From: a virus
DNA: 40,373 nucleotides
IMG/VR virus record: IMGVR_UViG_3300036859_000624
Coordinates: 1-40,373 of that record
Strand: one strand, 5' to 3'
How positions within the stretch are numbered: position 1 is the stretch's first letter; each line of letters begins with the position of its first letter. Under the pieces are notes generated by a model, which did no database searches, was not told the DNA's origin, and saw nothing but the letters and a program-made list of their open reading frames with translations. Positions 1 to 40,373 of this stretch are shown in pieces. The position numbers were made by a program, and so were the translations under genes.

Positions 1-85
1 GGCGGACGCGCTGACGAAGCACGTGCACATGCAGCAGAAGGTGCGGCGCGGCCCGCAGCCGTACCGGACGGGAGTAAGCGGGTAG
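1..85 (+). CDS. 3' fragment of gp4-like adaptor gene (same gene as 39678-40331)
   Basis: This is the C-terminal 27 codons and stop of the adaptor protein that begins at 39678, repeated because the circular genome is shown linearised. The first complete codon begins at position 2. It is not a separate gene. Confidence 0.93.
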   Translation, partial: ADALTKHVHMQQKVRRGPQPYRTGVSG

Positions 86-127
86 AGTCCAAAAACAGAA
101 AGGCCGCGAGGCCAAGAAAGGACAAAA
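1..127. repeat. 127-bp terminal direct repeat, left copy
   Basis: This segment is base-for-base identical to 40247-40373. It holds the last codons and TAG stop (83-85) of the adaptor gene that starts at 39678, plus a short spacer. The identity shows that the window closes into a circle or has redundant ends. The exact 127-base length equals a common maximum k-mer of short-read assemblers, so an assembly overlap is the simplest explanation; a genuine short terminal repeat cannot be excluded from sequence alone. Confidence 0.95.
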
Positions 128-131
128 ACAA

Positions 132-518
132 ATGCGCAGGGAAATCAGGTTGACGTTTGCTGTAGCCGCGGCCGATGTGAGCGAGGCGCGGTTCATCGCG
201 GATGAGGATTACGTCCTGGTGAAGGTGGAGCGCCGCTTCCGCGTGGCGTCTACTTCTGGGACGCTGATGCTTGAACGCACGGGGGACGGTACGGCGCCGG
301 GATCGGGGACGAACATGCTGGCGTCGACCATGGCGCTGTCGGGCACGGCGAATACGAAAACGGCGGGCGCACTGCACGCCACGCTTGCTAACACCAGGCT
401 GCCGCGAGGGCAGAGCCTGAACTTCGTCATTGCGGGGACCATGACCAACCTCCTTGGAGCCGTGGTGACGGTGGTACTGCGGCGCATGAGCGGGCTGGGC
501 CCGGCGGGCAACCAGTAA
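132..518 (+). CDS. Small beta-rich virion protein, unknown role
   Basis: A 128-residue protein lying between the gp4-like adaptor and the gp10-like tail factor. It is rich in Val, Thr, Ala and Gly with alternating hydrophobic stretches, as in compact beta-sandwich head-decoration or tail-accessory proteins, and has no cysteine or membrane helix. ATG 132 follows an A-rich spacer with an AGAAAGGA-like ribosome site. Position suggests a virion or head-completion part, which is inference. I do not recognise a named family. Confidence 0.72.
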   Translation: MRREIRLTFAVAAADVSEARFIADEDYVLVKVERRFRVASTSGTLMLERTGDGTAPGSGTNMLASTMALSGTANTKTAGALHATLANTRLPRGQSLNFVIAGTMTNLLGAVVTVVLRRMSGLGPAGNQ

Positions 519-532
519 AACGGCTGACGAAA

Positions 533-2695
533 ATGAGCCTGGCGGATTTTGAATTCGTTGGGGTGGAAGAGTTCCGCGGGTTGAACACGCTGGTGGACAA
601 GCGGAACCTTCCCTCCATCTATGCGCGGGCTTGCGACAACTGCGCGTTTCTACCAGGGAGCTTTGGGGTGCGACCTGGCACCAAGCGTCGCTACGCTCTG
701 ACCGGCACGCCGATCACCAGCATCAGCCGTACCGCCAACGTTGTCTCCATCACTACCATCCAGGCCCACTTCTACGTGACCGGGCAAAGCATCACCATTT
801 CCGGGGTGACACCCTCCGGATTCAATGGCAACTTTGCGATCACGGTGACGGGGAGCACTACCTTCACCTACAGCCAGACAGGCATCAACGAGTCGGGATC
901 CGGCGGGTCGACGGTGCAGGCCCCGGCGGCGGTGACCTGCCTGCAGGTCTTCCAGTCGATTGCCACTCCGTTCCGCTACCTGCTCTGGGTGGCGGGCGGC
1001 GCGGTCCACATCTACGACACGGGAACGATCGCCAAGACGCTTAAAACCACGAGCGGCACCCATGCGAAAGTCGCCGAGTATCTGTCGAAGGGCTACGTCT
1101 GCTTGAGCAACGGGAAGCAGGGCGTGGAAACACCGCGCATTCTAGCGAACCTGGCTACCGGATACCTCGGCTCGACGTTCGAGCAAATGACGGTGAGTCC
1201 GGCCGGCTACAGCGGGCTAGCCTTTGATTCCTTGCAAGCGGGCGGGGCGTGCGCGGTAGGGCTGCACAAGCTGGGAGTGATCTTTGAGACGGCTAGCGGA
1301 TTTCTGAGCGCTCCGGGGAATAGGTCCGGCGCGACCTTCATGCCGGTGCAAGTAACGGTGACGAGCGGGAACCAAAAGATCCGGATGACGGTAGGGGCGC
1401 ACAGCTCGACGGACCCAACGGTGGCGCGGCGGTGGCTGGTGATGACGCTGGCGGGCTTGGACAGCTACTACATTGTCCCGGACTCGGCGATCACTACGAT
1501 CAGCGGGAGCCTGACCAACAACGCGGGGACGGCAACGGTGGACATCAGCCTCTCGGATGCGTCGCTCGGCGCCGGGACGCTGGTGGACAAGAACTTCCTC
1601 TACACTTCGCCGCTGCCCAGCATGGCCGGGAGCATCTTCTACCACAACCGGCATTGCATGTGGGGCAATTCCGCCAATCTGAGCCTACTGTACATTTCGG
1701 AGGTGGGCGAGCCGGAAGCTTTCCGCAGCGACCACGGCTTTGTCGACGTCAATCGCGGCGATGGCCAGCGGATCACGAACGCCTTCATTCTCGGCAACAC
1801 ATTGTACATTTGCAAGGAGCACGGCTTGTGGGCGACGGAAGACAATGGAGGAGAGCCGTCCAGTTGGACGATCTACAAGGTCTCCGAATCGGTGGGCACA
1901 CCGAGTCTAAAAGGGGTGGTGGTATCCGATCCGGAACCGGAGCGCGGCATCGAAGCGCGCGCCTGGATTCTGGACACCAAGGGCCTATACTCCTTTAGCG
2001 GAGGCGCGCCGACGGAACTCTCCGATATTATTCAACCGACCTGGGAAACGCTGGAACGGGCGAATATGTACCTGGCGGAAGTAGGGGTGAACCAGAGCCG
2101 CGGAGAGGTTTACTGCCTGGTTCCCTCTGGCATCTTCAGCGGGTTCAACGACGCGATCTACATGATGGACTTCCAGGAGGGGTTGGAGCGGCGCAAATGG
2201 TCCAAATGGACCGACAACGGCGCGTCCATGTGGCGCTCGATGGTGGTCTATACGGGGCTGCTTGCGACCGACGAGACGACGACCGTGATTTTGGGCACGG
2301 GCAATCACCAGAAGAGTATTGAATTGGATGATGCCACATACAGTGACATCCAGACCAACGACACGCCGAGCAGTTTCCCTTGGCTCTACCGCAGCGGGAT
2401 TCTGGCGGGCGAGCATGGTTTACTGATCTGTGGAGCTATTTGCTTCCATTCGTTCAACAAGACCGGCGTGTCCCAAGTCTTAAACAGCCTCAAAATCTAT
2501 AGGACAGATGAGGTGCTGGCCAAGACGTTCAGCGCCATCACGTTAACCACGGACAGCGCGAAAGACACGACAAAGCAGTTAAACCTGCGCAGCGAGTACT
2601 TCCAAGTCGAGTTCTCTGCGCTTTCCCTGGATGCAGCCACTTGGATTAACCGATTGGGGCTGTATCTCAAGCCGGATGGAGTGAGGGCCTTCTGA
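533..2695 (+). CDS. P22 gp10-like tail accessory/stabilisation protein
   Basis: A 720-residue protein with no signal peptide. The N-terminus (roughly residues 10-50) has a GLN(T/x)xxDKRxLP...A..C.N....PGSFGVRPG pattern typical of phage tail accessory proteins that list initial loci and a reference frame, as in P22 gp10. Residues about 60-120 form a Ser/Thr/Gly-rich domain with VxSITT and ITISGVTPSGFNG motifs, often seen as a repeated beta domain in phage tails. The remainder is mixed beta with many Trp/Tyr loops. It lies directly after the adaptor, the same order as P22 genes 4 and 10, so it likely seals the portal-adaptor channel. The family call rests on pattern and order, not on alignment. 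Confidence 0.68.
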   Translation: MSLADFEFVGVEEFRGLNTLVDKRNLPSIYARACDNCAFLPGSFGVRPGTKRRYALTGTPITSISRTANVVSITTIQAHFYVTGQSITISGVTPSGFNGNFAITVTGSTTFTYSQTGINESGSGGSTVQAPAAVTCLQVFQSIATPFRYLLWVAGGAVHIYDTGTIAKTLKTTSGTHAKVAEYLSKGYVCLSNGKQGVETPRILANLATGYLGSTFEQMTVSPAGYSGLAFDSLQAGGACAVGLHKLGVIFETASGFLSAPGNRSGATFMPVQVTVTSGNQKIRMTVGAHSSTDPTVARRWLVMTLAGLDSYYIVPDSAITTISGSLTNNAGTATVDISLSDASLGAGTLVDKNFLYTSPLPSMAGSIFYHNRHCMWGNSANLSLLYISEVGEPEAFRSDHGFVDVNRGDGQRITNAFILGNTLYICKEHGLWATEDNGGEPSSWTIYKVSESVGTPSLKGVVVSDPEPERGIEARAWILDTKGLYSFSGGAPTELSDIIQPTWETLERANMYLAEVGVNQSRGEVYCLVPSGIFSGFNDAIYMMDFQEGLERRKWSKWTDNGASMWRSMVVYTGLLATDETTTVILGTGNHQKSIELDDATYSDIQTNDTPSSFPWLYRSGILAGEHGLLICGAICFHSFNKTGVSQVLNSLKIYRTDEVLAKTFSAITLTTDSAKDTTKQLNLRSEYFQVEFSALSLDAATWINRLGLYLKPDGVRAF

Positions 2696-3591
2696 TGTCG
2701 AGCGTGTTTGCTCCCGAGATCCCAGCCATTCGGAATGGTGAGTGGGAGACGTCGCGCGCGCGCCTGGCGGACCTACTGCTCCGGCTGACACGGACCATGA
2801 ACGAGGTAGCGGCGGACCATTCCGATGCGGTGGCAGAGAGCGACGAGGTGCGGATGGCCAGGCTGGCGGTGAACCAGGCGTTGGACGTCCTGTTCCGGGC
2901 GGCTGTCACCGGGGATGTCCAAGTCACCGGCGATGTATATGTGAAAGCCGTGACCACCGTGGCGAGTCTGTTTCTGCAAGTGGGCGCGACCAATTACGGC
3001 AAGCTGCTGGCCAACTCGAGCGTGGTGAGACTCGAAAACACGGCCGCCCGCGGGGTGCAGATGGACCAGAGCAATCCATCGCTCGCTACGTTTGATGACC
3101 ACGTGCGGATGCTCAAGCTGGCGGTGAACGAGGCCATAGACGCCAGTTTTCAGGCGGTGATCACCGGGCCCATGCGGTTCACCGGGACGCTCAGCGCTGT
3201 GGGCTTGGTGAAGCTGCTGGCTGCGTCCGGAGATTTCCTGCAGAAGGGCACCACCACGGTGATTGATGCGAGCGGCAACCTGTTCGCGCCGGGCGGGCAC
3301 GTGGAAGCGCCCACCGGGAAGGGCTTCCGGATCGCGGGCGCTTTGTTGATCCAGGTCGCGTCTGGCATCCAGCAGTTGGTGGGAAGCTGGAACGTTGAGA
3401 ACGATCTGGGGGCAGACAATCTGTACGCCGATAACGGCGCGGGGGGCGGCGAAATCGTCGCCGCCGGGAAGGTCCAGGGATCGAGCTTCGCGGTCGGCGC
3501 CACGGCTGGAGTGGACGGAACGTTCCTCTCCGGGGATGGCACGCCGAAGACCGTCACGGTGACCAAGGGGATCATTACAGGTATCGTCTGA
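2695..3591 (+). CDS. Tail needle or fibre-like protein with internal duplication
   Basis: A 298-residue protein starting within the TGATG overlap of the gp10-like gene. It contains two copies of a segment of about 24 residues: DEVRMARLAVNQALD...AAVTG near residue 51 and DHVRMLKLAVNEAID...AVITG near residue 136, each followed by Thr/Val-rich beta sequence. The C-terminus (GTFLSGDGTPKTVTVTKGIITGIV, about residues 275-298, shown here in pieces) resembles the closing beta motif of many phage fibre and appendage proteins. Position matches the P22 needle gene 26. A trimeric needle or fibre is inferred. Confidence 0.6.
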   Translation: MSSVFAPEIPAIRNGEWETSRARLADLLLRLTRTMNEVAADHSDAVAESDEVRMARLAVNQALDVLFRAAVTGDVQVTGDVYVKAVTTVASLFLQVGATNYGKLLANSSVVRLENTAARGVQMDQSNPSLATFDDHVRMLKLAVNEAIDASFQAVITGPMRFTGTLSAVGLVKLLAASGDFLQKGTTTVIDASGNLFAPGGHVEAPTGKGFRIAGALLIQVASGIQQLVGSWNVENDLGADNLYADNGAGGGEIVAAGKVQGSSFAVGATAGVDGTFLSGDGTPKTVTVTKGIITGIV

Positions 3592-4193
3592 TGCGAATCA
3601 TCACACTGGCGGTGGCGCTGCTCTTGGCCGGCTGCGCACGACCGAAGTTGGTTTCACCGCCGCCGCCCAGCGCGACCGCTCCCATAGATGTGGCGGCGAT
3701 GATGTTCGCTACGCCGGGGCGGGATCTCGGGCTGGCTCGGATCTTCGATAGCATCATGCCCATCCTGATTGCGCGCGTGGCTTACGCGCCTGGCGGGACC
3801 ATCGAGACGCATTCGACCTTCCTGAAGTTGGAAGGCTGCATCGCAGCGCTGGCGGAGGAGACGTGGGACCGGCCACCGACCAGGATGAAGTGGAAGCAGA
3901 CCTACAACCGCGGCCTAGGGATTTGCTACTTCCCACTGGTGATCGCCGCCGGAGAGACCCTGCGGACCGAAACCGGGGAGACACGGTGGGACTGGGAGCG
4001 CTTTGACAGGATCGCCGGGGGCGGGCATGGTTGGTTCCAAGCCTGGACGGTGCTCCAGGCCAGCCCTGACGGCCGGCGTCTCGATCTGGAGGAGTTCTTC
4101 GAGTACCTGGACCCGTTGCCGGATGAGCGGCCGTTTCACCGACGGTACCGGTTTGACGCGACGGGAATGATTTCGCTCGAGAAAGTACGGTGA
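3591..4193 (+). CDS. Predicted lipoprotein in the tail cluster
   Basis: A 200-residue protein with a clear type II signal peptide: MRIITLAVALLLAGC, with the lipobox LLAGC and lipidated Cys15. The mature part has a Pro-rich tether (residues 19-30) and an aromatic-rich globular domain with no family I recognise. TGATG overlap couples it to the gene before. A lipoprotein is odd for a virion; it may act in the infected or lysogenic cell, for example superinfection exclusion by an envelope lipoprotein, or it may be an outer-membrane lysis factor. Those roles are inference; the lipobox is seen directly. Confidence 0.72.
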   Translation: MRIITLAVALLLAGCARPKLVSPPPPSATAPIDVAAMMFATPGRDLGLARIFDSIMPILIARVAYAPGGTIETHSTFLKLEGCIAALAEETWDRPPTRMKWKQTYNRGLGICYFPLVIAAGETLRTETGETRWDWERFDRIAGGGHGWFQAWTVLQASPDGRRLDLEEFFEYLDPLPDERPFHRRYRFDATGMISLEKVR

Positions 4194-4233
4194 GGGAGGA
4201 ATCATCTCCTCGTGACGGTCCGGGCCTTTGGCC

Positions 4234-4560
4234 TTATCGGGACGTGAGGTTTCCCGGATCGGAGATCTGCATCTGAGGCTGGCCGCGGTACAAGTGAATG
4301 AGGCCGGTGGAGCAGAGGCGGCGGCCGCGATGCTCGGCCAGGTTTCCCACTTTGGACCGGTGGCGGTCCCAAATCAGGACGGTGAACGGCCCATTCTCGA
4401 AGTCGAGGAAGGTAGGGCGGCCGCGGGAACGCTGGGCATAGAACACGCGGGCGACTGTGCCGCATACGGTTACGCGCTCGTTTCTGTGTTCTTGGGCGTG
4501 CTTCTTGGCGCCGGCGGGTGCGATCGTTAGTTGGAGCAGCAGAACGATGGTGGCGATCAT
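4234..4560 (-). CDS. Exported OB-fold (tRNA_anti-like) protein, moron candidate
   Basis: A 108-residue protein encoded against the late operon. Residues 1-18 form a signal peptide ending in APAGA. The mature part has the pattern VTVCGTVARV..........PTFLDFENGPFTVLIWD followed by a GRRLCSTG.I..YRGQPQMQISDP ending, which is the strand order and GxV/PQI signature of small exported OB-fold proteins that bind nucleic acid or oligosaccharide. Two cysteines (in VCG and LCS) could pair in the periplasm. Reverse orientation between two structural genes suggests a moron expressed in the lysogen. I see no clear promoter. The plus-strand frame here is a shadow and lacks such a domain. Confidence 0.75.
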   Translation of the reverse strand: MIATIVLLLQLTIAPAGAKKHAQEHRNERVTVCGTVARVFYAQRSRGRPTFLDFENGPFTVLIWDRHRSKVGNLAEHRGRRLCSTGLIHLYRGQPQMQISDPGNLTSR

Positions 4561-4590
4561 GAACGGGTGTAGAGCAAGCGGGAGGCCATT

Positions 4591-6234
4591 ATGGGCTGGA
4601 TAGGACCGGCGATCGGCTTGGGAACGAGCCTCTTCAGCGGGATCATGGGCGGGCGCGAAGCCAGCCGGCAGCGGAAGCAGCAGGAGCGCTGGCGGCAGGA
4701 AGATCTTGCCCGGAACGCCCGGTACCGGCAGGAGGAGATGGACCGCCTCAGCGGCTACCGCGGCGAGGAGATGGGGCGGCTCGATCCGCGCATCACGGAA
4801 GGGTATGGCGATCTGCGCGACACGCGCGATCAGGCGCTGGGCGCTTACCAGGATATCTACAACCGCCCGGGGTTCAGCGAAGACGAAGCGCGCCGGATGG
4901 AATACACCCCGGAAGAGCAGACCGGGCTGGGCCTACGCGAGGACGAAAAGTCCGAGATGGAAGCCGTGGCCAACAACTGGCAGGCGCTGGGCTACACGCC
5001 CGAAGAAGCGCAGCAGCTCTACTACGGGGAGGACTGGCGAGGGTTGTACCACTCGCCGGAGGAACGCGCTGGGCTGACCTACGGCCAGGAAGGGCGCGGG
5101 CGGATGTTCCTCTCTCCGGAGGAACGGGAGCGGCGGTTCCTGAGCGGCGGCGAGCGCGAAGGCATGAGCGTGTCACGTGGAACACGCGAGCAGGTGGAGA
5201 TGACTCCGGAACGCCAGGCCATGATCCGCTCACTGGCGGTGGATCCGATCGGCGCGTCGGCCGAAGCGGCGCAGAACGAGCTGATGCGCAGGGCGTCCAT
5301 CTCCGGGGGCTACGCGCCGGGCCTAAACGCGACGATGGAAGAAATTGGCCGCAATCGTGGACGGGACGCGTCACGCGCGGCGCTGGAGGCGGAGCTGGGC
5401 ATCTACCGGGAAGGGGCGGACCGGGCGTTGCAACTTTCAGACCGGGACCGTGAGTCCAGCGGAAGGATTGCCTCACAGCGGCTGGGCGCGGAGGGTGACA
5501 TCCAGGGTCTGCGCCTGGGAGCGGAGCGGGACATCCAGGGCCGGGACATTGAGGCCACGCGGGAAGCCGCCGACGCCAGGATGCGGGCGACGGGGATGGG
5601 TCTTGAAAACCGCGTGGGCGCGGCGCGGGAAACGTCGCGGGCCCGGATGGATGCGGCCGGGCGGGCGCTCGAGAGCCGGGAGCGTGGGGCGCGGGATATG
5701 GCTTCGGCGCGGATCGGCCAGGTGCGGGATATCGCCCAGAACCGGTTCGGAGCGGCGCGGGATATCGGCACGGCGCGGATGGGCCAGCAGCAGTTCGCCA
5801 CCGGCGGCTTCACGAACCTGAGCGGGCAAGACCAACAGCGGTACCTGACGCTCGAAGGCCAGCGTGGGCAACTCGGGCTGGGCTACAGCGGACAGCAAAC
5901 CAGCGCAGGGCTCGGATATGCCGGGCAGGGGCAGGAAGCGGCCGGCGGGGGAGCCGCAACGGTGGCCAAGCAGCCGGGGTTCTGGAGTACGTTCTCCGGA
6001 GCCTTGGACCGCGGCGGCGAGGGAGGCGGAGGAACGGGAGGCTATGGCGAGCGGGCTTGGAACGCCTTCAGCTCGATGCGGCGGAGGTGGCCGGGGCGCG
6101 TGAGCAGCGCGTACGACCTGGGCGGCGGGAATTACGGCCGCGCGCGGTTGCAGGGCGCTCCCGCGGGGCTGGGATGGGAAGACGCGGCGATGCGGAGGCG
6201 GCGTCAGCCGGCAGCGTATACGGCAGGAGCGTGA
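4591..6234 (+). CDS. Candidate internal virion/ejection protein A
   Basis: A 547-residue protein whose N-terminus (MGWIGPAIGLGTSLFSGIMGG) is a Gly-rich amphipathic or membrane-inserting helix, followed from residue about 22 by long charged helices rich in Arg, Glu and Gln. Residues about 255-400 contain heptad-like repeats of RxxGAxRDIxxAR type, and the C-terminus is Gly-rich. This architecture is typical of phage ejection proteins that leave the head and line a trans-envelope channel (compare T7 gp14 and P22 gp7/gp20 in role). GGGAGG lies 8 bases before ATG 4591. It is the first of three successive large proteins in the position of P22 genes 7, 20 and 16. Confidence 0.6.
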   Translation: MGWIGPAIGLGTSLFSGIMGGREASRQRKQQERWRQEDLARNARYRQEEMDRLSGYRGEEMGRLDPRITEGYGDLRDTRDQALGAYQDIYNRPGFSEDEARRMEYTPEEQTGLGLREDEKSEMEAVANNWQALGYTPEEAQQLYYGEDWRGLYHSPEERAGLTYGQEGRGRMFLSPEERERRFLSGGEREGMSVSRGTREQVEMTPERQAMIRSLAVDPIGASAEAAQNELMRRASISGGYAPGLNATMEEIGRNRGRDASRAALEAELGIYREGADRALQLSDRDRESSGRIASQRLGAEGDIQGLRLGAERDIQGRDIEATREAADARMRATGMGLENRVGAARETSRARMDAAGRALESRERGARDMASARIGQVRDIAQNRFGAARDIGTARMGQQQFATGGFTNLSGQDQQRYLTLEGQRGQLGLGYSGQQTSAGLGYAGQGQEAAGGGAATVAKQPGFWSTFSGALDRGGEGGGGTGGYGERAWNAFSSMRRRWPGRVSSAYDLGGGNYGRARLQGAPAGLGWEDAAMRRRRQPAAYTAGA

Positions 6235-6238
6235 TGAT

Positions 6239-7765
6239 ATGGCACAATTGACCGCATTTTCGAGACGGCGTAGAGGCGTCGGAATCTTCGATCCGACGTT
6301 TGAGCTTCCGGAGCCGTTGCCGGAACCGGAAGCTGCTCCGGAACCGGAGGTCTCGCGCAGCACAGTGTTCCGCGATCTGCTGCGCCGGCGGCTGGAAGAG
6401 CGCCGGGGGATGCCGCAGCGGCGTCCGGACCAGGGCGCGGGCGCCTACGAGACGGAAACCGGGGAGGTGCGCAAGCCAGGGCGGATGCAGAAAGTCCTAG
6501 GCTACGCGGCGACGGCGCTCGGTGGTCTCGGCGGCGGCATGAGCGGAGCGGCGCGAGAGCACGCGCGGGCATTCGAGGGGCCATACCAGGAAGAGTTGGG
6601 GCGCTGGGCGGCCGGGGAAAGCAGCCGGCAGAAGGAACTGGACGATCTGCGGGCGCTGGGGATCAAGGAAGCTGAACTCGAAGCTCTGGCGCCTTACCGA
6701 AGATCGCAGATCCGGAGGAATGAAGCAGCAGCAACACGCGACTTGCGCCCACCCGAAGCGAAAACGCCGACGGTGGTGGACCGCTACACGGATGACGAAG
6801 GGCGCCGCGTGGTGAAGTGGAGCGATGGTCGCACAGAAGTCGGCGGGCGAGTGGCCGAGACACCGACCACCAGTATCCAGCCGACTGAAGGCGGCGGCGC
6901 CGTTGTGGTGACCGCACCGCGGCGAGGGCAACCGAGTGCCGCGCTAGTCGTGATGCCGCCGGGAACCAAGCTGCGCAAGCCTGGTGGAGAGACGGAGCTG
7001 CCTGGAGGACCGGCATCCACCCGGCCGGCAGTCGAACCAGGGACGCGGGATGAAGGTCTGTTGAAGACGCTCGATGCCGGCACGTCGGCCACGGTGCGCA
7101 AGATTGCGGAAGGCAAGATGGCGCTGCCGAGCGGCTTTGCGCTGAAATCGCCGTACTGGCAGAGGATTTTGAACTTGGTCAACCAGTATGACCCGAGCTT
7201 TGATGCGGTCAACTACAACTCCCGCTTCAAGACGAGACAGGCCTTTACCTCCGGAACCCTGGGCGTTCAGGTGAACGCGCTCAACACGGCGATCGGACAC
7301 CTGGAGCAGCTCAGCAAGAAGTCGGAGGAACTGAAGAATTGGGACACGCAAATCTTCAATACGCTTGGCAACTTCCTCCTGCATCAGACGGGAGATCCGC
7401 GAGTTGCAAACTTTCGCCAGGTAAGCCAATCGGTGGCTCAGGAACTGGTGCGCGTTTGGAGAGGAACCGGCGGCGCCGAAGCCGATATTAAGGAGCGCTT
7501 GAAGAACCTGGACACATCCAACTCACCCGCACAGCTCCATGGCTCCATTGCGGAAATCGGCGACTTGCTGGAGTCGAAGCTGGACGCTCTTCAGGAGCAG
7601 TACCGCCAAGGCATGGGGATCAGCGATACCCGTATGATCACGCCGCAGTCCGATAAGTTGCTGGAAAAGCTGCTGAAGAAGGGCGGGGTGACCCGGCATC
7701 GGACGGGAACGGAACCAGCGGCTCCAGGAGCCCGGCCGCCGCTGAGCAGCTTCGAGCGGCGCTAG
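6239..7765 (+). CDS. Candidate internal virion/ejection protein B
   Basis: A 508-residue protein four bases after protein A. It has a disordered Pro/Glu-rich N-terminus, a Gly/Ala helix near residues 83-105 (GYAATALGGLGGGMSGAA), a charged linker, and from about residue 270 a helical domain (TVRKIAEGKMALPSGFALKSP...VNALNTAIGHLEQL) that ends near residue 460. That C-terminal domain recurs in large virion proteins of short-tailed phages. There is no catalytic motif I recognise. Role as an ejection protein is inferred from size, order and helix content. Confidence 0.6.
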   Translation: MAQLTAFSRRRRGVGIFDPTFELPEPLPEPEAAPEPEVSRSTVFRDLLRRRLEERRGMPQRRPDQGAGAYETETGEVRKPGRMQKVLGYAATALGGLGGGMSGAAREHARAFEGPYQEELGRWAAGESSRQKELDDLRALGIKEAELEALAPYRRSQIRRNEAAATRDLRPPEAKTPTVVDRYTDDEGRRVVKWSDGRTEVGGRVAETPTTSIQPTEGGGAVVVTAPRRGQPSAALVVMPPGTKLRKPGGETELPGGPASTRPAVEPGTRDEGLLKTLDAGTSATVRKIAEGKMALPSGFALKSPYWQRILNLVNQYDPSFDAVNYNSRFKTRQAFTSGTLGVQVNALNTAIGHLEQLSKKSEELKNWDTQIFNTLGNFLLHQTGDPRVANFRQVSQSVAQELVRVWRGTGGAEADIKERLKNLDTSNSPAQLHGSIAEIGDLLESKLDALQEQYRQGMGISDTRMITPQSDKLLEKLLKKGGVTRHRTGTEPAAPGARPPLSSFERR

Positions 7766-7793
7766 CCCTCCAGGCTGGCGCCTTTGGCTACGG

Positions 7794-7976
7794 TTAGCGG
7801 CGCAGGCGGCCGCGAATGATGAAGCGGCAAGAGTAGAGCAAAAGCGGCCCGAGGAGCCAAGGAAGCGCCAGCAAAAGGATGTGGCTGCCATCTATGGGTA
7901 TGGTGATGCGTGATATTCCAACGCCCCAGACCAAGGTCCACAGAATGGAGAGAAGGAGCCAGGCGCGCCTCAACAT
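7794..7976 (-). CDS. Small two-helix membrane protein, moron candidate
   Basis: A 60-residue protein on the strand opposite the late genes. Residues 4-20 and 31-50 are hydrophobic helices separated by a short polar loop, and both ends are Arg-rich, suggesting an inner-membrane hairpin with cytoplasmic ends. The gene fills the only gap between ejection genes B and C. No ribosome site precedes ATG 7976; instead a TGnTATCCT extended -10 lies at the right distance for a transcript starting at the ATG (leaderless). A lysogen-expressed membrane protein, such as an exclusion protein, is plausible but unproven. Confidence 0.62.
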   Translation of the reverse strand: MLRRAWLLLSILWTLVWGVGISRITIPIDGSHILLLALPWLLGPLLLYSCRFIIRGRLRR

Positions 7977-7982
7977 GAGCGC

Positions 7983-7991
7983 AGGATACCA
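7983..7991 (-). promoter_or_regulatory. Extended -10 for leaderless 7794-7976 gene
   Basis: On the minus strand the motif TGGTATCCT reads as an extended -10 (TGn plus TATCCT). Six bases separate it from the ATG, so transcription would start at or next to the start codon. There is no good -35, as expected for extended -10 promoters. Supported by pattern only. Confidence 0.35.
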
Positions 7992-8002
7992 CGGAGAAAA
8001 AG

Positions 8003-10210
8003 ATGCCGCAGAAAAACTTTGATGTTGAGGCGGCCCGGCGCGCCGGGTACTCGGAAGACGACATTCTCCAGCACCTCGCCCGGAGCCGCGGCTTTGACCT
8101 GGACGGCGCTCTGAAGGCTGGCTACTCGAAGGGGGACGTCATTACCCACCTGTCTTCTTCTCCGGCCGCGGGCGCGGAGGAAGAACTCACGGAAAAACGC
8201 AACTGGCTGGAGCCGGGGCCAGGTGAAGGAGCGCTGAGCCGCGGGGCCAAGGGTGTGGGGCGTGCCGTGCGCGGGCTGGTGCGCGCGCCGTGGGATATCG
8301 GCAAGGAAGTGCTCAGCCCGCCCAGGGATCCCGAAGAAGCCGGGATGGTGGCCGGCCTGAGCATGATGCCCGGCGGTCGTGAGTTGGGGCTGGGATTCAA
8401 GCGCATCTTGGTTGACCCACAGCGGGAGATGGCGCGGCGGGCTCGAGCGGCGGCCGGTGAAGGCCAAGGCGCGAAAGCCGCGTTTCACTCTGTGGCCGCG
8501 GCCGTCCCGGTAGCCGGTCCACTGGCCGGGGAGGTTTACCGCCGCTCGGAAGAAGGCGATGTGGCGGGGGCGGTAGGCGAAGGGGCTGGAAACGTCGCTT
8601 TGGCTCTAGGAGCGCCTAGAATCGCCCGACCCATGGTCCGGGCAGGGGTGGGGGCCGTCAGGGCTGTCAGACAGCCGCTGAGCACGCTGGAAGCAAGTGC
8701 TACACGATTGCTAAGCACTCCCAGGGTGATCCGGGGCTTGGGAGGCGGCGCCGAACGGATGCAGACACGCCCGGTGGGAGGTCCCGCGGCTTCGAGCTTT
8801 AGCCGCGGCGAGGTTGCCGACTACGCCGCAAGCAAAGGCATTGACCTGTTACCGGGGCAGGCGACTGAAAGCCGCCCGCTCCAGGGAATTCAGGCGGTCG
8901 GTGAACGCGCGATCGTGGGCGGAGAGAAACTGCAGACGCACCTGGAAGGGCAGCAAGCAAGACTGGCCGGAGTGGTGGAGGAGTTCAAGAACCAGGCCGC
9001 GGGGCGATCCACGGCGCGCGGCACGGAGGCGACCGGGGTGAACCTGAAAGGCCAGGTAGCGAAAGCCATGGAGAAGCTGAAAGCCGACGCCCATGCGGAC
9101 TTCAATGCCTGGCTGGATAGCGTCGGCGAAGTACGAGTGGACGTAAAGCCGATTGCCCATAAGTGGGCGGCGAAGCTGAAGGAGATGAAAGACGTGCTAC
9201 GTTCTGCACCGGCGCGGCACGGCAAGCCTATCGGAGAGATTTTGGAGAAAGGGGCGAGGCTTGGAAAACGGGCGCCGGAAACGATCGTGGTGGATGGCCA
9301 GCCGGTGCCGGTTGCCGAACTGCCGGAGGTGATCCGGCAGGCGATCGCGTTGCCCAAGGCTGCGCCTTTCGGGATGCGCACGGCGCAGCAGCTCCGGAGC
9401 ATGTTCCTGGAGGTGAGCCGGGATTTCAGCGGCAATATCCCGAAGCGCGTCAATGCCATTGCCAGCGAACTGGCCAAGGATCTGGACGTGGCCATGGAGC
9501 AGGCGTCGCTCCGGGTGAGCCCGGAGGCCGCGGAGACGTGGCGGGCGGCGAACGCGAAATGGAAACTTTTGGAGCAACACTTCGATAGCGCCGACTCGCC
9601 ACTGCACCAGGTCATGCAGGAAACAGATCCGATCCGAGTTCCAGAAAAGGTATTGCAGCGCGGGGAAGCCGGCGGAAGCCCGCATGGGATCCGGCTGCTG
9701 AAAGAGCATGGGGTGGATCTGGCGCCGCTGCGCGCCGAAGTGATCGAGCGGATCGCACAGAGCAACTTCCGGACGAGCGCCGGGGGGAACCGGCTGGGCG
9801 GGTACAGTCACGGGTTTTTGCAGGAGCTTTTCGAGCCGGGTCAACTGGCAGAGCTGTACAAAATGGGGCAGGTGGCGCGGGTCGTCCGCTTCGAGATGAA
9901 CCCAAGCGGCACCTCGAATGTGATGGAGACAGGAACGCAAGGGCGGTCCCTGGTGCGGCGTGTGCTCGAACGCCCGCATTCGGTGGCCGGCGCCGGTTTG
10001 GGCTATGCAGTCGGCGGTGTGCCGGGGGCGCTGATTGGCGCAGGGGCGACCGACGCGCTTACGAATGCCCTGGCGGCCAGGGTAAGCCTGAATCCGCGGC
10101 TGGCACGGGCGGCCCGCGGGTTGCCAGAAGTGAGGCCACCGCGGTTGCCGGCGCGACGTCCACCGATCCGGGTATTGCCGCCGATGCCAAGACCAGGGGA
10201 GCGGCCGTGA
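8003..10210 (+). CDS. Candidate large ejection protein C
   Basis: A 735-residue protein. The N-terminus carries two tandem copies of an F-D-(V/L)-x-x-A-x-x-A-G-Y-S-x-x-D-(I/V)-x-x-H-L motif (about residues 6-25 and 31-50), a repeat common at the start of large virion-internal phage proteins. Gly/Ala/Val-rich stretches occur at about 75-100 and 150-200. The middle is long alpha-helix. A Gly/Ala hydrophobic segment near residues 665-700 (AGAGLGYAVGGVPGALIGAGA) could insert in membrane. No lysozyme or transglycosylase motif is visible. Third of the ejection trio, in the place of P22 gene 16. Confidence 0.62.
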   Translation: MPQKNFDVEAARRAGYSEDDILQHLARSRGFDLDGALKAGYSKGDVITHLSSSPAAGAEEELTEKRNWLEPGPGEGALSRGAKGVGRAVRGLVRAPWDIGKEVLSPPRDPEEAGMVAGLSMMPGGRELGLGFKRILVDPQREMARRARAAAGEGQGAKAAFHSVAAAVPVAGPLAGEVYRRSEEGDVAGAVGEGAGNVALALGAPRIARPMVRAGVGAVRAVRQPLSTLEASATRLLSTPRVIRGLGGGAERMQTRPVGGPAASSFSRGEVADYAASKGIDLLPGQATESRPLQGIQAVGERAIVGGEKLQTHLEGQQARLAGVVEEFKNQAAGRSTARGTEATGVNLKGQVAKAMEKLKADAHADFNAWLDSVGEVRVDVKPIAHKWAAKLKEMKDVLRSAPARHGKPIGEILEKGARLGKRAPETIVVDGQPVPVAELPEVIRQAIALPKAAPFGMRTAQQLRSMFLEVSRDFSGNIPKRVNAIASELAKDLDVAMEQASLRVSPEAAETWRAANAKWKLLEQHFDSADSPLHQVMQETDPIRVPEKVLQRGEAGGSPHGIRLLKEHGVDLAPLRAEVIERIAQSNFRTSAGGNRLGGYSHGFLQELFEPGQLAELYKMGQVARVVRFEMNPSGTSNVMETGTQGRSLVRRVLERPHSVAGAGLGYAVGGVPGALIGAGATDALTNALAARVSLNPRLARAARGLPEVRPPRLPARRPPIRVLPPMPRPGERP

Positions 10211-10285
10211 GTCAAGGGGGCTGGTTTCGGCCAGCCCAGCCGGGGAGGGAAGGCAACCCCGGCATTTTTATTGATGGGGAGGAGA

Positions 10286-10600
10286 GTGAATCCAGAAGTC
10301 ACATCTGCTGTCATTGCGGTGTTGGTGACCGCCGTAGTCCAGCTTGGGCTTGCAGCTATGAAAAAACGCAATGGCAAGGATGGGGCGCAGCCACCGAGCC
10401 ATGCCAACAGTAATCTGGAAGCCTACGTACAGGCCTTAGTCAAGGAGTTTGCAGAGTTTAAAGGGCGGATTGATCAGCAGATGGAGAGCAACGAAAGAGA
10501 GATGCTGCGGTTCCGGGACGAACTGGGACGCTTCCGTGATCGCGTGCACGAGGTAAGCAACGCCCTGCACTCAGTGTTGGCCCGTAAGGATCCCTCATGA
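10286..10600 (+). CDS. Probable holin-type small membrane protein
   Basis: A 104-residue protein with one N-terminal transmembrane helix (VTSAVIAVLVTAVVQLGLAA, residues 5-24) followed by Lys/Arg and a long charged coiled coil (residues 45-95). It directly precedes and overlaps the endolysin gene by ATGA, the usual holin place. GTG 10286 is preferred because GGGGAGG lies just upstream; TTG 10271 and ATG 10274 are in frame but have no ribosome site. One helix with a cytoplasmic coiled coil fits a class III holin or an accessory lysis protein. Confidence 0.62.
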   Translation: MNPEVTSAVIAVLVTAVVQLGLAAMKKRNGKDGAQPPSHANSNLEAYVQALVKEFAEFKGRIDQQMESNEREMLRFRDELGRFRDRVHEVSNALHSVLARKDPS

Positions 10601-11076
10601 GCCGGTTCGAGGACGCCATCGGCGCGGTGCTCGAGCACGAGGGCGGATTCGTAAAGGATCCGCACGACGCCGGCGGGGCCACGAACTTCGGCATCAGCAG
10701 CCGGTTCCTGCAAGCCCAGGGGATCTCGAAAGACGTGCGCGAACTGACGGCCGAGGAAGCAACGGACATCTACCGCCGGCATTTCTGGAGTCCGGAGTAT
10801 GAGCGGATCATCATCCAGGCGATTGCCACCAAGGTGTTTGACCTGGCAGTGAATATGGGCGCCGCGGTGGCGCACCGGATTCTCCAGACCGCGGCCGGCG
10901 TGGAAGCGGACGGGGTGCTCGGCTCGCAGACGATCCACGCGGTGAACGACAAAGACAGCGGCCAGGTGCTGGCGGAGATGCGGGCGCAGGCGGCGCTGCA
11001 TTACTGTTCGATTGTGGTCCGCAAGCCGGATCAGAAGCGGTTTCTGTTGGGCTGGCTGAGGAGGGCCACGGCATGA
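10597..11076 (+). CDS. Endolysin, glycoside hydrolase family 108
   Basis: A 159-residue muramidase. The N-terminal half shows the GH108 signature: FEDAIGAVLEHEGGFVxDPxDxGGxTNxGIS, with the proposed catalytic Glu15 in the EHEGG motif. The C-terminal half (AVNMGAAVAHRILQTAAG...DGVLGSQTIHAVN) is the linked peptidoglycan-binding domain PG_binding_3 of this family. There is no signal peptide, so a holin must release it. It cleaves the glycan backbone of peptidoglycan at lysis. It starts in the ATGA overlap with the holin-like gene. Full length for its family. Confidence 0.93.
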   Translation: MSRFEDAIGAVLEHEGGFVKDPHDAGGATNFGISSRFLQAQGISKDVRELTAEEATDIYRRHFWSPEYERIIIQAIATKVFDLAVNMGAAVAHRILQTAAGVEADGVLGSQTIHAVNDKDSGQVLAEMRAQAALHYCSIVVRKPDQKRFLLGWLRRATA

Positions 11077-11297
11077 CCGAGCCAAACCTTGCAATGTGGG
11101 CGGTGTACATTTTGGCGGCCATCGGTAGCTTCTCGGTGGTGGCCAGCGCCATCGCCGAAAGCCGATTGGCCTTCCAGGGGTTGTTTGCCAAGCTGGATGA
11201 GACGCTGGAGCGTGGCGAGCAGGTGCGGATCCAGATATTGCCAGCGGCGAGAAACTCAGCCCCGGTTCCGAATGCTGAGGCTTGGGGGACAAGCTGA
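11073..11297 (+). CDS. Small membrane protein of the lysis cassette
   Basis: A 74-residue protein overlapping the endolysin end by ATGA. Residues 8-28 (MWAVYILAAIGSFSVVASAIA region) form one membrane helix with a short outside N-terminus, followed by a charged helix and a polar tail. Position suggests an antiholin, second holin or inner-membrane spanin-like part, but no partner outer-membrane spanin is evident. Function is inferred from place only. Confidence 0.62.
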   Translation: MTEPNLAMWAVYILAAIGSFSVVASAIAESRLAFQGLFAKLDETLERGEQVRIQILPAARNSAPVPNAEAWGTS

Positions 11298-11343
11298 GCG
11301 GGAATCATCGTAGAAGAGTGGTCAGAGTTTCAGGAGCTTGAAG

Positions 11344-11658
11344 ATGAGCAAGATGATTGATCGTGAACTTCACTTGATCGATTGGGCTAAGTCCTGGGGT
11401 TTTAAGGTTTCTGTCAAGCGTAGCCAGTGGCGTCTCAAGGATCGGCAAGGGAATATCTTTGGGCCTTGGCTTAGTGCCTTAGCACAGTGCTTTATGCAAG
11501 GCATTGTTTGGGCAGCAGTGACTTGGCCAGCAACCCGTTCATTCAAAGACGTGGAAGACATAGCCCCTGGGAGAACCTTGTACGCGATCCGCAACAATCT
11601 GCATGTGGCCGAGATCTGTCGGGCAGAGCCGCTGCTCTGCCAAGGAGAAAAGAAATGA
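11344..11658 (+). CDS. Hypothetical protein, less GC-rich than neighbours
   Basis: A 104-residue protein starting MSKMIDRELHLIDWAKSWGF. AGGAG seven bases before ATG 11344 selects this start over TTG 11338. It is rich in Trp and basic residues and has no clear membrane helix or motif. Base and codon use is visibly more A/T-rich than the genes around it, suggesting a recent gain. It overlaps the following membrane protein by ATGA. I do not recognise the family; a similar compositional dip occurs at 33539-33814. Confidence 0.62.
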   Translation: MSKMIDRELHLIDWAKSWGFKVSVKRSQWRLKDRQGNIFGPWLSALAQCFMQGIVWAAVTWPATRSFKDVEDIAPGRTLYAIRNNLHVAEICRAEPLLCQGEKK

Positions 11659-12512
11659 GAATGTGGGTGCATGGCCTGACTGCCGCCTTCGTCGGCGGTT
11701 TTGCCGGAGCGGTAGACAGCGGTATAGCCCTGATCCTGATTGCTCCGGAAACGTTTAACCTCTCGAGCGGCCTGCGGAAGACGCTGCTAACCGTCTCGGT
11801 GCTGGGCCTCTTGACCGGGATCAAGTTCGCCGCGGCCTACCTGAAGCAGTCGCCGAACCCGTGGCAGGGTGAGGAGCGGCGGGGGAACGGGGCGGCGCCA
11901 TGGGGAACCCCGGCGAAAACCGTGATTGTGGCCGGCATGATTCTGATAGCGCCCGCCGCGGCGGTCAGCCAAGTCCAGGTATCCTTCACGCCGCAGAGCG
12001 CGGTGGTGGCCAAGAAGATTGCCGGCGGGGTGCGGTCGCTGAAGGGCTTCGAGATTTACGAAGTCTCGGTGTGTAACTTCAACGCCGAGGCGCGGGCCAT
12101 CCATGCCGGCGCGGTCTATCAGGCGGCGCAAAGGGCCAAGATCGCTACGGTAGGCCCGGCGGCGGCTGCGTTCATCTTCGCCGGCGTGCAGGCGCGGCAT
12201 CCGCTGGCCGTGGCGCTTGACTTGGCGCAGTGGGGGACGCTGGCCGCGTCGCTTCTGCTGAACACCGAGGTAATACAGGCGCGCCCGGGATGGGCCGCGG
12301 GCCTACAACTTGCCGGAATTGGGTTCAAGGCTACGGGAGAGCAGATCCAGGGCAAAGCTCCGGACTTCGCGCCGATCGCCCGCGCCTTGCTCGACGGACC
12401 TATCAGCCTGCCGGCGCAGGTATGCGAAGAGCGGCTGCTGTTCGCGACCGTTGGACCTGGGCAGGCGGTGTTCGCTGAGATACCCTCCCCGGCGCCGGCG
12501 CGCATCCCATGA
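11655..12512 (+). CDS. Multi-helix membrane protein with exported domain
   Basis: A 285-residue protein. ATG 11655 is chosen because it overlaps the previous stop (ATGA) and follows AAGGAGA; the frame is open farther upstream, but that would overlap the previous gene heavily. Two N-terminal helices (residues about 8-30 and 37-57) resemble a holin-like hairpin. A third helix at about 92-110 (VIVAGMILIAPAAAVSQ) looks like a signal anchor ahead of a domain of about 170 residues with two cysteines and Ala/Gly-rich helices. The arrangement suggests membrane anchoring with a periplasmic domain. Function unknown. Confidence 0.6.
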   Translation: MRMWVHGLTAAFVGGFAGAVDSGIALILIAPETFNLSSGLRKTLLTVSVLGLLTGIKFAAAYLKQSPNPWQGEERRGNGAAPWGTPAKTVIVAGMILIAPAAAVSQVQVSFTPQSAVVAKKIAGGVRSLKGFEIYEVSVCNFNAEARAIHAGAVYQAAQRAKIATVGPAAAAFIFAGVQARHPLAVALDLAQWGTLAASLLLNTEVIQARPGWAAGLQLAGIGFKATGEQIQGKAPDFAPIARALLDGPISLPAQVCEERLLFATVGPGQAVFAEIPSPAPARIP

Positions 12513-13111
12513 CCACCAAAGACTTGCTGCTGGCGCGCCTGGACCGCGGTCCTTATGATGCGGCCCGCGAGGATGGCGGCGGCCACGTGGCCAGGATCTG
12601 GGACAGCGCGGCGGCCCCGTGGTTCCTGAAGTTCTGCCAGAGCCCGGATCCCCATAATCCTAGCCATGATCTGGTGACCATGAGTGTGCTGAGCCTGATC
12701 GCAGGAGACTACTGCCCGGTGAGCGAGCGGACCTTCGAGGTCGCCGATCCGAAGGGCCATCCCTGGGGCTGGCGGGAAATCTGGCGCCAGGATTATGCCG
12801 GTCCGCCCGCGCGGTATCTCCCGGAGAAGTGCTGGACCGAGGGCGATGAGGGGGAATATTTGAGCGAGGGGACTTGGAGCCTGTGGGACGCGGCCGGGAC
12901 CATGGTGGTGAACGGTGGAACCTGGAAGTACCTGGTGCGCTGGTCGTACCTGTTCGGGCGCCTGACGGTGAGCGAGGTATGGGAAGAATGGGGGCCGGAC
13001 GCTTATCACGGGCAGTTCAACCGGCTGGAGTGTTTTGACGCCCGCGGCCTGATGGGATTCAAGGACGAGCTGGTCACCGGCTGGAATGGCGTGGTCAAGG
13101 TGATGGGGTGA
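12509..13111 (+). CDS. Hypothetical protein, Trp-rich
   Basis: A 200-residue soluble protein beginning in the ATGA overlap with the previous gene. It is unusually rich in Trp and aromatic residues (many Trp in residues 90-190) and acidic overall, with three cysteines. No signal peptide, helix or recognised motif. It may be a virion or lysis-associated carbohydrate-binding protein, but I see nothing decisive. Confidence 0.62.
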   Translation: MTTKDLLLARLDRGPYDAAREDGGGHVARIWDSAAAPWFLKFCQSPDPHNPSHDLVTMSVLSLIAGDYCPVSERTFEVADPKGHPWGWREIWRQDYAGPPARYLPEKCWTEGDEGEYLSEGTWSLWDAAGTMVVNGGTWKYLVRWSYLFGRLTVSEVWEEWGPDAYHGQFNRLECFDARGLMGFKDELVTGWNGVVKVMG

Positions 13112-13716
13112 GAGTTCTGCGCGAGGCTCTGCTGTCGATCTTTCTGGGCGCGCTCTGTGTGACAGCGGTGAAGGTGGCTTTGTGGGTGGACCGCATCGAT
13201 CCGGTCCTGACCGAGTTGGAGGCAACCGTAAGGGAGTTGCGTGGGGCGGCCCGGGAGCAGCGGTCGTACTACAAAGCCACCGGGAAGGCGCTGTTCATTG
13301 CCACGCGCGACTTTGCCCGCCTAGTGCAGGCGACGGACGAGCGCATGGAGGTGCTCGCGGCAGAGGCGCAGAGGACGCTGAGGGAAACAACTAAGACGAT
13401 CTCTGTGGCGGGGGAGGCTACGGGCCAGGTTGGCAAGGATAGCCACGCACTTGCCGCCGCGGCGGTCCGGGAGCTCGAGCAGACGGCGGCGGAAAGCCGC
13501 GCGGTACTGGCGGCGGCGGGCGTCCAGATCGAGGCTCTGGAAGAATTGCGGCGTCCGCTGGCCGCGACATTCGAGGGGACGGCCAAGGCCACCAGCAACC
13601 TGGCTGAGGGAAGCGAGTCGATCAAGATCGCGTTGGCACCGCTGCGCAAGGCGGAGGGCCGGCTGAAGATGGTCCTGAAGTGGCTGTTGGGGCTGGTGAA
13701 GGTGAACGTGCGGTGA
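13108..13716 (+). CDS. Membrane-anchored coiled-coil protein
   Basis: A 202-residue protein starting at GTG 13108 in a GTGA overlap. Residues 5-25 (REALLSIFLGALCVTAVKVAL) form a membrane anchor, followed by a long, nearly uninterrupted coiled coil rich in Ala, Glu and Arg (residues 30-180) resembling the stalk of methyl-accepting or DUF948-like proteins. The C-terminus is basic and amphipathic. Topology, membrane helix plus periplasmic coiled coil, is reminiscent of inner-membrane spanins, which are usually shorter. Role inferred weakly. Confidence 0.65.
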   Translation: MRVLREALLSIFLGALCVTAVKVALWVDRIDPVLTELEATVRELRGAAREQRSYYKATGKALFIATRDFARLVQATDERMEVLAAEAQRTLRETTKTISVAGEATGQVGKDSHALAAAAVRELEQTAAESRAVLAAAGVQIEALEELRRPLAATFEGTAKATSNLAEGSESIKIALAPLRKAEGRLKMVLKWLLGLVKVNVR

Positions 13717-13769
13717 GCCACCCATCCGGCGGCGCTGGGGATTCCAAAAGTTAACGTGAGGTGACCGGC

Positions 13770-14120
13770 ATGAGCATTCTCGGGTTTTTCAAAAAGGTGG
13801 GGACCGCGGTGAAGAAAGTGGCGGTGGCGGTCAGCGACATCTTCGTAAAGCTGTTCGGGTCGGAGGCGGCCAAGCAATTTGGCGAAGCGGCGCTGGGGCT
13901 GCTGAAGAGCGAACTTGGCCAGATCGCCGTGCTGGTGGTGAGCCAGTTGAGCGTGACGAACCTGGGCACAGCGGTCAAACGCGAGGAGGCGGTGCTGCGC
14001 ATCCTCGGGGCCGCGCGGTCTGCTGGTATCGAGGCGAGCGAATCCATCGTCCGGCTGCTGGTGGAACTGGTGGTGACGACACTGAAGGGACATGTCAGCC
14101 CGGAGGGCGATCCTTCGTGA
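13770..14120 (+). CDS. Small amphipathic helical protein
   Basis: A 116-residue protein. GAGGTGA five bases before ATG 13770 selects this start over GTG 13761. Residues 1-30 are basic and amphipathic (SILGFFKKVGTAVKKVAVAV), like membrane-active or phage-structural helices, then alternating Ala/Leu helices follow to the end. No motif recognised. It sits near the end of the late operon between the coiled-coil protein and a zinc-finger gene. Confidence 0.62.
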   Translation: MSILGFFKKVGTAVKKVAVAVSDIFVKLFGSEAAKQFGEAALGLLKSELGQIAVLVVSQLSVTNLGTAVKREEAVLRILGAARSAGIEASESIVRLLVELVVTTLKGHVSPEGDPS

Positions 14121-14506
14121 GGGGCTTCGCCTTCTGCCGGGCGTGCGGGAAGCTCCTGCCGGCCAAGCGCAAGTTCCATCCGGAGTGCCTGGAGCGGGAC
14201 AAAAAGGAACGGATCAAGGCCAAGCGGGCGAGGCTGGCGAAACAGGTGTTGGCGTCGACCTTGGGCCGGGCGGTGCGGGCATTTCTCCGGAATCAGGGGC
14301 CAGCGAACCGAGGACGGCTCCAGGAGGCCTTCGAGCGATTGCAGGCTGGGGCGTGTGAAGCTTCACAAGGCACCGCCAGCGAACGCAAGGAGCCGGGGAC
14401 GGGTGTAGCGGCTAGTGAAGCTGCTACGTGCGACTGGACGGATTCTGAACGATGTGGCGGGCAGTCGAACATGGTTGCTGCAATTGACGCGGCACAAGTT
14501 CCCTGA
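14117..14506 (+). CDS. Small zinc-finger protein at the end of the late operon
   Basis: A 129-residue protein from GTG 14117 (GTGA overlap). The N-terminus has a CRACGKLLPAKRKFHPECL motif, a CxxC...HxxC zinc site, followed by a very basic helix (residues 28-50), suggesting nucleic-acid binding. The last third is low complexity and may be degenerate because it runs toward the attachment core. It is the last gene before attP, a position where lysogen-expressed genes often lie. No named family. Confidence 0.6.
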   Translation: MRGFAFCRACGKLLPAKRKFHPECLERDKKERIKAKRARLAKQVLASTLGRAVRAFLRNQGPANRGRLQEAFERLQAGACEASQGTASERKEPGTGVAASEAATCDWTDSERCGGQSNMVAAIDAAQVP

Positions 14507-14555
14507 TGGCTTAGTAGTTTCAGTGAGTTCCGAAGGTGACGACTTATCTGGCAGT

Positions 14556-14592
14556 CAGGAGGTCGTCGGTTCGATCCCGACCAGGTCCACCA
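14556..14592 (+). other. Predicted attP core: 3' part of a tRNA gene
   Basis: Bases 14556-14592 read as the variable loop, T arm and acceptor 3' strand of a bacterial tRNA: T stem GTCGG/CCGAC around loop TTCGATC, then CAGGTCC, discriminator A and CCA. No matching 5' acceptor (GGxCCTG), D arm or anticodon arm is found upstream, so it is a fragment and not a working gene. The U at position 70 of the acceptor fits the G3-U70 identity pair of tRNA-Ala. It lies 23 bases from the integrase 3' end. A temperate phage that carries such a fragment rebuilds the host tRNA gene after integration. Confidence 0.82.
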
Positions 14593-14615
14593 GCAACTTA
14601 CAAACAAAGGCCCAG

Positions 14616-15770
14616 TTAACCGGCTCTTGAGACCGTACGGTCTTTTCCGATCTTACCCGGTTTCATTTGCTGCACTCCTGCTGCACGGAGCAAGCCGTCA
14701 ATCCGTTTGGCGGCCTGTTGATGCTGCGCCGGCAGGACGTGGCTGTAAACGTCCATGGTGACCCGGATCGAACTGTGTCCCAAGATCTCCATGACCACCC
14801 GAGGATGAATCCCTTTCGATAGCAGGAACGTCGCGCAGCAATGGCGGAGAGTGTGAAAACTGCGGCGCGGTAGCCCGGCGTTATCGAGGGTAGCGTAAAA
14901 GGCCCGCAGGACGTTGCGGGGATAGATGGGGTTGCCGGTGGCGGTGGTGAAAATGAGATCGTTTGGTTTGCCGGGCTTGCCCAGGCCCGCCAAGGCGATC
15001 GCCGGCAAAGCGATCTGCCGGCGCGATTGGCGCGTCTTGACGTCCACCAAGTTCAGCTTCCCTTCCACAACCTGAAGCGCACGGCGCACGGTCAAGGTTC
15101 GGTGTACCGCGTCGAGATCCTGCCACTTCAACCCGAGCAATTCACCCTGCCGCAAGCCGGTGGCGAGAGCCAGGATGAAGAGCGGCCGCAGGCAGGTGTG
15201 TTTCGCAGCACTCAGGAATTTCTGGACTTCCTCCGGCGTGAGCGGGTTCATTTCGCTCGATGGCACCCGCGGCGGGCGGACGAGCGCGGCGACGTTGCGG
15301 TCGACAGTTCCCATGCGCATGGCGTCCTGGAGGGCGGCACGCAACACGACGCGGATATAGGCCACCGTGCGGGGCGACAGACCGGAACCGGTCTTCTCGC
15401 GGAGCAGATCGGCGACGTGATGAGGTTCCAGGCGCTGCAAGGGGCGAGGGCCGAGGAGGGGAATGATGTGCTTCTCTGCCAGGAAGCGGTAACTGGAAAT
15501 GGTCTTCGGGCGCAGGCGCGTCGCCGCCTGTTCGAGCCAGAAGCCGAGATAGGCTTCTACGGTGCTGTCCGCTTTTTCTCCGGAGCGGGTGGTTCCAAAG
15601 TGGCGGCCGCGGAGGAACGTATAGAGCTTACGGGCGGCTTCCTCGCGGGTCTGGCCGCTGAAATAACGTCGCCAGAGCCGGCCGTTGCGGTGGCCCAGGA
15701 AGGCGGCGGCGCGCCAGAATCCGCGCGGGTCACGGTAGATGGAACCTTCGCGGTTGCCGCGGCGCTTCAT
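14616..15770 (-). CDS. int: Tyrosine-family site-specific integrase
   Basis: A 384-residue integrase. ATG 15770 is chosen since it overlaps the upstream gene by ATGA and opens with the MKRRGNREGSIY arm-binding start; an in-frame upstream start would add 18 odd residues. Residues about 12-55 form the AP2-like/arm-binding domain, 60-160 the SAM-like core-binding domain, and 175-365 the catalytic domain with Arg207 (TGLRQGE), Lys245, His306-x-x-Arg309 (HTLRH), His332 (LGHSS) and nucleophile Tyr342. All catalytic residues are present. It recombines attP with the host tRNA site; the 3' end lies next to the attP core. Confidence 0.95.
   Translation of the reverse strand: MKRRGNREGSIYRDPRGFWRAAAFLGHRNGRLWRRYFSGQTREEAARKLYTFLRGRHFGTTRSGEKADSTVEAYLGFWLEQAATRLRPKTISSYRFLAEKHIIPLLGPRPLQRLEPHHVADLLREKTGSGLSPRTVAYIRVVLRAALQDAMRMGTVDRNVAALVRPPRVPSSEMNPLTPEEVQKFLSAAKHTCLRPLFILALATGLRQGELLGLKWQDLDAVHRTLTVRRALQVVEGKLNLVDVKTRQSRRQIALPAIALAGLGKPGKPNDLIFTTATGNPIYPRNVLRAFYATLDNAGLPRRSFHTLRHCCATFLLSKGIHPRVVMEILGHSSIRVTMDVYSHVLPAQHQQAAKRIDGLLRAAGVQQMKPGKIGKDRTVSRAG
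14631..14646 (+). terminator. Possible short terminator past the late operon
   Basis: A palindrome GACCGTACGGTC is followed by TTTT on the plus strand, just past attP and inside the 3' end of the integrase gene. The stem is only about four pairs after allowing a loop, so it is weak. It may limit late transcription running into the integrase from the opposite side. Confidence 0.25.
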
Positions 15771-16351
15771 GCAGCCTTGGCGGAAATCCAGGCGCTCAAT
15801 GGATGGCAGACGTATTTGAACCAAGCTCCGGGGCTGGCATAGATGGTGACCGGACCGCCTTCGGCCGGAATGGTCAGGATGCGGCGTTCCATCACCAGAT
15901 CGGAATAGCCGGCGCGCTCCACGGTTACCGAGCCAAAGATAATGTGGATCGAAAAATCCTGGGCGATCAGTTGATGATGAAATCGCAGGTCTTCGTTCAC
16001 CTTCACTTCGACCAGGACTTTGGCGACTTCGCCGGATTCGACGCGCGAGAGTTTAGCCATAGTGCAGCGGTGGGACCGGGCGAACCAGGAACCGTAGAGC
16101 AGTGGGTTGACGATCTCGGCGAAATCTGTGAGACGCAAAGCGGCGGCCTTGGCCAGGGACCGGGCTTCGCGGAGCACGGCCGGATCGAGCAGGATCTGAT
16201 GGAAGGGGAAAACCTGCTCGAGCTCTGCGGCTTCGAAAACGATCATCTGGAAGGTGGCCCGTTGGCGATCGGGCGGCAGGCGGCGCCAGGCTTCCAGTAG
16301 CTCGTACTCGGTGCGTTCAGCCCGATTTGCGTTTGCGGCTGGGCGTTTCAT
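15767..16351 (-). CDS. Unknown protein between integrase and repressor
   Basis: A 194-residue soluble protein in the lysogeny operon. It overlaps the repressor gene by 35 bases and the integrase by ATGA, so all three are probably co-transcribed. The N-terminal half is helical and charged (TEYELLEAWRRLPPDRQ); the C-terminal half is beta-rich. No helix-turn-helix, HExxH or other catalytic motif is visible, so it is not an ImmA-type protease. It could assist lysogeny or exclusion, by position only. Confidence 0.7.
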   Translation of the reverse strand: MKRPAANANRAERTEYELLEAWRRLPPDRQRATFQMIVFEAAELEQVFPFHQILLDPAVLREARSLAKAAALRLTDFAEIVNPLLYGSWFARSHRCTMAKLSRVESGEVAKVLVEVKVNEDLRFHHQLIAQDFSIHIIFGSVTVERAGYSDLVMERRILTIPAEGGPVTIYASPGAWFKYVCHPLSAWISAKAA

Positions 16352-16688
16352 TGGGCGTCTTCAACGTGGCCCCTTCTACTACGCCATAGGGGCGCTGGTT
16401 CATCAACGTGCCCTCCATCTTGGAAAGCTGGATCAACACTGCCTCGAATTTCCTATCTAGATAGGAACGAAGCGCGTGCTCCTCAGGTGCGATCGCAGCA
16501 GAGGGATTCTGTTCCAGCGTCTCCAGGCGCTTTAGGATTTTTGGTTGGGGCTGACGTGTTCCCTTCTCATAGGTGGATACAGCACTGCGGCTGACTCCCA
16601 AGCGTTGAGCGACTTCGTCCTGGCTCCACGCCATGTTCTCTCTTAAGGCCTTAATCCGCTCGGGAACAGGTGCACTTTTTTGGTGCAT
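16317..16688 (-). CDS. XRE/Cro-C1-type repressor
   Basis: A 123-residue DNA-binding protein. Residues 10-66 form a canonical HTH_3 domain: IKALRENMAWSQDEVAQRLGVSRSAVSTYEKGTRQPQP, with recognition helix around SRSAVSTYE. The remaining residues are helical (about 75-105) and end in a basic tail; there is no LexA/CI-type peptidase domain, so induction by RecA cleavage is not expected. It reads away from the early promoter at 16708-16736, the usual repressor place. No ribosome site precedes ATG 16688, so a leaderless transcript is possible, as for lambda cI from pRM. Confidence 0.87.
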   Translation of the reverse strand: MHQKSAPVPERIKALRENMAWSQDEVAQRLGVSRSAVSTYEKGTRQPQPKILKRLETLEQNPSAAIAPEEHALRSYLDRKFEAVLIQLSKMEGTLMNQRPYGVVEGATLKTPNETPSRKRKSG

Positions 16689-16707
16689 AAAAATCTTTAG
16701 TTACCCC

Positions 16708-16736
16708 TTGACACATCGGACCACTTAGTCTACAGT
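16708..16736 (+). promoter_or_regulatory. Early rightward sigma70 promoter (pR-like)
   Basis: TTGACA at 16708-16713 and TACAGT at 16731-16736 are separated by exactly 17 bases. Transcription would start near 16743, over the 10-bp repeats, and read into the excisionase-like gene and the whole early operon. It lies in the divergent gap beside the repressor, so it should be the main repressed early promoter. Confidence 0.75.
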
Positions 16737-16742
16737 AGCCTC

Positions 16743-16772
16743 ACGACAACGCACGAAACAGTACGAAACCGT
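16743..16772. promoter_or_regulatory. Three tandem 10-bp repeats, candidate operator
   Basis: ACGACAACGC, ACGAAACAGT and ACGAAACCGT follow one another without gaps between the early promoter and ATG 16773. The 10-bp spacing puts each copy on the same face of DNA. They could be repressor or excisionase binding sites located just past the start of transcription. They are direct repeats and not palindromes, which is unusual for a Cro/C1 dimer. Confidence 0.5.
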
Positions 16773-16979
16773 ATGAAGGGTAGCACAAGAACTGTGGGGG
16801 TGGCCGTGAAACTGCTGAAGGTTCGCGAGGTGGCGGAGCGGCTCGGGCTAACGCCGGAAACGGTGTACGGCATGATCGCCGACGGAAAGATTCCGAGCGT
16901 GCGAGTGGGCAGGCGTTATCTGCGGGTCAGGCAAGACCACCTGGATTCCTGGATTGATCGGAATACCCGGGTTTCATAG
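16773..16979 (+). CDS. Excisionase-like MerR/HTH_17 DNA-binding protein
   Basis: A 68-residue protein whose residues 14-64 form the winged-helix excisionase fold: LLKVREVAERLGLTPETVYGMIADGKIPSVRVGRRYLRV, then DHLDSWID. This family includes phage Xis and AlpA-like regulators. As first gene of the early operon it may be Xis or a Cro-like regulator. ATG 16773 has no good ribosome site; in-frame GTG 16806, after a G-rich GGGGGTGG stretch, would give a 57-residue protein still holding the full domain. Confidence 0.82.
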   Translation: MKGSTRTVGVAVKLLKVREVAERLGLTPETVYGMIADGKIPSVRVGRRYLRVRQDHLDSWIDRNTRVS

Positions 16980-16994
16980 GGAAGGAGTAGCGCT

Positions 16995-17339
16995 ATGTCG
17001 ACCTTAGCTGGATACGACGCGTGGAAAACAGGGCAGCCAGACGGTGTGACGCTATCGCCGCGGGCGAGGGAACGCCGGGCGATGGAGCAGGACCGACGGT
17101 TCTTTCAATCGCTCGCCGAGACACGGCGGAGGGTGGCTGAGGAGCGGTACCGGCAACGGCGCGCAGCGATCCAGGAAGCGCTGGTGTGGATCGAAGAGAT
17201 GGAAAGTCCAGGGCCAGGGAATCCCATCGGGGTGCGGGGCCTGGAAATCCTGGTGGGGGTACGCGACCACCTGGTGGCCTGGCTGAGGCAGGTGCGGCAG
17301 GAGTCGTCCTGTGTGTTCTGCCGGGAGGCGCGGCCGTGA
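16995..17339 (+). CDS. Early hypothetical protein
   Basis: A 114-residue charged helical protein; AAGGAG lies before ATG 16995. Residues 25-65 are Arg/Glu/Gln-rich and probably coiled coil. The end has SSCVFCREA, a CxxC pair that could bind zinc on dimerisation. No family recognised. It overlaps the next gene by GTGA. Confidence 0.62.
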   Translation: MSTLAGYDAWKTGQPDGVTLSPRARERRAMEQDRRFFQSLAETRRRVAEERYRQRRAAIQEALVWIEEMESPGPGNPIGVRGLEILVGVRDHLVAWLRQVRQESSCVFCREARP

Positions 17340-17560
17340 CATTCGCGAGACTCTCTCCGATTGCGTTCGAGCACGCGGTGGCCAGCCGATTCCTTCGCGA
17401 TTTAGGTCTTTACAGCCAGGAGCTGTATCGGGTGATTGACTATCTGGAGACAGAAGTTGGCCACTTCGCGTCGGTGTCTGTGATCGAGACGGAAGAGCTA
17501 AAAGCGCTCCAGCCGTTGATCCAAGAGGCCAAGCGGCGTTTGGGGGTGGTGGAGCGATGA
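17336..17560 (+). CDS. Early hypothetical small helical protein
   Basis: A 74-residue protein from GTG 17336, chosen because it overlaps the preceding stop (GTGA); a longer open frame upstream overlaps the previous gene. All-helical, acidic N-terminal half with FEHAVASRFLRDLGLYSQELYRVIDYLE. No motif recognised. It ends in an ATGA overlap with the next gene. Confidence 0.6.
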   Translation: MTFARLSPIAFEHAVASRFLRDLGLYSQELYRVIDYLETEVGHFASVSVIETEELKALQPLIQEAKRRLGVVER

Positions 17561-17904
17561 AGAACGTAAAAGCAGAATTGGGTAGACCGCCGGAGGATTT
17601 TGATTACGGGCAGCTCGCGAGAATGCTCGAGATTCGGCTATATCGCGGGGGCTTTGCGGTTTTCTGCAAACACAGCGAATTCCTGGTTGGGTCGAATCTC
17701 ATGATTGGGACGAAACTCCTTGTTGGGCCGAACCCGGTTTCCGTGCGTGCGGCGCAGATCATCTTGAAGGTTTTGGTACGGATTCTCTCGGAGCGGTGGG
17801 ATGGCAATCGGAAAGCCTTTGATGTCTGCGACGAACGACTGCAACGTTGGCTGCTGAATCGGCCGGTCGAAGTGGAATTCGATTTTCCGGAGATGTCCAC
17901 GTGA
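17557..17904 (+). CDS. Early hypothetical protein with hexapeptide triplication
   Basis: A 115-residue protein. Near residues 42-60 it has three successive six-residue units, VGSNLM, IGTKLL, VGPNPV, encoded by an exact 18-bp period (TTGGGnCGAA at 17687, 17705 and 17723). The rest is mixed alpha/beta with no motif recognised. It starts in an ATGA overlap and ends in a GTGA overlap. Confidence 0.62.
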   Translation: MKNVKAELGRPPEDFDYGQLARMLEIRLYRGGFAVFCKHSEFLVGSNLMIGTKLLVGPNPVSVRAAQIILKVLVRILSERWDGNRKAFDVCDERLQRWLLNRPVEVEFDFPEMST

Positions 17905-18350
17905 AACGCCTCTGCATGAGTTGCGGCGCGCTGCTGGGCTACAAGTGCCCGCGCTGCGGGTGCATGCGCCATGACGATGGCGGCTCGAAGCTGCTGTGCG
18001 CGGAATGCGGGTATCTCTACGCCCCGGAAGAAGGCGGGGAGACGCACGGCATCTGCGAGGCCTGCCGCGCCAAGTACCGGGAAGAACTTCAGGCGGAGGG
18101 GCCGGTCCCAGCGCAGCCGGTCCCTCCCTTCCCGGCTGGGCTGTGGCGCGATGGCGATGTGGCGCTGTGGGAGTTGCCGGTGTCAAAAGCCCAAGTCTAT
18201 CTTCGCTTCCGCGATAAAGGGCAAGGAAAGTGGGCGCTGGTGGACCGCGAGGGAACCGAAGTGTTCAATCAGGACCGGCCGCCGGATTTCTGGACGCGTT
18301 ACGAGCACAAAACGGAAACTGTGGAGATGGAGGTGCGCGATGGTGTCTGA
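17901..18350 (+). CDS. Early multi-zinc-ribbon protein
   Basis: A 149-residue protein from GTG 17901. The N-terminal 65 residues hold four CxxC knuckles: CMSC, CPRCGC, CAEC and CEAC, with spacing of two zinc ribbons, the first like the zinc-ribbon of rubredoxin-type phage proteins. After a Pro-rich linker, residues 80-149 form a small beta domain (VYLRFRDKGQGKWALVDREG). Such proteins often modulate transcription or replication complexes by contacts with nucleic acid or polymerase. No function can be assigned. Confidence 0.7.
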   Translation: MKRLCMSCGALLGYKCPRCGCMRHDDGGSKLLCAECGYLYAPEEGGETHGICEACRAKYREELQAEGPVPAQPVPPFPAGLWRDGDVALWELPVSKAQVYLRFRDKGQGKWALVDREGTEVFNQDRPPDFWTRYEHKTETVEMEVRDGV

Positions 18351-18645
18351 ACTGAAGCGGGATGACTTAGCCGCGGCGCTATGCGCGGAATGCGGACGGC
18401 CGCTGGACAGCGAGCCGTTTGCGCGGGGCGCGGACGGAGAGCTGCACCACCGCAGTTGCCGGGCCTTCGAGGCGATGGACCGGGCGCGGACGACGCTGCT
18501 CGAAGGGATCGGGCGCTTTCTCCTGGAGGGAGAACGATACCTGGCAGGGCATCTCCATCCTGATTTGTGGGACATCGAGTGCAAGCGGCTGGTGGATCTG
18601 GTGCAGAGAGCCATCGAGGAAGCAGGTCAGCGGGAGGATGGCTGA
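18340..18645 (+). CDS. Early small zinc-finger protein
   Basis: A 101-residue protein with ATG 18340 after GGAGG, overlapping the previous gene by 11 bases. It has CAECGRPLDSEPF...LHHRSCRAF, a CxxC...HxxC zinc site in residues 14-45, followed by a helix-rich tail (ARTTLLEGIGRFLLEGERYL). No named family. Confidence 0.65.
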   Translation: MVSELKRDDLAAALCAECGRPLDSEPFARGADGELHHRSCRAFEAMDRARTTLLEGIGRFLLEGERYLAGHLHPDLWDIECKRLVDLVQRAIEEAGQREDG

Positions 18646-19051
18646 GATTTGCAGCAGGCACGGTGTGGCCACAGGGTCATTCTCTGGGCTCTGCCATGTT
18701 TGCGTGGAGGAACTGAACGACGAGGCCGGCATGGGTCCGGGGATCTTGCGGGCGATCAAGGAGGAGAGGGATATGCCGATAGCTCGAAGCGAAAAGGATC
18801 TCGCGGAGATGCGAAGGTTGGTCGAAACAGGGATGCCACGGAAGGCAGTGGCGGAGAGATTTGGCGCATCGCTGGCGACCCTGCGCAAAGCGGTCAGGGG
18901 CGGCGATATTGCGGCGGCAAGACCGGCGCAGAACAGTATCACGGTTGGCGAGCCGTTCCCATTGGTGAGGTTGACGCCAAAGCTGCTCGACACGCTCTGG
19001 GCAGGCCTGGACTTCGAACAGAAGCTCAAGCTGTTTGAGGGCTTTCGCTAG
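18638..19051 (+). CDS. Small protein with zinc knuckle and helix-turn-helix
   Basis: A 137-residue protein; GGGAGG precedes ATG 18638 in a short overlap. The N-terminal CSRH...CHVC is a likely zinc site. Residues about 60-90 (MRRLVETGMPRKAVAERFGASLATLRKAVRGG) match the resolvase-like helix-turn-helix that recognises DNA. It may regulate the early operon or attach a partner to DNA. Function inferred from motif. Confidence 0.65.
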   Translation: MAEICSRHGVATGSFSGLCHVCVEELNDEAGMGPGILRAIKEERDMPIARSEKDLAEMRRLVETGMPRKAVAERFGASLATLRKAVRGGDIAAARPAQNSITVGEPFPLVRLTPKLLDTLWAGLDFEQKLKLFEGFR

Positions 19052-19059
19052 GAGGAGTG

Positions 19060-19338
19060 ATGTCACGCGGCTATATCACGGTCTTGCTGGAGTGGCGGGA
19101 CGGTATCACGCCGGCCGAGATGCAGGAGGTCGGGAAGCGGCTGGTGCAGGTGATCGGGAAGGGCCTAGCTGCGGCTGCGCCAGAGTTAGGGATCGCGCTG
19201 GCGGTGATTGTAGACGGCCCCGGCCTGCCGACCGAGGAAATGATCGAGACAGTGCGCCAGCGGTGGATCGCGCAACAGATCACCGAGGAGATCGCCGAGG
19301 AGAACGCTCGAAGGATGAGGAAAGCGGGGTTGAACTGA
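19060..19338 (+). CDS. Early hypothetical protein
   Basis: A 92-residue alpha/beta protein; GGAGG begins directly at the previous stop and selects ATG 19060 over GTG 19057. It has a beta start (YITVLLEWRDG), two helices and a charged C-terminal helix. No motif recognised. It ends in a one-base overlap (TGATG) with the Gp157-like gene. Confidence 0.62.
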   Translation: MSRGYITVLLEWRDGITPAEMQEVGKRLVQVIGKGLAAAAPELGIALAVIVDGPGLPTEEMIETVRQRWIAQQITEEIAEENARRMRKAGLN

Positions 19339-19847
19339 TGGGCGGGATGACGCTCTACGAGTTGGAAGACGACCTCGCGGCGCTGGTGGAGACGCAAGAA
19401 GCTGGCGGTGTACCGGTCGAGCTGGAGGCGGAGATCCAGCTACGGGTTCAGGAAGCGCTGACCGGCGCGGTCGAAAAGCGGGACCGCATGGCGCAGTTTC
19501 TGGCCCATCTGGAGGGGCAGCAGGAGTTGGCCCAAGCCGAAATCCGGCGGTTGCAGGAACGGAAGCGGGTGATGGGGGCAACACAGGAACGGCTGGAGCG
19601 TTACGTGATAGCGGTGATGGAGCGCCTGGGAGTGAAGAAGCTGGAAGGGCAGGTGAGCACGCTGAGCCTGCGGGCCTGTCCGGTGTCAGTCGTGATCGAG
19701 GACGAACGGTGCGTGCCGGAGGCCTACGCGGAATACGTGACGGAGCGCCGGGTGAGCAAGCTGCGCATCAAGTTGGCGCTGGAAGGCGGGGAGGAAGTCA
19801 CGGGAGCGCGGCTGGTGACGGACAAGAAAACGCTGGTAAGGAGGTAA
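19338..19847 (+). CDS. Siphovirus Gp157-family protein
   Basis: A 169-residue protein with the family layout: MTLYELEDDLAAL start, a long coiled coil (residues 40-100) with DRMAQFLAHLEGQ...EIRRLQERKR, then LERYVIAVMERLGVKKLEGQ-STLSLR and a basic beta end containing KLRIKLALEGGEEVTGARL. Gp157 proteins occur next to phage recombination genes and have been linked to phage DNA metabolism. Here it is four codons upstream of the recombination candidate and coupled to it. Confidence 0.85.
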   Translation: MGGMTLYELEDDLAALVETQEAGGVPVELEAEIQLRVQEALTGAVEKRDRMAQFLAHLEGQQELAQAEIRRLQERKRVMGATQERLERYVIAVMERLGVKKLEGQVSTLSLRACPVSVVIEDERCVPEAYAEYVTERRVSKLRIKLALEGGEEVTGARLVTDKKTLVRR

Positions 19848-19852
19848 AAGTC

Positions 19853-20896
19853 ATGGCCATGAGCGGAATTATTCCGATCGAGAGGCCCGCGCCCGCGCTA
19901 GACATGATGGACGGGACGCTGAACACGCAGGCCCTGGTGAAGCAAGTGCGGTTGATCCAGGACGTGATGGCCGCGGTGATGAAAGATACGGAGCATTACG
20001 GCAAGCTGCCGGGGTGCGAAAAGCCGTCCCTCTACAAGGCCGGCGCGGAGAAATTATGCCTGGTCTTCCGCCTGGAACCGGAGTTCGAGATCGTGCATGC
20101 GGTGGAGGAGAAGGAGTTTATCGCTTTCACGGTGGGCTGCCGGCTGCTGCACATCCCGAGCGGCGCGCGGGTGGGCAGCGGGATCGGGTCGTGCAGCTCG
20201 CGAGAGCGGAAGTATGCCTGGCGGTCGGGGCAGCGGAAATGCACGGCCTGTGGGGCCACGGCGATCATCAAGGGTAAGGAAGAGTATGGGGGCGGCTGGG
20301 TATGCTTCAAGAAGAAGGGCGGCTGCGGAGCGAAGTACCTGGATGGAGACGCGGGCATTGAGGGGCAGGCCGTGGGGGAGATCCCCAATCCCGACATTTG
20401 GGACCAGCACAACACGATTTTGAAGATGGCCCAGAAACGGGCGTTGGTGGCGGCCACACTGGTGGCCACCGCGGCGAGCGACATCTTCACCCAGGATATC
20501 GAGGACCTGCCGGAGTTTGCGGCGAATGGCAAGAAGGCGGAGAGCAAACCGGCGCCGCCGGCCAAAGCGCCGGTGGACCGGGCGCAGATGATCCCGTGTC
20601 TGCGGACCTTCCTGGCCTACTACGAGTACATCGGGGAGCAGTGGCCGGAGATGAGCGGCGACAAGCTGCTGAAGCAATACGTGAGCCTGAAACGCGGCGG
20701 GTTCCCGTCTCTGGCGCGGATCCTGGAGTTTGACAAGCCGAAGCAGTTGAACTGGATTGCCCAGGTGAACCGGCAACTGGAGCATGACTTCGATTTTGCG
20801 GGGCTTAACGTAAATGCGCCGGAGCCTCCGGTAACGGCGGCGGGGCCGGAGCCGGAGCCGGCGTTGGACATCACGGAAGACGACATTCCGTTGTAA
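19853..20896 (+). CDS. Candidate ssDNA-binding/annealing recombination protein
   Basis: A 347-residue protein; AGGAGGT precedes ATG 19853. Residues about 35-75 show VKDTEHYG-LPG-CEKPSLYKAGAEKLCLVF, and about 195-225 show NTILKMAQKRALVAATLVAT, a pair of blocks typical of a phage family placed with Gp157 and thought to act in DNA recombination. A CxxC zinc ribbon (CTACG...CGAKY) is inserted around residues 130-165. The C-terminus DITEDDIPL copies the acidic, DDIP-ending tip of SSB proteins that recruits repair partners. A RecT/ERF/Rad52-type annealing role is inference from context and the tail. Confidence 0.55.
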   Translation: MAMSGIIPIERPAPALDMMDGTLNTQALVKQVRLIQDVMAAVMKDTEHYGKLPGCEKPSLYKAGAEKLCLVFRLEPEFEIVHAVEEKEFIAFTVGCRLLHIPSGARVGSGIGSCSSRERKYAWRSGQRKCTACGATAIIKGKEEYGGGWVCFKKKGGCGAKYLDGDAGIEGQAVGEIPNPDIWDQHNTILKMAQKRALVAATLVATAASDIFTQDIEDLPEFAANGKKAESKPAPPAKAPVDRAQMIPCLRTFLAYYEYIGEQWPEMSGDKLLKQYVSLKRGGFPSLARILEFDKPKQLNWIAQVNRQLEHDFDFAGLNVNAPEPPVTAAGPEPEPALDITEDDIPL

Positions 20897-20906
20897 GGGA
20901 GGGTTT

Positions 20907-21359
20907 ATGTATTTGGGAGCGTTTCTGGAAACCGTCACGGCGGTGTTGTTTGTCCTGGCCAAACTCAAGATGGACGCGCAGCAACGGCGGCGGGCTGTTC
21001 TGGAGTTCACCGTGCTGGCGGATGTTGTGGGCCCGACGCTGCCGCCGGGGCTGGTGATCGCGCTTGGGGCTATGCAGCGGGATCGCTCGGTGACCCGTTC
21101 CGACGTGGACCTGGCGGAAGAGGGCGTGAACGTGGAGACCCGGCTGTATCCAGAGGAGGTGAAGCCGCACTTGATCCTGGCCGGGGCGGAGCTGAAGCGC
21201 TTCAAGCTGAAGCGGGACGAGGAAGGGAATAAATGCCGAAACGCATCATGGATGAAGCGATCTGGTCGAGCGACCGGCTGGCGAAGTGTCCGGAATGGAT
21301 GCGGCCTCTCTACACCTGGTTGCACCCGCTGGCGGACGCCTATGGAGTGTTCGAGATGA
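20907..21359 (+). CDS. Early hypothetical protein with long overlapped end
   Basis: A 150-residue frame; GGGAGG precedes ATG 20907. Residues 1-110 look like a normal protein (MYLGAFLETVTAVLFVLAKLK..., a helix, then DVVGPTLPPGLVIALG). The last about 42 residues are read from within the start of the initiator gene, in another frame, and are Cys/Arg/Trp-rich, as expected for out-of-frame sequence. The protein may truly end this way, since the stop is at 21357-21359. No function recognised. Confidence 0.6.
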   Translation: MYLGAFLETVTAVLFVLAKLKMDAQQRRRAVLEFTVLADVVGPTLPPGLVIALGAMQRDRSVTRSDVDLAEEGVNVETRLYPEEVKPHLILAGAELKRFKLKRDEEGNKCRNASWMKRSGRATGWRSVRNGCGLSTPGCTRWRTPMECSR

Positions 21360-22129
21360 ATGGGAGGGTGATCCATGGGCGGGTGGCGCCCATACTGCCC
21401 AAGCTAAGCCTGAGGAAGCTGGAGGCGGTCCTGGTGGCGTTCGCGGAAGTTGGGCTGCTGTTCATTTGGGAAAGTTCTGGGAAGCGGTACGGCTACTGGA
21501 CTGGGAGCGAAAAGGGAGGCCGCCTACCACCCCCGAGCTGGCGCGACGAAGAGCGGAATTACCGGGTGCCGGTTCCCTGGCCGGACGTGGATGCTTACTT
21601 GGCGGAGCGGGGATTGCCGCCAGAACCCAAGGGGAACCCAAGGTGGAGTAGTAGGCTCACCCAAGGGGGGCCCAAGGTAGAGCCTAAGGGAAGCACTAAG
21701 GTAACCCCTAGTACGGCTTTGGCTTTGGCTTTGGTTAAGGCAGGGGAAGGGGAAGGGCAGGGGGTAGCCGACCACGCCGTGACTGGCGAGGAGCCATGGG
21801 CCGAAATGCTGGAGGCGGCGCGAGAAAGCTACCTGACGCGGGAGCGCCAGGAGCCGTCATGGACGCATCGGGACGTGGCCAAGTTGATGGACTTGGTGGG
21901 GCGCAAGCGGGATCTGACGGTGGAGGAGTTCACCCGCCGCTGGGAGCATTACGTGGCGTCCACGGAGGTATTCACGGTGAAGCAGGGCCTGGGGCTCGGA
22001 TATTTCTGCGATCACTTTGACCAGTTCAAGAACGGCCCCTTGGAAGAAGAGGTGAAGCATGGAAACAAAAGAGCAGTGGACGCGGAGCGAAGTCACGAAG
22101 TTTTACAAGATTGGGTCGGCCAAAAGTAG
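21233..22129 (+). CDS. Replication initiator, lambda-O/DnaD-like
   Basis: A 298-residue protein. Residues 1-125 resemble the winged-helix N-domain of phage initiators (MPKRIMDEAIWSSDRLAKCPEWMRPLYTWLHPLADAYGVFEMN...). Residues 135-185 are a low-complexity linker, whose DNA carries the iteron array at 21626-21701. Residues 190-298 form a helical domain that probably contacts the helicase loader. Lambda O has the same plan: DNA-binding N-domain, iterons in the linker, partner-binding C-domain. GGAAGGGA selects ATG 21233 despite its 127-base overlap with the previous gene. It overlaps the loader-like gene by 71 bases. Confidence 0.78.
   Translation: MPKRIMDEAIWSSDRLAKCPEWMRPLYTWLHPLADAYGVFEMNGRVIHGRVAPILPKLSLRKLEAVLVAFAEVGLLFIWESSGKRYGYWTGSEKGGRLPPPSWRDEERNYRVPVPWPDVDAYLAERGLPPEPKGNPRWSSRLTQGGPKVEPKGSTKVTPSTALALALVKAGEGEGQGVADHAVTGEEPWAEMLEAARESYLTRERQEPSWTHRDVAKLMDLVGRKRDLTVEEFTRRWEHYVASTEVFTVKQGLGLGYFCDHFDQFKNGPLEEEVKHGNKRAVDAERSHEVLQDWVGQK
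21626..21701. other. Candidate replication origin: iteron array
   Basis: The heptamer CCCAAGG occurs at 21626, 21637, 21660 and 21671, with CCTAAGG at 21683 and ACTAAGG at 21695. Intervals of 11, 23, 11, 12 and 12 fit an 11-12 bp period, so copies lie on one helical face. They fall in all three codon phases of the initiator linker (read as PKG, PR, QGG), so the repeat is at DNA level. A TTTGGC-repeat stretch follows at 21716-21736. Lambda ori is built the same way inside gene O. Confidence 0.7.
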
Positions 22130-22478
22130 AGAGTGGCGGGTGCTGCTGGCCAACTGGCTGGACGTGTTTGCGCACCACTATCGCGGCGCCCTCTGGACCG
22201 AGGGGGACGCGAACGTCTATGCCTTGGGGCTGGCGGATTTGACGGCAAAAGAACTGGATAGGGCTTGCCACCAGGCGCTGCAAGAGTGCCGGTTTCTGCC
22301 GACGGTAGCGGAGATCCGGGCATCGCTGCAGCGGGCGCCGGCGCGGCGGTGTCCGGAAGCGCTGGTATGCAAGATTTGCCAGGGGACCGGGTGGGTGGCG
22401 GCGGAGGCAAAGAACGAGGTGAAGCCATGCGCTTGCCGGCAGGTCGCGCAGCAGGTAAGCCTGAGCCTGGAGGTCTGA
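22059..22478 (+). CDS. Helicase-loader-like replication protein with zinc ribbon
   Basis: A 139-residue protein after the initiator, overlapping it by 71 bases. Residues 25-95 (W...LLANWLDVFAHHYRGALW...VYALGLADLTAKELDRACHQALQECRFLPTVAEIR) match the pattern of phage helicase loaders of the lambda P/G40P type, a helical domain ending in a FxPTxxEI motif. The C-terminus has a DnaJ-like CKICQGTG...CACR zinc site. It probably brings the host DnaB helicase to the iterons. It overlaps the next reading frame by TGATG. Loader identity is inferred from pattern and order. Confidence 0.65.
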   Translation: METKEQWTRSEVTKFYKIGSAKSREWRVLLANWLDVFAHHYRGALWTEGDANVYALGLADLTAKELDRACHQALQECRFLPTVAEIRASLQRAPARRCPEALVCKICQGTGWVAAEAKNEVKPCACRQVAQQVSLSLEV

Positions 22479-22643
22479 TGCCGTTTCCGAAGACCGAGCC
22501 GCGGATGCGGGGCGGAGATCGAGTGGTGGCGGACGCCGAAGCGGAAGAGCATGCCCACAATCTCACTTCCGCTCGATGCGGGGATGCTGAAGCCGCATTG
22601 GGCGAGCTGTCCGCAGGCTGCGCAGTTCCGCAGGCAGAAATGA
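22479..22643 (+). pseudogene. Zinc-ribbon reading frame without a start codon
   Basis: This frame is open for 54 codons and ends TGA inside the ATGA overlap with the nuclease gene. It reads GCGAEIEWWRTPKRKSMP...LKPHWASCPQAAQFR, the usual layout of small phage zinc ribbons (CxxCG at the start, HxxxC near the end), which looks like genuine coding sequence. Yet no ATG, GTG or TTG precedes it, and the first cysteine of the knuckle is serine here. A +1 shift from ATG 22478 (coupled by TGATG to the gene before) would restore a start. It is either frameshifted, a pseudogene, or read by programmed shift. Confidence 0.5.
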
Positions 22644-23029
22644 AAAGGCGGCGGCCAGTGATTCAGACGGAGCGGGACATCCAGCGGCGGGTGGTAGACC
22701 TGCTGCGGGCCGCCGGCGCCGAGGTGATCGAGAACCGCTCGCAGAAGTGGGACGCGCTGGCCGGGGCGATTGCCGGCAACCGGGCGGGGAAGGGGACGGT
22801 GGACCTGGTGGTCGCGGTGCCGGGCGGAGTGACTTGGTGGATCGAGTGCAAGCGTCCGGGTGGCAAGAAGACGCTGGAACAGGAGGCGCATCATGCCCGG
22901 CTGAGGAGCCTCGGGCACGTGGTGCTGGTGGTGGAGGATCACCTGGAGTTGGTGGCGTACGCCATAGCGCGGCAGGAGCGCTTGTGGCCGGAGGCGACGC
23001 GCAAGTTCGCGGAGAGGTTGCTGGGATGA
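22640..23029 (+). CDS. VRR-NUC domain nuclease
   Basis: A 129-residue nuclease, the usual size of stand-alone phage VRR-NUC proteins. Motifs: Glu11 in QTERDIQRR, GxxD (Gly52-Asp55, KGTVDLVV), and ExK (Glu69-Lys71, WIECKRPGGK), then Gln81. This is the PD-(D/E)xK active site for metal-dependent DNA cleavage, often of branched intermediates. ATG 22640 is preferred since it overlaps the preceding frame by ATGA; a longer frame from 22478 would add 54 low-quality residues. It ends in an ATGA overlap with the methyltransferase. Confidence 0.85.
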   Translation: MKRRRPVIQTERDIQRRVVDLLRAAGAEVIENRSQKWDALAGAIAGNRAGKGTVDLVVAVPGGVTWWIECKRPGGKKTLEQEAHHARLRSLGHVVLVVEDHLELVAYAIARQERLWPEATRKFAERLLG

Positions 23030-23583
23030 AGCAGGCGTTGCGGCCGGAGGTGTTGTGGTGCGCGAACCGGCGGGGCAACGGCTGGAGTTTCCCGCGCGAG
23101 GTGGACCGGTTACTGCGGGAAATGGTGGGGGCCCGTAGTTGCCTGCACCTGTTTGGGGGCTTGGCGCGGTGGGGGACGCGGTTGGATATCGATCCGATCA
23201 CGAGTCCGGATGTGATGGGGGACGCATGGCTGCCTCCTTTCGACACCGGGACGTTTGATGTGGTGATACTGGACCCGCCGTACATTCGGCTCAATGCGCA
23301 AATGAAGAACGCGCTCTTTCAGAACGCGGCCGCGATTGCGCGGGAACAGGTGGTGTGGTTTTCGACCACCTGGATGGCCAGTGGGGCGCGGATGCGTCCG
23401 GAGCGGGCCTGGCTGGTGCGGGTGGGCGACAACTGCTTGGTGCGCTGTTTGCAGGTGTGGCGAGTGTCGGCGGCGGCGGAAAAGGTATGGCCGCGGCGCT
23501 TCGCGCGCGGTCCGGCGAGGAAATACAACCGGTGGCTGGCGCAGCCGGCGGGCTTGCCGTTCGGAGCGGAGGCCTCGGCGTGA
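23026..23583 (+). CDS. DNA methyltransferase (DPPY motif)
   Basis: A 185-residue protein. LHLFGG (40-45) is the AdoMet-binding loop, LDIDP (53-57) the acidic end of the second strand, and DPPY (83-86) the catalytic motif of amino-DNA methyltransferases (N6-adenine or N4-cytosine). It lacks an extended target-recognition domain, so it is short for the class and probably methylates a short site or acts on replication intermediates. It may shield phage DNA from host restriction. It overlaps both neighbours and no restriction enzyme is nearby. Confidence 0.82.
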   Translation: MKQALRPEVLWCANRRGNGWSFPREVDRLLREMVGARSCLHLFGGLARWGTRLDIDPITSPDVMGDAWLPPFDTGTFDVVILDPPYIRLNAQMKNALFQNAAAIAREQVVWFSTTWMASGARMRPERAWLVRVGDNCLVRCLQVWRVSAAAEKVWPRRFARGPARKYNRWLAQPAGLPFGAEASA

Positions 23584-23987
23584 GCGAAGCGCGCGCGGTG
23601 TTCCAGGCGTGCTGGGCGTGTCAGAGAGAGTGCCGGGCGATTGCGGCGGGACGGATCGCGGGGGTGGACCCGAGCGAGAACGGCAGCGGCCGGAGGTTAT
23701 GGCGTCCGGAGAAGCTGCCGCGGGTGCTCGACTACGTGGCGGATTTTGCCCTGGTGGGACGGGCCGCGCTGCGGGGGGAGACATTAGCCGGCCAGCTCTT
23801 CGAGCTGCGATACGAGCAAGGCCGCGAGGTGGCGGAAGTGCGGCGGAGGCTGCAGATGGGGTGGAGGGGGTACGTGGGCTTGACGTTGCGAGTGGAAGCG
23901 CAGGTAGGAGCGGCGTTGGTGCGCGAGGGGCTGTACCCCACGGCGCGGTATTTCCGCGAGCCGTGGGAATCTGAGAAAAGGAGATGA
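23580..23987 (+). CDS. Possible late-transcription regulator
   Basis: A 135-residue protein from GTG 23580 (GTGA overlap). N-terminal CWACQREC may bind metal. Residues 75-130 (LFELRYEQGREVAEVRRRLQMG...VGAALVREGLYPTARYF) resemble the sigma-region-4/ArpU-like C-terminal domain of phage late regulators, with repeated helix pattern and a GLxP end. As the next-to-last gene of the early operon it sits where Q-like regulators lie, and the promoter-terminator at 26071-26157 would be its natural target. This is inference; no direct homology can be shown here. Confidence 0.45.
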   Translation: MSEARAVFQACWACQRECRAIAAGRIAGVDPSENGSGRRLWRPEKLPRVLDYVADFALVGRAALRGETLAGQLFELRYEQGREVAEVRRRLQMGWRGYVGLTLRVEAQVGAALVREGLYPTARYFREPWESEKRR

Positions 23988-23991
23988 GGAC

Positions 23992-24432
23992 ATGGAAGCG
24001 AAAAGCGGGGGTGGTAACCGGGTATCAGGAGATTCCGGTGACGATGGTGAAGGAATCGCCGTTGAGGCGGGGAAGCAAGTGTGGATCGCGCCCAAAGAGA
24101 AAGCCAAGGCGGATCCCGACCGGCAGAGGCTGGCGAAGGAAGCGAAGAGGCGCCGGGAGGAGAATGAGCAGAGTGAGGCGCTATACCAGGCGCTCTGCAA
24201 ACAGGCGAAAGGGACAGTGACGCTGGCGGACTGGAAGCTGCTGCTGTGGAAGGTAAGCGGCTATTTGAGAGTTCCGAGGCCGGAGAAGATCACCAACGCG
24301 AACCTGGCGAAGTGGGTGGTGACGCTGACCTACGAAGACGCCGACGTGAAAGAGCTGCAGGCGGGAGCGAAGCGGTGGGGGGTGAAGCTGCCGGAGGCTC
24401 AGCCGGCGCGGACCAAGCACCGGGGCAAGTGA
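23992..24432 (+). CDS. Last gene of early operon, hypothetical
   Basis: A 146-residue protein; AAAGGAGATGAGG precedes ATG 23992. The first 60 residues are charged and disordered, then a helical domain follows (LYQALCKQAKGTVTLADWKLLLWKVSGYLRV and NANLAKWVVTLTYEDADVKELQ). The basic tail ends 42 bases before a strong terminator. Its last 34 bases overlap a convergent gene on the other strand. No family recognised. Confidence 0.66.
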   Translation: MEAKSGGGNRVSGDSGDDGEGIAVEAGKQVWIAPKEKAKADPDRQRLAKEAKRRREENEQSEALYQALCKQAKGTVTLADWKLLLWKVSGYLRVPRPEKITNANLAKWVVTLTYEDADVKELQAGAKRWGVKLPEAQPARTKHRGK

Positions 24433-24593
24433 GCGCGTAATTCGCGGGCGCCGAAAGGTTGGTCGCAACGCGGGCAGGCGCGGAGGACTTTAGCCGCGCC
24501 TGCTTTTTTTTTGCGCCGGCCGGCGTTGATGCGCCCGGCCTCGGCGAGGACCGCGCGGCGGGTGATGGGGCGATGGCAGTGCGGGCAGGTCAT
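24399..24593 (-). CDS. Small double zinc-knuckle protein
   Basis: A 64-residue basic protein: CPHC near residue 3, CPRC near 41 and HLPRC near 58, fitting one zinc ribbon or two knuckles. GGAGG lies 8 bases before ATG 24593 and overlaps the stop region of the gene before. The central Arg/Lys-rich part (GRRKKKAGAAK) is encoded by the reverse of the early operon's terminator (24474-24512). It is last in the minus-strand operon and converges with the early operon. Confidence 0.62.
   Translation of the reverse strand: MTCPHCHRPITRRAVLAEAGRINAGRRKKKAGAAKVLRACPRCDQPFGARELRAHLPRCLVRAG
24474..24512 (+). terminator. Strong terminator of the early operon
   Basis: GCAGGCGCGG (24474-24483) and CCGCGCCTGC (24494-24503) form a perfect 10-bp stem with a 10-base loop, followed by nine T residues (24504-24512). 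This is a textbook rho-independent terminator for plus-strand transcripts ending after the gene at 24432. It lies wholly within the coding sequence of the opposite-strand gene 24399-24593. Confidence 0.88.
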
Positions 24594-24598
24594 GATGA

Positions 24599-24784
24599 CT
24601 ACCTCCAGTGCTGCCAAGCCGCGCGGCGGTCAGTGTGGCAGCGGGCCGGTTGCGCCCGCCGGTCCTGCGGGCCGCGTGCGGCCTGGTGCGGGACCGGATT
24701 GCGGCAGTACTCGCCGGCCCGAGCGCCGCAGCGCGGGCAGGGTACAGCGTCAATGATCCTGGCTTCGCGGGTCGCGGATGCCAT
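24599..24784 (-). CDS. Small zinc-finger protein of the phage CPxCGAxxGxxC type
   Basis: A 61-residue protein: VPCPRCGARAGEYCRNP...HQAARGPQDRR. The CPxCxAxxGxxC...H pattern occurs in many small phage proteins of unknown role. GGAGG lies five bases before ATG 24784, and the ATG overlaps the stop of the upstream reading frame as TAATG, showing translational coupling. The C-terminus is basic. Confidence 0.7.
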   Translation of the reverse strand: MASATREARIIDAVPCPRCGARAGEYCRNPVPHQAARGPQDRRAQPARCHTDRRAAWQHWR

Positions 24785-24999
24785 TAGTGCCTCCGTGCCC
24801 AGTTCTGCACCCAGCATCGGAGGCGGATCGCCTCACGGCACGCCGCGATCTGAGACTGCGTACTTTCGCCGCCGCGACCATCGGCGGCCTGCAGCTCTGT
24901 GAGTAGTATTGCTAGTTCGAGTGGCGACGCTTCCGCGAACGGATTGACGGGCTCAGTGTGCGGATAGGTGTCAATAGCGTGGCCGCTCGCTGGAGCGGG
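24784..24999 (-). pseudogene. Coupled reading frame lacking a standard start
   Basis: The frame is open from 24999 to the TAA at 24786-24784, which overlaps the next gene's ATG (TAATG). The translation looks real: YPHTEPVNPFAEASPLELA, then ILLTELQAADGRGG..., IAACREAIRLRCWVQNW. No ATG, GTG or TTG occurs in it; an ATT at 24975 would give 63 residues, the size of the neighbouring proteins. The frame starts inside the third copy of the repeated leader, where the ribosome site found in other copies is replaced. It may have lost its start by repeat recombination, or use ATT. Confidence 0.45.
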
Positions 25000-25024
25000 C
25001 TAGGCCGGGGACCGCCGGCGCGGG
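24981..25024 (-). repeat. Structured leader repeat, copy 3
   Basis: A 44-bp element identical to 25583-25626. It holds hairpin CCGCTC-GCTG-GAGCGG and a second stem GCCGG/CCGGC. It lies before the startless reading frame, but the GGAGG ribosome site that follows the other copies is missing. Confidence 0.85.
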
Positions 25025-25057
25025 ACAACGAGTGGCCGGCAGGAGTGAGGCGCGAGC

Positions 25058-25240
25058 TCACGATTCGCGCCACCGTCCGTCCGACCCGCGAACCCACTCG
25101 CGGGTGTACTGCGAGCCGTCCGGCCGCTCGTACGTGCAGCGAACCTCCCGCCATCGCCCATTCCCACTGTAGGTTATGGGGCGATCCCGTAGATCAAAGG
25201 GACACGGGATCCACACGTAGTCATGCACTATAGCGTCCAT
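25058..25240 (-). CDS. Small hypothetical protein, Trp/Arg-rich
   Basis: A 60-residue protein starting MDAIVHDYVWIPCPFDLRD. GAGGA precedes ATG 25240 and copy 2 of the leader repeat lies 17 bases farther upstream. It is rich in Tyr, Trp and Arg with a beta-hairpin-like pattern (CTYERPDGSQYTREWVRGSDGRW). No family recognised. Its stop overlaps the GTGAG...CTCAC hairpin near 25046-25062. Confidence 0.65.
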   Translation of the reverse strand: MDAIVHDYVWIPCPFDLRDRPITYSGNGRWREVRCTYERPDGSQYTREWVRGSDGRWRES

Positions 25241-25257
25241 GCTTTTTCCTCGATTGG

Positions 25258-25302
25258 GGCCGCAGCAAGCTGCGGGCTAGGGCCGGGAACCGCCGGCGCG
25301 GG
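25258..25302 (-). repeat. Structured leader repeat, copy 2 (variant stem)
   Basis: Matches copies 1 and 3 except that the hairpin is CCGCAG-CAAG-CTGCGG in place of CCGCTC-GCTG-GAGCGG. Two base pairs have changed on both arms (T-A to A-T and C-G to G-C), so pairing is kept while sequence differs. The second stem GCCGG/CCGGC is also kept. It lies just upstream of the ribosome site of the gene starting at 25240. Confidence 0.85.
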
Positions 25303-25368
25303 GTAACCTCCCAGCCCGCCGGCGCCAGCTCCGACTGGCGGCGGAAGTGAGGCGCGAGCTTTCACGCG

Positions 25369-25563
25369 CTAGAACAGCTGCGGATAGCGCTGGTGTAGCG
25401 TGGCTTGCAGTCTCGCCGCCACCTCTTCGACTGGTCCGCCTTCCGGGTTGGCGAGGATGATCCTGCGACCCGTCCGGCCGAAAAGCTCGTCCATCGCTTG
25501 GCGGCCAAGCGCAGTACCGGCGGCGGCCTTGACGAAACTGATTGCTTGCGTTTTGCTGTTCAT
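25369..25563 (-). CDS. Small hypothetical protein
   Basis: A 64-residue protein. GGAGGAGG before ATG 25563 selects this start and leaves out 39 shadow residues upstream. It reads MNSKTQAISFVKAAAGTALGRQAMDELFGRTGRRIILANPEGG and has helix-beta-helix character. No family recognised. The leader repeat copy 1 lies 19 bases upstream of the ATG. Confidence 0.66.
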   Translation of the reverse strand: MNSKTQAISFVKAAAGTALGRQAMDELFGRTGRRIILANPEGGPVEEVAARLQATLHQRYPQLF

Positions 25564-25582
25564 GTTCTTCCTCCTCCATTGG

Positions 25583-25626
25583 GGCCGCTCGCTGGAGCGG
25601 GCTAGGCCGGGGACCGCCGGCGCGGG
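25583..25626 (-). repeat. Structured leader repeat, copy 1
   Basis: A 44-bp element identical to 24981-25024, placed 19 bases before ATG 25563 on the minus strand, directly upstream of its GGAGGAGG ribosome site. Two hairpins can form, in RNA or as cruciforms. Confidence 0.85.
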
Positions 25627-25689
25627 GACCACGAGGGGGGGTGTGGCAGTGGCAGTCGCATCCACCCATGTCGCGGTCAAGAGCGCGGG

Positions 25690-25893
25690 TTAGCGGGCGT
25701 CGCGGGCGTCGTCGGTTTCGACCCAAAGCTCCCACACGCTCCCGGCGGCGGCGCCGGTGCGCTCGACTCTGACCCAGTGGCCTTCGGCCGACCTTTCGAT
25801 TTCGGCCGCCTCCCGCTTCGCGTCAGCGAGCGTGGCGCACGTCGACGCGACGTAGTACCCGTTTCGTTTTAGTTGTTCTGTTTTCGTTATCAT
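25690..25893 (-). CDS. First gene of minus-strand accessory operon
   Basis: A 67-residue protein: MITKTEQLKRNGYYVASTCATLADAKREAAEIERSAEGHWVRVER, then an acidic tail. The pattern beta-helix-beta with an alternating charged helix is common in tiny phage regulatory proteins; I do not recognise the family. ATG 25893 has no ribosome site and lies at the expected transcription start of the promoter at 25901-25930, so the message is probably leaderless. Confidence 0.68.
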   Translation of the reverse strand: MITKTEQLKRNGYYVASTCATLADAKREAAEIERSAEGHWVRVERTGAAAGSVWELWVETDDARDAR

Positions 25894-25900
25894 GAGTACA

Positions 25901-25930
25901 AGAATAACACAGCTGCTGTAGAGGTGTCAA
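25901..25930 (-). promoter_or_regulatory. Leftward sigma70 promoter of the accessory operon
   Basis: On the minus strand, TTGACA (25930-25925) and TATTCT (25906-25901) are 18 bases apart, and the -10 is extended by TGn. Transcription should begin about 25894-25893, at the first ATG. It is independent of the early and late promoters, so the operon could be on in a lysogen. Confidence 0.68.
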
Positions 25931-26070
25931 GAACTACGTTTGCCTTGTTTTCAAGGGGATGCGAAGGGTCGAAAAGAAAGAAAAGCGAATTGACTGAAGG
26001 TGTACGAGAAGAGTAAGCGAACAGGCAAGGGTCGCGAAAAAGCGCGCAAAACACAAGTTGAAGAAAACGC

Positions 26071-26100
26071 TTGACAAGGGCCAGGCGGATCGCTTAGGGT
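26071..26100 (+). promoter_or_regulatory. Late promoter (pR'-like)
   Basis: TTGACA at 26071-26076 is perfect; the -10 is TAGGGT at 26095-26100 (18-base spacer) or TTAGGG (17). Transcription would start near 26107 and meet the terminator at 26125 after about 20 bases. This promoter-then-terminator layout is that of lambda pR'-tR', the target of the Q antiterminator. Confidence 0.6.
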
Positions 26101-26124
26101 TTGCGAGAGTCGGTAACTACGCGA

Positions 26125-26157
26125 GGCCCGGAACTTTCTCCGGGCCTTTTGCTTTTT
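26125..26157 (+). terminator. Terminator abutting the small terminase start
   Basis: GGCCCGGA (26125-26132) and TCCGGGCC (26139-26146) form a perfect 8-bp stem with a 6-base loop, followed by TTTTGCTTTTT up to the ATG at 26158. It lies between the late promoter and the whole late operon, so late genes need read-through. It may act as an antitermination switch. Confidence 0.85.
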
Positions 26158-26520
26158 ATGGCGCATCGGAAAAACATCGGTCTTACGGCGCGACAGACAA
26201 AGTTCGTGGCGCTGAAGGTCCGCGGACTGGGCGACGTCGCGGCGGCGCGCGCAGCGGGTTACACTGAGGCGACCGCGCTGCAAGGCGAGGTAGCCCGGTG
26301 TCCGCGGGTGCAAGCGGCCTTCGCTGACTTGTTGGACCGCGCGTGTCCGGACCCGCTGCTGGTGCAGCGGCTGCGCGAGGGTGTAGATGCGCAGGACGGT
26401 AAGCGAGCGGACCTGGGGCAGCGCCGGCAGTATCTCGAGCTGGCGTTGCGGGCCAAGGGCCGGATCGCCCGCGAGCCGGTCGAAGTTATTGGTCGCATCA
26501 CGATTGTGCCAGACCTGTGA
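26158..26520 (+). CDS. terS: Small terminase subunit
   Basis: A 120-residue protein directly upstream of the large terminase, overlapping it by GTGA. Residues 8-60 form a helix-turn-helix (LTARQTKFVALKVRGLGDVAAARAAGYTEATALQGEVARCPRVQAAF), the typical Terminase_2/HTH_ABP1 start that recognises the packaging site, followed by a helical oligomerisation part. ATG 26158 is taken; an upstream frame crosses the terminator. There is no ribosome site between the terminator T-tract and the ATG, so translation may be weak or depend on read-through RNA. Confidence 0.8.
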   Translation: MAHRKNIGLTARQTKFVALKVRGLGDVAAARAAGYTEATALQGEVARCPRVQAAFADLLDRACPDPLLVQRLREGVDAQDGKRADLGQRRQYLELALRAKGRIAREPVEVIGRITIVPDL

Positions 26521-27941
26521 CGACGCAGATCAGGATGAGCGAGCTGGTGAATCCCAGCCCGAAGCAGCGGGTGTTCCTGGACCACATGAAGCGCTACAGA
26601 TACGTGCTGTACGGCGGGGCAGCCGGCGGAGGCAAGAGCTACATCCTGCGGTGGTGGCTGGTAGTGTTCCTCATTGCAGCGTACCAGCGGTACGGCTTGC
26701 GCAATGTAGCGGTCGGGCTGTTCTGCGAAGATTACCCCAGTCTCAAAGACAGGCAGCTCGCCAAAGTCGAAAGCGAGTTTCCTAGCTGGCTAGGAAACTT
26801 GAAAGCAACGAAAACAGAAGGACTGCGCTTCAAGCTGCCGGCAGACCTGGGCGGCGGGATGATCTTGTTGCGGAATCTCGACGACCCCGCCAAGTACGAC
26901 TCGGTGGAGTTCGCGGCGATCGGCGTGGACGAGCTGACCAAGAACCCAAAGAAAGTCTTCGATGAGTTGAGAAAGCGGCTGCGGTGGGTGGGCTTCCCGC
27001 AGGAGTTTGTGTTCCCCTTCGCGGCCGGCAGCAACCCGGGGGGCATCGGACACGCCTGGGTCAAAGCGCTCTGGCTCGACCGCCAGCTACCGACTGAGCT
27101 GGCCGGGCACGAAGAGGAGTTTGCCTACGTGCCGGCGAAGGCCTCGGACAATCCGCACCTGTCGCCGAGCTACTACGAGGGCCTGCTGACGCTCGAGCCC
27201 ACAATGCGGCGGGCATACGCGGAGGGCGACTGGTCAGTGTTCGCCGGGCAATACTTCAGCTTGTTCGATGCGGGAAAGCATGTGATCCGGGCAGAACTGA
27301 TCGGGGCCCCGGAGTGGTGGCCGCGGTGGATCTCGATGGACTGGGGCTTCGAGCACCACGCCGCGGTGTACTGGCACACGAGGGCGCCGGGCGGGGCGGT
27401 GATCACGTATCGGGAGTTTGTCGCGAAACATCTGAGCGCGCCGACACTGGCACATGAGGTTGTGGTCAGGTCGCAGCACGAGAACATCGCAGCTTTCTAC
27501 CTCGGTTGGGACGCCTGGGCGCAGCGGCGCAGCGAGCACACCATCGCGGAAGAGATTGGCGCGGTGGTGGCGCAGGCCGGCCTGCCACTGCCGGCCAAAG
27601 CCGACGACGACCGCATTGGCGGCTGGATGCTCATGCATCAGATGCTCGAGGCTGGCGCGTGGCTGATCGCAGATAGCTGTCCGGCGCTGATCGCGTGTCT
27701 GCCGACGCTGGTGCGGGACGAGGTGCGCGTGGAGGACGTGGCCAAGGTGGATGGCGATGATCCGGCGGACTCGGCGCGCTACGGCCTGAAGAGCTATCTC
27801 TCCGAGCGCTTCAAGCCGGGCGAGACGCAATGGCAGGAGCGGCTCCAGGAGATGTCTCCGGCCGCGGACATCAACGCGCTGATTGTGGCGCGAAAGATGT
27901 GGGAGGCAAGGCAGCCGAAGGCGAGCCAGACATGGAGATAA
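26517..27941 (+). CDS. terL: Large terminase subunit (packaging ATPase-nuclease)
   Basis: A 474-residue motor protein starting at GTG 26517. Walker A is GGAAGGGKS at residues 33-41; Walker B is FAAIGVDE (132-139, with Asp138-Glu139); coupling motif SNPGG lies at 172-176. The C-terminal RNase H-like nuclease has Asp275 (SMDWGFEH), Asp332 (GWDAW) and Asp415/Asp418. It pumps DNA into the prohead at the portal and cuts concatemers. It is full length. Sequence alone does not decide between headful and cos packaging. Confidence 0.95.
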   Translation: MTTQIRMSELVNPSPKQRVFLDHMKRYRYVLYGGAAGGGKSYILRWWLVVFLIAAYQRYGLRNVAVGLFCEDYPSLKDRQLAKVESEFPSWLGNLKATKTEGLRFKLPADLGGGMILLRNLDDPAKYDSVEFAAIGVDELTKNPKKVFDELRKRLRWVGFPQEFVFPFAAGSNPGGIGHAWVKALWLDRQLPTELAGHEEEFAYVPAKASDNPHLSPSYYEGLLTLEPTMRRAYAEGDWSVFAGQYFSLFDAGKHVIRAELIGAPEWWPRWISMDWGFEHHAAVYWHTRAPGGAVITYREFVAKHLSAPTLAHEVVVRSQHENIAAFYLGWDAWAQRRSEHTIAEEIGAVVAQAGLPLPAKADDDRIGGWMLMHQMLEAGAWLIADSCPALIACLPTLVRDEVRVEDVAKVDGDDPADSARYGLKSYLSERFKPGETQWQERLQEMSPAADINALIVARKMWEARQPKASQTWR

Positions 27942-27958
27942 GTATTAGGAGGCGAGCC

Positions 27959-28318
27959 ATGCAGAAAACCGCATCGAGGGAGCTGCAACCAACCATCCTC
28001 TCACCATCAGAGCTGCGCACGAAACTGTGGAACGAAGTCGCCACCGCGGAGCAAGCCGCGGCGGGCATCGAGGACATCTTGGCGCGCGCGCCCGCCGCGC
28101 GCCTGGTCTTGCGTCCCGCCGAACCGCGCGGCTTTGCCGCGCTCTTCGGCGGCGCCAAGCCTGAGCGCGAGTACGTGGCCGATGCGCCGCGTATGCCCTG
28201 TAGCCGCCCGGACTGGCCACTCCCGGTGCAACTCACGCTCCAGGAACTATGGACGATCCACTTCCTCGATGAGATTGCCGATACCCGGCGACGCGAGCCA
28301 GGCGTCTTAGCACAGTGA
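27959..28318 (+). CDS. Hypothetical protein after terminase
   Basis: A 119-residue protein; AGGAGGC precedes ATG 27959. It has a helical N-terminal half and a Pro/Arg-rich beta second half, with no motif I recognise. It overlaps the following gene by GTGA, within the packaging-head block. Confidence 0.65.
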   Translation: MQKTASRELQPTILSPSELRTKLWNEVATAEQAAAGIEDILARAPAARLVLRPAEPRGFAALFGGAKPEREYVADAPRMPCSRPDWPLPVQLTLQELWTIHFLDEIADTRRREPGVLAQ

Positions 28319-28530
28319 CAATCGCACTCTGCGGATGGACGATCACGATCAAGATTCTGCGGCTGCAACGTCGAGATGAGACCTCCGCATCTCCGCAGCC
28401 GCAGGAGGGCCGCGAAGAGGCGCCGGCCACTGTGAGCTGTGGCGCAGCTCCTGCACGGCGTCTCTCGCGGCATCAGATCCGGCTGAAACGCGAGTGCGAA
28501 GAACTGGAGGCCTGGCGTGCCTGCTCGTAG
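28315..28530 (+). CDS. Small hypothetical protein
   Basis: A 71-residue frame from GTG 28315. A short hydrophobic start (MTIALCGWTITIKIL) could be a membrane anchor, followed by a polar Arg/Glu-rich tail. It overlaps the next small gene by 14 bases. Coding character is modest, so it is a lower-confidence gene. Confidence 0.5.
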   Translation: MTIALCGWTITIKILRLQRRDETSASPQPQEGREEAPATVSCGAAPARRLSRHQIRLKRECEELEAWRACS

Positions 28531-28669
28531 CGCGAAGCAGTACCGACTGATGCAACTGGCCGCGCATGGGAAGAGCGATAAGGTGCCGGCGGCGGTGGCC
28601 CGGCGGTTCATCGCCGAGACGCCGCCCGAAAAGCGCACGGCGTTCGCGTGGAGGAAGCGAAAGAGATGA
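28517..28669 (+). CDS. Small basic phage protein (DUF3008-like pattern)
   Basis: A 50-residue protein from GTG 28517 to the TGA overlapping the portal ATG (ATGA). It reads MPARSAKQYRLMQLAAHGK... then VARRFIAETPPEKR, and ends in RKRKR. This matches a widespread tiny phage protein with pattern M-P-(A/S)-x-S-x-x-Q-x-x-x-M-x-x-x-A-H-G and a very basic end, often located beside portal or terminase genes; its role is not known. It is overlooked by length cut-offs. Confidence 0.7.
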   Translation: MPARSAKQYRLMQLAAHGKSDKVPAAVARRFIAETPPEKRTAFAWRKRKR

Positions 28670-30897
28670 GCGCGTCGGCCTTACAACTCGTGCCACGGCC
28701 GCAGATCAGTGACGACGACGTCCAGCGGGCGCTGGTGTCGCTGATCGAGCAGCTAGCCGGGGAGCAGAAGTACGAGCATCGCCTGGCGGTGATGCGGGCC
28801 AGCAAAGCCAGGCAGTTCTGGAAGGGGATTCAGTATGGGCATTTCAACCCGCAGGGGCAGTGGGTGAATCCCACGGCCGGCATGGTGGGCGAGCAGAAAC
28901 CAGAAGACGCGCCACGCTTCGAGTTTGTCGAGAACGTGTACCAGGCGACAGGACTGATCATTATCGCGGCGCTGGCCAGCGCGGGAGTTCCAGGGACACG
29001 CTTCCTGCCGCAGGATCCGCGGGACCCGGGCGACGTCGCCTACGCGCGGCAGGGCGGGGCGATTCTTGACTACATCGAGAGCTGCAATCCGGACGCCTTC
29101 TGGGACTGGATCGAGATCGCGAAATTGCTGTACACCGACGGCCTGGTCGTCGGATATGCCAGGCATTTGCGGGACGCCGAGCGGTATGGAACAACACGGA
29201 AGCCAGACGTGCAGATGAAACCTACAGTGGTCCAGGAAGCCGGGTATCCGTGTCTGGAATGCGGGAGCGTCACGCCGTTCGGCAAGGCGCTGCAGGGCGC
29301 TTGCGCGGAGTGCGGCGGAGCGATTGATATCCAGCGGCCCCTGGGACCGCAGACGATGGACCTGCCGGAACAAGTAGGAGTGAAGGAGACGCCGAACGGC
29401 CGCGAGGTGGCGGATTACTTCGGCGTGCTTGAAACGCGAGTGCCGCACTGGGCCAAGAAGATCGAGCAGTGCCCGTATCTGGGGATCGAGATTGACGTCC
29501 ACGCGGCGAGTCTGCGGGCCGCGTTTCCGGAGATGGCCGAGAAGATCCAGGCTGGCTATGGCGGGGAATATACCTACGCCAGAACCGCCCGGCAGCAGGT
29601 CATGTCGCCGGCGGCGGAGGGCAAACAGGGAACATCGGCCACCGAGCTGGTGACCTACCGGCGGTGGTGGCTGCGGCCGGAGGCCTTCTGGGTGCTGGAC
29701 CAGGAGATACGCGACGAACTGCTGGCGCGGTTCCCCAAGGGCGTCCGCTGCGAGCTGGCCGGGGATCTGTACCTGACTTCCGCGCCGGAGGCGATGCAGG
29801 ATCACGTGCGGCTGTGCCGCGGCATTCCCGGTGACGGGATGTTCACGCCCGCGCTGGGCGAGAGCTTCATCGAAGAGCAGGAGATGCACAACGAGGCGGT
29901 CAACCTGAACTTCGAAGCGATGGAGACGAGCGCGTTTGCGCCGATCCTGTACGACTCTGGGGCGCTCGATCAAGGCGCGGTGAGCCAACGCCTGCGGCCC
30001 GGAGAATGGAAGCCGGTACCGGTGCGGCAGGGCAAGGCATTGCGCGAATCGGTGTGGCAGCCGGAGGTGAAGGAGCAAAGCAGGGCGGCCGAGGCGCAGA
30101 AAGAACGCTCCATGGCGATGGCCCAGTACCTGACCGGGGCGCAGCCGGCGCTGTTCGGCGCCAGCCAAGAGAACGTGAGCACGCTGGGCGGCCAGCAACT
30201 GATGCGGAACCAGGCCATGCAGCGCCAGGGGATCCCGTACCAGGCAGCGAAGAGCTTCAAGAGCCAGATGGACCTGCTGTTGGTGCAGGAATTCGCGCGG
30301 AACCGGACGGACGACGTGTTCTACGCAGTGGCCGGGAAAGGACCGCAAGACTTCGAGGTCCGGCAGGTGGCGACCGCGGATACCGAAGGGCGTCTGCTCG
30401 CGAAGCCGGAGACCACGGAGAGCGCACCGCGGTCGAGCGAGCAGAAGCGGCAGGCCTGGCAGGCGCTGCTGGCGAGCGGGAACCCTGCGATCCAGCAATG
30501 GACAACGCTGCCGGAGAATCTGCAGTTCGCGGCCGAAATCTTTGGGCAGCCTGACCTGTTTATCCCCGGCCAAGCGGCACGGCAGAAGATCCTGCGGACG
30601 ATCCGAAGACTAACCGAAGAGCAATCGGGGCCGGAGGGCCCGAGCCAGCAACCGGAGCCGTTCGTGGACGATCCCGCTCTGGTGGTGGAAGTGGTGCGGG
30701 CCTGGGCGGTCAGCGACGCCGGGCAGCAGGTGCGGGAACAGAACCCGGCGGGCTACGCGAATGTGATCGCATACGGGATGGCGGCGCAGGCGCAAATGCA
30801 GCCGCCGGCGCCGGCGCCAGAGCAAGGCCAAGGATTTGGGGCTCCGAGCAGTCCGGGGCCCGGGGAAGGATCTCCGGCAGCAATATCGCCGGGATAA
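28666..30897 (+). CDS. Portal protein, P22 type
   Basis: A 743-residue protein, close to the 725 of P22 portal. It follows the terminase region and precedes the scaffold. ATG 28666 overlaps the small gene before (ATGA). Residues 15-100 form the helical clip/stem start with FWKGIQYG...W, and 400-560 the crown and wing region. An inserted zinc ribbon lies at Cys196-Cys199 and Cys213-Cys216 (YPCLECGS, ACAECGG), a feature of some long portals. The C-terminal 45 residues are Pro/Gln/Gly-rich. It forms the dodecameric DNA channel at one head vertex. Confidence 0.9.
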   Translation: MSASALQLVPRPQISDDDVQRALVSLIEQLAGEQKYEHRLAVMRASKARQFWKGIQYGHFNPQGQWVNPTAGMVGEQKPEDAPRFEFVENVYQATGLIIIAALASAGVPGTRFLPQDPRDPGDVAYARQGGAILDYIESCNPDAFWDWIEIAKLLYTDGLVVGYARHLRDAERYGTTRKPDVQMKPTVVQEAGYPCLECGSVTPFGKALQGACAECGGAIDIQRPLGPQTMDLPEQVGVKETPNGREVADYFGVLETRVPHWAKKIEQCPYLGIEIDVHAASLRAAFPEMAEKIQAGYGGEYTYARTARQQVMSPAAEGKQGTSATELVTYRRWWLRPEAFWVLDQEIRDELLARFPKGVRCELAGDLYLTSAPEAMQDHVRLCRGIPGDGMFTPALGESFIEEQEMHNEAVNLNFEAMETSAFAPILYDSGALDQGAVSQRLRPGEWKPVPVRQGKALRESVWQPEVKEQSRAAEAQKERSMAMAQYLTGAQPALFGASQENVSTLGGQQLMRNQAMQRQGIPYQAAKSFKSQMDLLLVQEFARNRTDDVFYAVAGKGPQDFEVRQVATADTEGRLLAKPETTESAPRSSEQKRQAWQALLASGNPAIQQWTTLPENLQFAAEIFGQPDLFIPGQAARQKILRTIRRLTEEQSGPEGPSQQPEPFVDDPALVVEVVRAWAVSDAGQQVREQNPAGYANVIAYGMAAQAQMQPPAPAPEQGQGFGAPSSPGPGEGSPAAISPG

Positions 30898-31048
30898 GGA
30901 AGCCACCAAAAGGGGGTCATGCAGTTTCGCTATATGGCAGTAGGTTGGGCATGCCGACCGAAGGCAAAGTGCTTGATGCGAAATGGCCCCCGCTGATGAA
31001 CCAAGAGAAGGATCTCCGGCAGTAATACCGCCGGGATTAAAGGAGCAA
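30866..31048 (+). repeat. Duplicated portal 3' end around a short insert
   Basis: The last bases of the portal gene (about 30867-30897) recur with few changes at 31008-31038 (GAAGGATCTCCGGCAG, then CCGCCGGG-type sequence). Between them lie about 110 bp with a weak inverted repeat (GGGGGTCAT...TTTCGC and GCGAAATGGCCCCC). The unit looks like a local duplication or remnant of insertion separating portal and scaffold. Confidence 0.6.
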
Positions 31049-31054
31049 ACCATC

Positions 31055-32167
31055 GTGGCAACCGAAGTTGTCAACCCGAGTGCGGGGTTAGAGAGCGCGG
31101 CAGGAGCTGGGGCCGCGGCGCCGTCGCCAAGCGCGGGAACACCAGCCGCATCGCCTCCGGAGGCCGTAAAGCCAGACCAGGAACTCGGCCAGCCTGGTGA
31201 GGCAACTCAGCAGCAAGCCGAAGCGCAAGAACCGTGGAGTCGCGATCCGCGGTTCCGGGAACAACTCGACTGGATCAAACGCAAGGGAGACGTCGAGAAG
31301 GTCCTGGAAATCGCGCCCAGTGCCGAGGATGCGCAAACGCTACTCGAATCCGCCAACGCACACCAGGCTGACCTGGAGTTACGGCAGGCGGATCCGGTCG
31401 GATGGGCTTCGCAGTACGCACGTGACAATCCCGAGGGCTGGGGGCAGATCGCGCGGGTGACGACAACGGAAACGTTGCGCAACCTGGCGCGGAAGTTCCA
31501 GGCCGGCGGGGATGAAAACGGCGTCAACGCCGTCGAGGTGCTGCTGCAAGAACTGACCGGCGGGTCCGCGGCGGGCGGGCCGGGATCGCGGCCGGGGGCC
31601 GGGAACCAAGCGAAGCAGGAGCAGGAGCGGCTGGGGAACCAGCAACGCGACTTTTTCATGCAGCGCGTGGGAGAAGGCACCTGGAAGGCGGTCCTGGACA
31701 AGGTAAAACCTCTAACCGAGAAGGTGGCATTTCTCTCTCCGGAGCAGCGCTCGCTGTTCGACGCGACGTTGCAACAGCGGCTCGATGACGCGCTGGGGCG
31801 CAACCAAGCGTTTATACTGCGCATGCAGAACCTCCAATCGGCGGCCAAGGCGAAAGGCTACGCGGACGACCAGGTGCAAGCGGTAGTACAGGCGCACCTG
31901 GACGCGCTGCGGGGCGGCTTGCTGGACACCACGGTGCGGAGTTTGCTGCAACTGTTCGGACATCAGATCGCCGAGGCGCACGAAGCGAAGGCCGCGAAGG
32001 AAGCCAAAGCGGCCGAGCGGCGGGAGCCGGCCGGGGGCGGGGGCGCTCCCGGAGGCGGGGCGATGACTGAGCTGCAGAAAGACGCACGGCTGAAGGCGCT
32101 ACGCGCGGAGTTGGGGCCGGTCGAAGGTATGAAGCGCTATCTGGAGGAAGTGGCTGTCTCTCGCTAA
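31055..32167 (+). CDS. Scaffolding protein
   Basis: A 370-residue, highly charged, mostly helical and disordered protein located between portal and coat, as in P22 gene 8. GTG 31055 follows AGGAG at 31041-31045 by nine bases; the ATG at 30983 has no ribosome site and would begin inside the duplicated portal tail. The first 70 residues are Ala/Pro/Gly-rich, the middle helical (DWIKRKGDVEKVLEIAPSAEDAQ), and the C-terminal 50 residues form a basic helix, the usual coat-binding end. It guides head assembly and then leaves. Confidence 0.75.
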   Translation: MATEVVNPSAGLESAAGAGAAAPSPSAGTPAASPPEAVKPDQELGQPGEATQQQAEAQEPWSRDPRFREQLDWIKRKGDVEKVLEIAPSAEDAQTLLESANAHQADLELRQADPVGWASQYARDNPEGWGQIARVTTTETLRNLARKFQAGGDENGVNAVEVLLQELTGGSAAGGPGSRPGAGNQAKQEQERLGNQQRDFFMQRVGEGTWKAVLDKVKPLTEKVAFLSPEQRSLFDATLQQRLDDALGRNQAFILRMQNLQSAAKAKGYADDQVQAVVQAHLDALRGGLLDTTVRSLLQLFGHQIAEAHEAKAAKEAKAAERREPAGGGGAPGGGAMTELQKDARLKALRAELGPVEGMKRYLEEVAVSR

Positions 32168-32200
32168 CGCACAAGGAGCCCGCTACGGCGGGAAACAACG

Positions 32201-33466
32201 ATGGGCGTATTCAATATTTCCCAGGCGCAGCCGCTGTTCAAAGAGCTGATCATCGGTGAAGCGCCGCGGCTGTATGAGGCGGAAGACAGCCTCAGCAGCT
32301 ATTTCAAGAAAGCCGCCAAGGTGCACAAGGTGTCGGACCGCGCGGTCCGGGTCACCTTGGACGCGCAACCAGGCGGCGTCACAGTGGGAATGGACTTCAA
32401 CGGCGGCGGATTCGTCGCCGGCACTGGCTCGCTGTTCAAGGAGTTCACGGTGCAGACAGTAGGCATCTCCCACAACCGGCAACTGAACACGAAGGCGATC
32501 TGGTCGACGGCGACCGAAGAAGTAGCCGTGAAGAAGGGTCTCGCAGGCGAGATGGCCGCGGCTATGGTGGAACTGAAAGCGCAGGAAGACAAGTTCCTGC
32601 AGGCGTCAAACGATGGAGTGCTGGCGATTATCCAGTCGGCGGCCAGCGCGCCGACGTACGACGTGAACCACGCGTCGAATCCGTTCGGCGCCCGGTTGCT
32701 GCGCGCGGGGAACCAGTACGACGTGTACGCGTCGGACATGACCACGCGGCGCGGTACGGCGGCCTGGACGATTGTCCAGGACGGCGGGATTGACGATCCA
32801 GGGGAAACGGTGACGACCACCGCGTCCATCACCTCCGGGGCCGCGAACGATCGGATCGTCATCGCGAACATGATCAACGCGGCCTTCAACGGCCTGCCCT
32901 ATCACTTTAGCAGCTCGAGCTCGGGCACCTATCAGGGCCTGGCGCGGACGCTGGAGTACATCCGGGCGCGGGAAGTGGCGGCGGGGACCACCAGTCTCGA
33001 GCTGAGCTACATCCGGCGGGCGATCAACGCGGTGAAGCGGCGCATCGGCAAGGAAGCGGCGCGGACGCTGGTGCCTTACTACTCGAGCGCGCAGGAGCAC
33101 GCCTACGAGCAGCTCGGGATCGCGATCAGCGAGATCGCGAAGGGCGGCGGGGACCAGGATCTGGACCTGCTCTTCGGCGACATCAAGTTCGCCGGTAAAA
33201 AGGGCATGTGCAACGACAACGCCGATCCGAGCAAGATCGCGTTCCTGCCCAAGGGGGCATTCCAGCGGGCGGAGCTGGCCAGCGTGGGCTACTTCGGGGA
33301 CGAAGTGGGCGAAGGCCCGCTGTTTCCGGTGTACGGCACGACGACGGGCGTCCCCACCGCGGCCTGGTGGTTTGCGCTGACGCACCAATGGCAACTGATC
33401 TGCGTGAATCCGAGCGCGTTGGTGTTCATCAGCGGGCTGACAGTCCCGGCCGGGTACGTCGGGTAA
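32201..33466 (+). CDS. Major capsid (coat) protein
   Basis: A 421-residue protein, close to P22 coat (430), starting about 30 bases after the scaffold stop. It has the length, order and composition expected of a HK97-fold coat: helical N-arm (residues 1-40), a beta-rich E-loop region with VTVGMDFNGGGFVAGTG (near 65-80), a spine helix (AGEMAAAMVELKAQEDKFLQASNDG, about 115-140), and C-terminal beta strands with an aromatic end. A terminator-like hairpin follows, which would raise coat messages relative to downstream genes. Confidence 0.85.
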   Translation: MGVFNISQAQPLFKELIIGEAPRLYEAEDSLSSYFKKAAKVHKVSDRAVRVTLDAQPGGVTVGMDFNGGGFVAGTGSLFKEFTVQTVGISHNRQLNTKAIWSTATEEVAVKKGLAGEMAAAMVELKAQEDKFLQASNDGVLAIIQSAASAPTYDVNHASNPFGARLLRAGNQYDVYASDMTTRRGTAAWTIVQDGGIDDPGETVTTTASITSGAANDRIVIANMINAAFNGLPYHFSSSSSGTYQGLARTLEYIRAREVAAGTTSLELSYIRRAINAVKRRIGKEAARTLVPYYSSAQEHAYEQLGIAISEIAKGGGDQDLDLLFGDIKFAGKKGMCNDNADPSKIAFLPKGAFQRAELASVGYFGDEVGEGPLFPVYGTTTGVPTAAWWFALTHQWQLICVNPSALVFISGLTVPAGYVG

Positions 33467-33498
33467 AGAAGGGAGGGCGAGCGAGGTTTGAGTCGCCA

Positions 33499-33528
33499 GG
33501 GGGCGGAAAGCACCGCCCCCTACTTTTT
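33499..33528 (+). terminator. Terminator after the coat gene
   Basis: GGGGGCGG (33499-33506) and CCGCCCCC (33513-33520) form a perfect 8-bp stem with loop AAAGCA, followed by TACTTTTT. It lies between the coat gene and the next ribosome site (GGGAGGAATT). Partial termination here could set coat excess, as seen in many phages. Confidence 0.8.
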
Positions 33529-33538
33529 GGGAGGAATT

Positions 33539-33814
33539 ATGTGGATTGAACTGCAAGACGGTGATCGCTACACAGCAGGAGAGGGGCATCCTAACTTCAT
33601 GGTAGCTGTTGCCTCTTTGTGTTGGCGGCTCCGGTTGGGGCGATTATCTTGGTGGATAGCCGATGTGTGTTTTGTGCTGCACCGGATGAAACGGACCGGG
33701 CCTCACCGTGAAGTCTACGGGGCGGCTTTGCTCCTGTTGGGATATCTGCCCTTTTCAAAGGACACCCAAATCCGCCTGAACAATCGCAGGAACATGCTGC
33801 TGTATGGATGCTGA
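33539..33814 (+). CDS. Hypothetical protein, less GC-rich than neighbours
   Basis: A 91-residue protein from ATG 33539 after GGGAGGAATT. It is rich in Trp, Arg and Leu (LCWRLRLGRLSWWIADVCFVLHRM), possibly one amphipathic membrane-associated helix. A/T-richer codon use than the flanking head genes and a terminator in front mark it as an inserted gene. No family recognised. It overlaps the next gene by seven bases. Confidence 0.55.
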   Translation: MWIELQDGDRYTAGEGHPNFMVAVASLCWRLRLGRLSWWIADVCFVLHRMKRTGPHREVYGAALLLLGYLPFSKDTQIRLNNRRNMLLYGC

Positions 33815-34521
33815 CCGTGTGGCTCCTCACACCTGAAAACACGTGGCAGGAGACATCACACCGGCATCCGGAAAAGCTGGTGAGATATGCCTCGGCGGAG
33901 TTCCAACAGGCCTGCCTCCGGCGCGGCGGGCGGAATTACCTGGGCATGGCGAACTTCCGGCTCGTGTGGGCGCCGTCACGGTTCGCCTTCACCGGCGGGA
34001 CCGAGGTCCAGTTCTGGGACGCGCAGGGGAATCTCACGCGGCAGATGCCGGAGACGGTTTTTGTCCCGCGCTACACGATGCCATTCGGGTGGGAGCACTG
34101 CTACGTGCTCGAGCGCTGGATGTCACCGGAGTGGTACGAGGAGCAGGGTTGGATGCGGGGATCCCACGAGTGGGGCGCGTTCACCAAGTTCCGAAGCATG
34201 GATCCGATTGACAACCGCGGGGGATACGAAGCGCTGGAGATTTCAGTGGACCAGGCGATGCCGTTCTTCCCGCAGTGGAACCACGCGCGGGAGCGGTCCA
34301 TAGCGCCGATGACCCCGCGCATGGTGGAGTACGCGATCGTACGGTATGGGAAAAGTCTGGAGACGCCGGCGGCGGTGAAGCTGGCGTGGGCTAAAGAGCG
34401 GAAGGCCAGGGAAGAGGCCGCGCGGCGGGCGCGGAGCGAGGAAGAGTGCCTGGAAGCAATGCCGGCACACCCATTTGTGCCCTGGAGTTTATCGGCCGAT
34501 AAGGCCAGAGGAGCAGGTTGA
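33808..34521 (+). CDS. Hypothetical head-region protein
   Basis: A 237-residue aromatic-rich soluble protein (many Trp, Tyr and Phe in residues 40-150) with a charged helical C-terminal third (KERKAREEAARRARSEEECLEA). No signal peptide or recognised motif. ATG 33808 has no clear ribosome site but overlaps the previous stop. It might be a head decoration or connector accessory by position only. Confidence 0.65.
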   Translation: MLTVWLLTPENTWQETSHRHPEKLVRYASAEFQQACLRRGGRNYLGMANFRLVWAPSRFAFTGGTEVQFWDAQGNLTRQMPETVFVPRYTMPFGWEHCYVLERWMSPEWYEEQGWMRGSHEWGAFTKFRSMDPIDNRGGYEALEISVDQAMPFFPQWNHARERSIAPMTPRMVEYAIVRYGKSLETPAAVKLAWAKERKAREEAARRARSEEECLEAMPAHPFVPWSLSADKARGAG

Positions 34522-34522
34522 T

Positions 34523-35251
34523 ATGGCAGAAGGCAGATTGATCTGGTGCGGTCCACTGCGCGAGGGGATGGCGGTGCATCCGGAGACGGCCCCGCCGCCG
34601 CTGGGGCCGCATGAAAACTCGCGGTGGTACAGCTTTCCGAGAATGGGCTTTCAGCGGTTGTGGCCGGTGGAGGGTCAACCGGTTGACGATCAGCCGCTGC
34701 AGAAAGGGACCCCGTACGCCCTGCTCGTGATCCCGGACTGCTTCGAGACGTATCCCTCGAACAGCGAAGTGGTACGCGGGCCCAACAACGAGCCCATGCC
34801 GAAGTGGGAGAAGCGGCAGATTCTAGGGGATCACCGGGCGCAAGACCTGGCCCGGCGGTGGAATCCCTGGGACGAGGGGCAACGGACGGCCGGCTGGGGC
34901 GTGGTGGCGATCGCCGGCCAGGCGCCGACGGCGGCGGAGTACGAAATGGCCTGCGAGCGGCGGAAGGTTTACCTGCAGCGGCATTTCGAGCAGGCCGTGC
35001 GCAGCTACAAGATGGCCCAGGCCGGGAAGCCGGGCAAGGCCGTGTACGACCTGTCGGATCTGCTGGTGGCCGAGGAACTGGGGCGGAAGCTGCCGGACGT
35101 GTTGACAGCCGCGGACGCGGCGCCAGCGGACGAGGAGATGAAGGCGTGCCCGTTCTGCGCGGAGACGATCAAAGCGGCGGCGAAGGTCTGCCGGTTCTGC
35201 AACCGGGAGCTGGAGGAGATGGCCGCCGCTGGAGGAGGGAAGAAGCGATGA
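34523..35251 (+). CDS. Hypothetical protein with C-terminal zinc ribbon
   Basis: A 242-residue protein; GGAGCAGG precedes ATG 34523. The N-terminal 190 residues are a mixed domain with many Trp and Pro and no known motif. Residues about 208-232 form a UPF0547-type zinc ribbon, CPFCAETIKAAAKVCRFCN, joined by an acidic linker and followed by a Lys/Arg end. Such ribbons are common C-terminal modules in soluble and membrane proteins of bacteria. It may be a captured host module on a virion protein. Confidence 0.65.
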   Translation: MAEGRLIWCGPLREGMAVHPETAPPPLGPHENSRWYSFPRMGFQRLWPVEGQPVDDQPLQKGTPYALLVIPDCFETYPSNSEVVRGPNNEPMPKWEKRQILGDHRAQDLARRWNPWDEGQRTAGWGVVAIAGQAPTAAEYEMACERRKVYLQRHFEQAVRSYKMAQAGKPGKAVYDLSDLLVAEELGRKLPDVLTAADAAPADEEMKACPFCAETIKAAAKVCRFCNRELEEMAAAGGGKKR

Positions 35252-36303
35252 AACAGTTGCTGTTGGCTTGGCTGACCTGCACGGTCGTGGCATACGCGCA
35301 GTTCTACACACCGCCGCGCGAAGGCGGCTGCACAGAGACCACTATCAAGGCGACCGGCCGCACCCAGATTGCGGAGACGGGCAGCGCACCGATGTCGTAC
35401 ACAGGAAGCTACCGCACGACGGGATCGCCGACCGGCGTGTCGGTGGCGATTGAGGCGGGCAACGCGGTAGCCGCGACCCAGACACCCTTCGGCAAGATTG
35501 CCGCGGTGACGAACACCAGCGGGGCGGACCTGGGGACGGCGGCGGGGTCGTACCGGAAATGGTTCGTCAACGTGGCCACACTGTCGGGCGGGACATCGCC
35601 GACCATTGTGTTGACGAGCTGCTTTGCGCCGTGGGGTACGGCGCTTAGCAGCGTGACGGGAACGGGAACTGGAACCGGCGCACAGCAAGTTCAGGGCACT
35701 GCCGCGCATGGTGCAGCTTCCGTAGGAAACCCGGTATATGTTGCAGGCAGAACAGCCGCTGGTAACGTAAACGATCTAACTATGGGAGTTCCTGGAGGTT
35801 CTCCACTTTCTGTCCCATTGGTACAGAACCAAGGGCTGCTGCTGTCCATGGCTCTCAATGCTCTCTATCCAGGAACTGGAACAGTCGCAGAATATCAGCT
35901 TTCTGGTCTAAGAGTGACGGGGGCAGGCGTTTCCAGTGTAGTTAACGCAGACGACGACCCATGCCAGACCAGTGGGCGAGCCAAGTCGATGGTGGCGATC
36001 ACAGCTGGATCCACCGACACAGAACTGGTGGCCGCAGTCGGCGGGCAGCATGTGTACGTCTGCGGCGTCTATCTGACCAACGGCGCGGCGACGGCGACGT
36101 GGCGCTTAATCTCCGGCACTGGCTCAGTGTGCGCGACTGGACTATCGGGGCGCACAGGGGCGTTCGCCGGCATTGGCCCGCATGCTTACGGCAGCGGCGG
36201 GGCCACGATCGCGCGGACCAACGCGGCCAGCGACGCTCTGTGCATCGACGTCGGCGGAACCAGCCCGGATGCGCAGGGCGTCCTGGGCTACGTGCAGAAG
36301 TAG
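35248..36303 (+). CDS. Exported beta-rich protein, possible adhesin or decoration
   Basis: A 351-residue protein from ATG 35248 (ATGA overlap). Residues 1-18 are a Sec-type signal peptide (KQLLLAWLTCTVVAYAQ). The mature part is Gly/Thr/Ala/Ser-rich beta sequence with six or more cysteines, some likely paired outside the cell, and an A/T-richer middle (35700-35960) suggesting mosaic origin. A signal peptide is unusual among virion genes; the protein may be displayed on or released from the infected cell, or the start may be internal and the protein virion-borne. Confidence 0.62.
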   Translation: MKQLLLAWLTCTVVAYAQFYTPPREGGCTETTIKATGRTQIAETGSAPMSYTGSYRTTGSPTGVSVAIEAGNAVAATQTPFGKIAAVTNTSGADLGTAAGSYRKWFVNVATLSGGTSPTIVLTSCFAPWGTALSSVTGTGTGTGAQQVQGTAAHGAASVGNPVYVAGRTAAGNVNDLTMGVPGGSPLSVPLVQNQGLLLSMALNALYPGTGTVAEYQLSGLRVTGAGVSSVVNADDDPCQTSGRAKSMVAITAGSTDTELVAAVGGQHVYVCGVYLTNGAATATWRLISGTGSVCATGLSGRTGAFAGIGPHAYGSGGATIARTNAASDALCIDVGGTSPDAQGVLGYVQK

Positions 36304-36306
36304 CTT

Positions 36307-36612
36307 ATGCCCAGTGTCAGCGGACAAACCTACACCTTCACGGTGACGGACGCGGCTTTTGTCGCGGTGAAAGCGCAGAGCTACTGCCGCCGGATCACGA
36401 TCCGGGAGGAGCCGCCAGACGCTCCGACGACGAACTACCTGATCGCCAAGCCTGCCAGCACCGATCAGCAGATCACCCGCATTCAGGGCACCGGTTACGC
36501 GTTTGAGGTACCGGGGCGGCGGAATTACTTCGCGCCGAACGAAACGGTGGGCTACGTGAAGCTGGCCGCGGCCGGGGGATCCAAGACTTTCCAGCAGGAT
36601 GAAGAACCATGA
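36307..36612 (+). CDS. Small beta-rich structural-type protein
   Basis: A 101-residue protein four bases after the previous stop and overlapping the fibre gene by ATGA. It reads SVSGQTYTFTVTDAAFVAVKAQSYCRRITIREE...NYLIAKPASTDQQITR, a beta-sandwich pattern found in small phage decoration and fibre-joining proteins. No membrane helix. Role inferred from composition and place beside the fibre gene. Confidence 0.65.
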   Translation: MPSVSGQTYTFTVTDAAFVAVKAQSYCRRITIREEPPDAPTTNYLIAKPASTDQQITRIQGTGYAFEVPGRRNYFAPNETVGYVKLAAAGGSKTFQQDEEP

Positions 36613-39200
36613 CTGGAAAACCAGAAGGCGCGCTGTTGCGGATGCTGGTAGAGAACAATCTGAGCCAGTTTCTGCAGGGCTACCAGGTCAACGATGCGGA
36701 GTATCTGCGCTTCCGGGAAGAGGTGCGGCTGAACCACTTCGACAAGACCGAGGAAGAGCAGGAGGCGTTGGCCATCTACATGGCGCTAACGCATCCGGGA
36801 AGCGCGGTCCCAGTGGCGCGGGTGGACGGCGTGGACGAGAAGGGGCGGGTGCCGGTGATCGCCAAGACGCTCCACGCCATTCACGGGCCGGTACGGGTGG
36901 CGCATGAGCAGTTGCGGGTGCACGGGGAAGTCAGCCTCACGCCGATCAAGGGCGTCCAAGTTGGACTGGACCAGCCGACGCGGGGCCTGCTGAAGTGGCT
37001 ACTGGTGCTGCTGGGTGGGCTGGTGGCGCTAGCATTTGTCCACGAGCTGCGGGCGGACTCGAAGACCGGCGACTACGTGCGGAACTTCACTGAGCATGAT
37101 GAGTTGTGCATCCAATTCCAAAATGCCGGATCGCCGCTGGCGGGCGGGACGCGCTGCGGGGGGTTCGTCAAGGTGAACTGCTCTGGGGGGGCCTGCACCT
37201 TCTCGAGCAACACCTTCACGATCACAGGCTTCGCTGGCGGCACCCCGGGCGGAGCAAACACACAGGTGCAGTTCAACAACGCAGGCGCGTTTGGAGGAGA
37301 CGCTAACCTGATCTGGAATGATCCAACTTACGCCGGATTGCAACTCGGCGGAGGCAAGGCGGCGACGTGGAGAAGTAGCGCCAGCAAGTGGTTGAGCCAG
37401 GTAACTCCGGCCAACGTCATTGTGGCAGAAGGTGTGGCGTCGCCCTTCGATGACATCAACTTCTCCGCTATGTACTTCTCGAACGACACCGGCAAGGGAA
37501 CCATCGAGCTGCGCAAGTTCGGGACCGGGACGGCCCCCGATCTCTGCATCCAAAACAATGCTGAGTCCGGAGGAACAACCTGTCAGTGGAGACTATTCGA
37601 AGCTAGCGGGAACGTGGAAATGGGAGGAAGCTTGTTGGGCATGGCGTCCGGCAAAGACATCGGCTCCACGGCCAAGCCGTTCAGAGACTTGTATCTACAC
37701 GGTTCAGGAACATACGGGACTGGCTCTTTCAGATTGACTGGGACGCCTACCGCAGCACGGACCATCACTCTTCCGGACGCTGCCAGCAACACGGTGGTAG
37801 CCGATGCCGGAGCCGCCAATAACTTCCTAACGGCCATCTCAGCGGCCGGAGTTATAAGCAAAGCCCAACCGGCCTTCACTAACATCTCAGGAACGGCCGT
37901 CTTGGCCCAGGGAGGGACAAATCAAAGTGCCTGGACGGCCGCAAGGTGCGTTCAGGTAAACGCCGGAGGAACGGCATTGGAATCTGCCAGCGCAGCTTGC
38001 GGTTCTGGAGGCAGTGGGACTGTAGTTACGGTCAACGGCGCAGCGTTGACTAATCCAGCGGCAGGCGATCTGGACAATGCCACGCCAGCGGCCACCGGCG
38101 AAGGCACTAACGTCGCTTGGCAGAAGGACACCAGTGATCCCACCAACATCAGCGCTCAGGTGGTAGCGGTCACGACGGTGCAGGACGAAGGTTCCAGCGT
38201 CACGCAACGCAAGACCATGAACTTCACCGGCGCCAGCGTCTCCGTGGCCGATGCGGGAGGCAAGACCACGGTGACAGTGACGCCTGACGTTCAGACGTTT
38301 ACCGCCACTGGGGCCAACACCTGGACGAAGCCCACGGCAGCCACCCATGTCAGAGCCGTCTGCGTGGGTGCTGGTGCAGGTGGAGGAGGCGGCCAGGGTG
38401 GCGCTGCTGGTACTGCCCGCCAAGGAGGTTCTGGCGGCGGCGGCGGAGCTTGGGCTGTACGTGAGTTTCTGGCTTCTGACCTGGCAGCCACGGTTACTGT
38501 AACCATCGGTGCAGGCGGCGGCGGTGGAGCAGGCGGGTCCAGCGCCGCAGGATCCAATGGCACAGCAGGCGCGAATACAACCTTTGGAACATTTCTGACT
38601 GCTGGTGGAGGAGGATTTGGCTCCGCAGGCAGCGGCGCCAATAAATCAGGAGGCGGCGGTGGAGGCACGGGGGGAGTGGGCGGAAATGGCAGTACCGGCA
38701 ACGTGCTGGGCGGCGCCCCGGCCAAGAATACAGCCACCGCCGGAGTGGGAGGCGAAGGCTCTGGAGCAGCTGCCAATACTGCTGGAAAGTCGTCGGAATA
38801 CGGTGGAGCCAGTGGGGGTGGGACGCCCGCGGCAGGCACCGTGGGCTTGATTGGCGGCTCCGGCATCTATGGAGCGGGAGCAGGCGGAGGCGGTGGCGGT
38901 GTAACTACCGCGGATGTGCAGGCGGCTGGTGGCGCCGGTGGAGCATCCAACAGTTACACGGCTACCGACGGTGTGGCAGGAACGGCCGGCGGTGGAGCAG
39001 GCGGAGCAGGCACAACCGGCAGCTCCGTGATCGCCGGCGGTGGCGGTGGCGGCGGAGGCGGCAATAGTGGAGGTACAGGCGGCGTCGGCGGCAACGGAGC
39101 AGTTCCTGGGGGCGGTGGCGGCGGAGGCGGCGGAGGAACCACAACGGGTGGAGCTGGCGGCAACGGCGGTAACGGAAAGTGCTGGGTGTACTCATGGTGA
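36609..39200 (+). CDS. Large fibre-like protein with Gly-rich tip and internal membrane helix
   Basis: An 863-residue protein. Residues 1-120 are a helical charged domain. Residues about 127-147 (LLKWLLVLLGGLVALAFVHEL) are a strong hydrophobic helix. Residues 200-560 are repeated Asn/Gly/Thr beta units, including ANTQVQFNNAGAFGG and TFTATGANTWTKPTAATHV, typical of phage fibres. Residues about 570-860 are a Gly-rich domain with many GGGGG and GGxGG tracts, as in receptor-binding tips made of packed polyglycine helices. A host-recognition role is likely. The internal membrane helix is unusual for a virion fibre. Confidence 0.72.
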   Translation: MTGKPEGALLRMLVENNLSQFLQGYQVNDAEYLRFREEVRLNHFDKTEEEQEALAIYMALTHPGSAVPVARVDGVDEKGRVPVIAKTLHAIHGPVRVAHEQLRVHGEVSLTPIKGVQVGLDQPTRGLLKWLLVLLGGLVALAFVHELRADSKTGDYVRNFTEHDELCIQFQNAGSPLAGGTRCGGFVKVNCSGGACTFSSNTFTITGFAGGTPGGANTQVQFNNAGAFGGDANLIWNDPTYAGLQLGGGKAATWRSSASKWLSQVTPANVIVAEGVASPFDDINFSAMYFSNDTGKGTIELRKFGTGTAPDLCIQNNAESGGTTCQWRLFEASGNVEMGGSLLGMASGKDIGSTAKPFRDLYLHGSGTYGTGSFRLTGTPTAARTITLPDAASNTVVADAGAANNFLTAISAAGVISKAQPAFTNISGTAVLAQGGTNQSAWTAARCVQVNAGGTALESASAACGSGGSGTVVTVNGAALTNPAAGDLDNATPAATGEGTNVAWQKDTSDPTNISAQVVAVTTVQDEGSSVTQRKTMNFTGASVSVADAGGKTTVTVTPDVQTFTATGANTWTKPTAATHVRAVCVGAGAGGGGGQGGAAGTARQGGSGGGGGAWAVREFLASDLAATVTVTIGAGGGGGAGGSSAAGSNGTAGANTTFGTFLTAGGGGFGSAGSGANKSGGGGGGTGGVGGNGSTGNVLGGAPAKNTATAGVGGEGSGAAANTAGKSSEYGGASGGGTPAAGTVGLIGGSGIYGAGAGGGGGGVTTADVQAAGGAGGASNSYTATDGVAGTAGGGAGGAGTTGSSVIAGGGGGGGGGNSGGTGGVGGNGAVPGGGGGGGGGGTTTGGAGGNGGNGKCWVYSW

Positions 39201-39250
39201 AAAAACTATTCGTAGCAGGCTATGCCGGAATCCTGATTCTCGGTTTGTGA
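39194..39250 (+). CDS. Possible 18-residue hydrophobic peptide
   Basis: ATG 39194 or GTG 39197 opens MVKKLFVAGYAGILILGL, a lysine-led hydrophobic segment like a signal or membrane peptide, overlapping the fibre stop. The frame stops at TGA where a lipobox cysteine would be expected, then continues with GYKSDDF. It could be a broken lipoprotein gene or a chance frame. Confidence 0.3.
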   Translation: MVKKLFVAGYAGILILGL

Positions 39251-39263
39251 GGCTATAAGTCCG

Positions 39264-39485
39264 ATGACTTTCCTACTCACCTTCACGCTAACCGTTAACT
39301 GCTGGGCGTGTTACGCGCGCAAGGATGGCAAAGGAATCGTATGTTACCAAGACGGCAGAAAGCGGGAGCGCACGATTGCCGGGACGCGGCTAAAGACGGC
39401 GCAGGAGTGCAACATCACCAAGAATCTGGTTGAGCGGCACCAGATGTGGCGGGCCGGTAACACGAAAGTAGGAATCGCAAAGTGA
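39264..39485 (+). CDS. Small hypothetical protein with hydrophobic start
   Basis: A 73-residue protein whose first 14 residues (MTFLLTFTLTVNCW) are signal-like, followed by a basic polar domain with four cysteines (CWAC, IVCYQ and QECN). It may be exported and disulfide-bonded. It overlaps the next tiny gene by GTGA. No family recognised. Confidence 0.55.
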   Translation: MTFLLTFTLTVNCWACYARKDGKGIVCYQDGRKRERTIAGTRLKTAQECNITKNLVERHQMWRAGNTKVGIAK

Positions 39486-39583
39486 AAGACCTGATCATCA
39501 TCGTGGCGCTTACGGTGGCATTCTTCACATTCCTGCCACTGGCCCTGCTCTTAATCGTCTTCGCAGCAAAGGACGACCTATGA
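39482..39583 (+). CDS. 33-residue membrane peptide
   Basis: From GTG 39482: MKDLIIIVALTVAFFTFLPL continued by ALLLIVFAAKDDL. Almost the whole chain is one membrane helix with charged ends. It overlaps both neighbours by ATGA/GTGA, which supports translation. It could be a small membrane effector. Too short for most length cut-offs. Confidence 0.5.
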   Translation: MKDLIIIVALTVAFFTFLPLALLLIVFAAKDDL

Positions 39584-39681
39584 GAAACACTGGATATTGC
39601 AAAGAGTGCAACGAAAAGTGGCCACTGAGTACTCCATTGAGCAAGACTTTGCCTTGGTCTAAAAGACCGGGAGGCAAATGA
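39580..39681 (+). CDS. 33-residue peptide with CxxC
   Basis: From ATG 39580 (ATGA overlap): MRNTGYCKECNEKWPLS followed by a basic end. CKEC could bind zinc on pairing. It ends in ATGA overlap with the adaptor gene, so four coding frames are coupled in a chain here. Confidence 0.5.
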   Translation: MRNTGYCKECNEKWPLSTPLSKTLPWSKRPGGK

Positions 39682-40331
39682 GCGCCATCGCTACCAGGAC
39701 GTTTACGCAGGCTTTTGACGCGGTGCGGAGCCTGCTGAACGACACCGCCAACGACGTGTACACGGACGCCATGCTACTCGAAAAAGGAACGCAGATCCAC
39801 GGCGAGATCCAGGACGAGTTCGCCACGCACGGGATCCAGTTCGGCGAAGCGATCACGGCGCTGACCTACACCACGCCGAATACGAGCATCGGCAGCTTGC
39901 CGGCGGACATGGTCGAGCCGCTGGACATCTGGGAGCGGCTGAACACGAGCGAGGAGTGGCAGCCGATGACGCGCGTCGACCAACTCGATCCGCCGACGGT
40001 CAGCAATCCGGACCGGCTGACCTACTGGGAATGGTCGGAGGACACGCTGAAGGTGAACCCGGCGAGCGTGAGCCGGCTGATTCGGATGCGCTACCAGAAG
40101 CAGGTCGCGTATCCGACAGCATCCGCGACGATGGGGACAGAAGACGTGTACTGGGCGCTGGTATACGGGACGGCCTGGCTGGCAGCGCTGGGCACCGGGC
40201 GGGAGAGTTTGGCGGCCGTCTTCGGTCCGAAATACGAGGACCGGAAGGCGGACGCGCTGACGAAGCACGTGCACATGCAGCAGAAGGTGCGGCGCGGCCC
40301 GCAGCCGTACCGGACGGGAGTAAGCGGGTAG
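39678..40331 (+). CDS. gp4-like head-tail adaptor
   Basis: A 217-residue protein starting in an ATGA overlap. Residues 10-45 (AFDAVRSLLNDTANDVYTDAMLLEKGTQIHGEIQDEF) and following helices, then an aromatic middle (YWEWSEDTLKVNPASVSRLIRMRY), fit phage adaptor/neck proteins that bind beneath the portal, such as P22 gp4, and the gene precedes the gp10-like factor as in P22. The last 27 codons lie in the repeated end and are seen again at 1-85. Confidence 0.7.
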   Translation: MSAIATRTFTQAFDAVRSLLNDTANDVYTDAMLLEKGTQIHGEIQDEFATHGIQFGEAITALTYTTPNTSIGSLPADMVEPLDIWERLNTSEEWQPMTRVDQLDPPTVSNPDRLTYWEWSEDTLKVNPASVSRLIRMRYQKQVAYPTASATMGTEDVYWALVYGTAWLAALGTGRESLAAVFGPKYEDRKADALTKHVHMQQKVRRGPQPYRTGVSG

Positions 40332-40373
40332 AGTCCAAAAACAGAAAGGCCGCGAGGCCAAGAAAGGACAAAA
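40247..40373. repeat. 127-bp terminal direct repeat, right copy
   Basis: Identical to bases 1-127. Removing one copy gives a circle of about 40,246 bp with the adaptor gene intact and leading into the gene at 132. Confidence 0.95.

Follow-up and report, generated by a model that had tools for sequence, protein, structure and literature searches.

Tiny orphan genes turn over fast in the accessory regions of phages, and their entry together with working start signals is rarely visible. One virus record, analysed here over its whole length of 40,373 bases (the window), contains an operon of small genes in which a short element occurs three times (Table 1). The question raised by this locus is what the element is: a structured RNA leader, a palindromic mobile repeat, the trace of a duplication, or a seam at which small genes are exchanged. 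We tentatively favour the last of these, with a probability of roughly 0.4, and suggest that the core of the element is the conserved seam and leader of an array of swappable mini-gene cassettes in the accessory operon.

A small-gene operon with three repeat copies

The window encodes both terminase subunits and a tyrosine integrase and therefore derives from a temperate tailed phage. The first and last 127 bp are identical (1–127 and 40247–40373). This may be a direct repeat at the termini, or the two ends may overlap in a circular assembly. The phage group is uncharacterised and poorly sampled: the closest terminase relatives in IMG/VR are 63% (L013) and 55% identical, and identity to known phages is about 30% for the best relatives. 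Beside the integrase gene, positions 14548–14592 (plus strand) hold a tRNA-like 3′ half (CTGGCAG...CCACCA); by eye it resembles a tRNA-Ala whose anticodon is GGC, and Rfam gives it a weak tmRNA score (E 1e-4). It is likely to be the attP. The tRNA-Ala-like attP end was absent from the sampled Fibrobacterota (41), Planctomycetota (119) and Pseudomonadota (120).

The operon has a single promoter-like site, a sigma-70-type sequence before gene A (0.3 expected by chance), and none of the core junctions contains another. This promoter is very near the gene A ATG, so the first message probably has little or no leader. A search of the minus strand of the region for a T-tailed hairpin (intrinsic terminator) found none. 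We rejected the core as a promoter because it holds no sigma-70-like site, and as an intrinsic terminator because no stem-loop on the minus strand runs into a T tract. On the plus strand, a rightward terminator-like hairpin of 10 pairs with a T-rich tail lies at 26123–26148, inside the listed small terminase ORF. It falls just inside the listed TTG start (26101), so the small terminase gene probably begins further downstream.

Table 1 Coordinates of the features discussed (window positions unless stated)
Feature	Position	Strand	Remarks
Virus record IMGVR_UViG_3300036859_000624, IMG/VR			40,373 bases = window
Tyrosine integrase	14616–15824	minus	
Minus-strand operon, genes A to F	25893–24399	minus	directly before terminase genes
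Gene F, small Cys-rich zinc-ribbon-like protein	24399–24593	minus	no Pfam match above cut-off
Gene E, zinc-finger-like	24599–24784	minus	PF24623, below Pfam cut-off
ORF D	24784–24999	minus	open from TAG inside core CD
Core copy CD, 44 nt	24981–25024	minus	same as AB; abuts ORF D
X box after gene C: AGCTCGCGCCTCACTCCTGCCG	25037–25058	minus	overlaps last base of stop codon
Gene C, 60 aa, cassette 2	25058–25240	minus	credible relatives not found
Y flank of gene C: CCAATCGAGGAAAAAGC	25241–25257	minus	with ribosome site; from flank comparison
Core copy BC, 45 nt, variant	25258–25302	minus	hairpins 25282–25297 and 25260–25275
X box after gene B: AGCTCGCGCCTCACTTCCGCCG	25339–25360	minus	
Gene B, 64 aa, cassette 1	25369–25563	minus	relatives not found
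Y flank of gene B: CCAATGGAGGAGGAAGAAC	25564–25582	minus	with ribosome site; homologous to gene C Y flank, shuffle p below 1/2000
Core copy AB, 44 nt	25583–25626	minus	hairpins 25606–25621 and 25585–25600
Gene A, 67 aa	25690–25893	minus	first gene of minus-strand operon
Sigma-70-type promoter TTGACA-18-TATTCT	25901–25930	minus	10/12, TG before −10
Small terminase subunit (terS)	26101–26520		
Large terminase subunit (terL)	26517–27941		
GTAG-tagged REP-like hairpins of L023	1000, 3807–3893, 15499, 19214–19292, 20506–20587		L023 positions

All three copies of the element are present on the minus strand where they had been predicted, and the two expected to be identical are so (AB against CD, 44/44). 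Relative to these, the BC core has one extra C and 8 substituted positions. A search with a 24-letter degenerate core pattern that allows up to three mismatches finds just the three copies and gives no match in 100 dinucleotide shuffles. The core ends 19 nt before the ATG of gene B and 17 nt before that of gene C, in agreement with the original prediction of 17–19 nt. That prediction also had every copy preceding a small gene, which is true of genes B and C but not of the third copy, because this leads into ORF D, which has no usable start. Its length of 44–45 bp describes the core, but homology runs further, into different flanks at each junction.

The head of ORF D contains no ATG, GTG or TTG, yet at its other end the stop codon and the gene E start overlap as TAATG. 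ORF D is probably a gene with a lost 5′ end, or else one with an unusual start; joining of the array may have removed its true start. For genes B and C, no credible relatives were found in IMG/VR or in terminase-related loci. Two matches to gene C were rejected because both depend on a TYSGNGRW stretch that belongs to a large, unrelated phage protein. Compared with each other, proteins A, B and C are not convincingly similar.

Flank pattern and cassette geometry

For comparison, each junction was taken to run from the stop of the preceding gene to the following start, and similarity was scored against shuffles (n = 2,000). AB and BC are homologous in the 3′ flank, which includes the ribosome site and extends as far as the ATG (0/2000 shuffles as good; p below 1/2000), and have no homology in the 5′ flank (p 0.8). 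BC and CD are homologous in the 5′ flank, for about 36 nt from the stop (0/2000 shuffles; p below 1/2000), and have no homology in the 3′ flank. AB and CD have the core alone in common, their flanks not being significantly similar. The locus therefore reads CORE-Y-B-X-CORE-Y-C-X-CORE. The X box, AGCTCGCGCCTCACTYCYGCCG, follows B and C and has no further copy in the window. Three cores thus stand around two genes in an n+1 arrangement, with the neighbours A and D outside the homology. The ends of the two cassettes are 81–82% identical, and their middles are unrelated except for one 18-nt match in different frames.

This flank mosaic appears best explained by exchange of small genes through a common leader or seam, and the cassette geometry points to recombination at the repeat, which the original prediction did not propose. 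Each cassette would consist of a core, a ribosome site (Y), one tiny gene and a 3′ box (X), with a closing core at the end of the array. Recombination through the repeated core would allow tiny genes to be gained or replaced, and a single cassette with a BC-type core, inserted into an AB-type one, would account for identical outer cores and a divergent inner core. In the message, each core is predicted to fold into two short hairpins that end 17–19 nt before the ATG. Because the hairpins would end just outside the ribosome footprint, an incoming gene would receive a ready structured leader and ribosome site. The core may also affect translation or message stability.

The same n+1 geometry can arise by tandem duplication, with fast gene divergence and conversion of the outer cores, which counts against cassette swapping, as does the fact that we found no second phage or empty site and that there are two cassettes only. 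In its neutral form, this alternative holds that a unit of gene plus leader was doubled, that the genes then diverged or decayed, and that the palindromes are incidental and have no present function. The n+1 geometry follows directly from such an event, the hairpins are as stable as shuffles of this 82–85% GC sequence, and the 18-nt match in the middles of the two cassettes may be a relic. The leaders, however, are 81–82% alike around unrelated coding middles, the reverse of what neutral decay of leaders would produce, and identical outer cores around a divergent inner core do not fit one duplication without later conversion. We regard neutral duplication as distinctly improbable.

The value of the cassette reading lies in joints that can still be read here: a common core, a ribosome-site flank on one side, a 3′ box on the other and unrelated genes between. 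If it is confirmed in relatives, swapping of mini-genes via a leader repeat becomes directly testable. The finding rests on one locus in one phage and on about one structural change.

Two hairpins and a paired change

The original prediction described a single hairpin in which both arms change together, from CCGCTC/GAGCGG to CCGCAG/CTGCGG. In fact there are two hairpins in the element, with CTAGC or CCTAGC as the linker. Hairpin 1 is GCCGG-N6-CCGGC, and hairpin 2 is CCGCTC-CAGC-GAGCGG in AB and CD and CCGCAG-CTTG-CTGCGG in BC. Both arms of hairpin 2 do change, as described, but only in the two inner pairs, accompanied by a change of tetraloop from CAGC to CTTG. One contiguous 8-nt block that includes this tetraloop holds seven of the eight substitutions, and these amount to about one event. 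The remaining substitution lies in the loop of hairpin 1 and the extra C in or beside the linker, so neither hairpin has a broken pair. All 11 of 11 pairs are intact in every copy, with the two inner pairs of hairpin 2 changed on both sides.

These changes had been taken as a sign of selection on structure, and it is possible to regard the core as a regulatory RNA leader, in which the hairpins bind a phage or host protein, or form a processing or antitermination site, and the pairing is selected. Such a role would suit the fixed position of the core before the ATG of two genes, and the 9 differences between the core types leave every pair intact, an outcome seen in 0.5–1.3% of draws when changes are drawn independently. 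One random block at a random place keeps all pairs at a similar rate (0.7–1.3% of draws). When the block is held at the observed place and all four stem letters are changed, by contrast, both inner pairs are kept in 23% of draws, which weakens the argument, given that the substitutions form about one event. Shuffling of pairing partners attains the observed covariation score in 50/500 cases, and the folding stability of cores, leaders and whole junctions lies close to that of dinucleotide shuffles (z −1.2 to +0.5). The third copy, moreover, leads to no usable start, and the element has no Rfam match.

Selection on structure is thus not shown by the block draws, the partner shuffles or the folding scores. 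Because the block is about one event, and the covariation and stability are matched by shuffles, the structure is consistent with the data, short of demonstration. We consider a regulatory leader unlikely as the main explanation of the repeat. RNA stability no higher than composition predicts also counts against the cassette-swapping model, in which the core serves as a structured leader.

Start-associated repeats in relatives and known systems

Outside this phage, we found no relatives of the element, as far as pattern and model searches reach; the searched collections may leave out near-identical records. Patterns for the core and for hairpin 2 gave only scattered single matches in unrelated sequence in IMG/VR. 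A strict 20-letter pattern gave eight matches in GTDB contigs, all without the hairpin, five of which represent one conserved Streptomyces stretch. The element is absent from known phages and from the 63% terminase relative, and plasmid matches to the core were rejected because they lie in polyketide synthase genes. A covariance model run on the window and 93 loci scored above 20 bits for the three training copies alone, and a scan of the window and locus with Rfam 15 gave no match at gathering score and none that was credible at E up to 5.

A terminase relative (L023, terL 53% identical) carries intergenic elements of the form GTAG-C-(7 bp)-4 nt-(7 bp), which are REP-like (Table 1). Two stem versions occur, GCCGGGC/GCCCGGC and GCCGCCC/GGGCGGC, whose inner pairs differ in a compensated way; some elements stand in opposed pairs and several lie shortly 5′ of gene starts.

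Other terminase relatives also have repeats that adjoin gene starts. L077 has a repeated block of 60–70 nt (2338, 3535, 8921) with TTGATT-17-TATAAT, two copies of which continue straight into an ATG and so form a repeated start-associated promoter. In L075, several small genes share a repeated AT-rich leader (3808, 4264, 4596, 5644, 6216, 6390) that continues through their start and initial codons (ATGAAGAAAGAA). The window itself contains a second, unrelated repeat in the structural operon (30865–30900 and 31007–31044, plus strand; 36–38 nt, about 89–94% identical), which can fold as a bulged hairpin (AUC-CCGGC...GCCGG-GAU). Shortly downstream of each copy is a ribosome site; that of the first copy precedes a 25-codon ORF at about 30920, read by eye, and that of the second a probable GTG start at 31055. 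The start-adjacent repeats of the terminase relatives each have their own sequence, which suggests a recurring habit rather than one common family.

REPs are palindromes of 20–40 bp with a GTAG or CGTC tag and a 6–13 bp stem (PMC3733652). The core resembles REPs and BIMEs in being intergenic, with a tag adjoining a stem that varies among copies. The tagged hairpin 2 (6-bp stem, 4-nt loop) is a palindrome of the REP kind. It reads CTAG-C-(6 bp)-4 nt-(6 bp), and because L023 has the same plan of TAG, C, stem and tetraloop, a REP-like origin is possible, in which a host palindromic repeat family was acquired by the phage and multiplied in the operon. The change in the inner stem is of the same sort in both phages, and the stem of hairpin 2 varies among copies yet stays paired, as in REP families. 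The suggestion in the original prediction that the element is a palindromic mobile repeat thus draws some indirect support from L023, but the tag, the copy number and the flank homology fit it poorly. The tag is CTAG in all 3/3 copies, rather than GTAG or CGTC; the three copies lie in one operon and one orientation with no opposed pairs; and the flanks with the ribosome site belong to the repeat, which would not be expected from simple insertion. Neither the window nor the L023 record encodes a RAYT transposase (PF01797). Since a RAYT would be expected in the host genome and need not accompany every REP, its absence here is weak evidence. Searches of GTDB contigs and of 294 Planctomycetota genomes with strict, exact patterns did not reveal a repeat family. 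We judge a REP-like origin rather unlikely.

In integrons, n+1 structured attC sites bound small, promoterless genes of one orientation. The cores stand around promoterless small genes on one strand in the same way, keep their structure while the sequence varies, and occur in a phage whose tyrosine integrase is weakly similar to integron integrases, so that the cores could be imagined as attC-like folded single-strand sites used by the integrase. But the AB and CD cores lack the GTTRRRY/RYYYAAC pair and GTTCCCG in BC misfits, and the integrase scores 55 bits against the integron model TIGR02249, far below its cut-off of 265, and lies beside a tRNA-like attP like an ordinary prophage integrase. 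Core sequence and integrase both misfit, which excludes integron attC sites, and an integron-like array seems to us barely credible. A phage-encoded cassette system that does without an integron integrase, in which double-hairpin sites, recognised by their structure, would bound tiny promoterless genes in n+1 fashion, direct their gain and loss as folded single-stranded DNA and also serve as leaders for their translation, is very unlikely.

Repeated intergenic hairpins or boundary sequences have been proposed to aid gene shuffling in accessory regions in other phages, among them the promoter early stem-loops of T4-type phages and the boundary sequences of lambdoid phages. The core differs from both in its unrelated sequence and in having no promoter.

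The repeat is real and tidy, yet it resembles start-associated repeats known from other phages. The SAS and ESAS of cluster K mycobacteriophages are start-associated repeats of unproven function that are absent or nearly so from hosts and other phages. ESAS are about 46–47 bp long, with inverted repeats and a putative SigA-like promoter, and the authors who described them saw little support for RNA hairpins. SAS/ESAS and the core are alike in being short, mostly in one orientation and in unusually wide intergenic gaps just before the starts of non-structural genes. As in SAS/ESAS, the repeat lies just 5′ of small non-structural gene starts, for B and C, though not for the third copy. The 13-bp SAS/ESAS sequence GGGATAGGAGCCC that adjoins the start codon is replaced here by the leaders CCAATGGAGGAGGAAGAAC-ATG and CCAATCGAGGAAAAAGC-ATG. 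Whereas ESAS have one 17-bp imperfect inverted repeat pair with SigA-like hexamers, the core has two separate small hairpins with 5–6 bp stems and no promoter. The core also differs in its unrelated sequence, in having three copies in one operon and in the cassette pattern of its 3′ boxes. It is not a member of SAS/ESAS, because their defining sequences and promoter are absent. SAS/ESAS are nonetheless the nearest described phenomenon, and the core appears to be the same sort of thing with cassette geometry in addition. What is new here is the anatomy of the locus, in its flank pattern and its cassette geometry.
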